Source of the DNA: Lophium mytilinum | Lineage: Eukaryota > Ascomycota > Dothideomycetes > Mytilinidiales > Mytilinidiaceae | Reading direction: 5' to 3' | NCBI GenBank assembly: GCA_010093605.1 | Contig: MU004196.1 | Span: 770,255 to 834,254, forward strand | Length of the DNA stretch: 64,000 bases | Shown: in pieces, positions 1 to 64,000 of the stretch | How the letters are laid out: every line of letters starts with the position of its first letter | Position numbering within the stretch: the first letter of the stretch is position 1 | Position numbers and translations under genes: made by a program | Notes under the pieces: generated by a model | Seen by the model: only the letters and a program-made list of their open reading frames with translations | Told to the model about the DNA's origin: nothing | The model's database searches: none

Positions 1-1
1 T

Positions 2-445
2 GGCTACCCTGTGTACAGCTCCGTTGTCTCCTCCGCTGTGGCCCCGGCCAGCACCGGTGCTCCTGTGTACCCCTCTGCCCCATACGGCAATGGAACTATC
101 CCCAGCAGCGTCTTCGCCCCATCCGGCTTCCTGACCTACAGCAAGCCTGCCGGCACTGCTCCTTCTTACCCGGCTTCCTCGTCAATTGGAGGCACCGGTG
201 CCGTTCCCTCCGGAACTGCGCCAGTCTATCCCTCCTCTTCTCTTGCTGCCACGGGGGTTGTTCCCTCCGGCACTGCCCCAGTCTACACTGCGCCAGGCTA
301 CCCTGCCTCGTCGCTTGCTGCCACAGCCGTTGGTCCCTCCGGCACCCCACCAGCGTACAGCGCGCCCGTCTACTCTGCACCAGTAGACACCTCGGCTCCC
401 GCTGCTGCCTCCCCCACTGGCGGCTATGGAGGCTACGGCTACTAG
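2..445 (+). CDS. Tyr/Pro/Ser/Thr-rich repeat protein, C-terminal part (5' partial)
   Basis: The frame is open at the left edge of the window, so this is the last ~147 codons of a longer gene, ending in TAG at 443-445. The protein is low complexity. It contains imperfect repeats of the form SLAATGVVPSGTAPVYP about every 19-24 residues, and ends in a Gly/Tyr tail (GGYGGYGY). No catalytic motif, Cys pair or membrane segment is visible. The composition (Ser, Thr, Pro, Ala, Tyr) resembles fungal wall or secreted structural proteins, but that is inference because the signal peptide, if any, lies outside the window. I do not recognise the family. Confidence 0.6.
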   Translation, partial: GYPVYSSVVSSAVAPASTGAPVYPSAPYGNGTIPSSVFAPSGFLTYSKPAGTAPSYPASSSIGGTGAVPSGTAPVYPSSSLAATGVVPSGTAPVYTAPGYPASSLAATAVGPSGTPPAYSAPVYSAPVDTSAPAAASPTGGYGGYGY

Positions 446-1366
446 ACACAACGTCTATCAATTTTCTTGCTTAGCGCAGGGGCATGCGCTGGATTGTGGA
501 TAACGGGGTGAATGCTCCGCTGAGGGTCAGTGTTTTTTTCTTTCCAATGTCTAGAGTCCGGGCTTCTGCATGCATATACCTTCTCCCAAGCACATGAGTG
601 CGTAACTTTTTATGTCTTTTGTGGTCTTGGACATGAAGCGCTGGACTGCGGCGGATGGACGGAATCAAGCGGTCACTTGCAAGGATCTGGATTTGCGTAG
701 GGGTTGGAGGGAAGGAGAATTCAGGGAAAACGCGCCTGTGGAGCGGACTGTCGGTTTCTGGCAAATACACTATTCTCCTTTGTAACCTCTTGCGCTGTTT
801 TTTGGTCTTGCATGTTTAACGCTTGTGTTTCTCGAAATCTGCTCTATGGCAGTGTGGATACCAGATAACGTATCCAACGCGTCACGAACCATCCGGCATG
901 GCGGTGGAGTCTCTTTCGATTTTTTGGGTTGGGCAAAAAGGGTGCAGGTGCGGGCGAGTGTGCAAAGCACAACCAAATATACTGGCATGACCACAACTCT
1001 CGAGTCTTTCGTCATCTGACGTGCTTAATTTTCCATGTTATGGTTTTTCCCTTGTTGCCTCAGCCTCCTTTCTGAAAAAACAAGCATGATCACCGGCATC
1101 CCTGTTGCCCCTGCGTCCTTTATGCGTACCCTTGCTCTGTTTCCCGCGGCCGGCGTCTACCGCGCCATTGCGCGGGTATCTCAAACATGCTATGGAGAGA
1201 ATCTAAATTCTATGCGACTTTTTCTTCCATCGTCTTCAGACCTAGCTTGTAGTGCTGGTGTGCTGCCACTCTCACCGCCAATCCAAGTCTTCACACCGCC
1301 TATCTGTACAGAACGCCGTGTTACGTAACACGCGTCGCGCACGCAGCACCGAGACCATAAGTCGAT
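446..1366. other. Intergenic, nothing recognised
   Basis: Small open frames occur on both strands, but none has a recognisable domain, a convincing start context or supporting introns. No tRNA or repeat was seen. Confidence 0.5.
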
Positions 1367-2345
1367 ATGCCGGCCTTGATGGAAGGGTCAAAGTACATCA
1401 GCTTCGAAGGTGACAAAATCGACTTTCACGATGGTTCCAAATGGGAAATTCAGACGCCATTATCGGACACAAGGTTGCAGGAGACCAATCCGCCATTTGA
1501 AGCTGCGGTCGTCTACAATTGCAAGCGTTTGAGCGATCCCTGGTCTGCGCACGGCGATACAGAAGAAGCTGTTATCAAAATAAAATACCAGTCAGTACAC
1601 CCGAAATTCGAGAACGCGAATGAGTCTAAGCGCAATTAATAGAATCAAGGGCGAATCGCGCGCGATTGAATATTACAGAAAGAATTTGGCAAGGTGGCAG
1701 GAAGACTGCGGAGACTGCAAAGATGCGTTCGGAATCGGACAGGTCAACACAGCAATCGAAGCCTACGAAACAGCTCGGAATCCGACGAAGAAGCCTAACC
1801 GCTATACAGCCCAAGAGATCAAAGCGCTCCAGCTGTTTCGGACTTGCAAGTCCAAAAGCGCGCCTTGGTTCATGGCGTGAAAACAAGCTTGTTTGGATGA
1901 GCAAAAATACTCCAAATCGGTAGCAATGCTCGATGGGTATATCGTATATGTTTTGATGCAAAAGCCCCCAGGACGTATCCTACGGGGGGATGATTTCTGG
2001 CAGTATCCAAGATCCGTCAGGGACGATATACGAGAAGCTTTCAGAATTGCGTTGACGTTAGTTTTCCACTCGAGTGGCTGCCTTGCCCTTCAAGAATATT
2101 GCTCACTTATTCAATAGGGCTGTCTACTTGTGTGGAGTGATCCCGAACGATCCAGCGCTTCGAAATTTATTGTGAGATGATGCCCAATAGACTTGGTAAG
2201 GACGGATCTCTGTTAAGCATCATACCAATATCTATCTAACCAAGAGGAAGCTACATTATCGATTGGGAGTCATCATATGAGAATGACGACAAAACGCCTC
2301 CAAATTTCTCAACCAACCTCTATTACCGGATTTGGGGACTGGCCC
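1367..2345 (+). pseudogene. Decayed fungal protein-kinase-like gene
   Basis: Pieces match the layout of the fungal kinase-like family common in Pezizomycotina. Exon 1 is 1367-1590, ending in AVIKIKYQ. An intron with ends GTCAGT/AATAG (1591-1642) leads in frame to 1643-2056. There the hinge-like stretch GYIVYVLMQKPPG and FWQYPRSVRDDIREAF are clear. A second intron, GTTAGT/AATAG (2057-2117), leads to GVIPNDPALRNLL, the counterpart of the catalytic loop HxDPxxRN; the His position is Pro here. A later piece, YIIDWESSYE (about 2251-2280), resembles the region after the DFx motif. The frame is broken by TGA at 1878-1880 and 2173-2175, where Trp is expected, and by TAG at 2188-2190. The introns still join in frame, so decay looks fairly recent. 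The substrate is unknown. Confidence 0.7.
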
Positions 2346-3515
2346 GCGGGCGCAAGGGGAGAGAGGAACTGTAGTCTAGGTCTTTCGAGCTGCGTTTAGG
2401 ATGATTATTTTCTAGAGACTAAAATCTTAATTGTCGTCTCAGTTTATCTCGGACTTCATAAACCGTAGAGCATATTAATATCAGTTTGATTCGTGAGCAT
2501 ACAGCGCAATGACAGTATAAAACTGTCTCGAAAGCGATCTACTTCTCAACTCAGCAGACTTTCTCATATGCCGTTCCATCCTGTAGTCTGCTGGTCATAG
2601 CTTGCTTGGTATTGTACTCTAGCCTGATCAACCAATCTGCGGCTATCTCCGAGATACTAAATTCAATTTTCTCTCTGGAGAAAGTCACTTCCAGGCGCCG
2701 ATGACTGTCAGTACGTAACCAGTCGTGTTTCGAGATCCCTAGTCCGTTATGCAAGCGCTCAAGCGCTGTGCCGCGTGCCCAGGCCCCACTCCTCAGCCCC
2801 GGATCCCACTGCAACATTATTTTGAGTACCTACGCGCTCGGGTGTGTAGAAGCCAAACGTTGGATGATTCGAGAACACGTCTCACTCAGTACCTGCGGCA
2901 TATGCTAGTAGGCGCCGTCTCTAGTGTCGTTGCTACATAAATCCATAAAACTGTTGGTGTTTCGTTTCATCTGAGGTTATGCTGGCCAATTGACTTACAG
3001 AGTATGTGAATTCTCTCCATCTAAGCCACTTCGGAGTGGTGGCAATGGATAGCGAGGGTTTCAGTCTCCACATACTAGATGTCTCACGATAGAGACGGCG
3101 TGCTTCAGATATCAGTATGACAGACGCGATTGAAACCACTTGAAAAAGCGTAACGCTGCGGCGAAGCTATCTCAAGCCCCTCTTCTATTTTTCAAGAATA
3201 GAAAAGTGGGTATGGATGGAATCTCCCTTTGCAAAGCTCCCAAGGCATATGGAGACAGGGTAAGCATATAAGCCCGGTACAAAGGCTCGATGTTCCTTCT
3301 CCTTACCACAGCTTCAAGAGTCGCTATTCTCCGTTCTCGTCGATCTATTTCATCTCTTTATCCTCTACGTGGAGTAACTTTCCAGCCCTGCGTTACTGTC
3401 AGTCCGTCAAACGAACAAATATCTGCATTCTTCATTTTCGATTGACCCTTTATCATATGGGTGGCATCTGTCAGTACTCAACACACCCAGCACGGCAAGA
3501 CTTCTTTAAGCTTAC
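2346..3515. other. Intergenic between the kinase relic and fig1
   Basis: Only short frames of 60-100 codons with no recognisable product on either strand. The last part is the promoter side of fig1. Confidence 0.45.
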
Positions 3516-4305
3516 ATGCCAACAGTCGCGAGCGTGAACTTTCGACTATTCTTATACTCCCTTCCGATTCCCATACTGCTCTTCTATGGTACGTGAGTAA
3601 AGTCCATACATTGAGCCATGCTGAATACGTCATAGTCCTTGCTATCGTAGGATGTGTGTCAACTTCTCCGGGCATCCCAAACATATTCCTACTTCAGTTC
3701 AAAAAAGGAGCAGACGAGCTGCGATTGAGCTACTTCGGTAAGCCTACATAAGACCCAGCCCGCCTCTGTATCGCTAACATTCAAACGTAGGCATGTGTCA
3801 CAAATCCCCTTCGTCCCTGGACTGTGCTCCATCCTCAAAGGCAAACGTCGATCAACTGCTACACGCCTTCGCCATTAGCGGCACAAACGCCATCAGCCCC
3901 TTCCTCAACTCCGCCTTAACCCTCCAGAACAAGGTATTCATCCCGTTTCTAGTCGGCGCCGGCTGCGACTTCTTCCTAACCATTGTCCTCGTGGTGCTCT
4001 TCAAGCGGCACGAGAAGAAGAGCGCCTGGGAAGACAAGGACAAGCGCACATGGGAGAACCTCAAACTCGCTACAATGGTTACCGCATGGTCGAGCACTGC
4101 ATTCGCCTTCGCGGCCGCATGGGCTACTTCTCAGGCTCTGGCTTCCGTTACCCACACGGCGGATATCTTCGCTAAAAGTGGTGGTCTCGATATCACTGCT
4201 GGCTCGGCTATTCAGAGATTTCAGAGGACTATTGCGGCGTTGGCACTCATCTTCTCCTGGAGAATGCATGTCATCACTCATCCAAGCGCTAGTGATGGTA
4301 AATGA
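3516..4305 (+). CDS. fig1: Fig1-family Ca2+ regulator and membrane fusion protein
   Basis: Fig1 is a claudin-like four-pass plasma-membrane protein of the low-affinity calcium uptake system. It acts in mating-cell and hyphal fusion and in polarised growth. I read three exons: 3516-3588, 3651-3737 and 3791-4305, with clean GT-AG introns (GTACGT, GTAAGC) that keep frame, giving 224 residues. The first exon gives the first membrane segment (residues ~9-25). Residues 25-35 are GCVSTSPGIPN. The family signature, Gly-x-Cys followed by a second Cys, appears as G54-M-C56 and C65. Further hydrophobic segments lie in FLVGAGCDFFLTIVLVVLF, SSTAFAFAAAWATSQAL and TIAALALIFSW. The C-terminal tail is short. 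The gene is convergent with sec23. Exon ends are predicted by eye, but the reading frame supports all of them. Confidence 0.85.
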
Positions 4306-5068
4306 GGCCCTGGGGAGAACTTCAGGAAGATGATATTCGTGGTGTGTCTTGATTGCAGATTTCTATAGGGGGAATATGTCACGTGACGGCAACTGAGAAA
4401 AGGGGTGGCAGGATTCATGGGCTTATCGCGACGGAGTTACGTTCCCTTTTATATTGCAGTTATTCTGTGTACCGCTAGACTATATGTACCAACAAGTGAG
4501 TCGTTTTAAGCTATTAAACTATTTCTGGTATCTTGGAGGTCGATATTGAGTTGTTTCGGGTTGACCAGGGAAAAGCCTTGGCATCTATCGTCAACCTAAA
4601 GTCTACCAACTTATATGCCTGCACATCGCATTAGTCACTAGCTGTTAAGGAAAGCATCAGTTCTAGCGCGCGAGTACTGGGAGCCAAGAGGAAATCCACG
4701 GCCTGATGCCACCTTGCTAGTTTCGTTGAGTCGTAGCAGTGCAGGCCTGGGCTCTCGAGTAAGAGATCGGCGAGGCTGATTGGATTAATGTCGATTGAGG
4801 AAAAGAACCTTACCGCACGGTCACGAGTAAAACGTGAAAGTGTCATTCATTCGCTTTCTCATTGGATTACGTGTTCTCTAACTATTCCCTCACACAAGAG
4901 ACGCTGGAAATGCCCCCACCCCGCTGAACAGCATCCCGCCAACTTACTTTTCTTTGCAAAGCACCATACGCAGGTGTCATCCGCCCAGGGAACCCCTCAA
5001 GGCTATGGAACTGATTTGATTAATCGTTAGAAGTCATTCTATCCTTCCCAATTGCTGCTTCTCCGAGC
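4306..5068. other. Intergenic between convergent fig1 and sec23
   Basis: Shared 3' region with no recognisable gene. It contains a TCACGTGAC palindrome near 4379, a sequence that recurs in several gaps of this window. Confidence 0.45.
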
Positions 5069-7827
<2,759 letters not shown>

Positions 7828-9047
7828 CTCGAGGGGTGAGCCAGCTGCGGCTCGACACTGCGGTGGGATATCCTTGGTGGGACCGAGGCGCACCCACAGC
7901 TATATCGGCGGCGGTGGGGAGATGTTTAGAGGGCAGAGAGACAGCGAGAGAGGGAGGGGTAAGGGCGCGATGGGGCTTAAGAATAGCTCCTTGAGGACAG
8001 CTGTGTGCTTCGTGGAGCAGGCTGCAGAGGCGGGCGTGCTGTGGAGGGTGATAATGCCGTACCAAGGGCCAGATTGAAGGTGGGCCTAAAGCGGCTTTAG
8101 CGTCTTTGATCGCCCGGCACGTCAAAACCAACGCCGCCGAGTTTTCTCTTCTCTTCCTCATCACCGCCAGCTTTACAAACACTACTATCGACAGCCTCAA
8201 TCCTCTCCGTAGGGAGGCTGTTTTCGCGCTGCGCGTAGAGGAGAACTACCCATGGCTGGGCGCCTGTTTTCGAGAGGTCGTTCCGACTTCTCTGAGAAAT
8301 TGGGAATCAGCAGCGGTTACATATATTCTCATACAGAAGTTTTTATTGATGGCCCTGGGGCTCCCTCGGGCCCTGTCTATCCCTTTAAGCAAGAGAAGGA
8401 CATATAATGAATGAATTCGTTGACGATGAGGCCACTTTCTCTTTTCCACACGTTCAACAGTGAGGATTTTCAGCTGGCAGACACATTATGGAGCCGCTCC
8501 ATCTCCTTGGACCATAGGAACAATTGAAGTAAGGTCATATAATCAGGCTACTGTGTCTATTCCGTCTACCTCAACGTCTTCCATATGTTGATTTCGTCTC
8601 GTTGGATTATCGCTGTCTCTTTGGCCGGGCTTTCGGAGAATCATCGGCCCGCTATTTTCACCCCCTTCCTTCACCCTTCGCAAGTTCTTCACCACGCCCT
8701 CTCTTGTCATAGCTTATTCAAGACATCTTATCTATTGTTCAGTAGGTAGACAATACCATTCGGGGACTATTGGTACTGTACCGCCGCGATGCTGCTATTA
8801 GAAAATCCTCGTCCAAAGCAATGTATTGTTCTCCTGTCTTGCGGCCCTACGTGCTATTGACCTATTGAATGCTATTGTTCCAATTGCTATTGTGTGTTTT
8901 TCCATATAACCTCGCCATGCTCTCTGTAATTTGTTCTTCAGCACCGAAACCTCATCTTCTCTCACGGATTCCTTCAGACACCTCTCAAACCCACAGAAAG
9001 CTGGTCTTTTCTCACAGTTCCGCATCCCAAACCACCTCAGAACCATC
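7828..9047. other. Divergent intergenic region, sec23 / hypothetical gene
   Basis: Upstream DNA of sec23 (minus) and of the gene at 9048 (plus). Pyrimidine-rich stretches precede the 9048 start. Open frames here have no recognisable product. Confidence 0.5.
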
Positions 9048-9988
9048 ATGTCTCTCAGAGGATTCATCAGCCTTCGCGATCTCCACTCCACCCATTGGCT
9101 CACCCACGACATGCCGGACGAGACTGCCTGGGAAGACCGCGTCGGCTTGAAGATCGACTTCATGGCCATCCAATGGGGACTGATCAAACCCTTGGAAGAC
9201 GCCTACCGCGCTCAGGAGCTCCTCAGTATGTTCCCTCGCTACCAAAACCATCCAAACACAAGCTAATCCAGACCCCAGCGCCCTGGTGGTCCGACCCCGA
9301 GCCCGAAATCGCGCCAACTGCTCTCTCTCCAAGCCCGAGCCCACCATCCTCGGCACCTTCGTCACCCCTCTTCGCGCCCCGATCCCACGCCAAAGTGGGT
9401 CCCGCCCCTCCACCACCCACCGCAGCACCGTCCGCCACGACGTCCAATTTGGGCGTTGATTACGACCACTCCTACAGCGACGCCGAAATCAAGGCCCTGA
9501 TTTCGGGTTGGTCGGTCCCCGCGAATGCTGGCTGGAGCAAGTCCGCGAACGAAGCCCTGATTCGCGAGATGATCAAGGCAGTGTGCGGCCCCGATGCCCA
9601 CACCGGCACCAGAACCGAGCTGTTTGGACTGCTGAGAGACCGCCTCGAGGACCGCCACGGAGTGGTGAAGAAGGACGGAGCCGTGCGCTCACACTGGATG
9701 CGCCATTTGAGGGCGGTGTGTGGAGTGGACGAGCGGGTGAAGGCAAACCCGGAGAGTCTGAGAACGTCGCTGAACCCAGCGCAGCAGCGGAAGGAGGGCC
9801 TCGAGAAGGCGAAGATGGCGGCAGAGAAGGCGAAGAAGGAGGCTGAGTTGGAGGCCGAGAAGGCAGCGGCGAAGACGGAGAGCAAGAAGCGGAAGAGGGG
9901 AGCGGCGGTTTTGGAGGGAGAGGATGAGGACGAAAGGCTGGCCCGGAAGCTGCTGCGAGAGGACATGGGGATGAGGAAGCGGAGGTGA
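9048..9988 (+). CDS. Hypothetical basic, probably nuclear protein
   Basis: Two exons, 9048-9225 and 9279-9988, joined by a GTATGT/CCCCAG intron that keeps frame, give 295 residues. The start MSLRGFISLRDLHSTHW follows a pyrimidine-rich leader with CATCATG. Residues ~60-125 are a Pro/Ser-rich linker. A compact segment follows (DAEIKALISGWSVPANAGWSK onwards, ~130-215) whose spaced Trp residues loosely recall Myb/SANT-like helices; that is a weak resemblance. The C-terminus is a Lys/Glu/Ala coiled coil with a strong basic cluster (KTESKKRKRG, MRKRR) fit for nuclear import. I do not recognise a named family. The coding strand changes from C-rich to G/A-rich around 9600. The gene faces the tandem array at 10.19 kb. 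Confidence 0.7.
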
Positions 9989-10188
9989 TTTGGATGGTGC
10001 TGGCGGAGGTGGTGGTGATTGGGGTGATATCGAGTAGTTTCTTTGGTCCTTCTGATTACTTTCTGAAGCTGGACTTCAATGACAGTGTGTTCCGATTCGC
10101 AGGCTGAATCAAGATGTGTTTTGTGTGATTCTACCCATAGTGTTGTCGCTGTTTGTGGTGGTCCAGTGCTTCATTGAATCTCAAGGCA

Positions 10189-11045
10189 CGATGTAAAGAT
10201 TTCTATAAGTTGAATCAACCCCCGATTAAGATGTAAGTCTTGAACCCTGGTTGCCACCGTCTGAGTTGCCTTAGTACGTCGAAAATCTCGTGCATACGAT
10301 GTAAAGATCTCCACGGGCCGAATTGGACCTGTGGAGTCAGTATCAGCAGAATCTCGGCAGGCGCAAATCAACGCATATGGGCTCTTCCTTTGCACCTATG
10401 CATAAACCCTCCAAGCGCTTTAGGAGGTTATGATAATCTTGGGGAAATATGTAAAGACTTTGAAGAGCTGAATCAGACTCATGAATATCGAATAAGCGCC
10501 GTCCGGTACCGCGAATTCAACAGATATAGACTACTCTTTTGCACACATACATGAACCCTTCAGGCGCTTCAGGAGGATAAGAGAATCTTGAGGCAGGATG
10601 TAAAGATTTGAACGAGCTAAATCAGACTCATGGATATCGAATGAGCACCATCTCCGCTGACGCGAAATCAACGCATGTCCGTTTTTCTTCTGTGCTCATG
10701 AATGAACCCTTCAGGCGCTTCAGAACGTTGTAACTGCTTTGGAGGTAGGATGTAAAGGGTTGCACGAGCTAAATCTGACCCGCGAATATCGAATTACTGC
10801 AATCTCTACAGAAGCGAAATCGACCCACATCCGCGATCCTCCTGCACACGTGCATGAACCTTTCAGGCGCTTCAGAACCGCGTGGAGAGTACAACGATAG
10901 GATGTTGAGGTCCATACAAGCCCAACCAGACCCACGGATATCAGCAGACGTGAAATCAACTCATTCCAGTTATTTTTCTGCACATGTACACAAAGCCTTC
11001 AAGCGCTTCAGGCCGTTGTGAGAATTCTCAAGCAGGATATACTGA
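10189..11045 (+). repeat. Tandem array 1: ~150-bp units with GATGTAAAG / GATATC / CAGGCG blocks
   Basis: Seven diverged units are anchored by ATGTAAAG or its variants at 10191, 10299, 10449, 10598, 10750, 10902 and 11037, giving spacings of 108, 150, 149, 152, 152 and 135 bp. Each full unit shows, in order: GATGTAAAGAT; GAGCTAAATCAGAC; GGATATCGA; GCGAAATCAACGCAT; a T-rich tract with TTTGCACA; and CATGAACCCTTCAGGCGCTTCAG. Units 3-5 are the most alike and the outer units are more decayed. No shared long reading frame runs through the array. It lies between the stop of the plus-strand gene at 9988 and the stop of the minus-strand dehydrogenase at 11070, ending only ~25-35 bp from the latter. Confidence 0.85.
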
Positions 11046-11069
11046 CCTACACCAGCTATATCAGATCAC

Positions 11070-12740
11070 TCATTTCCCATCAGCTAACCCCTCTACAGTC
11101 AGTGTCCCAGTCTTCGTAGTCATATACTCAGAAACCGCAACATCCTTCCCGGATTCCTTCCCATAACCTGACTGTTTCATGCCACCGAATGGCGATTCAG
11201 CCGCGGAGGAATTTCCTTTGACCATTAGTATATTCATCTCAACCGCCCCACAGCATACTTACCAGTATTGAGCCCAATCATACCCGCCTCTAGATTTTCA
11301 AACAGCCGCCAGATTCGGTCTACATTCTTGGTAAAGCAGTACGACGCCAGTCCCATACTCGTATCGTTCGCTGCCTTGACAGCTTCGGTCTCCTTCTCGA
11401 ACCTGATGAACGTGCATATCGGCGCGAATATCTCCTCGGAAGCAATTTCCATGTCGTCCGTAATACCGGTGATGACGGTCGGCTCGAAGAAGTAGCCTGT
11501 GGTATTTGAAATCTTGTTCCCACCCATGAGGATACTTGCGCCTTTCTTCTTTGCGTCGGCGACAAGGGAAAGTGCTTTCTCAACCCCTCGGGGAGTGGTG
11601 ACGGGGCCCATAGTTGTGGCCTTGTCAGCGCCGTGTCCGACGATGAGCTTCTTCGATTCTGTGTTCCATTTCGCGAGGAAAGCGTCGAAGATGCCGGCCT
11701 GTAAGTAGACGCGGTTTGCAGTGACGCACGCCTGGCCCGCATGTCGCCACTTCAGCGCAAAGAGCTGACCCATTGCTTGATCGAGGTTCGCATCATCGAA
11801 GATCAGAAACGGACAATTACCCCCAAGTTCCAGCGTCACTTTCTTTAGCCCGTCTGAACACAGTTTCGCGATTAACTTACCCACCCGCGTCGAACCCGTG
11901 AACGTGACCTTCTTCACTTGGGGATGCCGGCACAGCGCCTCGCTCAACTCAGGCGTCTTCTCAAGATCTGTAGTGAGCACGTTCAGCGCGCCCTTCGGAA
12001 ATCCAGCTTTGTCAGCTAGATAGGCAAGAGCGAGACATGTTATCGGCGTCTCTGGGGATGGCTTAACGACCATCGTGCAACCGGCTGCTAAAGCAGCACC
12101 AGCTTTCCTCAGCACCATCGCTATGGGGAAGTTCCACGGCACCAACGCCGCTGCAACACCTAAGGGTTGCTTGATAGTGAAGACTCGCCTATCCGGGGCA
12201 GAAGGCGTGAAAACGGTTCCTTGGATCCTCTCCGCTTCGCCGGCGAACCACCACGTGAAGCCGGTGGAGTACTCGAGCTCGCCGTAGGCTTCTGAGCGCG
12301 GCTTTCCAGTTTCGTAGACCAGGAGCGTGGCGAGATCTTCGCGGTTCTCGCGGATCAGAGAGTCCCACTTGAAGAGCATCTGAGCTCGGGAACGAGGGCT
12401 GATCTTCTTGTAAGACTCGAAGCAGGTGTGGCAGCTTTCAACGGCAGCATCAACGTCGGCTGCATCGTTCGTGGGACAAGAAGCCCACGGGTTTCCGGTT
12501 CCGGGGTCTTGGAAATGTCAGGATGTGTTCAAGTCAGTGTATGGAATGTGCTTGCCTATGACTTCGAAGAAGTTCCCGGATTTGGATTTTACCCATTCTC
12601 CATGCACAAATGACTCGGTGTGGAAGAGGTCGGGATTGTCAAGCTGTACGGTAGTCGATGATTTAGTACTCGGAGGTTGAGGTACAAGAAGCAGAAAGCA
12701 GATAGTGTACCTTGAAGGGTAGCTCGTACGCCTTTGCCAT
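11070..12740 (-). CDS. NAD(P)-dependent aldehyde dehydrogenase, succinate-semialdehyde type
   Basis: Oxidises an aldehyde to the acid; family resemblance is to succinate-semialdehyde dehydrogenases of the GABA shunt, but the exact substrate is inferred. Exons 12711-12740, 12556-12643, 11263-12507 and 11070-11215 give 502 residues, the normal length. Key features are PWNFPIAMVLRKAGAALAAGC, the nucleotide loop FTGSTRVGK, general base Glu266 (LELGGN), nucleophile Cys300 (GQACVTANR) and a C-terminal ESPFGGMKQSGYGKESG. The short last exon is needed to complete this end. Intron 2 begins with GC rather than GT (ATAG|GCAAGC, 12508-12555); no GT choice keeps frame. The gene is divergent from the short-chain dehydrogenase at 13431. 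Array 1 reaches almost to its stop codon. Confidence 0.92.
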
Positions 12741-13430
12741 GATTACGAAAATGGGGAGAAGAGATGAGATAGAACACTAGATGCAATAGTTTTACGAGAA
12801 GTAAAGACACTGTGAGACTAGCCTTTCTGCCTCTGGGTCGTTCTGCGATTCTGTATATGCTGACTCGAGCTAACCGCCTCGGCCTCGTTGGAGCAGATGG
12901 AAGAAGCTGGCTTGTGATGTTAGAGGATACTTCCGCTGAACAGCGTACAGCGTACGTTGCCACACGTGGGGTGTTTGTAAGTGGTTCTCCCTACGCTAAC
13001 GACAATCTACTCCTAGTCTCTGGATGGTCATTGATGAAGAGTGGGACGATGTCGGGAATGGAGGATGGGGAGCCTAGCAAAGCTCCTAGCTGGATCTATT
13101 TAATGTCGTAGAACAACTAACTAACTTCACAACGTCACACCCCTTGCCCCTCATCCGAATCCCCACCTTTATGGTCACCCCGGGAATTGTAAAGCTTCTG
13201 GGAAGCTGCTAATTGGATGCTTTCTTCCCATGTAAAGTAGCGACGATGCACGGTTCGGAGCTCGAATGAGGGGCAGGAACCCCTCATTCGAGCTCCGACT
13301 ATGAACTCTCTGAGTTTTGATAGCTTCGGCAACAACAATTTCAAAGACAAGTAGCCAAGACTGACTGCCTCCGTGGACAAACCACGAACCTCATTTACTC
13401 GCCCTATAATTCATACCTCCCATTTCCAAC
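12741..13430. promoter_or_regulatory. Shared divergent promoter, aldehyde dehydrogenase / SDR
   Basis: This 690-bp gap separates two divergently transcribed oxidoreductase genes, so it must hold both promoters. Its clearest structure is the perfect inverted repeat at 13256-13297. A CACGTG-type core lies near 12963 (CACACGTGGGG). Open frames here have no recognisable product. Confidence 0.6.
13256..13297. repeat. Perfect 18-bp inverted repeat with 6-nt loop
   Basis: The left arm CGGAGCTCGAATGAGGGG (13256-13273) and the right arm CCCCTCATTCGAGCTCCG (13280-13297) are exact reverse complements around CAGGAA. The repeat lies 134 bp upstream of the SDR start codon. Confidence 0.95.
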
Positions 13431-14317
13431 ATGGCGTCAAGAGGCCGCCTTGAGGGCAAGGTCGCCATCGTAACCGGTTAGTCACTCCCTCTTACGATGA
13501 CTCTGCTTTAAGTCAAAGACTATATTAATCTCCATCATTTACAGGTGCCGGTTCAGGGTTCGGAGCGGCGATATCAAAAAGCTTTGCGAACGAAGGCTGC
13601 AAAGTCATAGTCGCAGATATCAATCGCGAGGGTGGAGAGAAGACTGTCGCCGAGAAATCGTCCCACATGGCCTTCCATGAAATGAATGTCACGAAAGCGG
13701 CAGACTGGAAAGCTACCATGGACGCGGCTGTGGCAAAGTTCGGAAAAGTAGACATTCTCGTCAACAACGCGGGGACGTCGTACCGGAACAAGCCCACTAT
13801 GGAGGTAACGGAGGAAGAGTTTCAGCGGACCTTCGATGTCAATGTAAAAGGGGTGTACCTGGGATGCAACGCTTTCATACCTCACGCCATCGAGCGAAAT
13901 GAGGGCGGAGTGGTAATAAACATCGCGTCTGTCGGAGCTACTAGGCCGAGGCCGGGGTTGGTGTGGTATAACGCTTCAAAGGGCGCTATATGGAACGTAC
14001 GGTGCCCTCAATCGGTCTTGGGCTTCTGATGAGACTAATGTACTTCTCAGGCAACAAAGGGCCTGGCTGCGGAATACGGTCCCAACCAAATTCGAGTCAA
14101 TAGTATCTGCCCCCTTGTCACAGGCACTGGTCTTTTCTCGTCATTCACCGGCATGGAAGATACACCGGAGAACCGCCAAAAGTTCATCTTCAATGTACCA
14201 ATGGGACGGATCGGTGAGGTGGAGGATGTTGCGTCGGCATGTCTCTTCATGGCCAGCGATGAAGCAAAGTTCATCACGGGAGTCAATCTGGAAGTGGACG
14301 GAGGGCGGTGCATTTAG
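13431..14317 (+). CDS. Short-chain dehydrogenase/reductase (classical SDR)
   Basis: An NAD(P)(H)-dependent oxidoreductase with a Rossmann fold; the substrate cannot be read from sequence. Exons 13431-13476, 13545-13996 and 14051-14317 give 254 residues, typical for classical SDRs. Visible features are the cofactor loop TGAGSGFG (residues 15-22), the acidic residue after beta-2 (ADIN, favouring NAD), NNAG, and the catalytic Tyr157/Lys161 in YNASK. The C-terminal GGRC-I end has the usual VDGG turn just before it. It shares a promoter region with the aldehyde dehydrogenase, so the pair may act in one catabolic route (inference). It is close to SDR250C/FabG-like oxidoreductases in general appearance. 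Confidence 0.92.
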
Positions 14318-14518
14318 CTCTGAGCATGAATTAGAACCAAACCTTTGACACACACGTATGTAGAAGAAGACTCATGCTGTGCAGCCGGGAGCATCATATC
14401 TACCCTTGAGGGATTCTAGGTAGTGAAAATATCATAGACCAGAGAGATCCCGCTTCTACGCCCCAGGATATTCTTACAACATTCGTAGTATATACAGATA
14501 GTACAATGCGTGGCCTCC

Positions 14519-15209
14519 TCAGAAAAACCCTGCGTGTGTTCGGACTTCTTCTTTCGGATACACCTTTCGTTTAATGACTTTAGGAGGTCCTTCCGACTCT
14601 TCTTCATGCAAAAGCTCCTCCATCTTTTCGGTCAGCTCTTCCAACTCCTCTTCTCCATTCTTCCTGTACCTGGTGACTTTGTCGATATTTGTTTGCGTGA
14701 TCTCGTTGATCGTGTGCTTGTTCCGTCGTACGTTTGCCAAAGTTCGCGCCGTCATTGCAAACCGCATGTCCTTAGGTCCGTCGACGAGCTCGAGGATTGC
14801 AGAAGCCGCCTGATCCTCCTTCAGTGGCTCGATGCGAAGGACACGCGTGTATCCTCCCGGTCTCTCCGCATACCGCTCCCGTATTGGGCCGAAGAGTTTG
14901 GGTACCATTTCGATAGGTCTCTATAGCAGAGGCATAGAAGTTAGCACTGAGAAGACCTCTACGACTCAATTGATAATCTAGGGGTCGCCTCACGTAGAAT
15001 ATCTGGTGCGCTCTCCTCCTGCTAGCTTCTGTGTTCTTCTTGCCCAACGTGACCAGCTTCTCTGCGAGCCGCTGCGCTTCCTTTGCCTTGTGCCATGTTG
15101 TCGATATTGCCTCGTTCTCGAAGAGCGATGTGACGAGGTTCCGGAGCAGCGCCTGTCGATGCGAAGATTTGCGGCTCAGATGGCGGTATTTCATGTGCCC
15201 GCCAGCCAT
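14519..15209 (-). CDS. mrpl8: Mitochondrial large-subunit ribosomal protein bL17m
   Basis: Component of the mitochondrial 54S subunit, near the exit tunnel. Exons 14994-15209 and 14519-14920 join in frame (GTGAGG/CTATAG intron) to 205 residues. The N-terminal half has the bL17 core: [42 protein letters not shown], written here as evidence in part only (residues ~17-36 [17 protein letters not shown]), followed by RRAHQIFY. The second exon has [17 protein letters not shown], the conserved end of the domain, then a fungal C-terminal extension rich in Glu and Lys. The gene is divergent from ribonucleotide reductase across 323 bp. Its 3' end faces the SDR gene. Confidence 0.9.
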
Positions 15210-15532
15210 GGCGAGGAGATCAGGCCGAAATCGTCAGCCGCACGTTCGGATTGCGGTCGGTAGAGGTGATTGAGGCGGGAAACGGCGGTCGCAATGCAGA
15301 GAGGGCTCGGCGGGCTGTAGTGTTGATTCTGTGGACTTCACGGAGGTCCGTTCGGCAAAGCTCGAACCTCTTTAGCCCATTAGCGGCCGCACGTGACTTT
15401 TTGTTTCCAAGGTTTGTAAGACGCGCCTACTTAACGCGTCGCTGGAAATCTGCTCCCCTCCATTTCTCCTGCACTCCACCACCAACACCCTTCCTGTCCT
15501 CCACCCTCTAAGATATCCAGTCCCCGTTCAAC
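15210..15532. promoter_or_regulatory. Divergent promoter, mitochondrial bL17 / RNR1
   Basis: A short gap between two divergent start codons. It holds an ACGCGTCGC element (15436-15444). ACGCGT is the core of the MluI cell-cycle box that controls S-phase genes, including ribonucleotide reductase, in fungi. It also holds GCACGTGAC (15389). Function is inferred from family knowledge. Confidence 0.5.
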
Positions 15533-18463
15533 ATGTTCGTCTTCAAGCGTGGTAAGTGACACAAGCACCAATCCTCCTCGGCCTGCAATTGGGAAGCTCA
15601 CAATACCCTCCTAGATGGACGCAAAGAGCGTGTCCAGTTCGACAAGATCACAGCCCGCGTGTCCAGGCTATGTTACGGCTTGGACCCGGAGCATGTCGAC
15701 GCCGCTGCAATCACACAGAAGGTCATCTCTGGCGTGTACCAGGGTGTGACGACCGTCGAGCTTGACAACTTGGTAAGTCACCGCCCTTTCGACGCGTCAC
15801 ACTCCGAATGATCAGTTCTAATCCATTCCTCTGCAGGCCGCTGAGACGGCAGCATACATGACTGTCACACATCCCGACTATGCCATCCTCGCTGCTCGCA
15901 TTGCTGTCTCCAATCTGCACAAACAGACAAAGAAGCAATGGTCCGCTGTCGTGTCGGACCTCTACCACTATATCAATCCCAAGAACAATAAGCACGCCCC
16001 GATGATTGCAAAGGATGTGTATGATGTCGTTATGGAGCACGCGGAAGAGTTGAACTCTGCCATCGTCTACGATCGCGATTTCAACTACCAGTTCTTCGGT
16101 TTCAAGACCCTTGAACGATCATATCTCCTCAAGATCAACGGGAAGACGGCTGAGCGCCCACAGCACATGCTGATGCGAGTCGCCGTTGGTATCTGGGGTG
16201 CCGACATTGAGCGTGTGCTGCAGACGTACAACTACATGTCGCTCAAGTACTTCACACACGCGTCGCCGACCCTCTTCAATGCCGGTACACCCCAGCCGCA
16301 GATGTCGTCGTGCTTCCTCATTGATATGAAGGAGGACAGCATTGATGGTATCTATGACACGCTCAAGACTTGCGCGTTGATTTCCAAGACCGCTGGCGGT
16401 ATTGGTCTAGCCGTCCACCGCATCCGCGCTACCGGCTCGTACATTGGCGGCACGAATGGAACTTCGAATGGTCTCATTCCTATGCTCCGTGTCTACAACA
16501 ACACTGCGCGTTATGTCGACCAGGGTGGCAACAAGCGCCCTGGTGCTTTCGCCATCTACCTAGAGCCCTGGCACGCGGACGTTTTTGGCTTCCTCGACCT
16601 TCGGAAGAATCATGGTAAGGAAGAGATTCGCGCACGCGACCTCTTCTACGCTCTCTGGATCCCAGATCTGTTCATGAAGCGAGTGCAAGAAAACGGCGAG
16701 TGGACGCTCATGTGCCCGAACGAATGCCCTGGCCTTGCTGATGTCTACGGTGACGAATTTGAGGAGCTATATCACAAGTAAGTCTCTTCCACTCTGTCTG
16801 AACCCTTTCTTATATGCTTATGTTGTATGACAGATACGAACGAGAGGGTCGCGGTCGTGAGACTGTACGTGCACAGAAGCTATGGTATGCCATTCTCGAA
16901 GCCCAGACCGAGACTGGAAATCCCTACATGCTTTACAAGGATGCTTGCAACCGCAAGAGCAACCAGAAGAATCTCGGAACTATTCGCAGCTCTAATCTCT
17001 GCACTGAGATCATCGAGTATACCGCACCGGACGAAGTTGCTGTGTGCAATCTTGCATCTCTAGCTCTTCCGTCATACATCGACTATGCTCGCGGAGAATA
17101 CGATTTCGCGAAACTGCATGAGGTGACGCAGATCGTGACTCGCAATCTCAACAAGATCATCGAACGCAATCACTACCCTGTCGAGGAGGCACGTCGAAGC
17201 AACATGCGTCATCGCCCGGTTGGTCTTGGTGTCCAAGGTCTCGCTGATGTCTTCCTCGCCCTTCGATTCCCCTTCGAGTCACCAGAGGCCAAGAAACTCA
17301 ACATCCAGATCTTTGAGACTATCTACCACGCTGCTCTCACGGAGTCCTGCAATATTGCTAAAGAGCTCGGCCCTTATGAGACCTACGAAGGCTCCCCTGT
17401 CTCAGAGGGTATCCTTCAGTACGACATGTGGAATGTGACCCCCACCGACCTGTGGGACTGGTCTGAACTGAAAGAGAAGATTGCCAAGCATGGCGTTCGT
17501 AACTCTCTGCTCGTTGCACCCATGCCTACGGCCTCCACATCTCAGATCTTGGGCAACAACGAATGCTTTGAGCCGTACACTTCCAACATCTACTCTCGTC
17601 GCGTGCTAGCAGGCGAGTTCCAGGTCGTCAACCCTTGGCTTCTTAAGGACCTTGTTGATATGGGCTTGTGGTCCGATAACATGAAGAACCGCATCATCGC
17701 TGATGGAGGCTCGATCCAACGCATCCCGAACATACCCGATGATATCAAGGCTCTGTACAAAACTGTCTGGGAAATCTCCCAGCGCACGATTATCCAAATG
17801 GCTGCTGACCGTGGTGCGTTCATCGATCAGTCTCAGTCGCTCAACATTCACATGAAGGAGCCTACCATGGGCAAGATCACTAGCATGCACTTTGCTGGCT
17901 GGAAACTTGGACTCAAGACCGGCATGTACTATCTGCGCACTATGGCTGCATCAGCTCCTATCCAATTCACTGTCGACCAAGAGGCTCTCAAGGTTACCGA
18001 CACAAACATCGCGAAGTCACTCGGCATCGGCAAGAAGCGAGGCATGCCATCTGGGGCTTACCCAAGCTCACCATCTCCATCGGCTGTCCCTCGACCCATG
18101 TATATGGCGAAGACTCCTAATGGTAGCCCGGCCATAACATCCCCGAATGGTGTACCCACACCCTCTTCCACTCCACCGCCAACCAACGAGAATAAGCGTC
18201 TCTCTACTGAAACCTCCCAGAAGGACAGCGCTCTCGCCTCGAAACCGTTCAAGGCGGATGTTGAGGAAGGCGAAAGTCCTAAACTCCTCAGTACCGACCC
18301 TGAAGGAAAGCCTTTGGCTGGCGAGGAGCTTCCGGAGGCTGCCATGAAGCAAGAAGAGGACAACGACTCTGAGAGTGGTGCGAGAGAAGAGGACATATAC
18401 GCTGACAAGGTTCTTCAATGCTCTATCGAGAATAAGGAGGCCTGCGTCATGTGTAGTGGTTAA
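15533..18463 (+). CDS. rnr1: Ribonucleoside-diphosphate reductase large subunit (class Ia)
   Basis: Makes deoxyribonucleotides from ribonucleoside diphosphates, with the small subunit supplying the radical. Exons 15533-15551, 15615-15772, 15837-16777 and 16834-18463 give 915 residues. The 19-nt first exon encodes MFVFKR; with [16 protein letters not shown] it begins the ATP-cone that senses ATP/dATP. Active-site cysteines are visible: the first redox Cys in SSCFLID (~218) and the radical Cys in NLCTEI (~430). [19 protein letters not shown] and NLASLALPS are intact, and the C-terminal tail ends in CVMCSG, the shuttle pair. A ~110-residue Ser/Pro/Glu-rich linker precedes the tail. An ACGCGT box lies upstream. 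Confidence 0.97.
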
Positions 18464-20475
18464 AGTCACAGCTTGATATAATGCGGTGCGATGTATGACT
18501 TATGTAGATGGGATTGCAGGCGACTGCAGTCTCCTTTTTGTACGATCTTTGATGGATCATGGCGTTTCTCTCATGTTCACTGTTGGCTTGTTTACTTATT
18601 GGGTATTGGTTTTGTTTTGAGGCCTTAATAGCTCTCGCTGGTGAGCAGCGCCGAATGCCGTGCTATGGTTGGCTAGTCTAAATATCGGTGCTCATGATTA
18701 AATGCCGCAGTGAACCACGGAAGTGAGATATCTAGAAATCACACAGTTGCGCTCCGGCGAACCGGTGACCTTTGAGTATATAAGGGAACTCTCCTTCTAC
18801 ATGCAAAGGGTGTTGACTCTTGTGATCTTTGCTTTTGCTACATGACTTTCTAATGGTGTTCCCGTTCACCTTCGTCTTTGCCGTCCGCCGCCTACCCGGA
18901 TTAGCTAAGACAGGGTCACGTGCTCGACTCCTTTCTTCCCCACTCGCTCTATGCTCTCGTCCTTTCACCAGCAGCCAATCTCAAGGACCTGCGGCTTCCA
19001 AGCTTCTCCCACATTAACATTCCATCGAATCGTAGAGCATTCCAAAAGTGCGCCATACAGACCAGACTGCCTGGCTGGGTCGTCCAATCACTGTGCACTC
19101 CTGCTGAAATCTCTTCACGACGACAGGCGACGTCGTTCCATGGAACTACGCGCACTCTCAACCACGGTCGTTTTTGGAATTTTTTTTCCACGCTCTTCTC
19201 TCCTATTCCGAAGCCCTTCACTTAAATTCTCTACATCACGTGACTATATTTTTTTCGGTCATCATCTGTTCTAACAGTCTATCAAACTTCACATCCTATT
19301 GCTATATTAGAGCTTTGACCTTCCAAAATCTATTGCATCTCTCTCTGACATCCCTCTATCATATCTGATGGATTTCATCCATTGTTCATATCAAGGTCAC
19401 GTGACTGTGGCCCCTTTCCTTAGATTATCGAGACATCTCTCTTCAATCAGAGCCAGGAGCTTGCTACTCAGGCTACCTCAGTCTCATGTCTGCAATGTAG
19501 TTGCACTATTGGCCGCCTGCCTAGTCTGCGGGCGCCTCCGCTGACTGACTTCAAGAGATGTGGCCTCTCATCTGAAATACATTCATAGCATTGTCGTTGA
19601 GTGGCCCATGGGTTACAAGACCGCATCGACGGATCCTTCACGTCGCGCGCTCGCTCGCTGTCGTCATCGTTGGGTGGGTCTACTACTGAACCCGTGGAAC
19701 GCTCTAAAGGACACGGGCGAACATCAGAACGAGGCCTCTACCTGGCTCTACTAAGACGGGATTAAACCACTACGGACAGTAATAAGAGGAGCAGTAGGTG
19801 CTGATATCTAGCTGTCAGTATGTTGCTCGTTCGAGAATGGTTGTGTCCCCTTGTATGCATTCTCGTACAGCAACAGGCCACCAGCCTATGCACACTCGTA
19901 TGCCACTGCTTGGGGTACACCCACAAGCCTCAAGCATCTAGGTGCAATGTCAACGCTCATGCAGCAGAAACTGAGCTGCCTCTTGGCTGGCGGGTGTCCA
20001 TCTAACGGAGGGACTTCTGACAGTGGCGTCCAGCTTCCAGAAGCGGCACTCGAGCAACGGTATATCCGTGCACGCATACTCCTGGCCTACTGCTGTAGCT
20101 TACGCTGGGCGTTTATATTGGACTACCTGCGGCTCAACCTCGTTTCATGGCCCTCATCGTTGCGGGTCTTGACGTACTGCCCGAGCCTAGGCCTTATCGT
20201 GTACTGCCCAATCGTGCCATCTTCGTTGTCCATGGTAAACCGTGGTCTAGCACGCATGCTCGCTACCAACATCGTGACTGTGAGAGGCATACAAAAGGCC
20301 ACAATGGTGGCCTTTCCCCTCTCTTCTGCTTCACGTACACTCACACTGAATTGCTGACTCTGTGAACTTCTTCATATATTCCCATACGTGACCACACACA
20401 TCGCCATTATCTATCTAACGAAAGCCCCTACAAGCCCCTTTCGCTCCAGATACTCATCTTTACCCCTGAGCCACC
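18464..20475. other. 2-kb intergenic region with repeated CACGTG sites
   Basis: No domain-bearing frame on either strand. A TATATAAGGG element is at about 18776. CACGTG palindromes, mostly as TCACGTGAC, occur near 18917, 19237 and 19394. A stretch of T- and pyrimidine-rich DNA covers 19170-19400. An unannotated non-coding transcript is possible, but the sequence does not show one. Confidence 0.45.
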
Positions 20476-21177
20476 ATGTCGCTCACCTCGACGACCCAGC
20501 TCTCGTGGAGGAAGAATGCGGTTCCAAATTCCGCCCCTAGCCTTCAAGTCTCGTCTCAAAAGCCTACAAAGGCCGCTTTGAAGCCCGGGAAGAGGTTCTT
20601 CCTCCCAAAGCTCGCAGATATCACGAGCTCAAGCATCGTCCACGGACAAATCGGCCCTCGCGAGGCGGGCAAAATGCCCCAACAATTGACGGAGGGTGCA
20701 TTCGAGCACCCCGTCATCGTCACTTCCTACAGAAATGACGCCGGCAGCATTATCGTCACCTGCCACTCCCTCACATCCTGGAGCGAACGCCGCCTCGAAG
20801 ACGCGTGGTCCCGTCAACGCGAAAGTTGGACGAAAGTGTGCGCGATCGAGCACGACAAGGAGGTCCCTCCCCCGGGCGTCAGGCGCCTCCGCCTCGACAA
20901 GAAATCGGCCAAACTCGACAAGAGGTCGTACGTATTCCTGTGGACCTTCGAGGTCGAGGTCGAGAATCTGCGCTTCGACAACGCGGACGACCGCCACGGA
21001 GAGGTCGTGCTCGACGAAACAGCCGTCGACTACCTCGTCAACTACGACCGGGCCCTCAAACCGGTAGCAAGGAGGACCTCTTGCCCGCTTCCTGCCCGCT
21101 CTTCACTTCTCGGGCCGCAAATGTCGCCGTTACTCAACATACGGAAACCCAGGACTACGCGCGCCCAAAGCCAATAA
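20476..21177 (+). CDS. Hypothetical fungal protein, GAFEHPVIV-type
   Basis: A single-exon frame of 233 codons after CCACCATG. The middle part (GAFEHPVIVTSYRNDAGSII, about residues 75-95, then DKRSYVFLWTFEVEVENLRF) resembles small fungal proteins that carry an xFxHPVxVLS start, a VTS-type strand and a SYVN-like segment. No catalytic residues are known to me, so I give no function. The last ~40 residues (RRTSCPLPARSSLL onwards) look unconserved and lead directly into the minisatellite at 21.18 kb. The true 3' end could therefore have been changed by repeat growth. No signal peptide or membrane segment is visible. Confidence 0.6.
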   Translation: MSLTSTTQLSWRKNAVPNSAPSLQVSSQKPTKAALKPGKRFFLPKLADITSSSIVHGQIGPREAGKMPQQLTEGAFEHPVIVTSYRNDAGSIIVTCHSLTSWSERRLEDAWSRQRESWTKVCAIEHDKEVPPPGVRRLRLDKKSAKLDKRSYVFLWTFEVEVENLRFDNADDRHGEVVLDETAVDYLVNYDRALKPVARRTSCPLPARSSLLGPQMSPLLNIRKPRTTRAQSQ

Positions 21178-21179
21178 GG

Positions 21180-21960
21180 GACGATGGCCACGTACACTCA
21201 CAATACCGACAAAACCAACAAAACCACCGGAAAGCAAGGAAAAGCTATACCAAACCCCACGAGAAAGGAAGGAAACCTCAAATCCACCCACCGCTGCTCA
21301 AGCCCAATCGCTATTGCTCTTCGTGTCTGTTCTTGCTTCAAACTCGCTCTGGTCGGTTCTAGTAGGCGTATGCCGAACGGGGGCCAGATGTCTTGTGCGG
21401 GCACCAGCGCAAGGCTTGGTTGATTTGGTCTCGGTGCTCGGTGGAAGTTTGCGTTCAATCAAGACGACGAGCGCCCGAAGCTTCTGAGGGACGAGAATCA
21501 CATACACTCACCAACCCGACAAAACCCACAAAACAACCGGAAAGCAAGGAAAAGCTATACCAAACCCCACGAGAAAGGAAGGAAACCTTAAATTCACCCA
21601 CCGCCGCTCAAACCCAAGACGACGAGCGCCCAAAGCTTCTGAGGGACGAGGATCACATACACTCACAAAACCGACCAAACCAACAAAACCACCAGACAGC
21701 AAGGGAAAGCTATACCAAGACCCCATCACATACACTCACAAAACCCGCAAATCCCAAAAAACCACCGGAAAGCAAGGAAAAGCTAAACCAAAAACCTATC
21801 ACATACACTCACACCATCATTAAACCCACGGAAACCAGCAGAATGCTATACCAAAAGCCCACTACATACACTTGCAAAACCGACAAAACCGACAAAACTC
21901 ACAAAACCACTAGAAAGCTCTATCAAGCCCCCACGAGAAAAGAAGGAAATCCTCAACCCC
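21180..21960 (+). repeat. Minisatellite, 73-bp and ~155-bp units
   Basis: The unit core reads CACATACACTCACAAAACCG, then CAACAAAACCACCGGAAAGC, AAGGAAAAGCTATACCAAAC and CCC. Copies start near 21186, 21497, 21652, 21725, 21798 and 21861. The first copies carry an extra ~80 bp (ACGAGAAAGGAAGGAAACCT, ..., GACGACGAGCGCCC), giving a ~155-bp higher unit; later copies lack it, giving 73 bp. Unrelated DNA (~21306-21465) separates the first two long copies. Long open frames across it are products of the repeat and I do not count them as genes. Confidence 0.85.
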
Positions 21961-22194
21961 GAACGCCGCGGTCGCTTATTACTCTGATGGATACGATGTG
22001 TTTATATATAGGCGTTGATCATGGTATTATTTACGTACGCACGCCTTACTTCTTCTGCTTTTCGCGACACGAAGCAGCGCTTTCTACACACCTTGCCTGC
22101 TTCCCTAACCCTACGCCTACCCACTACTACTCTTCAAAGTCCCCCGAGTGGGCAGGGTCCTGTCACAACCCGAACAGATCCGCAGAGCACTTGC

Positions 22195-22290
22195 CTGTGT
22201 TGCTTTTGGTGCTTTTGGTGCTTTTGGTGCTTTTTGTATTGTTAGTGCTTTTGGTACTATTGGTGCTTCTCATACTGTTAGTGCTTTTGT
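22195..22290 (+). repeat. 9-bp microsatellite (TTTTGGTGC)n, imperfect
   Basis: Units TTTTGGTGC repeat with interruptions (TTTTTGTATTGTTAGTGC, TTTTGGTACTATTGGTGC). Translated on the minus strand it gives Ser-Thr-Lys repeats. No gene is evident. Confidence 0.85.
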
Positions 22291-22424
22291 CGGAACTTGT
22301 GCTAGACGAATAGAAACGGGGTGAACACACACAAACACATATCAGATGCATGGTGATACCATTTTGTGAATATGGATAATCTTGTGAAGCATGTCGTGAC
22401 ATACTAGCAGAAACGACATCAAAA

Positions 22425-23690
22425 TGTCAAGTTTTGCAGCATGGATATCAGAGGGCGGATTTTCACTCCTAAGTATAACGCTGAGACGCCTCCAGGCGTA
22501 TGAATATATATTGATGCGTGATGTAAAGAGTGGCTTCCTGGATATCAGCACGGTAGATGTCACATCAGGATGGGATAGCGAACCATCCTCACATGTGCAC
22601 TTGCAAATTCAAACACGATGTAAAATTATGCAGGTTTCATTTCAGAACCTGAGAGATTATAAGGCATAGTAGGCTAAACCGCCTCAGACCACATAGAAGA
22701 AGGTACGTTCTGAGATGCAACAAATTCCGGCTCAATATCACAACTTGGGAAATTGCATAGGTGTGGGGGCTGAGACACTTCTGGGCACACCGGACTGGAT
22801 GCATAGCTGATGTGAAGGATGATAACCTCGATATCAGGACTTGAGAATGTACATGGGGGTGGAAAGCTGAGACTCTTTCGGGTATATTAGTTTGGATGCA
22901 TAGCTAATGTCAATGATGGCAGCCTCGATATCAGGACTCGAGATGATTCACGGAGTTTGCAGGCAAAACCACCTCCAGACATACGATCTGAAAAAGGTAA
23001 TGAATGTAAAGGGCAACGACTTCGAGATCTAGACCCGAGAACTCATATAAACATAGTAGGCCACGGCCCCTCCGGATGTATGAGTCGAGGTCGATAGATC
23101 TTCCTTAATTGAGGATGTCTTGCGAGGATGCGGAATGTGGGAGTGCAGAAGGACCCATCAATGAATATTTCAGGTTTGGAGGACATCGCGCCAATCAGGC
23201 CATGTACCGTTTCCCTTTCAGGTTCACGAAGGCGGTGTCATGCTCGCAAATTGTATTTCGGGCCCGGTTCATTCGCTAGCTGGGTGGTTGGCCAAAGCCT
23301 GAACGCACCTCTTGACGTATGAGACTAGTTCGATACCTGATGGAAAGAACTCTAGCTTCCGTATTAGGTCCAAGTAATTTAGACGTACAATTCGAAGTCC
23401 GCAGGCGATGTTAGTTCGCACGCTGTATTTTGGAGATGTTGCTCTCGCGATATGGGCAGCTAGACCAAGTCTTGAGACGCCTCTAGATGTATGAACGGGA
23501 GCTGAATGTTAATGTAAATTTTGGAACACGCAAATCTAATCGCCTTCAGGCGTGCCTATGCCCAGCGATGTCGGCTTGCAGTCCGCGTTTCGACGGGATT
23601 GCATGTGCCATTTGGGTGTAAGGATGCAACACGGAGGCGCCTCTGGGCTTATGATAGAGCGTTAGAATGGGATGCAAATACTCGCAGCGC
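22425..23690 (+). repeat. Tandem array 2: ~97-bp units, related to array 1
   Basis: Anchors GATATC(A/T) or close variants lie at 22444, 22541, (2x) 22734, 22830, 22927 and 23024, giving spacings of 97, 193, 96, 97 and 97 bp. Recurrent blocks in order: GATGTAAAG or GATGTGAAG; CTCGATATCAGGACTCGAG; AGGCTAAAACC; and GCCTCCAGGCGTATGA (also seen as GACGCCTCTAGATGTATGAA at 23475, AATCGCCTTCAGGCGTG at 23538 and GGAGGCGCCTCTGGGCTTATGA at 23633, each shorter than a full unit). Units past 23.1 kb are badly decayed. The array fills the space up to the stop of the HET-domain gene at 23718. Motif order and orientation match array 1. Confidence 0.75.
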
Positions 23691-23717
23691 ATGACTCGAT
23701 CGTCGTCACGCTTACGT

Positions 23718-25603
23718 TTACTCCACAGAAAATGACTGATGACTACCGACCTTCTCAATCTCCTCATTGAACACAGTGCCGTCCATCAACCCGTCTACGT
23801 ATGCCTGGCCGACAAACTCAAAGCTCTTTACTTCCGTCCGACGACGGAGAATATGCGGTGTGTTTGCGGTAAAGAAGACACAAATCGAATCCGATTTTCT
23901 CAAGAAATCTGGACCAATCCCAAAGCAGCCATTTCGGGTACTGAAGAAGCAGGAACACTGCCACGCGCTCTGAATGGCAGCAAAATATCTCGTGCTGGAG
24001 GAGTCAATCATAGGCTCCTGTCCGCTTCTTACGGTTGCGCCAAAAATATCACTGACAAAGCTGTGGTAGTCCGCAATTGCCTGATGTCTTGGGTATACGT
24101 GCCCATCATGCGTCATTCCAGTGACCATGAGCTCTGCAAATGTGAATGGGCCCGATCTATTTGGATAGTAATCTCCGCATAGTTTAGCTATTTGGCGAAG
24201 AATATTGAGGATTAGAGGTGCAGGATCTGATCTGCCAGCCTGGAAGAAATCTAATGGGACAGTTCTGTCGATTTTGTCGAGTTCTAGTCCGTTGAATGTG
24301 ATGACGTTAGATCCTGGCATGAACAATACGTGTGGAGGTCTTTGGACCTGACTATCATGTCTAAGGTGACCTGCTTTATTTAATCTCCAAGGCGAAAAAA
24401 GGTGCTCCGCACGATAGCGGAAATCTGGGCACCACGAAGGAAGCGAAGGGTGTCTAGCTTTGAAGGGAACAAGGGCCAGTATGTGGAATCCGTCGCTCTC
24501 CAGAACGAGCTTAGTAAGGTCCGCGCGTAGGCTCTCCAAAACTCCAATTTGCTGGTAGATGAGTAGTCTACCTGAATCCGGCTTTGCAAGTTCTTGCTTA
24601 AGAGTCCGAGTAGACCGTATACCTTATCGACCGCTTCGGTGCTAAGTTTCCTTTGCACTGTATTAAAGACGCTGATACTTTTCGTACCTACACCAAAATC
24701 TCTGTCCTGGCGCATCTGTTGAATAACTAGCACAGTATTCAAACTATTTTCCAATGGGATAGTGGGGTTATTGTATTTGTAGAATGTGCCAGGAAATATA
24801 TTAGCCTTACTGACGTCAACGACGAATTTGACGATAGCTGCCCAGTGGATTATAGTGTGACCATATAGGACATCGATTTCCTTTGCCAGAACAGCTTCTT
24901 GCAAGACCCAGAGTCTGGAGAACCAATCTCGAAGGAATAGGTGGAGAACAGCTGGCCAAACGGAATCGTGAAGTTCAGGGAAGCCGTGAGACTTGAGCGT
25001 GTCTGCTTCTAGCAATGCCCAGTCTTTTGTGTTCTCGAAGTGATCATTCAGCTGGCCAATGCCGTCGAGAGCTAGATGGGCGTCTTCCGGGCCCAAGCTG
25101 AAACATGGCGGCTCTGGAACTGTGAGCCACTGTTTTAGGAGCCTGAGTGCTGCCGGAATGAGTTTATAAGGTGCTTCGATTGTCTGGCTGTCATGCTTGC
25201 CATCTGTGACTGCACCGTCGGAAGCCGGCCCTAGCCGAATAATCACCCGACTTGCGGAAGAGTATATCTGACTCATTTGAGGCACGTGAATTGCCTTTTC
25301 TTCCTCGTCTTGCTGATTGAGACATATAGCGTCTATCCAGTAATGAGTTTGTTTCACCAGCTTCAACGCTCGCAGTCCAGTAAGAAGATGCGGCGACAAT
25401 GCAAGCCTTGCGCCATTGCAGATGATCGATGCGGTTGGCTTCTCTTTGCCCCACACATATGACAAAGCATAGTACTCTGGTGGGTGATCCATAGGAAAGC
25501 AGCTCAGGCTACAGACGACATCCTCGGACGACGCGTCGATCTCCAGGAGACGCAGCGTCGACGAGCTGATCGGCTCATAGCAGTAGGGGGTTGGAAATGC
25601 CAT
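23718..25603 (-). CDS. HET-domain (heterokaryon incompatibility) protein, frame interrupted
   Basis: HET-domain proteins act in fungal self/non-self recognition; the partner here is unknown. The N-terminal frame (25603 to 24380) contains the signature blocks: PPEYYALSYVWG, THYWIDAICLNQQDEEEKA with QMSQIYSSASRVIIRLG, and RDWFSRLWVLQEAVLAKEI. The second frame (about 24560 to 23718) continues with the family's usual middle region, HILALVPFKARHPSLPSWCP, and a Cys/Phe-rich C-terminal part. The two frames overlap over about 24380-24540 and differ by one phase. No intron of workable size is evident in the overlap, so this is either a frameshifted allele or a sequence error. Its 3' end abuts array 2. 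It shares a promoter gap with sog2. Confidence 0.75.
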
Positions 25604-25944
25604 TCTCAGGGAGACGGGTGACGCGACAACGGCGTGATACTCAGCGTCGATGAAAACCAGGCTGACACTGCCGGAGTGTCACGTGACGATATATTCAGGC
25701 TGGATGGCAGAATAACATTCGCTCTCGATCCAGGCACCGTCCTGCCGTTGATCTCCATAGTACAGCAGAAGCCTCGCTGATGTGGAGATAAGGTTAGGAG
25801 GACGTTGAAGAAACGGGAGTGGAGATAACGTTAGGGCTGGGCCACGCTAGCGGCCGTTGTTCCTGCATTTATCTATCGCCAGCTTCAGGGCCACCTCCCT
25901 CGACACCAACCCCACTCCCCTGGGCCTGCGCCCACCTCGACACC
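25604..25944. promoter_or_regulatory. Divergent promoter, HET gene / sog2
   Basis: A 341-bp gap between divergent starts with a GTCACGTGAC palindrome at about 25678. A longer in-frame start for sog2 exists upstream (25819), but the ATG at 25945 gives the expected short N-terminus. Confidence 0.5.
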
Positions 25945-28900
25945 ATGAGTAATGACCCGCTCAAACCGATGACTGACCAGGACGTCGTCGCCCTCGCCCG
26001 CGAGGCCATCGAGAACTCGCGCGACGAGCATAAGCGCGCCGTCGCCGAAACCCCCGGCGCCTCCAAAGATCTCCGCCAGCAGCCCGGCATCACCATTGAC
26101 CTGGGCCACAAGAACATCGTCAGCCTGCCCGACGAGGTTATTGACGTGATCCGCACCGAAATCGAGCGGTACGCCCTTTCTAGGCTGAGAGATCCTAACT
26201 TCATGGCATGGCTAACGGTACCTAGACTCGCACTGTCGCACAACAACCTCTCCAATCTGCCCGCCCGCCTGCCAGAATGTCGCCGTCTGCGCTATCTGAA
26301 CGTCCGCTATAACTCCCTGCGCGAGATCCCCCTAGCCGTTTGTCTTCCCGGCTCTGAAGGCAGAAGATGTAGAAATTGACAAAACGTACAGATCTTGCAG
26401 ATGACCTCGCTCGAGATATTGGACGTCAGCAAGAACAAGATCAAAACCATACCAGAGGGAATCTCGAATCTGATATCACTGAAAGTCCTGGCTATACAAA
26501 AGAACAAGATCGAGAGGCTGCCCGTTGGCCTCGGAGAAATAAGTAGTCTGCAGGTCTTGAAGCTCGATGGGAACCCCATCGTTTTCCCTCCGCCGCACGT
26601 CTGTACAATCAACGACAATGCCCCTTCGCCCTCAAACGATAATGAGAAGGATGCGGTTATTGCGACACAGGTCAAGAAGTATATGAGGCAATACGCGAGT
26701 GATATCTCAAACAAGCAGAGGCGGAGGGTAGAGTCTGAGGGTAGCGAGAGGTTCGACTCATATACTTTGGTTACTTGATCGCCACTGACAACCCACAGCG
26801 AGAGTAATGTGGAAACCCCACGTCCTTCCAAACGAGCCGTACCCGGCCGCTTCCCCGTGAAGCCGAGCATCAGCAATTTGGATATGTTTGCGGGCCCTTT
26901 GAGCGAGCAATCAGCGTACCAGACAGGTCTGTACCAATCCGAGCTGAGGCCAAACCCTTCGCCCGGACCTCCTCCGCCGATACCTACTCGCTCGCACTAC
27001 CGAGAGCAGTCCCAGCAGAACAGTAGTCTCTCTCGAGGACCCCCGGTTGCGCCTCTAGTCCTATCCAACGGCAACAATGAGCGAAATCGTAGTCAGAGCG
27101 AAGGTGCAGGGTCTGCAACTATCAGAGCCAAGAGAATGGGCATTTACACCCACAAAACTTCGGATCTTGGGCCGGTGGACGAACTCAGACGAAACAGCCA
27201 TTTCCGCGGCTTCAGTCAAGGCCTCGTCTTGTCAAGTAATGGGGCGAACAACGGAAGCTCGGGACCAGCCACTGCCGGTGCCTATGGCGATATGGGGACG
27301 CAGCGGCCCCTTATTCATCGGCCACTTTCAGATCTGCTGGAACATAAGCGACGATCCCGCGCTCCGGATGTCGTCGTTGAGGCCGCTAAGAGCTTTTTGT
27401 ACGCAATGTCACAGCTGCACGACACTATGCTCAGTCTGATGCGTGCTATCAAGAAGGATAGGAGTCGAGGTGGATATCGGAGAGAGGAGCTTCCACGCCG
27501 GTTTACTATTGCATATCTACAGATCAAGAAGCTCAGCGAACTACTCCGACGCTTCGATACTCTCGCCGAGGAGGACGAGGACGACGCACACAAGCTCTCA
27601 GCTTCCATCCACCAGACTTGCCAGAAGTCTCTCGCTCAATTCCTGCTGGTCAATGTCCTGATAGCGGAAAACGCACACGCGATCGGAAGTGAAGGAGACC
27701 CTCGGTTCATGCGGTCCTTTCTATTCCTGCAGACTGGCAGTATGATCGAGCTTAGGAAGGCATGTGAGGTGCTAGGTGTAAACTTCAAAGGGACACCAAC
27801 CACAGGTCGCAAGCTGCAGAGCTCGAATCGGTCCATGCCTCCAGCTCGGGAGCCTCGACCGCTGGTTGTTAGACGATTCCAAACAACGCCACCAAGTCAG
27901 CGAACGGCGCAGTATTCCATGCCTCCTCCAGTATCACTACACAGTAACGAAAGCAGCCGAACGAATACTTTGACTAGTATCAGCGCAGCAACTCCAAGAT
28001 CTGGAGAATCATTCCTGACCGCCTCGACTATGTCACGCACCAACACTATGCAAAGCAGCTTTGACGATCCTGACGAAGAGGCGCAGTTCGATCGCATATA
28101 TATCAAACTGAAGACAGCATGCGATCAATGCCAAAAGAACGTACCGCAGATCCTTCGCTCTTTCCGGAGGACGTACGAAACGGAACGGTCGCGACTTGAT
28201 TCCGAAGATCTGAAAATGAAGGTCTTGATGAGACTCATTGAGACGGCAGACTCGGTCGTTGGGGTTGCTAGGACGTTGAGTGAGAGGCTATCAGAGATAA
28301 AACTGAAGGATGCTGTGGCCAGGAGTCAACGGGATTTCTGGCAACAGTGCACTCTTCTTACAAAGGTTGGTGCTTTTATATTACTCGGGGTCAGGTATCA
28401 TCCTATCTTTTAATCTAATCCGACACTCACATTCATAGGCTTGGAACGATATGGCAGCTGCTATCGCCGGCGAAGGTCGAAGAGTAGGCCTTCTCGCGGA
28501 GGACGTCAAGATCCTTATGAAACCTACCCACCACGCGGTCAAAGACGCAGGCCTTATGATCAACAACTCGTTATGGTCCTATCTAGCTCACTCAGCCCCT
28601 AATGCGGGCGGTCCGATGGGTCCACCTGGTCTCCAATCGCTGACATCAAAGACCCAACCACCAAAATTCTACAGTAATCAATCAAGCTTTAGTACCAGTC
28701 ACGCGCCTGGCTTCCCGGGTCCAATCAACACGTCCATCACCCCAGCTGCATCCACCTATTCGGCGATCTCGAATTACTCCGCAACATCGTTTACCAGCCA
28801 GAGCAGTGCAGGCGGTAGCTCAATGGGCTACGTCACGCCGGTCCCAGCGACTCCGCTCAGCGCAGCACTCGGAGCTGCGGCGCAAGCAACAGTGCCGAAT

Positions 28901-29002
28901 ACCCCGAACCAGCTCCCAGGGCAGAACAACACGGGCCCGTTTGCGGGGAATGTGTTTGAACGCGCGGATAGGCTGGCGCAACAGCCGTACCGGCGGATTT
29001 GA
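25945..29002 (+). CDS. sog2: Sog2-like leucine-rich-repeat protein of the RAM pathway
   Basis: Sog2 works with the Ndr kinase Cbk1 and its scaffold in the RAM network controlling polarity and cell separation. Exons 25945-26168, 26226-26337, 26392-26750, 26799-28365 and 28439-29002 join in frame to 941 residues. Leucine-rich repeats occupy residues ~40-190 (LALSHNNLSNLPARLP, LRYLNVRYNSLREIPLAIL, LEILDVSKNKIKTIPEGIS, LKVLAIQKNKIERLPVGL). A Ser/Pro-rich linker follows (SEQSAYQTGLYQ and on), then the helical Sog2 domain, beginning near HKRRSRAPDVVVEAAKSF and ending near KDAGLMINNSLWSYL. The tail is Ser/Thr/Pro-rich and ends in QQPYRRI. The divergent neighbour is the HET gene. Confidence 0.9.
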
Positions 29003-29827
29003 GAATCGAACGGAATGAGCTCTCCCGAAGGTATGTTTTGTAGATCTATTTCCTTTTTCCACACAACTTCCTCTTCATTACATTGCATCTGTATGTTGTT
29101 AGCGATGGCGTTCTGGGTCGGGCTTTTACGGGATTCGGAGGGGTATTTGGCACGGCAGGCTTGACGGACTGGCTTGCGTACCCGGGTGCCATTGGGCTGG
29201 CTGCTGAGCATGGTCATGCGACGGCCAGAGAGCTTTTCGGCGGTCTGGGTTTAGGATTTTGGGGTGGAGAAGGCCAGGTAGAGAGCGACGATTCTGAGGA
29301 GTCGTGAATGGCTGGCTAGCTCGTTTCAAGGATATGGTCGTTTATGGGCGAGCTCCGCAGAGGAGATCTGCCGAAATGCATAAAGTAATATCGAGACAAA
29401 ATCATTGAGCACACTCTGTCTCGTGTCTACACTTGCCTGCCACTAAATGAACTGCTTCAACGAGTTTCTATGTCGCCTAAAATGGAGAGCTACTATCGCG
29501 TACAGATCTCTGGAAATTTGGTAATGCACCCAGAGCAGTGGCATGTACATGTGAACCCATGGCAGGTTGTGCTAGTAGTAGATCTAGACTTTTTCTCTCT
29601 ATACCGTGAAAGCTCGCTGGGGGTAACTCTAGTGAGACATGATTGGCCAGAGCTTGACCACACTCCTTCACGACTAAACACGTCTGTCAAACCTCTCTCT
29701 CTCAACCTAATCCAACTCCTATACCTGATCCAAACTCTATCACCACCCAGCTGCGAGACCCTTCCCCAGCCTCCCCACAACCAAAATCATGCCGATACCT
29801 TGAACAATCCATCCAACCTACACCGTC
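29003..29827. other. Intergenic between sog2 and alg14
   Basis: Holds the sog2 3' region and the alg14 leader. A 74-codon Gly-rich frame at 29083-29307 has no recognisable family and I do not call it a gene. C-rich pyrimidine DNA precedes alg14. Confidence 0.45.
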
Positions 29828-30610
29828 ATGCCACCCACCCCCCTCGCCCTCCTCGCCTCCCCCACCTTCCTCCTCACCACAGCCTTCAGCCTCCTCCTCG
29901 CCCTCACCCTCCGCCTCCTCGCCATCCTCCCCCCGCGGCCCCGGCGCCCCACCCCGCGCCGCATCGGCGCCCCAACCCGCCTCCTCGTCGTCCTCGGCAG
30001 CGGCGGCCACACCGCCGAAATGCTCTCCGCGCTGCATGGGCTCAACACGCAGAAATACACGCATCGGACCTACGTCGTCAGTTCGGGGGACGACTTTAGT
30101 GCGCGAAAAGCCGCGGAGTTCGAGCGCGGGCTAGAAGCGAGCGGAGGGGAACCAGCAGGCGGCACGGAGAAAGCGAACACGGGCGCCGGGGCGTATGACA
30201 TCGCCGTCGTGCCGCGTGCGCGGCGGGTGCATCAGTCGCTGTTGACGACGCCGTGGAGCGCGGGGAGGTGTTTGTGGGCGTGTTTGGGCGTGTTGTTGAG
30301 TGCGAACGGGAAGGGGAAGAGTGGGGATGGGGTGGGGAGGGGGTATCCGGATTTGATTCTTACGAATGGGCCGGCGACGGCGGTGGTTGTGGTGCTGGCG
30401 GCGTATGTTTTGAGGTTTTTTGATGTTCGGGGTGCGAATTCGAGCGGGGTGATGCGGACGATTTATATGGAGAGTTGGGCGAGGGTGACGACGCTGAGTT
30501 TGAGTGGGAAGTTGCTGCTGTGGGTGTTGAAGGCGGATAGGGTGCTGGTGCAGTGGGAGCAGCTCAAGGGGATGGGTGGGCGGGCGGAGTTTCTTGGGGT
30601 GTTGGTTTGA
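29828..30610 (+). CDS. alg14: UDP-GlcNAc transferase membrane subunit Alg14
   Basis: Alg14 anchors Alg13 at the cytosolic face of the ER; the complex adds the second GlcNAc to the dolichol-linked glycan. A single exon gives 260 residues. An N-terminal membrane anchor (residues ~5-35, Leu/Ala-rich) is followed by the Rossmann start LLVVLGSGGHTAEML. Then come THRTYVVSSGDDFSARKA, the basic VPRARRVHQS, and PDLILTNGPATAVVVVLAAY; the family C-terminus, VLVQWEQLKGMGGRAEFLGVL, is close to this in parts. Third codon positions are almost all C in the first third and mostly G in the last half, an odd switch within one gene. No intron is needed. Confidence 0.93.
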   Translation: MPPTPLALLASPTFLLTTAFSLLLALTLRLLAILPPRPRRPTPRRIGAPTRLLVVLGSGGHTAEMLSALHGLNTQKYTHRTYVVSSGDDFSARKAAEFERGLEASGGEPAGGTEKANTGAGAYDIAVVPRARRVHQSLLTTPWSAGRCLWACLGVLLSANGKGKSGDGVGRGYPDLILTNGPATAVVVVLAAYVLRFFDVRGANSSGVMRTIYMESWARVTTLSLSGKLLLWVLKADRVLVQWEQLKGMGGRAEFLGVLV

Positions 30611-30789
30611 GGGCAAGGGAGCATGTGTCTGCATTTGAGTGCGTTCAAGCGTTGGCGTTGGACAGAGAGAAGGGCTCGATGGATGGACTCGGTTGGGTTC
30701 TGCAAAAGAACCTGCTGATGTACACTAATATAGTATCTACATATTATACAAGAACCCGATACTCCAAGAATGCTGCGGTACATGTCTGG

Positions 30790-31897
30790 CTACGAAGTTT
30801 GTGCTGTTTTGGCTTTTTGAGCTGCTTGATTTGCTGCCATAACCTCTCCAATCCTTGCCAGCATGTCCTCGGTGAGCTGCGGCTCTCCCCTGGCCGCTTT
30901 CTCTGCCCGTTGCTGTTCGTGGAGAAGCTGTATGGGCATTCGCATAGTGGACGCCCAGTTGTTCTTCGCGTTCTCCTGTTCCTCCTTCTCGACTAGTTTG
31001 GCTATGTAGTCTTCGTCATGCCGTGTCCTGTACTTGCTGTACTTCCCTCTCAGCTCATCGATAACTGACGGCGGCATTGGCGGGGTCAAAAGAGTCGGAA
31101 CAAACGTCTGCTCGTCAACTGTGAGTCGCAGCGTATCATCCGGACGGTCTTCGTACTCGGGCTCGTCGTCGTATGGCCATTCGATTTCGGAATCTGTGCC
31201 AGGGACGTACCTCGCCCAGGTCTTCTTTCCTGTATGCTTGTCGGTCTTAATCTTTCGCATATCGATCTCCTCGACGATGACGTCGCGTTTGACTCCGGTC
31301 TTCTGGTCGCGCATTGTGTGGACAAGACGGACATCTTCGTACTTGACTGCGATTTCCGTGGCTGTAATTCTGCTAGAGTCGCCATCGAGCTTGCTGAAAA
31401 GCTCTGGTTTCTTTTGGTATGCCTGATCGGAGCAGTCAGTATTCAGTTTGAGAGTCATGAGCAGAGAAGCCGTTACGTGCCATATTGAGCTGATTGACGA
31501 TCAAATGATTTGTATCCCTCAGAAGCTGCTTCACTATGCCAATCTCGCCCTTGTCCAGTCCTCGCAGTAGGACAACCCTGTCTCCCTCAACAATATTCCA
31601 GTCTTTTATTTGGAGAGATTCTGGGAGCGGCAAAGGGCTGACGGCATTGCGGTCTACTCCACCAAACGTGTCTCCGTCCGTTCCATAATTCCGATTCGGC
31701 GCAAGAGGTCCCAGTCTCCAGTCTTGCCGGTGGGCATCGCGCGCGAATTTGAGCTGTTCGACTTGTAGTGCCCGCTGCTGTTTCTTTTGACTTCGCAGCT
31801 GGAGACGCTCCGCTACGAATTCCGTCCTCTTTTTCGCAGCTATCTTGCGAGCTTCTTGCTGATGAAGCGTCGCGGCGCGCCTGAGTATCCGTTGCAT
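30790..31897 (-). CDS. mrpl40: Mitochondrial large-subunit ribosomal protein uL24m
   Basis: A 54S subunit protein with a KOW motif. The first exon (31897 down to ~31477/31481) has a basic N-terminus (MQRILRRAATLHQQEARKIA) and the KOW core, KDWNIVEGDRVVLLRGLDKG. The second (31422-30790) carries ITATEIAVKYEDVRLVHTMR and a charged C-terminal extension. The intron ends in GATCAG. A GT donor at 31476 leaves the frame one base off. A GC donor after AATATG (ATG|GCACGT, from 31480) keeps frame and gives LNM-AYQKK. Otherwise a frameshift must be assumed. With the GC donor the protein is about 350 residues. It is divergent from ima1. Confidence 0.85.
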
Positions 31898-32265
31898 CGT
31901 GACCAGAGGTGTATCGTCAGTTGAAGGGAGGGGATGGGTGCGCAGGGATGCGAAATCGCTGCACTCGGTGGTGGTGCGGTGAATCGGGGGTCTTCACGAG
32001 GAACTAGGGCCACGCCAAGACATGAAAGTGAGGAGTGAGGTAGTGGATCGAGCACAATGGAACAGACGACAATTTAGTAGATTTGAATAGAGCGAGCGAG
32101 TGAATTCCTGACGATGGGCCCGGTACAAATCAACTCGAAGTCTCTAGATGGTCGGGAATTCACGCATCTCTTCTCTGCCTCACTCCCAAAATTTATCGCG
32201 CTGCGCTGCCGCTTCCCCGACCGCTTAGAAAGTACTGCCCGCCGCCGAGTCACGTCGACACGTTC
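31898..32265. promoter_or_regulatory. Divergent promoter, uL24m / ima1
   Basis: 368 bp between divergent starts; no gene inside. No clear TATA element. Confidence 0.5.
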
Positions 32266-34194
32266 ATGTTCAGAAACATTCTCAACACCAACAATATGCC
32301 CCGGCTCTTACGGCGCAACCTCACTTGCTTCTACTGCGGCGGCAGGAGCCCAAACTCACAGACAGGCCAGGTGCGACAATGGCACTGCCAGAAATGCGAC
32401 GCCGTCAACCATCTGGACGAGGTATGTTCTCTGCCCAGAATGCCTACCTATACACTGCTAACAAGTCGACAGAACGGCCAGATCACCGATCCTCCCGCCT
32501 CTGAAACTCAAAACCCCGTGCAATACGCTCACGTCCCTGCGCGCTCAACTTCTCCGGAGCTGGCCTCTGCGGATCGCGAGCTGTTCTGCAATACCTGCCA
32601 GAAGAATCAATACCTCCTTACCGAATCGCTTGCCAACTATCTCCCCTCCCAAGACGACCCGAACTACGCCAAATATGAAGCTGCGGCTACCGAGTACAGG
32701 AAGAGCTTGGAAGAGCGCTACCCCCAGGTATGCGAGAACTGTGTCCACAAGGTCCGCGACCGCATCAAACTCGCCTCATACGCCGCGAAGACGGACAACA
32801 TGAGGCGCGCATTGCAGCAGACCAGGCAAAACGGCGTCTTCGACACGGCTTCTTGGGGTTGGAAGAACATTATCGTGTTTGCAGGCGGGCAGGCCTACTT
32901 CCTCAATCTAATTCTCAGCCTCCTATGGCATACATTTGGAGCGCTATTGACCACGGAGCCTGAGGATGGAATGAGCCCTGTGGATATTCCTGGCTATCAA
33001 ATGTGCCTCACTCAGGCGGCGACTCAGTACGGCGTTGAACCAGCCTGTTTCTCGTTAGTGCTACCACTGGCCAAGTATGCCTTCATTTTGGCTATTTGCT
33101 CCGTCTGGTGGAACAGCTCATTGCAGAGCTGGGTTCGCCGATCAAGGGGGCGAATGGTCGGCTTGAATGATCATATGAAGCTTCAGCTATTGGTTCTTTT
33201 TGTGAGAGCTGCTAGTCTCTATTACTTCCAAGAAGTTGGATTCATGGCGATGGCACTGCATGTTTTCAAGGCCGCCCATCTTTTCATGATCGTATTTATT
33301 CTGCTCACGAGCATCATCTCCATCCGCATGGTCCGGATCGACAGGAAACCGAAATTCACTTTCAATGACTCTATCGACCATCTCCTCCCAACGGCACCTC
33401 GGAACCAAAACTTGAACGGTGCACACGCACACCCTGGATCTAGTTTTGACTCTATGGCAACATCTTTTGGTTCCTCTTTTCCCATCAGTTCACTAGCGCC
33501 TCCTTCGCCTCCCACATTTCAATATCCTGCCTCTCCCACCATCCCATCATCTGCGTCAGTTCATTCAGAGACTGAAACTACCTGGACGACCGCCACTGAG
33601 AAGGAAAATCGCATGGACTGGACACCCACGCCTCCGTCGCCTTTCCGACCCCGGCGTCCTATGCAGCCAGTTAGGCGCGTTGAGCCGGTCCAGCCCCAAC
33701 AGGAACAACCTGCTGTGCGATCTCCTTTCTACGGAACAATTCCAGCCGCACCCAAGATGCCCTTCCAGAAGCACATAAACCCCTGGCCACAGCCTGTTTT
33801 CCAGCGGGCTTCGGCTACCTCTCAGAGCGACTTCTTTTCAAAGCTAAGATTGGAGACCGCAGGTGCTGGATCCGGAGGCCAGATCGGCAACGGAATGTTC
33901 ACTCGTGCCCCTCGAGAGGAGTTCGAGCTTCGTGAGGCACAGTTCCAGTTCAAAGAAGGCCCGGTTGACACTGGTCTCGAGGCGATGTTTGGGACGGTCT
34001 TTTCGATCGGAGATGAACCCGCAGAGATCAGGGCGGCACAGGCACAAGGACGAGGTCAGGCCAACGAGGATGTCACTAGAATTTGGCCTAAGCTTCTGCT
34101 TGGCTGTCTACCTATCGGCATCTGCGCAGCTCTGACAATCTACTCGGGCAAGTATGATGTTTCATGGACGAGCCTGGGGGCCATCCTGGGGTGA
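32266..34194 (+). CDS. ima1: Ima1-like inner nuclear membrane protein
   Basis: Ima1 (Samp1/NET5 family) is an integral inner nuclear membrane protein that links heterochromatin and the envelope to cytoskeletal force in fission yeast. Exons 32266-32421 and 32473-34194 give 625 residues; an ATG at 32296 (MPRLLRRNLTCFYCG) is an equally likely start and gives 615. The N-terminal Ima1_N domain has paired cysteines: CFYCGG, WHCQKCDAVNHLDE, FCNTCQKNQYLL and VCENCVHKVRDRIK. Several membrane segments follow (AYFLNLILSLLWHTF, YAFILAICSVWW, LLVLFVRAASLYYF, LFMIVFILLTSIISI), with another near the end (LLGCLPIGICAALTIYSG). Between them lies a Ser/Pro-rich stretch. The 51-nt intron has no stop and is a multiple of three. 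Confidence 0.9.
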   Translation: MFRNILNTNNMPRLLRRNLTCFYCGGRSPNSQTGQVRQWHCQKCDAVNHLDEVCSLPRMPTYTLLTSRQNGQITDPPASETQNPVQYAHVPARSTSPELASADRELFCNTCQKNQYLLTESLANYLPSQDDPNYAKYEAAATEYRKSLEERYPQVCENCVHKVRDRIKLASYAAKTDNMRRALQQTRQNGVFDTASWGWKNIIVFAGGQAYFLNLILSLLWHTFGALLTTEPEDGMSPVDIPGYQMCLTQAATQYGVEPACFSLVLPLAKYAFILAICSVWWNSSLQSWVRRSRGRMVGLNDHMKLQLLVLFVRAASLYYFQEVGFMAMALHVFKAAHLFMIVFILLTSIISIRMVRIDRKPKFTFNDSIDHLLPTAPRNQNLNGAHAHPGSSFDSMATSFGSSFPISSLAPPSPPTFQYPASPTIPSSASVHSETETTWTTATEKENRMDWTPTPPSPFRPRRPMQPVRRVEPVQPQQEQPAVRSPFYGTIPAAPKMPFQKHINPWPQPVFQRASATSQSDFFSKLRLETAGAGSGGQIGNGMFTRAPREEFELREAQFQFKEGPVDTGLEAMFGTVFSIGDEPAEIRAAQAQGRGQANEDVTRIWPKLLLGCLPIGICAALTIYSGKYDVSWTSLGAILG

Positions 34195-35239
34195 GACAGG
34201 ATACTGACGCTACGACGAATTTCTTTTATTGGAGGGTGGTTTTTGTTTTGAATGCATTGCGATTGGGTCTGCATCTACGGTACGGCAGGCGTCTTGATAT
34301 TTGGCGGATACCCTTACTGTTGGAAATGTGCACATGTTTGCACATAATATCATCATTCAGACGGCTTGTTAAGCTAATGATTGTTGACGAGAGCTGCTCT
34401 GGGGTGTTGGATGTTGTTCGAGTAGCATGTTTTTACAGCCTGTCCTGTTACAGCTTTTCGAAGCTGATCATTGTTCTGGAGAGCTGGGCGCTTTAAGTCT
34501 CTTCTATATTGTATTGAGCATCGTATTAGCCTCCCCCAAAATTAGACAAAGTTAATAGTCAAGCCAAGCCAAGCGAATCTCTCTTGCAGATGCCCAGAAC
34601 GCCACAAGAATGCTTGTAGTGCTTACGTACTGTCCAGTCCAGCTCACACTCAATTACAGCCCTACTGCATGTAAATTCCTACTACAATATGCACAAGCGG
34701 CTTGCGATATCTTCTTGTTTAAGCCCACGCTCTCCAATGCTGGGGCCGGTAAGCTGCTGATCATCATTTGATCCCGATACCACGGGATGAGCCGCCCATC
34801 GAACTCTCTGGCACCCCAGCACCAATCTGCCTACCACGTACCGTCGTACAGACGTACGCCTTGCGACCTTCCTGACCCAAACCCAACTGTCGCCCCGCTC
34901 GGTCTCCGCAAGTCCGAGGCAGCCGAAGGGGGAAGACGCCGTAACTCTGATTGGGCGATTGCGCATCCACAGGATGAAAAGATCTGCGCCGTGCGGAGAG
35001 CAACAGCGCTAGACAGCGGAGACTAGCCATTATTGCCACCAATTGACCAGTCAGAGAAGCGGGGCGAGGGAAGGGAACAGAGCACAATCCTGGCCGACTT
35101 CGGTCCGGGTTTGTTTAAAGACGGCACCGTGCCTTGGAGCTGGGACGTCACTTGGTCAGTTGACACTGTGGTGGATTTGAGCCTTGCTGCGGTTCCTTGA
35201 ACTTTTCTTCTGTATTATCTGTTGTAACAATTGTTTGAG
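34195..35239. other. Intergenic between ima1 and the MFS gene
   Basis: No recognisable gene on either strand; short frames only. The right end is the promoter of the transporter. Confidence 0.5.
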
Positions 35240-37068
35240 ATGTTCTTTCGGGGTAGTGAGAGTAGGTCATCCTTGTTATATGACTTCGTGCGAGGCTGCT
35301 GTTCTAGAGCACTGATACCATACAGAGGCGGAAAAGACGCACGGCGCAGACTCGCCGCCGCAGTATCCGTATGGCACCGATGAGACGGGCATCGAGTACG
35401 ACGATGATCTTGGTGCTGTGTGCCCACCGCATACCACAGAAAGACGGCTGGTCAACAAGATTGATTGGCATGTTCTTCCTTTCTTGTGCATCATGTATCT
35501 TCTAGCCTTTCTCGACAGGTGAGTTAGATCCCATATGAGCTTCTTTGAGTAGTATATTGACCCAGGAGACAGAGTGAATATATCGAATGTATGCGCGTCT
35601 TGCCCGTTCGAGTCTGCCAGTTGCTTACCAAGATTTCATAGGCAAACGTATTTGGTCTCTCTGAAGACTTAGGAATTGTCGAAGATAACAAGTATAACAA
35701 CGCCCTTGTCATCTTCTTCGTGCCATACATTCTCTTCGAGATCCCCTCCAATATGCTTCTCAAGAAGTTAAAGCCGCATATCTGGTGTAAGTCAGGCTCC
35801 GTGCTATGCCAAACCAGGCCTGTATCTAAACGATATAGTACCGTCATGCATGTTCCTATTCGGTCTCACGACCGTATGTCAAGGCCTGGTCCAGAATTAC
35901 TCCGGCTTGCTTGCGACTCGTGAGTAATGCGAAACCACTTCTGATAGCAGCTCCTGACATATGAATAGGATTCTTTCTAGGGCTGTTTGAGACGGGCATG
36001 TTTCCAGGATGTAAGATGACCTCCCTTTTTTAATTAGCAGAGCAACTCAATAACAAAATAGGTTTCTATCTAATTGGCATGTGGTATCGCCGGCACGAAG
36101 CCCAGCGTCGCTACAGCTTCTTCTTTAGTAGCACAACTCTCGCAGGAGCATTCGGCGGTCTTCTTGCCAGCGCCATTGGAAAGATGGATGGTATGCGAGG
36201 ATACAAGGGCTGGAGATGGATCTTCATTCTCGAAGGCACCTTGACCTGCGTCGTCTCTCTCTCTTTCTTCTTCCTGATCCCTAGCTTTCCCGAAGAAGCG
36301 AAGTGGCTCCAGCCCTCCGAGCGTGAATACATCGCCGCTCGCCTCCGTCTCGACCAAGGCCGCTCAGCTGTGGAACGCAAAATTACACTCCAAGATGTCA
36401 AGAACGTCTTCAAAGACCCCAAGATTGTTGTCGGCGGCTTCATGTACCTGGGCCTAATAGTTCCCGCATACGGCTACGCGTACTTCTCGCCCGCCATCAT
36501 CAAATCCTACGGCTACTCCCCCATTCAGACGCAACTGCACAGCGTGCCTCCGTGGGCAGCAGCTTTCGCTTTCGCCATGATCATTGCGTACGTCAGCGAT
36601 AAAACCCGGCACCGATTCCTCTTCGCCATATTCCCTATCTGCGTCTGCATCACGGGCTTCGCGATTCTTCTCGCCGTGCACGACAAGAAACATGTGCAGT
36701 ATGCGGCGCTCTTCCTCGTTGCCATGGGCGCGTACGCAGCGATGCCAGTCATCGTGTGCTTCTTCAACATGAATCTAGGCGGCCATCACCGGCGCGCTGT
36801 GGGGTCCGCGTGGCAGGTTGGGTTTGGAAACATCGGCGGCATCATCGCTGTGTACGCCTTCTTGAAGAAGGATGCGCCGAAGTACACGCCCGGGTATAGT
36901 ATCTGTGTGTCTTTTGTGTGTTTGAGCATGCTGGCTACGACACTGTACTTCTTTATGTGCTTGAGGCAGAATCGGAACAGGGATAAGGCTGGACGAGATC
37001 TGAGTCTTTCAGAGTCAGAGAAGACGGAGATGGGCGATATGAGTCCGGATTATCGATATATGTTGTAG
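35240..37068 (+). CDS. MFS anion:cation symporter (Dal5/allantoate permease type)
   Basis: A twelve-helix plasma-membrane carrier; relatives import allantoate, vitamins or organic anions with protons, and the substrate here is unknown. Seven exons join in frame to 498 residues: 35240-35252, 35326-35518, 35573-35588, 35642-35786, 35839-35919, 35969-36010 and 36062-37068. Family features are ERRLVNKIDWHVLPFLCIMY, NISNANVFGLSEDLGI, the first-loop motif, FFVPYILFEIPSNMLLKKLK, FFLGLFETGMFPGCFYLIGM and WRWIFILEGTLT. Two exons are very small (13 and 16 nt); the 13-nt first exon is the least certain part. The C-terminus ends in DMSPDYRYML. Confidence 0.88.
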
Positions 37069-37388
37069 GGAGGACTGCGAACGGGCGGCAGGTATCTTAG
37101 GAGATGCCAGAATCGGAAAAGTGTTATATTTGTAGTAAACTCTCATCAAGGTTTGAATGCAAGTCTTGTTATGTAAAGTAAATTCTGTTCAAAGCTTCAC
37201 AAACATAAAATGAATATGAGCTACCTGGATTCCTTAACTAGATGTCAGATCTAGCAAGTACTAGCGCCGATCTCTTCCGCGGAAGTGGCGCGGGGTGTCT
37301 CACAGCTTACCTCCAAGCTTCCCCATGGAGCTCAACCTCATCGCCAATCCCTCTTCTCTCCCGCGCCCTGAACAACCACCCTTCCATA

Positions 37389-38306
37389 ATGGCGTCCTCG
37401 CATCCAAACAGCAACAACTTCCCCCTAACAAAAACAACATCCAACCGTCTCGCCCCCTCCCTCTTCGTCGGCCCCCCTTCACGGAATGCCTCAAACACAT
37501 CCCTCCTCCCAACAACCACCAACACGCCCACCCCGCGCATCCCTCTAAACCGCCAACGCTCCCTCCTCGATCCAAAACGCCCCACACCCACCTCCAACCC
37601 CCACGATCCCACCACCCCCTCCGCCAACACCACCAGCACCGCCGGGACCGGCCCTTCCCCACAACCTCCCTCCTCCATCCAAGACCCGACCCTCCTTCCC
37701 CCCTCCTCAAACGCCGCCACCGCACCCACCAACCCTAACAATGCAGGCTTCTCGCGGCGCCAGCACGCGCAGGCCGCCGCCGCGGAAGCGCAGTCGGCCG
37801 AGCGCACCGACGCCATCTGGGCCGAGATGCAGAACACACTGGAGGAGGTGGAGCTGAGCGCGGAGGGGCCGCACGGGGCGGACGGGGGCGTCTTCGGGGT
37901 GCGTCACGAGCGGGCGCTGGCGGGGCTGCGAGACGCGCAGATTGCGCTGGCGGAGGCGTGGGGGCGGAGCGAGGGGGAGGTGGAGGGGGAGAGCGCGAAG
38001 GAGGAGGATGGGCGGCAGGCGGGGGAAGGGCAGGGGTTGGCGGATGTTAAGGGGCGGATGGCGCCGGCGGAGGGGGTCGGGGAGGGGGGAAAGAGCGCTT
38101 TGGAGGAGGAGACGATGAGGGATGTCGAGGCGAGTCGGAGGAGGAGGGAGGCGAATGAGCGGTATTTTCGGAGGGTTAATGCGGGGGTGTTGGAGGTGGT
38201 GGAGAAGTTGGAGGTTGTGGCGAGGATGATGAAGGGGGTTGAGTTGGAGAGTAAGGAGATTTGGAGGGATTCGGAGAGTGTGGAGACGGGGAGTATGGTG
38301 TCGTGA
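37389..38306 (+). CDS. Hypothetical fungal coiled-coil protein (possibly DUF5315)
   Basis: I take the start at 37389 (MASSHPNSNNFPL); the frame stays open back to 37242. The product is 305 residues. The first half is low complexity and rich in Pro, Thr, Ser and Asn. The second half begins with RRQHAQAAAAEAQSAERTDA and has IWAEMQNTLEEVELSA, then HERALAGLRDAQIALAEAWG, a pattern I recall from an uncharacterised fungal domain (DUF5315); that match is from memory and weak. A C-terminal helix (RRREANERYFRRVNAGVLEV) follows. The coding strand is strikingly C-rich to ~37,740 and G-rich after ~37,820. No localisation signal is visible. Confidence 0.6.
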   Translation: MASSHPNSNNFPLTKTTSNRLAPSLFVGPPSRNASNTSLLPTTTNTPTPRIPLNRQRSLLDPKRPTPTSNPHDPTTPSANTTSTAGTGPSPQPPSSIQDPTLLPPSSNAATAPTNPNNAGFSRRQHAQAAAAEAQSAERTDAIWAEMQNTLEEVELSAEGPHGADGGVFGVRHERALAGLRDAQIALAEAWGRSEGEVEGESAKEEDGRQAGEGQGLADVKGRMAPAEGVGEGGKSALEEETMRDVEASRRRREANERYFRRVNAGVLEVVEKLEVVARMMKGVELESKEIWRDSESVETGSMVS

Positions 38307-40121
38307 GGGTTGTAGGAGGGATGTATTCATATTACGGGAGCAGGAGACAGCATCATCGCTAAGGTCATGTCTTTTCTGTAGAAGGTCCTAGAATTAGGAC
38401 CAAGGAGCCAGCGTGCGAAGTTCTCAGTAAATCAAGATACCCCTAGAGTGCTTCAATGCTCTAATGTACAATTCGTCCCCTAAGACCAATCCTCGCAGCT
38501 TAAGAACAGTCTCCATCCCGCTATGAATCCCAGCCGATGTTTACTCGCTGCATTACGAACAAGACCATGTTTCATTCTCTGTTTGCTACGAGGAATCACA
38601 AGCAAAGATACTTCCCACCGCTACACCTGATCACACCAAACCCTCCTCCCACCCACGTGACAGTAAGTCTTCGACAACGTATAGAAGATTCCTCTTCTCC
38701 CGCCAGTCTCAAAGATTAAGGCGGGGGCAATGTCTGCAGCATAAACAGTGAAAACTACTTCACCAAATGGCTGTAAAAAGCAAGCCGGAAGAGACAAATG
38801 GAGGTTGTGCTTCGCGGGCAGCAAAATGCAGCAGGACCCCCAGGAATGGACTGGCGGCAAAGCGACAGTACCAGCAGTGATGATGCTGAGCGTCAGGTCC
38901 AGTAGTTGTATCTCAATAGAGGGACAGTAAAGATGCCTACCATATTAGGACAGTGGCGATGGGCCTCATCAATAGGTGAGCAAAGTTTAGTAGAGCGAAT
39001 ATAGGTTCCCTGCTCCACCATCCAAAACCACGGCCATCCACCTATGAAAAGTGGATGGAATCCGTCTGGTCGAAGGAACGCGCGACGGAACGGATCTGAC
39101 AGTCGTGCAGCGTCAACGGCCATAACGGCTATCCCTCGAGTCTCTGTTTGGTGCGTCCATAGCCTAGCCATTTCCTTATCATGCATATAATGCCCCCAAC
39201 CCGATCTCCTGGTATGCGTCTCGATTTCGGCCTTGACATCAGGGTGGGTATTGGCTCCATAGGCAGCTTCTTGCGGGTTCGCTAGGGCTTGTAGGCTGGC
39301 TTCTATCGTGATTCGTGCGCTGACTTCGATGATGCACCCGGTGGCGCGTAGAATGGCGGGGCCTGGACTATGGCTCTCATAGTGAGGAGGAGGCTTGCTT
39401 CGATAGTTTATTTTCTGTTGAATCTAGCTATAGTCGGGCATCGAAGGTAGATGTAGAATGAGTACGGCAGAATGCATAGCGGGGAAGTCAACGCAGCGTT
39501 TGCTTGAGGATAATTAGGATTCGCTGAAGAACGCGGTACCTCTGGTATCTGAAGCCAAAGAGCAAGTATGGCGGGCCGCGGGAAACTCTTTGAGGACAAC
39601 GTCAAGTCAGGCTCCTTGAGGTTTCGCTCGGGGCTTGTCCGGTGGGAATATGGGCGCCATCGCCCGCAGAAGCTTAGGTGCAGCGACATGGCGAAGACAG
39701 CAAGACAGCAGTGAATGAAGCGTAGACGAGGCAAGTAGTCCACGTTTGGGTCTCTTCAGGTGAGATGGATGGGGCTTCGCTCTGGTCACGGGAGGTCTGG
39801 TGAGGCGGAGGCGTTGGACGACAGCAACACCACTCCACATCAGAGGCCATCGTGTTTTGCTAAGATTGCTCGTCAGCGGGATTCATAGATGATGAAGGGC
39901 TTCATAATGTAGGTACTCTAGCTATGTCTCGCCCACAAATGTTAACCCAAGGCATCGCACAATGGCGGTCAAGGGCGTTAAATATTGCGACCCCGCAGGC
40001 CAGCCCACGGTCGCAGCCAGCATCAACACCACGACACCATGTCGGTTGCAGAGATTTGCAGCAAAGCAGTTTCTTCTTCGAAGCCCCAGACAAGCTGAGA
40101 AGTTCAATGAAAAAAGATAGA
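38307..40121. other. 1.8-kb intergenic region
   Basis: Several short frames on both strands, none with a recognisable family. CCCACGTGAC is at ~38,652. The right end lies just downstream of the U2 snRNA gene. Confidence 0.45.
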
Positions 40122-40362
40122 GAGTTCGCGTCGGCCCGAGGCAGTGCAATACGAGCGACACTGTGTTCCTGAACATAGGCAAGCCCAGCGGCCCAGAAAC
40201 GGTTTCCAAAGACTGGATTAATCTTGAGAGATCCCGTAGGATCGTTTCAGAGATTAAACTGAAAAGAACAGATACTACACTTGATCTAAGCCAAAAGGCA
40301 CTATAAAAATTGTTAGCAAAAGCACAAAACTTTGGGGGGAAGTGTCGACTTACAAGAGAGCT
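40122..40362 (-). ncRNA. U2 spliceosomal snRNA gene with an internal 53-nt intron
   Basis: Read on the minus strand from 40300: TGCCTTTTGGCTTAGATCAA, then GTGTAGTATCTGTTCTTTTC and AGTTTAATCTCTGAAACGAT. These are the conserved U2 5' domain, with the branch-site pairing core GTAGTA. Stem IIa (GATCCTACGGGATC), an Sm-like stretch (AGTCTTTGGAA, not a perfect consensus) and a stem-loop IV with CGTATTGCACTGCCTC follow. The 3' end is set at about 40122 by a T-rich tract and is approximate. The expected first bases (A-UCUCUU) are not next to UGCC. Instead CTCTCTT ends at 40354 and is split from TGCC by GTAAGT...GCTAAC...TATAG (40301-40353). Spliced length is about 188 nt, normal for U2. A GTATATC element lies ~35-40 bp upstream. 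Confidence 0.9.
40301..40353 (-). other. Candidate spliceosomal intron inside U2 snRNA
   Basis: 53 nt, donor GTAAGT, branch site TTTGCTAAC placed 12 nt before the acceptor TATAG. Removing it joins CTCTCTT to TGCCTTTTGGC, as in other fungal U2 RNAs. Confidence 0.85.
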
Positions 40363-41012
40363 GAAAAAGAAAGGAAGGTCGGGGGGCGGGCTGGGTGATA
40401 TACTTCGAAAAGATTGAGAGTCTTGGCGCTGACTCATCAGCGCTAGACCGTTTAACTGGGGACAGTTTAATTGGGGTTCTCCAGGCAGCAGCGTGGAATG
40501 TGGTGGAACTTTTCGACGGGATTTGTGGGGGTGCATAGTCTCACGTGCATAAATGAGCACAACTGTTTGGGATGCTTTGAAGAAGTCAATTTCCTTGGTA
40601 CGTACTTGATCGATAATATCATTCTCAGATTCTCGCAAAAGTAGCAATCCAAGAATCTGGAACTCCTTCTACTTTTGGTATACATGCACTCTGAACTTGC
40701 CTAGCACCGTTTGAAGTCCTCTAAAACGCCAGGAAGAACTAGGAAGCGACAAGTTTCACAACCTGAGAGGGAGTCGTGTTACACTGTCTCTCTATGTTCC
40801 ACAGAACCTCACCGCTTGCGTCTCCAGCCACCTGTCCTGTAGAATCTTCTCTCCTCGTCCAAATTGACCCTACTGACAGGAAAGACTCTACACCTGCTTA
40901 ATCTACTTGCATCTGTTCAACGCTGTGTGTGATGCTACGACAGATATCAGAACTTTGAGCAAATCTCACATTGACCGATCTGTGGAGTCAATCAACACAC
41001 CGACATATCAAC
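40363..41012. promoter_or_regulatory. Divergent gap, U2 snRNA / F-box gene
   Basis: Contains the U2 promoter side (GATATAC on the plus strand at 40397-40403, reading as TATA-like for U2) and the leader of the F-box gene. No open frame of interest. Confidence 0.5.
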
Positions 41013-42578
41013 ATGAAGCTACTACTGGACCTTCCGCCCGAGCTCCTCATTTGGACAGTTTCCTCGCTCGATCCAGTCAAGGACAGGCGAACCCTCTACA
41101 ATCTCTGTCTTACGTCCAAGGCCCTTCGTCCAGTAGCCCAACCCGTATTGTTCTCCATCTTTGCCCACTACGACGAACGCCGGGAGAAACATTGCGAGGA
41201 TGAGCTTGTGCCATTCTCTACACCCAAGCTGCCACTGTTCCAATTTGCGCGCACTCTCATCCTTCGTCCAGACCTGGCGCACAAAGTGCAGACTTTAGAC
41301 ACAAGCGCCATACGCTGCCACGAGTTCGATGGTCGTGACGAAGTAACCGATGAGGACTTCGACATCTTGACCCAAGCTGTCCTTGGAATGTCAAGCGCAG
41401 CAAGCTGGCAAGAATACCTGAGGAATTTCGACCTTAATGCTTGCATAGGACTCTTGATTTGTCTCCTCCCAAAGCTGGAAACCTTCAGATTCGCCGTCAC
41501 CGAATTCAATACCGCCATCGCCGAAGAGTCACTGTCGTACCTAGAGTCATGGCCCGGCTCTGTCGTTCAGGGAACCGCTCGCCCTTCTCCCTTTTCTTCT
41601 CTGAGGTCCCTCCATATTACTGGGACTGGCGAGACCTACGCGTTTAGCAACGCATTCGACCTGAACATCATCGGCCCAATCCTCTCCTTGCCCACGTTAG
41701 AGATCTTTGAGGCGGAAAATTGCTTTCGGGACGATAAATATGAATGGACCGCCGAAACCTTTCAATGCCCAGCACGTTCGTTAAACATCTCTACTCTCAC
41801 CTTCACGAATAGTGCCGTCAGCAGAGCATATATGGAAAGATTGATTGCCGGGTGTCGGTCGCTGAGAAAGTTCGAATATCAAAGACGGAAGGACACTGGA
41901 AGTCTTGGATATCCCCTAAGACCTTGCAGCCTGGATGAGATATGCTCAGCACTTCAATCCCATGCTGCATCACTCTGGCAAGTTGGATTGACAATCGATG
42001 AGGTGGAAGATTTTAACTTGAATCTGGAGTCATGCCAATACCTGAAGACACTGCGGCTCTGGGTATATGGCGGTTCAGCTCTCAGGGCCCAGCCACTACC
42101 CCAATCACTAGAACAGCTATGGCTTAGGGGTAACCACCCCGAAGTAGAGGACGTGTTCTCAATCCTGGACTTCCCGCTGCAGAAGAGAAGGCTTCCTTCG
42201 TTCGCCACGATTGAAGTTGACGCCACCGATTTCGGGAGCATAGTTCCGTCAGACTTTGAACATGGCGATTGGTCAGACGCTTGCTGTCGGCCACCACTCA
42301 CCGAATTAGAAACTCTGAAGATGTACTACACGTGGAAGGAGGCTTGGCTGGATGGAACGGATATAGAGCTTGTCTTCCTCAACGAACCAAGATTTCCTAA
42401 TTTCGACAGCTCGTACGTTCCGTCGCCTGAAGGACTTCAGATATTTCAGAAAATACAGGACGAAGGCGTGTCCGTGAACTCCAGTTACTCTTCAGATGAA
42501 GACGAGGAAATAACGCATCTACAAACTTGTCGATTTGTGCAACGAAAGCACGATAGCAAAGAAGACTGTCACACTTGA
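41013..42578 (+). CDS. F-box / leucine-rich domain protein
   Basis: An intronless frame of 521 residues from MKLLLDLPPELLIWTV; the frame is open a little further upstream (40971) but this ATG starts the F-box. Residues 1-45 match a fungal F-box (LPPELLIWTVSSLDP, LYNLCLTSKALRPVAQPVLF), which would bind Skp1 in an SCF ubiquitin ligase. The remainder has spaced Leu-rich segments (FSSLRSLHITG, LEIFEAENCF, YLKTLRLWVYGG, LEQLWLRGNHPEVED), as in fungal LRR-type F-box proteins that select substrates. The acidic stretch SSYSSDEDEE is near the C-terminus. The target is unknown. Confidence 0.85.
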   Translation: MKLLLDLPPELLIWTVSSLDPVKDRRTLYNLCLTSKALRPVAQPVLFSIFAHYDERREKHCEDELVPFSTPKLPLFQFARTLILRPDLAHKVQTLDTSAIRCHEFDGRDEVTDEDFDILTQAVLGMSSAASWQEYLRNFDLNACIGLLICLLPKLETFRFAVTEFNTAIAEESLSYLESWPGSVVQGTARPSPFSSLRSLHITGTGETYAFSNAFDLNIIGPILSLPTLEIFEAENCFRDDKYEWTAETFQCPARSLNISTLTFTNSAVSRAYMERLIAGCRSLRKFEYQRRKDTGSLGYPLRPCSLDEICSALQSHAASLWQVGLTIDEVEDFNLNLESCQYLKTLRLWVYGGSALRAQPLPQSLEQLWLRGNHPEVEDVFSILDFPLQKRRLPSFATIEVDATDFGSIVPSDFEHGDWSDACCRPPLTELETLKMYYTWKEAWLDGTDIELVFLNEPRFPNFDSSYVPSPEGLQIFQKIQDEGVSVNSSYSSDEDEEITHLQTCRFVQRKHDSKEDCHT

Positions 42579-43892
42579 CACTAGAGGCATCCTTGCGAGG
42601 CCACCGAATGATCAAGCTAGTTCTCTACCATCTCGTATCAACTTATTGAGAATCTGTCGAACAACCTAAACATTTCAACCCATATCTCTACCTATGGCCC
42701 AACCCGAAACTACGAACTCATCGCTACCTCACCCGCAAACACGCCTCCAGCCACAAGCTACCCCAAGTATCCTACTCCTCTGTCGTGGTCTGCCGAGGAA
42801 TCTCAGCCCTACAACACACGCTTCCACTACCAACTCCCCCTAACATCCGCTCTTGCCCCATACCCCTCCGAAACTCAAACCCTATAACACACCCACCGCC
42901 CTCAACCCCCCTCCACCCCATCTAATCCAGCCCCCAAACCCACCCCCTCCCATCCCGCCCCCAACCTTACCTCATCACCGTCAGATCGGGCCCCCCGCCA
43001 AGCTCCCTAGGGCATTTCCACTCACCACTTCGAGGGGGCAAGCGCACGCGAGCTGAGATGCGGGTCGGGGGCCTGAGCTGAAAGCTAGCGCCTCGCTATA
43101 AGTAGGGGAGGGGAGAGTAGGCTGTGGCTGAGCCCGAGAGATCCGAAGTCAGGTTTAGATTTCGGTGGCGGGTAAGACATTAATGCAGAGTAAAGGTTCT
43201 TGGCGGACAGATGCGGTGCTGGGACGGAATGTTGTGGATCTCGTGGCTGCCGCTGTTTGGGGAGGGAGAGGTGTTGACAGATTCAGAGAGCGGAAGATGT
43301 GTAGATTATTGTGTGCTTCTGGGGGTTAGTAGATAAACCAGGTCGTCCGAGCAGACGCGGCGAGTTCAATGGGCTGTTTGTCGAGAGACTTCAAAAACAC
43401 AGGACATGATAGATCAGACCAAAACTTCCATAAAACCTCTCGAAAAGCTCACGTCTATTCATCTATGGATCTCATTTATTCCCACACACCGTATGCCTTT
43501 CGATCAAAAATAGGTAAAAAAAACGCCTTAGGTAGTAGTAGTTATCAAGCACATAAATCTCCTCCATAACCGTTAAAACTGGTGAACCCCCAAGAACCCC
43601 CGCCCTGTCATCAACCGTAAAAGCTTTACCCACGCAAGGCATTCATTCTAACCCCAGTGCTAGAAAAACCCGCAGTGTTGGAGGAAAGTGGTATCCCAGG
43701 CAAAGAAAACGAAAAAAAAACAAAGAGGTGCTGGAAAGCAAGAAACGAAAGTCATGAAACAAAAGCATACAAGCCTGAGCGTAAACGGCGCCGTAGTCAA
43801 AACGCAATGCTCGACAGTGAGGAAGAATTTAATGAATAGCGGGAAGAAAAAGACATGGAGAAGAGTGATGGTGCACGGAGACAGGGCAAGCG
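42579..43892. other. Intergenic between convergent F-box gene and crzA; C-rich tract
   Basis: A C-rich, nearly G-free tract spans about 42,850-42,990 with many CCCC runs. The crzA side (43,500-43,890) is A-rich. No gene is recognised. Confidence 0.5.
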
Positions 43893-46210
43893 CTACCTGC
43901 TGCCTTCATAGTCACTTGCCCATCCGCCTGCTGCGTACACGCCCGAAGCATTGGGTTGCGCGTAACCATCGTCTTCCTCTTCGTAGTACTCGCCGCCGCT
44001 GCTGGCGTCGAAGCTGCTGCGGCCGCTGATCTCGCCTTCGACGTCGTCGGGGCCGCCTGCTGGGAGCTGGTCCCATTGGATGCCGGCGAGTGCTGGGTAC
44101 TGGGCGAGCAAAGCCGCCGGTAGGCCATATTGCTGAGGAGCAGGCAGACCAGTTTGGTCCATTCCACCAGATGCTGAGGGGTAGCCCTGGTAGCCTTGCT
44201 GTTGCGGAGGCATCATGCCGTAGCCGGAAGGCTGCATATTGTTGCCGAACCCGTTGCCATTGTCCATCGATTGCTGGCTCTGCGGATCCCACGACCCGCC
44301 CTTCTCTTGCGCCTCCTCTTCTAATAGAGGTCGAATGCAGACACGACCAGCCTCGGAGCGGAAATGGCGTCCAAGGGCATCGGCGCGGGCAAACCGCCTT
44401 CCGCAGCCCCAGCTTCCATTATCCTTCAGCACCCCTCGACAAACAAACTTCTTCTCTCCCGAATGGAGCCCTTCGTGGCGTTTTCGATCGTGCTGGCGAG
44501 CAAAGGCTTTGCCACAGACACTGCAGACGAAAGGGCGCTCATCGGTGTGGGTGCGGAGATGAGATCGAAGGTTGTACGCTCGAGTAAATCGCTTCGGGCA
44601 CAAGTTACACTGGAAGGTTGCCGGGTGCTTTTGGGTGCGCTTCGCACTAGATCCAGGACCTTCAGCGGGTCCTCCCGCAGAAGTCGGCCTCGAAGGATCC
44701 GCCAAGTCCAGGATGTAATCCCGGTGAGGAATGCTAGATGTTGAGGATCGGCGAGAGGACTTTGTAGAGGGCGAAGGAGAGCGCGACGATGGCACCTTGG
44801 CGGCATTTGGAGAAAGCGATCGGCTGGGATCCGAGTGGCCACTCGCTGGTGTGGAGGCGCGGGTGCTTGCGCCACTGAACGGGTCCGACTTGGCACGCAT
44901 ACGATTGCGGCTTCGTGCTAAGATAACGTTTAGACATTATTGATAACGAAAGCTTGAATTTACTCACATCGATCTGGCGGGCTGAGGGCATCAGTCTGCG
45001 TTTCGGGTCTCGCAGGCTCGAAGCTCGCTTGCCGTGAAGGAGGCGCAAAGTCAATATTGATCTCTGGGGGAGACATCGTATCGGCTTGGCCAAAGTCTCC
45101 GCCCTGGTTTATCGTAGGGAATGGCTCATGGCCTGGTCCTTGATACATTTCCAGTCCTTGCTGTCCACCATACTGATTGTTCATGGCCTGGAGACCATAG
45201 CTGTTGCTTGAGGTGAAAGGAGGCAGCGATTGCTGCTGCGGCATGAGTCGAGGCGAGATGTGTGGGCTGTGGCCGGGGCTGATATGCGACTGATTCTCTG
45301 ATAGCGTGAACTGGCCAAACTGCAGCACCTCCTGGAACAAGGCGGGGTCTTGCTGGGCGGCCAGCAGCGGTGATGGGTTGTCATTCGGCTCGAAGTCGCT
45401 GTTGCCAAGGTACGGCGAGGGCTGCGCGGAGGACGAGACGTCAGAGTATGTGTCGGACGGTGCCCTCCGGTGGCCGTGGAAGCCCATGCCACCCCATTCC
45501 GGGCCTTGAGGCTGCCCGTATGCTGCGCTGGGGTCTAGTGACGCATGCCGGGAGTGGTTCGGTGACGGGAATGCGCCTTGGTTCATGTTCGGGGAGGCAT
45601 GCGGGCTGCCGTTGGGGCGATTCATGTGGGGCTGGAGGAGATGGGGAGGAGTCGGGGAGTGCGCCTGCGTGGTCGCCATCTGGTTCATAAGGTTGGAGGG
45701 GTCTACCGAGTGGTCCTGCGGCTTCGCGTCGAGCAGATGCGGATCCAAGGTACCGAGGAAAGAGGGATCGATTGACTGCTCTTGATTGAGGCTGTTGCCT
45801 TGGTAGAACTGGTTGAACTCGTCGTTGTTGCCGCCTTGGTTGTTGATATCAAGGAGCTCAGGCGCAAAAAGGCTGCCTTGCGGCCCGAACTGCGGACTGG
45901 GCGCGTGCTGGTGGGAGAGGCCGCCCTGTGCCTGGAGGAAGGACTGGTCGGCGGGATTGTGCTGCGGGAACTGCTGGTTCTGGCCGGCGGTGAGGTAGTG
46001 CGATGAATTGTCGAAGCTCTGGCCGGACAGATTGGTGTTGTTGTTGTTGCTGTAGGGGTTGGTGGCGTAGGGGTCGGGCGACAGCGATTGATCGAGGCCG
46101 AGTCCAGGTAGGGTATTGTGGTAGGGCGCGTGAGGGGACGGGGAGGGCGAATGTCTTATATTCTGCTGGTGGCCCTGCGAGGGCGACCTGCCCCGCTGGT
46201 GGGGATCCAT
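43893..46210 (-). CDS. crzA: Calcineurin-responsive C2H2 zinc-finger factor CrzA/Crz1
   Basis: After calcium rises, calcineurin dephosphorylates Crz1-type factors, which enter the nucleus and activate ion, pH and wall-stress genes. Exons 44968-46210 and 43893-44917 join in frame to 755 residues. The N-terminal two-thirds is Gln/Asn/Ser/Pro-rich, ending in a PxIxIT-like calcineurin dock, PEINID (residues 382-387). A Ser-rich region with many SP sites follows. Two classical fingers, [19 protein letters not shown] (from 516) and [19 protein letters not shown], precede the atypical third finger, [20 protein letters not shown]. The C-terminus is Gln/Gly-rich and acidic. palA lies upstream on the same strand. 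Confidence 0.95.
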
Positions 46211-48248
46211 GGTGCTCGAGGCGTGTTGCTTTTCTGGGAGACAGGACGGGCCGCTATGACCATGGATCGCCGCTTAAAGGCGACGCGGAGGCACTTGTTG
46301 GGGCTTCCAGTGAGCGGTGGACAGGGTCGGCGTGCGGTGAGTGGTGAGCAGACAGTCGAGCCGGGCTGTGAGGCTCGTGAGATCACGATAGAGGAGGATC
46401 AGGACGGTGGTGGAGGGGCTGTGCTTGCGCCGTCGGCAAGAGGGTTAAGGTAGGGCCGTGCTGGGGACGCTTGCTGGCCTGGTCCGCAAATAGACTGCGA
46501 TGCGCGCGGGGACCGTCGGCACCAGCTTCTGTCCACAACGACTGGTTGCACGCGCGCGAGAGCTGTTTCAGCGGCCCAGATGAAACAGAGGGTCGTTGGG
46601 GGCTGCGGCGGTGCGGCGGTGCGGCGGGTGCTGCCAGCTATGCGGCGTCAGGACAGCGCAGAGAGAGCCAGATCGCGGGACGTGTTGGTGGCCTAAACGT
46701 CGTCTGTCAGGGCAGCAGCGCGACTACCACGGCCGCAGAAGAGGTCGCGGGCGGCGTGGATACTGTTCTGTTGCTGGAGACGTTGTCGAGGACTTCGGTG
46801 CGAGGGAGCGGGATAACAACGAGCACAAATTGGACGTGGATGCTCAAGTCTAAGCCTCGCGCGGTGCGGTGGCCTTTAAGCAGTTCACGCACCTCTTCAG
46901 TCGTCGCCGTAAGATTAAGGTATGGACAAGGCATTAGCGACCGCCCTCTCTGCTGGGCGTTTAGGCATGTTGGGCGTGGGATGGTCCAACAATGCGCCCA
47001 CAGCAGGCAGGCCCGTCAGAGCCATCACCACTGCATCACGGCGCTGCATCTCAGAGCCGCGCGCCGGACGACTGTCTCGAAACATCTATTTTCACCGCAT
47101 CAACAGCGCTCTGCGTCGAATCACAGAGGACGGACGCGCGAATTGAGCAATCGGTCGTCGGACCACGCCAAGATGCGTGCGCCTCGCCTGAGAGCACTGC
47201 CACACCTCAAGGCTGACCCGGGGGGGCCCTCAACTCCACGAGGCAGACTTCTCAGGGTCCGTCCCCACGACGTCCACCACACCGTTTCTGCCCTGTGTTC
47301 CTGGTTCGCGGGACCTGCCACCTCTTCCGTTGCGTCACTCCGTGTCGTGCCACAGTTAATAATAGCACCGGGTGCCTGGCCTGTGGCTCCACCCGCTTGC
47401 TAGCGGCGACAGGTGGGATCTAACCTATGGGGCCTGTTAATCTATCTGTAAATGTGCGCACTTGCAGCACGACATGCGCAGATGAAGCCGTCTGAGTAGC
47501 CCGACGGGTTTCCAGACTGTTGAAACAATAGCTTCCATCTATTCTGATCCTACAAGTGCATTAGGGCATGCACAGCGTGTAAGCAAGACTTGGGAGTGCC
47601 TGCTTCTATGTATCCAAAGAAACCTGCGAATTAGTGTGAGCGAAAAGAAGATTGCATAGCAGCTCTGCAGCTAGCGCCATTTGAGGTAGCTTAGCGGATT
47701 GAGTGTTGCGCAAAGTACTTAAGTTTTCTCTCGTCCAGATTTGCAGTAGTGTATTGAAGGACTTTTAATGGGCGAGTACATACAGTCATCGTATCTGCTT
47801 GTAAGTTTCCTTTCTGCCGCTGCTTCAGCGTTCAGACCTAATTAGAGAAACGTGTGGGCCTATTGAGGTTGAAATGTCAAAACAATCGACAGGCGCCACT
47901 GTTTGAGGTGACTTGGTGAGTTTACCGGGAGCATAGAATAGTCAGATGGGTCTTGTTAAGATTGCGACAGCGCATCGAAACCTTCAGATGGTGACAGCCA
48001 AGTGCACAGATATTTCGGAAATTATATTACGTCACTCGAGTCCTGTTTACATCCGAGGGCTTTGACGAATATCTTGGTTTCATGATCGAATGTATGCTGG
48101 TGCTAGGCTTGAGTCAGTACCTAAAGGCATTCCACCTAGCGACAGACAGGTACACAAGAACAGCGGGTTGGTAAGGTACCTTGTGATTGTATAAATATGC
48201 AAAGCTCAGATCTGTCGCTCGACTAGCCGCCCGATCTAACATCTCCAC
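46211..48248. other. 2-kb crzA upstream region
   Basis: Long leader/promoter region of crzA and 3' side of palA. The first 1.2 kb is GC-rich and therefore holds long open frames (up to 310 codons on the plus strand), but they show no domain and read as Arg/Ala/Ser-rich noise. 47,400-48,240 is AT-richer with nothing recognised. Confidence 0.5.
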
Positions 48249-51074
48249 TTATCCAAACTTCAAGCCCTTCGCCGCATCCCACCGCCCATCCTGAGGAGGT
48301 CCTGCAGTAGGCCGCGATCCTGCTGGCGCAGCCGGTGCTCCTCCAAACCTGATACCAACCTCAGGTGTCCACATGCCAGTAGTAGGGCCGACTGCTCTAG
48401 TAGGTGTCGGTGCTGCCAACGGCTCTCCAGCGTGGACGTTGGCGCCGTACTGGGGGTTTTGACTCTCCGCTTGCCGCTGTTGTTGTAATGAGTTGGTTTG
48501 GAGGTTCATGGACGACATAGCCGTTGCAATGTCACTGTCCTAATGTTAAAACCGCAGGAACAAGGGCATGGTGTGCACTTACTTCTCGAGCTGTGAAGCC
48601 TCCGCCTTCCTCTGGTACGCAAAGGTCCGACAATCGTCTCTAAACCTACTCACGATCTTGGCTAGGTCGTTGTAGAACTTCCTCCCAACATCCAGGTTCG
48701 AGATAATCTCCTTGTACTTGAAAAACGAATTCTCCAAGCTCTGCAAAGCCTGTTCTCGCTGCTTTGTCGACTGATCGCCTTTCCGAGCCGTCACAAAAGC
48801 TGTGTTCGCCTCCTGAATTCGTTTTATGACATCTTGCTGCTCCCGCTGCTCATCTTGAACCATTTCTTTATCCACATTGTACATCTCCAAGTGCTTATCA
48901 AACAAGTCCTCGAACTGCACAGCCTCAATGCTCTGCATCGGAAATTCTTTCTCTAAGCGTGCCGTTTCGCGGCGCAAATCTGGGTCTTTCAAACTGTCAG
49001 TGGTTGATCAGGTCACCAAGTGTGATATACTGACTGATTTCATCCTGCTTTGCTTTCATTTTGAGAGCCTCAACCTTCCGTCGCCTCCTACTATCCAGAC
49101 GGTTGAGCTCATTCAGGCAGCCCCTAAGCTTTCCAGCCTCCCGGTCTACGACTGTGTTGATTGTGGGCTTCCGCCCACTAGGAACAAAATTCTCAAGGTC
49201 TCGATCCGGACCGCTTAGCAACTGAATGTTACGCTCGTTTTCTCTTAGCTTCGTCTTGACAATGCTGTCGCTATTCACGGCAGCTTTGAAATAGCCATCG
49301 ATCTCGCCGATCTGAGCAAATAGCTTTGGCGCAGCCGCTTCTGCGGTTGGCCGATTCCAGCGATCGGTCCCGTACTTCCGCCGGACCGCGTCGTCTTCCG
49401 CAGCCTCTGTCCTCAGAATCTCACAGCCTTCATGATATATTGCCTGATCGCTCTTCTTCAACTTCTTGGTGTCTTCCATAGAGCGATGGAGGCGATTTAG
49501 ACCATCGTGTTGTCTGATTTCTTCAGCGTGAGCGGTGAGGCCTGGAGGAAGCCCTAGCGGCTTTTCAAGGGCTTGCAACGACCCTGGTAGATTTAAGCTG
49601 TTCAGAACTCTAGAAGGCTTGTTAGTTGCCTGTAATGCTGGCCATGGTAGAGGAATCTTACTCGTGGATCTTGTTTGTCAAACCCTCCAGCTCGTTGATT
49701 ATGGTATTATTAATGAGTCGATCTCTCCGCTCCTCGTAAATGCTAGCTGCCAAGTGAACTGAGTAAGGAACCAATTGGGAAAACAATTGACGCCCCAAGG
49801 GATGCTTGTCTCCAAGCATAGAATTTGAGTCAGAGACTTCCTTGGGAACTTTGGCGGTTACCATATTGGCGCGATCGAGGGTTTTCAACTCCGATTTTGG
49901 CGGGACAGGGACTAGATATGGCATATGTTAGTCCACAATATAAACGCATGAAAAAGGGGCAGGTATGTATACTCAAATAGATCATGTCATTGTCCTTTTC
50001 AGCCCGCTTCAAATCTTCCGTAACGCGATTCTTCAAGCCGTTCAAATCCGCCAATACGGCCTTGTTAATGTAGCGTTGCTCTTTCAAAGCCTCATTTACA
50101 CACAATAGACTATCCCGTAACCTCGCGACCTCTTCTCCGTACTTGCGCTTTTCCAGGCAATCGCAAGCAGCTCGATATTGTGCAGCCGCAGCGAAGTGGT
50201 GATGCTTGGCCGTCATGTGGTGTATCCACTCGCTACTTATTGCGTCCGACCTGATTCCAAGGTCGCCTGCTTCCGAATACAGATCCGAGACCCTCGCTGC
50301 TAGCTTCGAAATAGAAGCGTCTTTCAGGCCGTCCTTGACAGCCTTTTGCCAGAAACATTCTTGAGCCTGTGCTAGCAATAGCTTTTCGATACTCTCCAGT
50401 GTCATCGGATCCATGTCATCGGGAGGCGAGGATCGCATTTCGGGGATTATGTCGGTTCGAAGGTAGGAGAGGACTCCAGCACCGAGACAGAAATTGTTGG
50501 CAGCGGTCCGCAAGCCATCTGACGTGCTTCGATTCGATGCCATGGCGAGCTGAGAGTATAACGCAGCAAGGTTGTAGATGATGTTTGCCAACTCAAATCG
50601 GATGTTATTTTGCGATACTGTCGTTTGATCAGCCTCGCTCGAGTAGCTTTCTGAGGGGCATTACTTGGACGGTTTGTGTTATACCCCAACGCTGGATACC
50701 ACGAGAAGTCAACTCCTATCTACAATTTTCGATTAGCCCATCTGTACCAGAACACAGTGCGATCGTGGTGCGTGTCCTACATCTATTGGAAATTTCCCTC
50801 CTAAAAAGACAAGCTGGGCAGCGTATGCCTGGAGCTTTGGAATGTTGCTGTTATGGGCATCTTGCGCGTGTGCTGCCGTAGAGCGTAGTTTGTCGATCGT
50901 CTCTAAGTCTTCCTTGAACATATCCGGGTGCTGGTCATATTTGGTTGATATGTATTGCTTGATAGCTTCGGAGAGGGAAACAGAATGAGTCCGTCGAAAC
51001 GGGAGGAAGAGGATGTTGCTGCAACCTGTTAGTACAGAGCGCGCAGAATTGTGATAGCAAACTCACGAGGCCAT
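48249..51074 (-). CDS. palA: pH-response regulator PalA/Rim20 (BRO1 domain)
   Basis: PalA is an Alix-like adaptor that binds ESCRT-III and the YPxL motifs of PacC, allowing its alkaline-pH processing. Eight exons join in frame to 823 residues, the usual size: 51067-51074, 50781-51018, 50665-50719, 49973-50617, 49662-49911, 49031-49609, 48583-48993 and 48249-48534. Exon 1 is 8 nt (ATGGCCTC). The BRO1 domain opens with NILFLPFRRTHSVSLSEAIK and includes VDFSWYPALGYNTNRP and FELANIIYNLAALYSQLA. The V-shaped coiled-coil region follows (HEGCEILRTEAAEDDAVRRK, DREAGKLRGCLNELNRLDSR). A Pro/Gly-rich tail ends in GRWDAAKGLKFG. The gene is divergent from atx1. Confidence 0.95.
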
Positions 51075-51652
51075 GTTCAGCGTGCTCCGGTGGCGTGGTG
51101 GGAAATTCTGTGGTGTTGTTTACTGCGGGCGTCAAAAAGCGACGCGGGGTGCCGGTGACGTTGCCTCGAGCCACAGTCGGTACAGGGTTGGTGAGAGTGG
51201 CGGACGATTGCATGGGCCTAGGTAGCTCACAACCTGAGGACCAAGCAGTGAAATCCATGCACTCTGATAGGAATATCCGATGCCTCTCCGGATGAATGCT
51301 CGACGCGGACCATGCCCATGTTGAATGCCATGCCAAACACGTGTGAGGCCAAAGCGAAACTGTAGTGAAGCTAGTCCCAGACGCCTTGCGTGCTCAGGCT
51401 CACCAATTTTGTCAGCCTCCTGCGACAAAGCAGCGGCGGCAATAGTAATCTACGGGACCTAAAGTAGCACTGCAACGACCCTGCCCGAAACTGCCTCATA
51501 CCCCTTGCCCTGACCGCTCAGCTTCTACATAAACTTCGACAGCCCTCTCCATTCTCCGCCAAAGACCCAACCCAAGAAATCAACTTCCCAACCCCACTTC
51601 AGCTACTCTCTTCAGCTTCAAGCCAGCCCGACGTCTCCACCGAACCGCAAAC
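51075..51652. promoter_or_regulatory. Divergent promoter, palA / atx1
   Basis: 578 bp between two start codons. A pyrimidine-rich leader (TTCTACATAAACTTCGACAG onwards, ~51,523) precedes atx1. No gene recognised. Confidence 0.5.
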
Positions 51653-51988
51653 ATGTCCGCCGAACACAACTACAAGTTCGATGTCAAGATGACCTGCGGC
51701 GGCTGCTCCGGCGCCGTAACGCGAGTCCTGTCGAAGCTCGATGGTGAGTCTACTGCCAGTCAACATCTGTGGAGCCCCGCCTCCCGATTTGCGTTGGCTT
51801 TCTTGAGGATACAGTGAGACTAATGTAGTCTGCCAGGTGTCAAATCCTTCGATGTTTCCCTCGAGAAGCAGACCGCCGAGGTTGTTGCCGAAGAGTCCCT
51901 CGATTACACCACCGTTCTTGAGAAGATCAAGAAGACCGGCAAGGAGGTTAGGTCTGGAGAGGCGGATGGCAAGACCATGGAAGTTTAA
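51653..51988 (+). CDS. atx1: Copper chaperone Atx1
   Basis: A cytosolic metallochaperone that passes Cu(I) to the Golgi Ccc2-type P-ATPase and helps against oxidative damage. Exons 51653-51743 and 51837-51988 (intron GTGAGT/TGCCAG, 93 nt) give 80 residues. The copper site MTCGGC (residues 13-18, MxCxxC) lies in the first loop. The ferredoxin-like beta-alpha-beta fold is complete: YKFDVKM, GAVTRVLSKLDGVKSFDVSL, AEVVAEESLDYTTVLEKIKK and TGKEVRS. The Lys-rich second helix is typical of Atx1. The last residues (GEADGKTMEV) are a short fungal tail. Confidence 0.95.
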
Positions 51989-53338
51989 GAAGTAGAATCG
52001 GGCTGCGTTATACCAGGAGTTTGCGGCATTGCGGGGAATTGGAAATCGGTACATATGTCTATCAGTCTGGAATGAAGCCGTCCTTAAATCATACCAACCT
52101 TAAATTCGGTTCCTGTGCCAGCTACGGGAGCTTTTTAGTGTCCAGGTTGCGCCTATAACGAGAGGCTGTTATTCTTGAACGTCGAGCCCCGTTGAAGCTA
52201 TTCGTTGCTGACTACTGCCGCTGATGGTGGGAGCTTCTAGACTGACGATGCGTGTGCCTTAATAAACTTGTCTACACTTGCCTATAAATCATCAATGCGC
52301 TTCAACGCACTCAAAGGAGTCTGAATGGTCTATGCACCAATGGTCTTGAGCAATCCGTAGATTCATTGGGCTTCCTCAGACCGCGCCACGTGAAGCTGTA
52401 GGTACAGACTCTCAGGTCTTTGCGGATACACTGCAGCACTGACGACAATCAACAAAGCTTGCTGGAGCATTAGATCGGGTTTCTAGCTTTTCCCGAAGTT
52501 CAGGACACAGTTCATTGACCACAAGCCATAAATAGCTTCTGATCACGGGTACCTCAGGCCAACCGACATTCGCCGAAATCGTTGACTCACCTCCCCCATG
52601 ACCACTCCCAGGCCCCCGAAAGAGATCCTTATTTCAACCCCCATGAGGGTCGCTTCGTGGGGCACGGCAAGCGGCAAATGGCTTATCAGATGGAGTCATC
52701 CACGCCAAAGCTGGATGTCTGCAGGGTTTCGCGTTGGCAGGACGCGAATTTCCCGAGTGCGAATGCCACTCAAGCCACTCGCCGAGCAGAGAATACTGCT
52801 GCCTGAAGGCTGCCTCCAACGCGCGTACCTTGGGGTACTGGCAACTTCGCAATCATACCTCGAATAGCGATTTAAGCATACGCACGAACATCTTCCAGGT
52901 GGCTTTTGAGGATGTGATGACGGCTTCGACGTGGCTGGTGAGGATAGTTCGGCATCCCCGGTGCCTGTCAGGCTCAAACGAGCTCCACGAACGGCTCCGC
53001 TGCTACCATTCCTTCGGTTTTGACTCGTATTCCGACGGAGGAGTTTAATCCGCACGCGAGGCTGTGGTAGCCCATTGAGCCTGTGAATCACTGTCCTCAT
53101 GACGCGTAAACTTGAGACGGACCAAAAGGGTAGGTCTGTTCCATGCTTTGCGCGGGCCCGGACGTTGATGGACATCGCGGACTTATATAAGTGATGACAC
53201 GGTTGCCTGTTATTGAGGATATGGAGATGTTATGTGCTCAATCCTCTACAAGCTCCTAATCTCAAGATCACATTCTCAATCAGTCCTTCCTTCTGTATTT
53301 TATTGTTGTTAGTTTCTATCGAGTCGCCCTAATGGTCA
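51989..53338. other. Intergenic between atx1 and the DJ-1-like gene
   Basis: No recognisable gene. The minus strand at 52,634-53,175 has open frames of the spurious sort often seen in fungal intergenic DNA. Confidence 0.45.
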
Positions 53339-54349
53339 ATGTCTCCTACTCCAGGGACTCCATACACGCATCTCCCCTCTCAAGCGGACCTCTTTTATCT
53401 TTGCACGACTTTCTCCCAATCAGACGACGCGCTGACCTTCGACGTGCCTCCACCATCAAATCCCTCTCTGCGGCTGGGGGTTCTCCTTCTCGGCGACGAC
53501 GACATTCCCTCCTTGGACCTTGCATGTATTGACGTACTATCAACCCTTACGAAGCGACGACTTGAAGCACTAAGCGCGCCTGGCCACATATTGGAGCTAG
53601 GAATTGACTTGGACATTTGTTATTTGAGCGAAAATAGTAATGAGACGTTCACGTTGACCAATGGAGTCCAGGTTACGGCAACAGTGAGTTGATTCAGCCA
53701 TCAACGCTGGCATCGTAGTCTCTCTACTATATATGCATCAAACCTACAGCAACTCCTCAGGAAGCGTTGGAGGGACAGATGCGCGGGTTGAGTCCAGTCC
53801 GGTTCCACAAGACTCGAGGGCGGCAAAGGAGTCTTTGAAACTGCCAGGGCTCCAATTCGAAGGTGTGCGACTACGATTGCCTTTGTAAGCCCCTAGTCCT
53901 ATATTACTGCAGAATCTGACGTCGATGAGTAGGAATCTCTGGACTCTTGTCAGCAACTTGATATTCTCATGGTCCCGAGCGTTAGTCCGTACTTCACACC
54001 TTCTCCCTCGACAGCTACGTCTCTGGACTCTCGCGTTTCTGAGCCTACGACGACAATAATGACGCTCTCTACCGGGAGCATCCCCGTACTAAACTCATCC
54101 GCCACGTTCATACGCTCAAGAATCGCCGCCACATCCCCTTCCCGCCTCCTATCACTCCGGCAGCACTTCCCAGAAACGCAGTGGGAAGAGAGGCGATGGG
54201 TCAACGATGGCAGACTGTGGAGCTGTAGTGGAGGCATGGCGGGGCCGCAGATGATTGCAGTTTGGATGAGGGAGTACTTCTGGGATCGAGCAGATGCGGT
54301 GGAGTGGGTGCTTCAAGAGACGGGTTTACTTGGTGGAGGAAGAAGATAG
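53339..54349 (+). CDS. DJ-1/PfpI-like protein lacking the nucleophile Cys
   Basis: A member of the fungal DJ-1/PfpI group whose relatives carry an RIGVLL start and a TVCTG nucleophile elbow. Exon 1 (53339-53683) gives RLGVLLLGDDDIPSLDLACI with LTNGVQVTAT at its end. Exon 2 (53933-54349) continues in frame with CQQLDILMVPSVSPY, MTLSTGSIP, WEERRWVNDGRLWSCSGGMA and MREYFWDRADAVEWVL. This gives 253 residues. The elbow reads TLSTG: Ser161 stands where Cys is expected. The intron so defined is 249 nt, far longer than its neighbours here, and no reading of the middle as an extra exon kept frame. Function is unknown; catalysis of the usual kind looks unlikely. Confidence 0.7.
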
Positions 54350-55473
54350 CTGTGTTGAGCTGCTACAAGGTACGAGGTAATGAACGTTGCATTTGTATTT
54401 GTGCTTTGTATTATATTGTACTGTACCCCACTCTGGCACTGGACGGCCATGAGGCGTGGATGACGGCTACGGCCTGGATGGGTTTGGGAATTAGACGGGA
54501 TGGGTTGGGAAGGTACTCAGCTTAAATAATGGCACTTCATTACTCTGGTAAACGCTTGTGGAAAGGGTGGATTTCTTCGTGTTGGAGCGATATGCTGATT
54601 TAGGATATGAGATGATAGTATGTGAACACCCTTGTGCCATCGGTGCTTCAACCTACTTTCACGAATCCAGCATCAACTTGATCGACTAGTAGGCTTACTA
54701 GGCCACTTCGAACAGCGGTAGACAGATGTCCGCAAACCTAGAGTTCAAGCCATTAGTCTAGCTTACTAAAAATATGAGAAAACAGAGACTCCTTTCTTAA
54801 TGACAGGTTCTGCTCATCACAAGACTGCTACCTAAAGACAGAATATAGCAGATAGCAGAAGGCCGTGACTGGATAACCACAGCCTCAGATAGCCTCGCAC
54901 GAGCTATGATGGAAGACTTCTGGGTCTCCGGAACTAACTCCACGGTGACACGTCCCCAGAACGTCATGCGCAGGCAAAGCAGGGTCTACGGGACGACACG
55001 GGGAGTGGGAACGTCAGAGGCGCGCTACTCTGAGTGCAGGGCGAACCAAAGATCTGGGCTTCGAGATCTGCGGTCTTCAAGCGCGGCCTGCCGTTGGCCA
55101 GCGAGGGCCTTCGGGCATGCACGGCGATTTCTGAAAATCCTGACGCTCCAGCGTTTGCGGACCGCTGCTGCTCGCATGCCACAAAAAGAGGCGTTGCTGC
55201 TTCCCTTCACCCACGATCCCCACACTCCATCCGCTGCACCTCGATACCCTCTTATTTCCTTAGGTCATTCCTTTCAATATCAAAGAGAAGAGTAGTTGCA
55301 CAGTCTTGTGCCTCATTCACGCCTCACCGCCAGCCAATCACATCCTCCCGATACTGTCTACTCGGCTTTCCAGCCGCTGGCCCTAGCTTTTGCCGAACGC
55401 GCCTCCGAACTTTTTACGACTCTCCTTCCTCACCGACAATCCACCCACACACGACCACCAACACACATCCAAA
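54350..55473. other. Intergenic between the DJ-1-like gene and the PRELI gene
   Basis: No recognisable gene. The last 200 bp form a pyrimidine-rich leader (CCACCAACACACATCCAAA) before the PRELI start. Confidence 0.45.
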
Positions 55474-56120
55474 ATGAAGGTCTTCGCGACAAGCACCGAC
55501 TTCGACTACTCGTGGGAGGAGGTCTCGACCTCTAACTGGCGGAAATACGGGCCATGGAACGAGATGACGCCTCATGTCATCGCCGTGGACACCCTCTCGC
55601 GGACGATAGATCCCGCCACTGGCATCGTGAGTCTCCCATTGCAGCATACCCATCAGTGACCAATTGTTGACTTGCTCCCGATTAGCTACGAACTGAGCGC
55701 CTCATCACCTGCAAGCAGACGGCACCCAAGTGGGTGAACACACTGCTGGGCAGCAAAGACACATCCCACGCCTACGAGACCTCTTACGTCGACCCAATAG
55801 CAAAAAAGGTCACGATTTGCTCCATGAACATGACCTACTCGGATCTCCTGTCGGTACGAGAAACCGTTGTATATCGGCCCGCGTCCTCCAACCCCAGCGC
55901 GCGCACAACCATGGAACAAAACGCGAAAATAACCGCCTTCTGCGGCGGCTGGCAAAAAATAAAGAACAGCATCGAGCAGTTCACGGTCGAGCGCTTCCAG
56001 CAGAACGCGGCGAAGGGCCGAGAGGGATTCGAGATGGTTTTGGAGATGAGCCGGAAGGTCTTTGCCGAGCAGCGGGAGCTGCGGATAATGCAAGAGGCCA
56101 AGACCGCCCTTGCTCCATGA
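55474..56120 (+). CDS. PRELI/Ups-family mitochondrial lipid transfer protein
   Basis: Ups proteins, with Mdm35, carry phosphatidic acid or phosphatidylserine across the mitochondrial intermembrane space. Exons 55474-55626 and 55686-56120 give 195 residues, normal for the family. The start MKVFATSTDFDYSWEEVSTS is the typical first strand; NWRKYGPWNEMTPHVIAVDT, LRTERLITCKQTAPKWV, YETSYVDP and KKVTICSMNMTYSDLLSVRE follow. The amphipathic C-terminal helix is FTVERFQQNAAKGREGFEMV. I judge it nearer Ups2/Ups3 (phosphatidylserine type) than Ups1, with low certainty, so I give no symbol. Confidence 0.93.
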
Positions 56121-57451
56121 GCCAAGTTGGAGGATACCACTTCGACACCAACCCCCATCGAACTTCACATGACCTCGGACCTTCAATCCCGTCTCTCTCG
56201 ATGTTACTTCGACTTCTATACATACTAGCATCCACCCTCGATCCACCATCCGAGCCCTACTGTGCGCTCTTTACTGCGTTAAAGCGATTCCTATTACCTC
56301 CGGCGGCGTCTTTGTTTCTGGATAAAAGCAATATACCGGGTTTTTCGTTCCTGCATGGCTCATTTCAAGCCTCCTCTCCCAGTCGGAGACCATAGACGGC
56401 GAGCTTTCGCATGCACATGATAAGACGCAGTATAGACGATAGACGCATGCTTTTAGACATAGATTTAATTCAATCACTCTGAACACCTCTTTCCATTTGT
56501 GTTGTGTAAACTGACTTACCACCACTTGGAGTGCCTTACTACATTCCGAGGTTTTGTATATGCTGGTACGTGAGCATTCCTTTATGCTTTGAACTTCCTG
56601 GTATATAGCAAACAAAGGCTTACCTATTCAGATGCTTCACAAGCACACTGGGCGTGAAGAACGGGATACTTATGGAAACACTGTTTCGCGCAGCCATTTG
56701 TATATTTGTTTGCCACTGCTTGAAATTAGGTACTCCAATGGGTACCCACATAAACCGAAGCGGAGAGGTGCCACCCTGCACCCCGTTCCAAACTCTAAAA
56801 TTACTTCGAAGCGCCACAAGCCTGTGGCATATACCCGCACGTGCATCACGGCAGCTTATCCTAGGAATCAGAGTACCATCTGTCTTATTTCCCACCTGAC
56901 AAGATGCTCAAGTAAGAGATAGTACCGCACTAATACTGCTTGGTGCTGTTCAATGATTCAGTAGGATATTTCAACCGTGGTTTTGGTTCATGTTGAAACC
57001 ACGGTACCAAATCGCTTGAGGCATACTCGATCGGACACCAACTTTTAGCAACGTAGTAAAACTCAACTACAGCAGGAGGACCTCGCTTAAAGCGAGCTCG
57101 TACTCGAGCTGTATAGCATTGGCTTTGCGTATATCCTGCTGCAATTATTCGTCACGCCAGTATTTGGATGGCAATTATGGCCATATCCCTTGTACCATCC
57201 CACTCCCTGGTACTCCATCATGCTATCCATGGATTTTGACGGCAGCTCTGATTCGCAATCCACCACCCTAGCTGCTATGATTCGCAACGTACCGTACATC
57301 ACAGACGCTCTAATGAGGCATAAAATGATTATATATTTCCGCTCTTCGCCCTCTGGCACACACTCCAAACCCGAACTTTTTCCTCCCGCAAACCTCTTTC
57401 TCGAAGCTCTCCAGGCCGAAGCGACATAACTGAATACCTTGCCCAGCTTCA
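56121..57451. other. Intergenic, AT-richer, with a short hairpin
   Basis: No recognisable gene. A perfect inverted repeat is at 56974-57005 (listed apart). Confidence 0.45.
56974..57005. repeat. 10-bp perfect inverted repeat, 12-nt loop
   Basis: ACCGTGGTTT (56974-56983) and AAACCACGGT (56996-57005) are exact reverse complements. Confidence 0.9.
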
Positions 57452-58480
57452 ATGGATTGTAACAGCAGAAACACGAACCTTTCCACGGCTCCCACCCCAA
57501 GCTTCCCCAAACCCGCCCGAAAGGCCACCTCACTCAGCCGCGACAACAACGGCACTTTGAAGAAAGAAGTGAAACGGGTCTCCTTCACCAGCCAGCCCCC
57601 TACCGTCATCGACATCCCCTTGAAGAAACCTACCAAGAGGGTTTCCTTCATCGACGGTCCTACCGTCCACTACATCCCCCGAAACTACGTGACCGCTGTT
57701 GAGGAGGCCGACAACAGAGGTGTGCGTAGCGGACACTACCTTAAGCACCCCTTGGAAGACGTTGAAGAACGGGCAGAGAGGCCGAAGCGTGCGGCAGTCT
57801 CGTGTACCGCATACTTTCGAACGGTGCCCGCTGCTGGATCTCAGTAGCTTGTTCGAATTCTTCTCGGAGCGTGCGGAGGAGAAAGGAGAAAGCAAGAGAC
57901 ACTCACCATGTCTGCTAGAAGCGAGTCAGTGAGTTCGGAGGGGACGATCAGAGGGGACGAAGAGAGCGACAGCCTCCCGAGGAACGAAGAGCAGAATACA
58001 GAGACGATCGAATGCCAGGGTGAGAGCATTGGTTTCACAAAGGATGATTCTAGCTCTTCAGGCGGCCACTCGCTGGCTTTCAAGCGCAAATACGATGATG
58101 AAGGCGAGGTTGGCGCTATGGTAGCCCGTCCGGTGAATATATCCCAGAAAGCATACTGGGTCAAGCGTATTCGAAGTATCCTCGGCAACGAGGAGCAAAA
58201 GGCCAGGCCCAACAGCTACCAGGAACGCTCTCCACAAAGGTTTGTGGAAACAAAGGCAGGGCAGGTTGAGACATCAACAATGTCTAACGTTCCTTTCGTT
58301 GATTACAACCGTTCGCCTTGTAACAATGCGGGAGGCTTGTTTAAAACTGATTCGATTCACTATTCTACACACCAGTAGCAGAATCCTGAGAATCTCCTAC
58401 ATCCCTCCGTTGTCAATCACACTAGCAACCCTCAACTTCACACACTGGCTTCATACCAACCCTACAACAACATCAACCAG
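57452..58480 (+). CDS. Upstream frame of the Ulp1-like gene, cut by two in-frame TAG codons
   Basis: The frame that encodes the protease below runs upstream to an ATG at 57452, with only two stops: TAG at 57845-57847 and TAG at 58376-58378, both preceded by CAG. The parts read as protein: KEVKRVSFTS and TKRVSFIDG (two RVSF motifs, which fit PP1-docking or basophilic kinase sites), then acidic Ser-rich stretches (MSARSESVSSEGTIRGDEES) and VNISQKAYWVKRIRSILG. It may be one or two separate small genes, or 5' exons of the protease gene with introns around the TAGs. I cannot settle which, and no catalytic domain is present here. Confidence 0.45.
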
Positions 58481-59724
58481 ATGGCCCCTATGGAGTACTA
58501 TGACGAGTGCTCACCCGACGAAATCATCGACAGAGTACAGCCAAACCCACGGAGGAAGTACGCCCAAGTGGGCGACGCCTCGGTCTATTCAGACGAAGTT
58601 GCAACGGTGGAAGATTTCGATGGCTGGCTCACCGACTCAATCATATACCTGTACCAGGAAATCCTTCACTCGAAACTCACCCCCCTCGAACGCGATACCA
58701 TCTACATGATGTCGCCATGTACCGGGGCACTTTACCGCCGGGAGTACCTCGACATCTGCCATGATACGGACCTGCTAGAAGAACGATTCGCTTTTCTCGC
58801 CGCAGCGTCGGAACAGCTGGACCGCCGATGGATCGTCTTGCCTGTCTCCGATGGCGATGGCTTTTCAGCCGTCTCCGGGACTCACTGGTCGCTTCTGATC
58901 TTTGACCTGAAAAAGGAGATCGGTACCGCCTACTATTGTGATAGCATGGGCACGGTAAACGAAAAAGTGGCGGGTGAGTTGGTAGGGATGATGTCGTGGT
59001 TGGTAAAGAAGGGCATACGTGGAGAGAAGATGCGGACACCGCAGCAGAGCAACGTCTGGGACTGCGGTGTGTATGTTTGTTGGATGATTGACGCATTGGT
59101 CAATAACTATATGGCCGATGAAGGGGGTTCTCTCACGGATTCGTCGCTGGTGCCTTTGGCAGGTGACATCAACCCACGCCAGTATCGGAGATTGATTCTC
59201 AAGATGATGGCGAAGCATCTGGCTGTCGTCAGGTAAGAAGTCTCCTAGCCCTGACAACGGAACAAAGACGCTGACGCCTAGATAGCCCGCAGTCATCCCA
59301 AACTTCATCTTCACCATCCCTACCAAGCGATCAGATACAGGCTCAGCCTGTGTCAGCCTCGGAATGGCAGTCAGAGACGGACAAAGAACTGCACGCGAAT
59401 GAACAGCCGCGTACGGAAGCAGAAAGCAGCGAGCAGTGCCACATCAATGAAGGAGAATGCACAGCCAAGGAACCGAACACATACGAGCAGCCTCAGATGG
59501 ACGAGCAGTCGCTGTCAGACGTGGAACTTGATTCAGACGAGGAGCCTTTCTTCAACAAGGTCTCTACTCCAAACGAGCAGCTCCTGCCGGATGACAACTT
59601 AGACGGCGACTCGGACGACGACTCGGACGACAACGAGGACAACTTGGACGACGACTCACTTCCCAGCAACGAGCCACCACCATACGAGCAGCTGCCCCTG
59701 CCAGAAGAAGATCTTCAGACATGA
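58481..59724 (+). CDS. Ulp1-type cysteine protease, NEDP1/SENP8-like
   Basis: Proteases of this clan remove ubiquitin-like proteins; the short catalytic domain resembles the Nedd8 protease NEDP1/SENP8, so it may act on Rub1/Nedd8 (inference). Exons 58481-59232 and 59286-59724 join in frame (GTAAGA/AGATAG) to 396 residues. The triad is complete: His135 in SGTHWSLLIF, Asp154 in YYCDSMG and Cys195 in NVWDCGVYVC, with the oxyanion Gln189. DFDGWLTDSIIYLYQEIL is the usual domain start. The second exon adds a highly acidic Asp/Ser/Asn tail (DDDSDDNEDNLDDDS) ending in EEDLQT. The frame continues upstream past two TAG codons. Confidence 0.87.
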
Positions 59725-60435
59725 CAACGCTTGTTGGGATATCTCAATTCAGAAAAGCATTTGCAGCGTTGAAACTTCGTCAGGGCTTCCTTTTCAATAC
59801 CCTCCCTGGCATAGCCCCATCATCTTCTTTTCCTCTCCCAGCTTGACGCAGGGCTCCCGAGCTCGGGATATAGACACACAGACAGTTTCCCAATGATAAA
59901 CATCTTTGTTGGTCCACTTGACTTTTCCTTTGCCCTTTGCGGTACTAGTTCTTTCCGTGATGGATGGTGTGATCTTTATGTTATTCACCCCGCCCTTGAG
60001 ATAGCCTGATGTCTAAAGCCGTTCATATATGGGGCCATCAAGATGGCCTTGGATCGTCGCTTCACTGCTCTCTTAGCTCTTTACCTCCTTCTCTTCAGGA
60101 ACATAGCCTCATTCCACCTCTTCCTCTCCGAACTTCCAGTACACTTCACTGCCCTCATACCAATCAGACCACGAACACCCAAACGCCTAATCCAAATCAC
60201 CCAAAAAAACAAACCCCTACCCTACCCATCACAAATCAGATCAAAATCCGGAAACGCCGGATCCGGCCCAATATTCGTACTCTGCACCGTGTCGAACGTC
60301 TGCGTCGTGGCGCTCGCCTGAGCCGCCTCACACTGCGCTATACAACCCCATCAGCATCAGTATCTTAAACCCTTCAACAAAGCATCAAAGCCACACAACC
60401 AACAAAGAAATCCTTCCCCAGACGGGGGGTCCTAA
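59725..60435. other. Intergenic, convergent 3' regions
   Basis: Lies between the protease gene and the minus-strand secreted protein. A frame at 60009-60368 has no recognisable family. A CCCGAGCTCGGG palindrome is at ~59,857-59,868. Confidence 0.45.
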
Positions 60436-61118
60436 TCACTTACTCTTCTGCCCATTACAATCATTCACACTAAACGGCCCCTTGTTCCCCGCGTCATTCG
60501 CCGCCTGGCTGCACGTATTCGCCTGATTATCGCAGGTCCGCTGCGCGGCGGACGCGAAGTCAGTGAAGGTAGAGCCGTCGACGAGGAAGGGGCGTTTGGA
60601 GTCGCCTGGGGATTTGGTTAGCGGGGTGCTTGGCTTTTTCTACCTGCTTTGGCTATGGGTATAGTCCTGGGGTGGGAGTTGTGGAGATGGATGGTTGTGG
60701 TGGTGCTGGTGTTCAAGAGGCTCTTTAGGTATTGCACTCCTAAATACTGCTATCTGAGGTGGCCTAGCTTCTTTACCGGTCGTTCAGGATAGTGGAGCTT
60801 TGGTGCGGTTTGGAGGGTTGAGGAGGGGGCTGGAGCATGTCGAGCGGTGGCAGATGTGTGCGTGTGCGGTTCTTTGGAAAGGGGGCTTCCTTTTTTAGAG
60901 GCATGGGGTTGTAAAGCTGAAAGCTTACCGGAGTTCGAGATCGCCGGGGCCGCGCCACCAAGGGAGCCGGTGAAGGTCTGCAGATTCGAGACCTGCCGCG
61001 TGAAGAGGGTGTGGTGGGGGAGGAGGTGGATTTCGGAGTCTGGGACGAGGATCGTGGGGGAGAAAGCCGATGTAAGTGACAGCAAAAGAGATAGTGATAA
61101 TACATAGTAGTGCATCAT
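60436..61118 (-). CDS. Small secreted protein, four-Cys type
   Basis: Exons 60929-61118 and 60436-60605 join in frame to 119 residues. The N-terminus MMHYYVLSLSLLLSLTSAFS is a clear signal peptide. The mature part has VSNLQTFTGSLGGAAPAISN, then RPFLVDGSTFTDFASAAQRT followed by CDNQANTCSQAAND and the late VNDCNGQKSK. This arrangement (Leu/Gly-rich start, RPFxVxGxxF, three or four Cys) occurs in small secreted proteins of many ascomycetes whose function I do not know. The intron is 323 nt, long for this window, so an unseen middle exon is possible. The last residues look trimmed; relatives often end in Cys. Confidence 0.72.
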
Positions 61119-61992
61119 TATGAAAGGTAAGTAATAGCGAAGTAATGAGGATATTGAGGTTGATACGTGACGAGGTTGAAGATTTGAGACGGTCAAGGCG
61201 CGACCATCACGGCCGCCCATCTTACCTATATGAACTCGCACTACCCTTATTAAACTTCAGACAGTCCCGCCTTACCACAATGCCTTGGCTGTGGCTCGAA
61301 CAGTTCAGCTCAAAGGTGCGGCGTGTCGCGCATCCCGAAGTGGTGATAAGCGCTGGGGGATGCGACGGATGCGAAACGGGCGTAGGCCCCTGACCTGCGA
61401 CTAGAAACGCCAGGATTTTGGGATTGCGAGGCTGAGAACGCGGCGATCACGAGCTAGAAGATATTGACGCAATAAACATGGGTCTTCGAGACTTTGTAGA
61501 TTAAAATGGGTATTTTCTCTGTCTCAACCAAGCCAACGAAGGAACGACAAGAAGAAAGACAGTCTGTGAGAACGACTTTTCGGCTATATAAAGAAGATAC
61601 AGTTGAGTGCAGTGATCAGAGTACTAAACCCACGATGACGCTCCCAACGTCCTCCAATTACAAGTGTTATATACTGAGTAGTAAACCTGAGGCGTTTCTA
61701 CTACGCTTCTCTCTTAACGAAATAAGGGGAAACCCAAAGACAAGGTGCAGTCTCAACAGCAAAGCCAATTGAGATGGTTTCGATTTCGAGCAAGCTGGCT
61801 ATCCGCGCTAACAAATGCTCATCAATCAACCTATATAACGCCACTTTCAGCAGAGCAAATAGCTTCCATGCTGATGTGCTCTTCCACCCAATATCCCACA
61901 TGTGGGAGAAAATCAACGCTCGGCGAACAGAGGCAAGGAAATATGAGGACAAGGGGGTGTCGTGGTTCGTCATTAACGGTGATATCGGCAGT
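61119..61992. other. Intergenic
   Basis: Upstream region of the secreted-protein gene and 3' side of the Mid2-like gene. No recognisable gene. Confidence 0.45.
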
Positions 61993-62832
61993 CTAGAAGT
62001 TGGCTGCGGCGTTGGGGCGTCCGCCAGGGTTGTGATACTGCTCGAGGTTGGTCTGGAACGGAGTATTGGCGGCGCCGCTGTTGGGCTTCTCGCCGACGGC
62101 AGAGCCAGTGCCCATCATCAGATCGTTGTTGTCGTCGTCGCTCATGCGCTTCTTGCGGCCCCAGACGCGCCAGGCGACGAGGGCAAGACCGCCGAGCACG
62201 ATGGCTCCACCGACGCCGCCAACCACACCACCGATGATGCTCTTGGTCTTGCTGCTCATGCCACCACTACCACTGCTGTTGCCAGAGGTGTTAGGAGAGG
62301 CGGTTTGGGTTGCGAAGCCGGTGGTTTTGGCGACAGTGCGGCTGGCGGTTTGGGTTTCGACGAAGGTGGAGCTGCCGCTGACGATTGTGGTAACGGTCAC
62401 GAATTGCTCGACGGATGTTTGAACGAGAGCCGAGGTGTAGAGCGACGGGGCTGCAGAGGTCTTCGTTGTCTTAGGAGCGGCGGAAGAGGCACCTTTGGAG
62501 GACGCAGCAGCAGGAGTCGATGAAGCATCGTCGGATGAGGCGGCTGACGACGCGGCGACCGATGAGGGCTCTGGGGTTGCAGACGTAACGGCGTCAGAGG
62601 TTACGGCCGCGCTCGAGGGCGTTGGAGTCGCTGATGGGGTGTCCGCCGGTGTGCTCGATGCCACTGGGGTCTCGCTGGACGCCGCGGAAGAGGGAGTAGG
62701 AGTGGCAGAGGAAACGCCAGTACCGACGGCTTGCCTCTTGTCGTAGTGCATGTATGCCGCGATGCCATCGAGGTCAAGCGCGGATGTCAGGGCCAGAAGG
62801 GCCAGGAGGGTGAGCAGAACCCACGACTTCAT
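61993..62832 (-). CDS. Mid2-like mucin-type cell-surface sensor
   Basis: Single exon, 279 residues. A signal peptide (MKSWVLLTLLALLALTSALD) is followed by a short segment with a Kex2-like KR (DKRQAVG), then ~160 residues of Ser/Thr/Ala/Pro-rich sequence suited to O-mannosylation. One membrane helix, IIGGVVGGVGGAIVLGGLAL, lies near residues 205-227 with a stop-transfer cluster (RVWGRKKR). A ~45-residue cytosolic tail is rich in Asn, Asp and Gly (SDDDNNDLMMG, QYHNPGGRPNAAANF). This layout is that of Mid2/Wsc-type wall-stress sensors feeding the cell-integrity pathway. No WSC Cys domain is present, so the Mid2-like class fits better. The role is inferred from the layout. Confidence 0.82.
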   Translation of the reverse strand: MKSWVLLTLLALLALTSALDLDGIAAYMHYDKRQAVGTGVSSATPTPSSAASSETPVASSTPADTPSATPTPSSAAVTSDAVTSATPEPSSVAASSAASSDDASSTPAAASSKGASSAAPKTTKTSAAPSLYTSALVQTSVEQFVTVTTIVSGSSTFVETQTASRTVAKTTGFATQTASPNTSGNSSGSGGMSSKTKSIIGGVVGGVGGAIVLGGLALVAWRVWGRKKRMSDDDNNDLMMGTGSAVGEKPNSGAANTPFQTNLEQYHNPGGRPNAAANF

Positions 62833-63927
62833 TTTGGTGGTGGATGGCGATGGAGAACGAGAGGAGATATTTGCTGTAGTGATGAACGACTCTCGGTGGT
62901 GTGTCAGCTGTGTCAGGGAGATCCTGGATGGAAGTCCGCTGGTAAGGGGTAAATCGGGACGTGTACGCGAGAGGTTAATGGGGGGAGTTGGAAGGGGTTA
63001 AAAAGTCAACGAGAGAGAATCAAATGGACGTGAATGAGAAAGCAGCGAGTGTGGGAGCAACGGCTGGCTCGGGTGGTGTGGGTGGTGACTGAGCAGCGAA
63101 CGGAAGGGTTTTTGGTGCCGCTAAGAGGACAACGCGCAGCAGGCCCCATCACGAGACGCCAAAAATAGACACATATAGCGCATTCATGGCACCGTTCAAC
63201 ACCGTCTGGGGCGCCCTAAGAGCGATCAGGCTTGCAGACTGTCGTATTCGAACGCTTCAACGAGTATCAGAGCACTTCAAGCGGTGCTACGCCAGTGTAC
63301 CCAAGCGCGAAGGGAGTGTTGACCTTAGGAATGGACTTCGTACATATCCGTAGACTGCCACTGAAGGCCTTCTTCGGACGCTCTTTGTGCACTGCTATTT
63401 TATGTTCAAGGGAGCCTGCTTGTGCTATTGTATCCTAGACGGCCGAGTCCTTTTCATGTTTCTATCCCCGATGTACATACACACTATAGGATGTGTTTGC
63501 TTAGAACCGCCTAAGGGTCTCTAGTACGTTATAGCAATTATACAGCGGCAGTCTGGCAAGCCTCGTATCTCTAGGCCACCCCAGTCAGTGATGAACTATT
63601 CAACAGAGTTCCTTGTGCTATTGTATCCCAAACGGCCGAAGAGTGCAGGACCTCCACCCTCAGCCATTCAGCGCGCCGCGATAGATTTTGATGCTTGAAA
63701 CCTCCCACCACCCGCGTTTCACGGCTCGTCCACTCACCACCCGCCCTTTGCGAGCATTTCGGGCCCACTGCAGTTTTTGACAGCACCGGTGGCGCGCCAG
63801 ACTCGGTCGGCCCACCCTTCACAAGCCAGCGCGGTGCGTCATCGGCTCAACCCGAACGACGACCCTCGTGCAGACTTCTCTCTCTCGCTTTTCGCGCCAA
63901 TCCCGCTGCCCTCCCCTCAACTCCACC
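62833..63927. other. Divergent gap before the last gene; 28-bp direct repeat
   Basis: Promoter of the Mid2-like gene and of the gene starting at 63928. Contains two copies of a 28-bp repeat (63419-63446 and 63612-63639). No other gene recognised. Confidence 0.5.
63419..63639 (+). repeat. Direct repeat pair, 28 bp, 193 bp apart
   Basis: CTTGTGCTATTGTATCC is exact in both copies. The following 11 bases (TAGACGGCCGA / CAAACGGCCGA) differ at two sites. Copies are at 63419-63446 and 63612-63639. Confidence 0.85.
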
Positions 63928-64000
63928 ATGTCCATAAGCGGTGCCCCAGCACTCGCAGCGATGCTGCATTTGACGCCCCACGAGGCCCTTTCCGGCGTCT
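63928..64000 (+). CDS. N-terminus of a gene cut by the window edge
   Basis: ATG in the context CTCCACCATG after a pyrimidine-rich leader, opening MSISGAPALAAMLHLTPHEA and still open at the last base. Too short to name. The leader and the start context make a real gene likely. Confidence 0.5.
   Translation, partial: MSISGAPALAAMLHLTPHEALSGV

Follow-up and report, generated by a model that had tools for sequence, protein, structure and literature searches.

Introns within snRNA genes are a classic hint that introns can insert into the RNAs of the splicing machine. In the basidiomycete yeast Rhodotorula hasegawae, introns are reportedly present in the U1 and U5 genes. The U2 gene of this yeast has been described as containing an mRNA-type intron (Takahashi et al. 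1993, cited in PMC2586383), and U6 introns have been described from fission yeast and other fungi (Tani and Ohshima 1989, 1991; Canzler et al. 2016; PMC5832005; PMC10581693). The introns of the fungal U3 snoRNA are also of the mRNA type and lie mostly near the 5' end, with paralogues that do and do not contain the intron in eight genomes (PMC5832005); according to the accessible part of that 2017 paper, no small structured RNAs other than U3 and U6 were known to be interrupted often. The U2 gene described here resembles that of R. hasegawae, as far as the available text of the earlier work goes, in being a fungal U2 gene with an mRNA-type intron. It differs in belonging to an ascomycete, Lophium mytilinum, in the position of the intron after nucleotide 9, in the presence of a second intron in three copies, and in having many paralogues with and without introns.

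As judged from the features of the gene and of its paralogues, the 64-kb window, i.e., the whole stretch of DNA that was analysed, very probably contains a working-looking U2 gene with a real major-class intron after the ninth nucleotide, as one member of a genome-wide set of snRNA introns. The results from cmscan include a single Rfam match at the gathering threshold in the window, RF00004 (U2; 40313-40120, minus strand), which covers the full length of the model (positions 1-192) with 128.8 bits, compared with a curated gathering score of 46. The model aligns the intron tail ACAAUUUUUAUAG with its first positions, where the 5' end of U2 belongs. On the minus strand, intron 1 reads GTAAGT...GCTAACAATTTTTATAG, after which exon 2 opens with TGCCTTTTGGCTTAGATCAAGTGTAGTAT at 40300 (Table 1). 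The initial annotation, which had proposed a U2 gene with a spliceosomal intron near its 5' end, was thus confirmed; its coordinates and motifs were right, and the strand (minus) had not been stated. The donor, branch site and acceptor (GTAAGT, GCTAAC and TAG within 53 nt) have the spacing of a fungal GT-AG intron. A strict pattern, GTAAGT-N-RCTAAY-N-YAG, occurs at only one place on both strands of the window, 40353-40301, and the ends of this place coincide exactly with U2 sequence; an intron look-alike produced by chance was rejected on these grounds. The branch-recognition core GTGTAGTAT is present in the window copy, and its GTAGTA presumably has the role in branch recognition that is established for U2. 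A gene for a zinc-finger protein is found near the U2 gene (window 44960-46210, minus strand), with 98% identity to a Mytilinidion resinicola protein over 58% of the query.

Table 1. Features of the U2 gene and its flanks, in window coordinates
Feature	Position	Strand	Remarks
Upstream element CTAGCGCTGATGAGTCAGCGCC (GATGAGT at -76)	40425..40446	-	Common to other snRNA genes here; putative role
TATA-like element TATAT	40398..40402	-	First base 40 nt upstream of proposed +1
Exon 1, AGCTCTCTT	40354..40362	-	Read from the sequence; proposed U2 +1 = 40362
Intron 1, 53 nt, spliceosomal type	40301..40353	-	Donor GTAAGT, branch site GCTAAC, acceptor TATAG
Branch site GCTAAC of intron 1	40312..40317	-	Probable branch A 40313, 12 nt before intron end
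Exon 2, U2 body	40120..40300	-	cmscan RF00004; 3' end approximate
Branch-recognition sequence GTAGTA	40273..40278	-	Read from the sequence
Empty site of intron 2	40269..40270	-	Uninterrupted in the window copy; interrupted in L006, L007, L008
Sm-site-like stretch AGTCTTTGG	40206..40214	-	Sits where the model has AUUUUUGG
Downstream element TTTTCATTGA	40104..40113	-	Possible 3'-end signal; putative role

The genome searched comprises 43.18 Mb in 24 contigs. At least nine U2 places, all over the cut-off, were listed, with 46 of 596 candidates scored; here and below, the numbers of U1, U2, U4, U5 and U6 paralogues are lower bounds that refer to the places listed. When the U2 core was searched for as a pattern, allowing up to three mismatches, eight of these places were found (seven exact matches, and L007 with one mismatch); L017, the remaining one, no longer has the core. 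All nine listed U2 places have the same exon 1, and intron 1 is found at the identical position in eight of them, namely seven with the core and L017. It is 53-117 nt long, with RCTRAY 12 nt before its end in 8/8 cases; six copies have GTAAGT as their donor and L003 has GTAAAT, and L001, with the odd donor GTTCGT, may be spliced poorly. In the remaining place, L005 (G000:C4:740153-740364), the sequence runs continuously as AGCTCTCTTTGCC, i.e., the exact empty site that a paralogue should have if intron 1 is a GT-AG intron. Intron 2 is located just after the branch-recognition sequence in L006, L007 and L008, in each case beside intron 1; the junction is TATCT^GTT in two copies and TATTG^GTG in L008. 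In a tree of the U2 places no fork was starred, and gain and loss of intron 2 were not told apart. Among L001-L003, the exons share 98-99% identity, compared with 74-83% for the introns, 67-75% for the upstream flanks and 64-69% for the downstream flanks, and paired changes in one stem were read by eye from the alignment. A lone pseudogene was rejected on the paralogue pattern.

The start of U1 is fixed by established U1 biology, and the U1 genes can be compared with those of U2. Using a loose list of TATA variants, a TATA-like box was found to start 39-41 nt before exon 1 in L001-L006, with only weak look-alikes, at 34-37 nt, in L007, L008 and L017. Among the intronless U1 places, nine have a recognisable 5' end; the same box lies at 39 nt in seven of these and at 45 nt in one, and was not found in the last. 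This matching spacing supports a U2 5' end at 40362. A mature 5' end near 40300 with no upstream exon, the outcome that the initial annotation had set against its own proposal, appears contradicted by the promoter spacing. Moreover, GATGAGT or GCTGAGT is found 61-77 nt from the 5' end in seven of nine U2 places (it is not present in L005 and L006), in five of the 13 U1 places with a recognisable 5' end, and in five of six U4 places, while TTTTCATTGA or a one-base variant follows every listed place of U2 (9/9), U1 (16/16) and U4 (6/6). Promoter and 3' elements at a shared spacing, as defined here from this genome's own copies, point to snRNA genes of the Pol II type. The joined U2 would form helix II with U6 over 11 bp (-12.7 kcal/mol), and 9 of the 11 paired nucleotides fall in exon 1, in agreement with the earlier suggestion that the intron splits the U6-pairing strand of U2. 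For an RNA that begins in the intron tail, the value is only -3.1 to -7.2 kcal/mol. The unspliced U2 end still reaches -9.8 kcal/mol; the pairing thus argues for exon 1 more than for splicing. Taken together, the identity of exon 1 in nine places, the TATA spacing, the U6 pairing and the identity of exons compared with that of introns indicate that exon 1 is real.

Introns are found in three further snRNA families. In U6, they occur in 7 of the 21 listed places (L048-L050 and L052-L055), at nucleotide 40, with a length of 48-51 nt and the junctions ACAGAGAAG^...^ATTAGCAT. Six U6 places have an identical 98 nt of exon, and two of these contain the intron and four do not. All seven U6 introns contain AGCTTCAAAACTAA, the first ten letters of which recur at the U6 3' end. 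The fungal U6 introns described previously are, in the accessible portions of the reports, of the mRNA type and located in a conserved region of U6, as are those found here; compared with fission yeast, U1, U2 and U4 are interrupted too, and U6 genes with identical exons coexist with and without the intron.

For U1, 16 places were listed, none of them over the Rfam cut-off. Four contain introns (L057, L058, L059 and the decayed L060) of the form ATACTT^GT...CAG^ACC, which interrupt the stretch that reads 5' splice sites, ATACTT^ACCTTG; in three others (L061-L063) the 5' end could not be recognised. The intron end in L060 is ambiguous, as the pattern took the first CAG and gave 35 nt with no branch site. 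Across these four cases, L060 included, the joined U1 end pairs with the consensus donor at -12.0, compared with -5.1 when unspliced. A tree of 12 of the 16 U1 places, from which L060-L063 were left out as decayed, requires one change of intron state and has no starred fork. About 350 bp from one of the interrupted U1 genes there is, in inverted orientation, a relic of the 5' half of a U1 with an intron (L074, G000:C14:578497-578544).

Each of the six listed U4 places (L034-L039) has an intron within its U6-pairing strand, at one of two sites that lie four nucleotides apart. Two of the donors are GCAAGT and one is GTTCGT, and L034 lacks RCTRAY, with only GTTAAC. No match to the joined, intronless U4 sequence was found in the genome with up to three mismatches. 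The pairing of U4 with U6 reaches -24.6 to -26.6 kcal/mol for joined ends, compared with -10.3 to -19.7 kcal/mol for unspliced ends. In the three listed U5 places, no intron was seen by eye, and the 5S rRNA control gave one place of 120 nt with no intron. In total, at least 28 snRNA intron intervals were recognised by pattern, or 27 without the doubtful L060. Among the listed U1, U2, U4, U5 and U6 places, 17 of 55 are located in the first 0.75 Mb of G000:C4, which is less than 2% of the genome. The sole U3 place found (L078, G000:C8:1123038) also looks interrupted, by a stretch resembling an intron at its 5' end, as does the fungal U3 in the available part of PMC5832005; U3 is outside the spliceosome, so that it involves no self-dependence, unlike U2 here.

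Based on this evidence, the snRNA introns are most likely ordinary spliced introns that are tolerated as passengers, and the spliceosome apparently splices some of its own parts in this fungus. In the proposed pathway, RNA polymerase II would start at AGCUCUCUU, about 40 nt after the TATA-like box, to give a pre-U2 from which pre-existing spliceosomes would excise the 53-nt intron. The joined RNA, AGCUCUCUUUGCC..., would be an ordinary U2 able to pair with U6. Hyphae and spores would inherit snRNPs, and the introns would be tolerated because cells inherit spliceosomes; the dependence on splicing would then be harmless and the introns would persist. We infer that they spread by duplication and conversion of the multicopy snRNA genes. 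As to their origin, the reinsertion of an excised intron put forward in the initial annotation is possible, and reverse splicing into snRNAs that sit in the spliceosome would be the likeliest route. DNA copies of spliced RNA, made from the 3' side, would delete introns and tend to spare the 5'-most, and such loss would explain the 5' bias of the U1 and U4 introns and of the first U2 intron. The U6 intron, located at nucleotide 40, is an exception to this bias.

A stronger version of this proposal, which is possible and which we put forward tentatively, is that the spliceosome of this fungus is near autocatalytic closure and that introns moved among the snRNA genes by reverse splicing. Each U4 found and nearly each U2 would then need spliceosomes already holding U4 and U2. 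Movement by reverse splicing is suggested by the scattered intron 2 of U2 and by the likeness of U4 introns to U2 introns of L008 and L007. Intron 1 of the U2 place L008 and the intron of the U4 place L037 have in common ACTCCACCCC(C)ATCCTTTCCACA, a block of 23 nt, and the best cross-family score between U2 and U4 introns was reached in 1 of 2000 dinucleotide shuffles (0 of 200 in a smaller run). A motif picked after inspecting these introns, GTAAGT..CCATCCTTTCC..CTAACA, is found at three places in the genome, two U4 genes and one U2 gene. This likeness fits a possible movement of introns between snRNA genes.

It is unlikely that the introns are kept for regulation, with feedback of splicing capacity on U2 and U4 supply. 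Such a role might be read from U4, which looks wholly dependent on splicing, and from the composition of the introns, whose bodies are C-rich and G-poor; their pyrimidine fraction is 0.61-0.91, compared with 0.55 on average for 18 candidate mRNA introns, a small, unannotated set obtained with a self-made filter from about 209 kb (an earlier filter on less sequence gave 12). However, the presence of introns differs among paralogues, even among the U6 places with identical exons, which is expected of neutral passengers. A self-limiting loop on U2 supply had been suggested in the initial annotation; there is no sign of regulation in these data to support it, and a U2 that depends on U2 amounts to positive feedback and thus not to a self-limiting loop.

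It is very unlikely that L005 supplies the U2 of the cell and that the intron-bearing copies, the one in the window included, are silent or decaying. In favour of this reading, L005 is uninterrupted, with an exact core, a TATA-like box that starts at 39 nt, the downstream element, 88.2 bits and largely paired stems; in addition, L017 lacks the core and the donor of L001 is weak. Against this, the exons of L001-L003 have remained nearly identical while introns and flanks diverged, L001-L004 score 123.3-133.8 bits with the intron tail replacing their 5' end, and L005 is without the GATGAGT element; a supply from L005 would also leave U4, with all its listed places interrupted, unexplained. A second intact U2 beside a silent window copy was the other finding that had been expected to count against the gene, and half of it was encountered: an intronless U2 exists in L005, which is 66-72% identical to the other eight places and is perhaps an old second U2 lineage, but six further core-bearing U2 places have the same intron, so that the window copy is no odd one out.

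It is highly improbable that the snRNA introns belong to an introner-like family that invades genes at large. Introner-like elements have been reported from Dothideomycetes, the same class, and in the accessible text (PMC4457414) related introns occur several per genome, as here; the 23-nt block common to U2 and U4 introns would also suit such a family. An introner-like family should, however, provide many near-identical copies in unrelated genes. With very common words skipped, the genome was searched with two introns: the U1 query matched two U1 genes (itself included) and one U1 relic, and the U4 query matched three U4 genes, itself included. Both match snRNA-related places only, which makes a genome-wide introner family unlikely. 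As the U2/U4 motif is likewise confined to snRNA genes, an introner family was rejected as the source; the two introns and the one motif show no spread of the kind described in PMC4457414. Finally, the absence of exon 1, with U2 starting near 40300 and CTCTCTT being promoter sequence beside an accidental intron look-alike, can hardly be right, for although the covariance model is alignable from 40313 on, none of the nine U2 places differs in exon 1, which is continuous with the body in L005, the promoter spacing fits 40362, and most of the U6 pairing would be gone.

A search of the literature, covering mostly papers available without subscription, returned no ascomycete U2 intron and no U4 intron. 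We thus regard the finding as a known phenomenon, snRNA introns, in a lineage for which no report was found (weak evidence of absence) and in unusual breadth. For annotation it carries a warning, since the covariance model mistakes the intron tail for the 5' end of U2. This one genome has about 27 introns spread over four snRNA families, and copies with and without an intron occur together in it, so that three questions could be tested in a single organism: whether reverse splicing into the RNAs of the spliceosome is a source of new introns, how a machine that is essential can afford to depend on what it makes itself, and whether the supply of snRNAs responds to splicing capacity.
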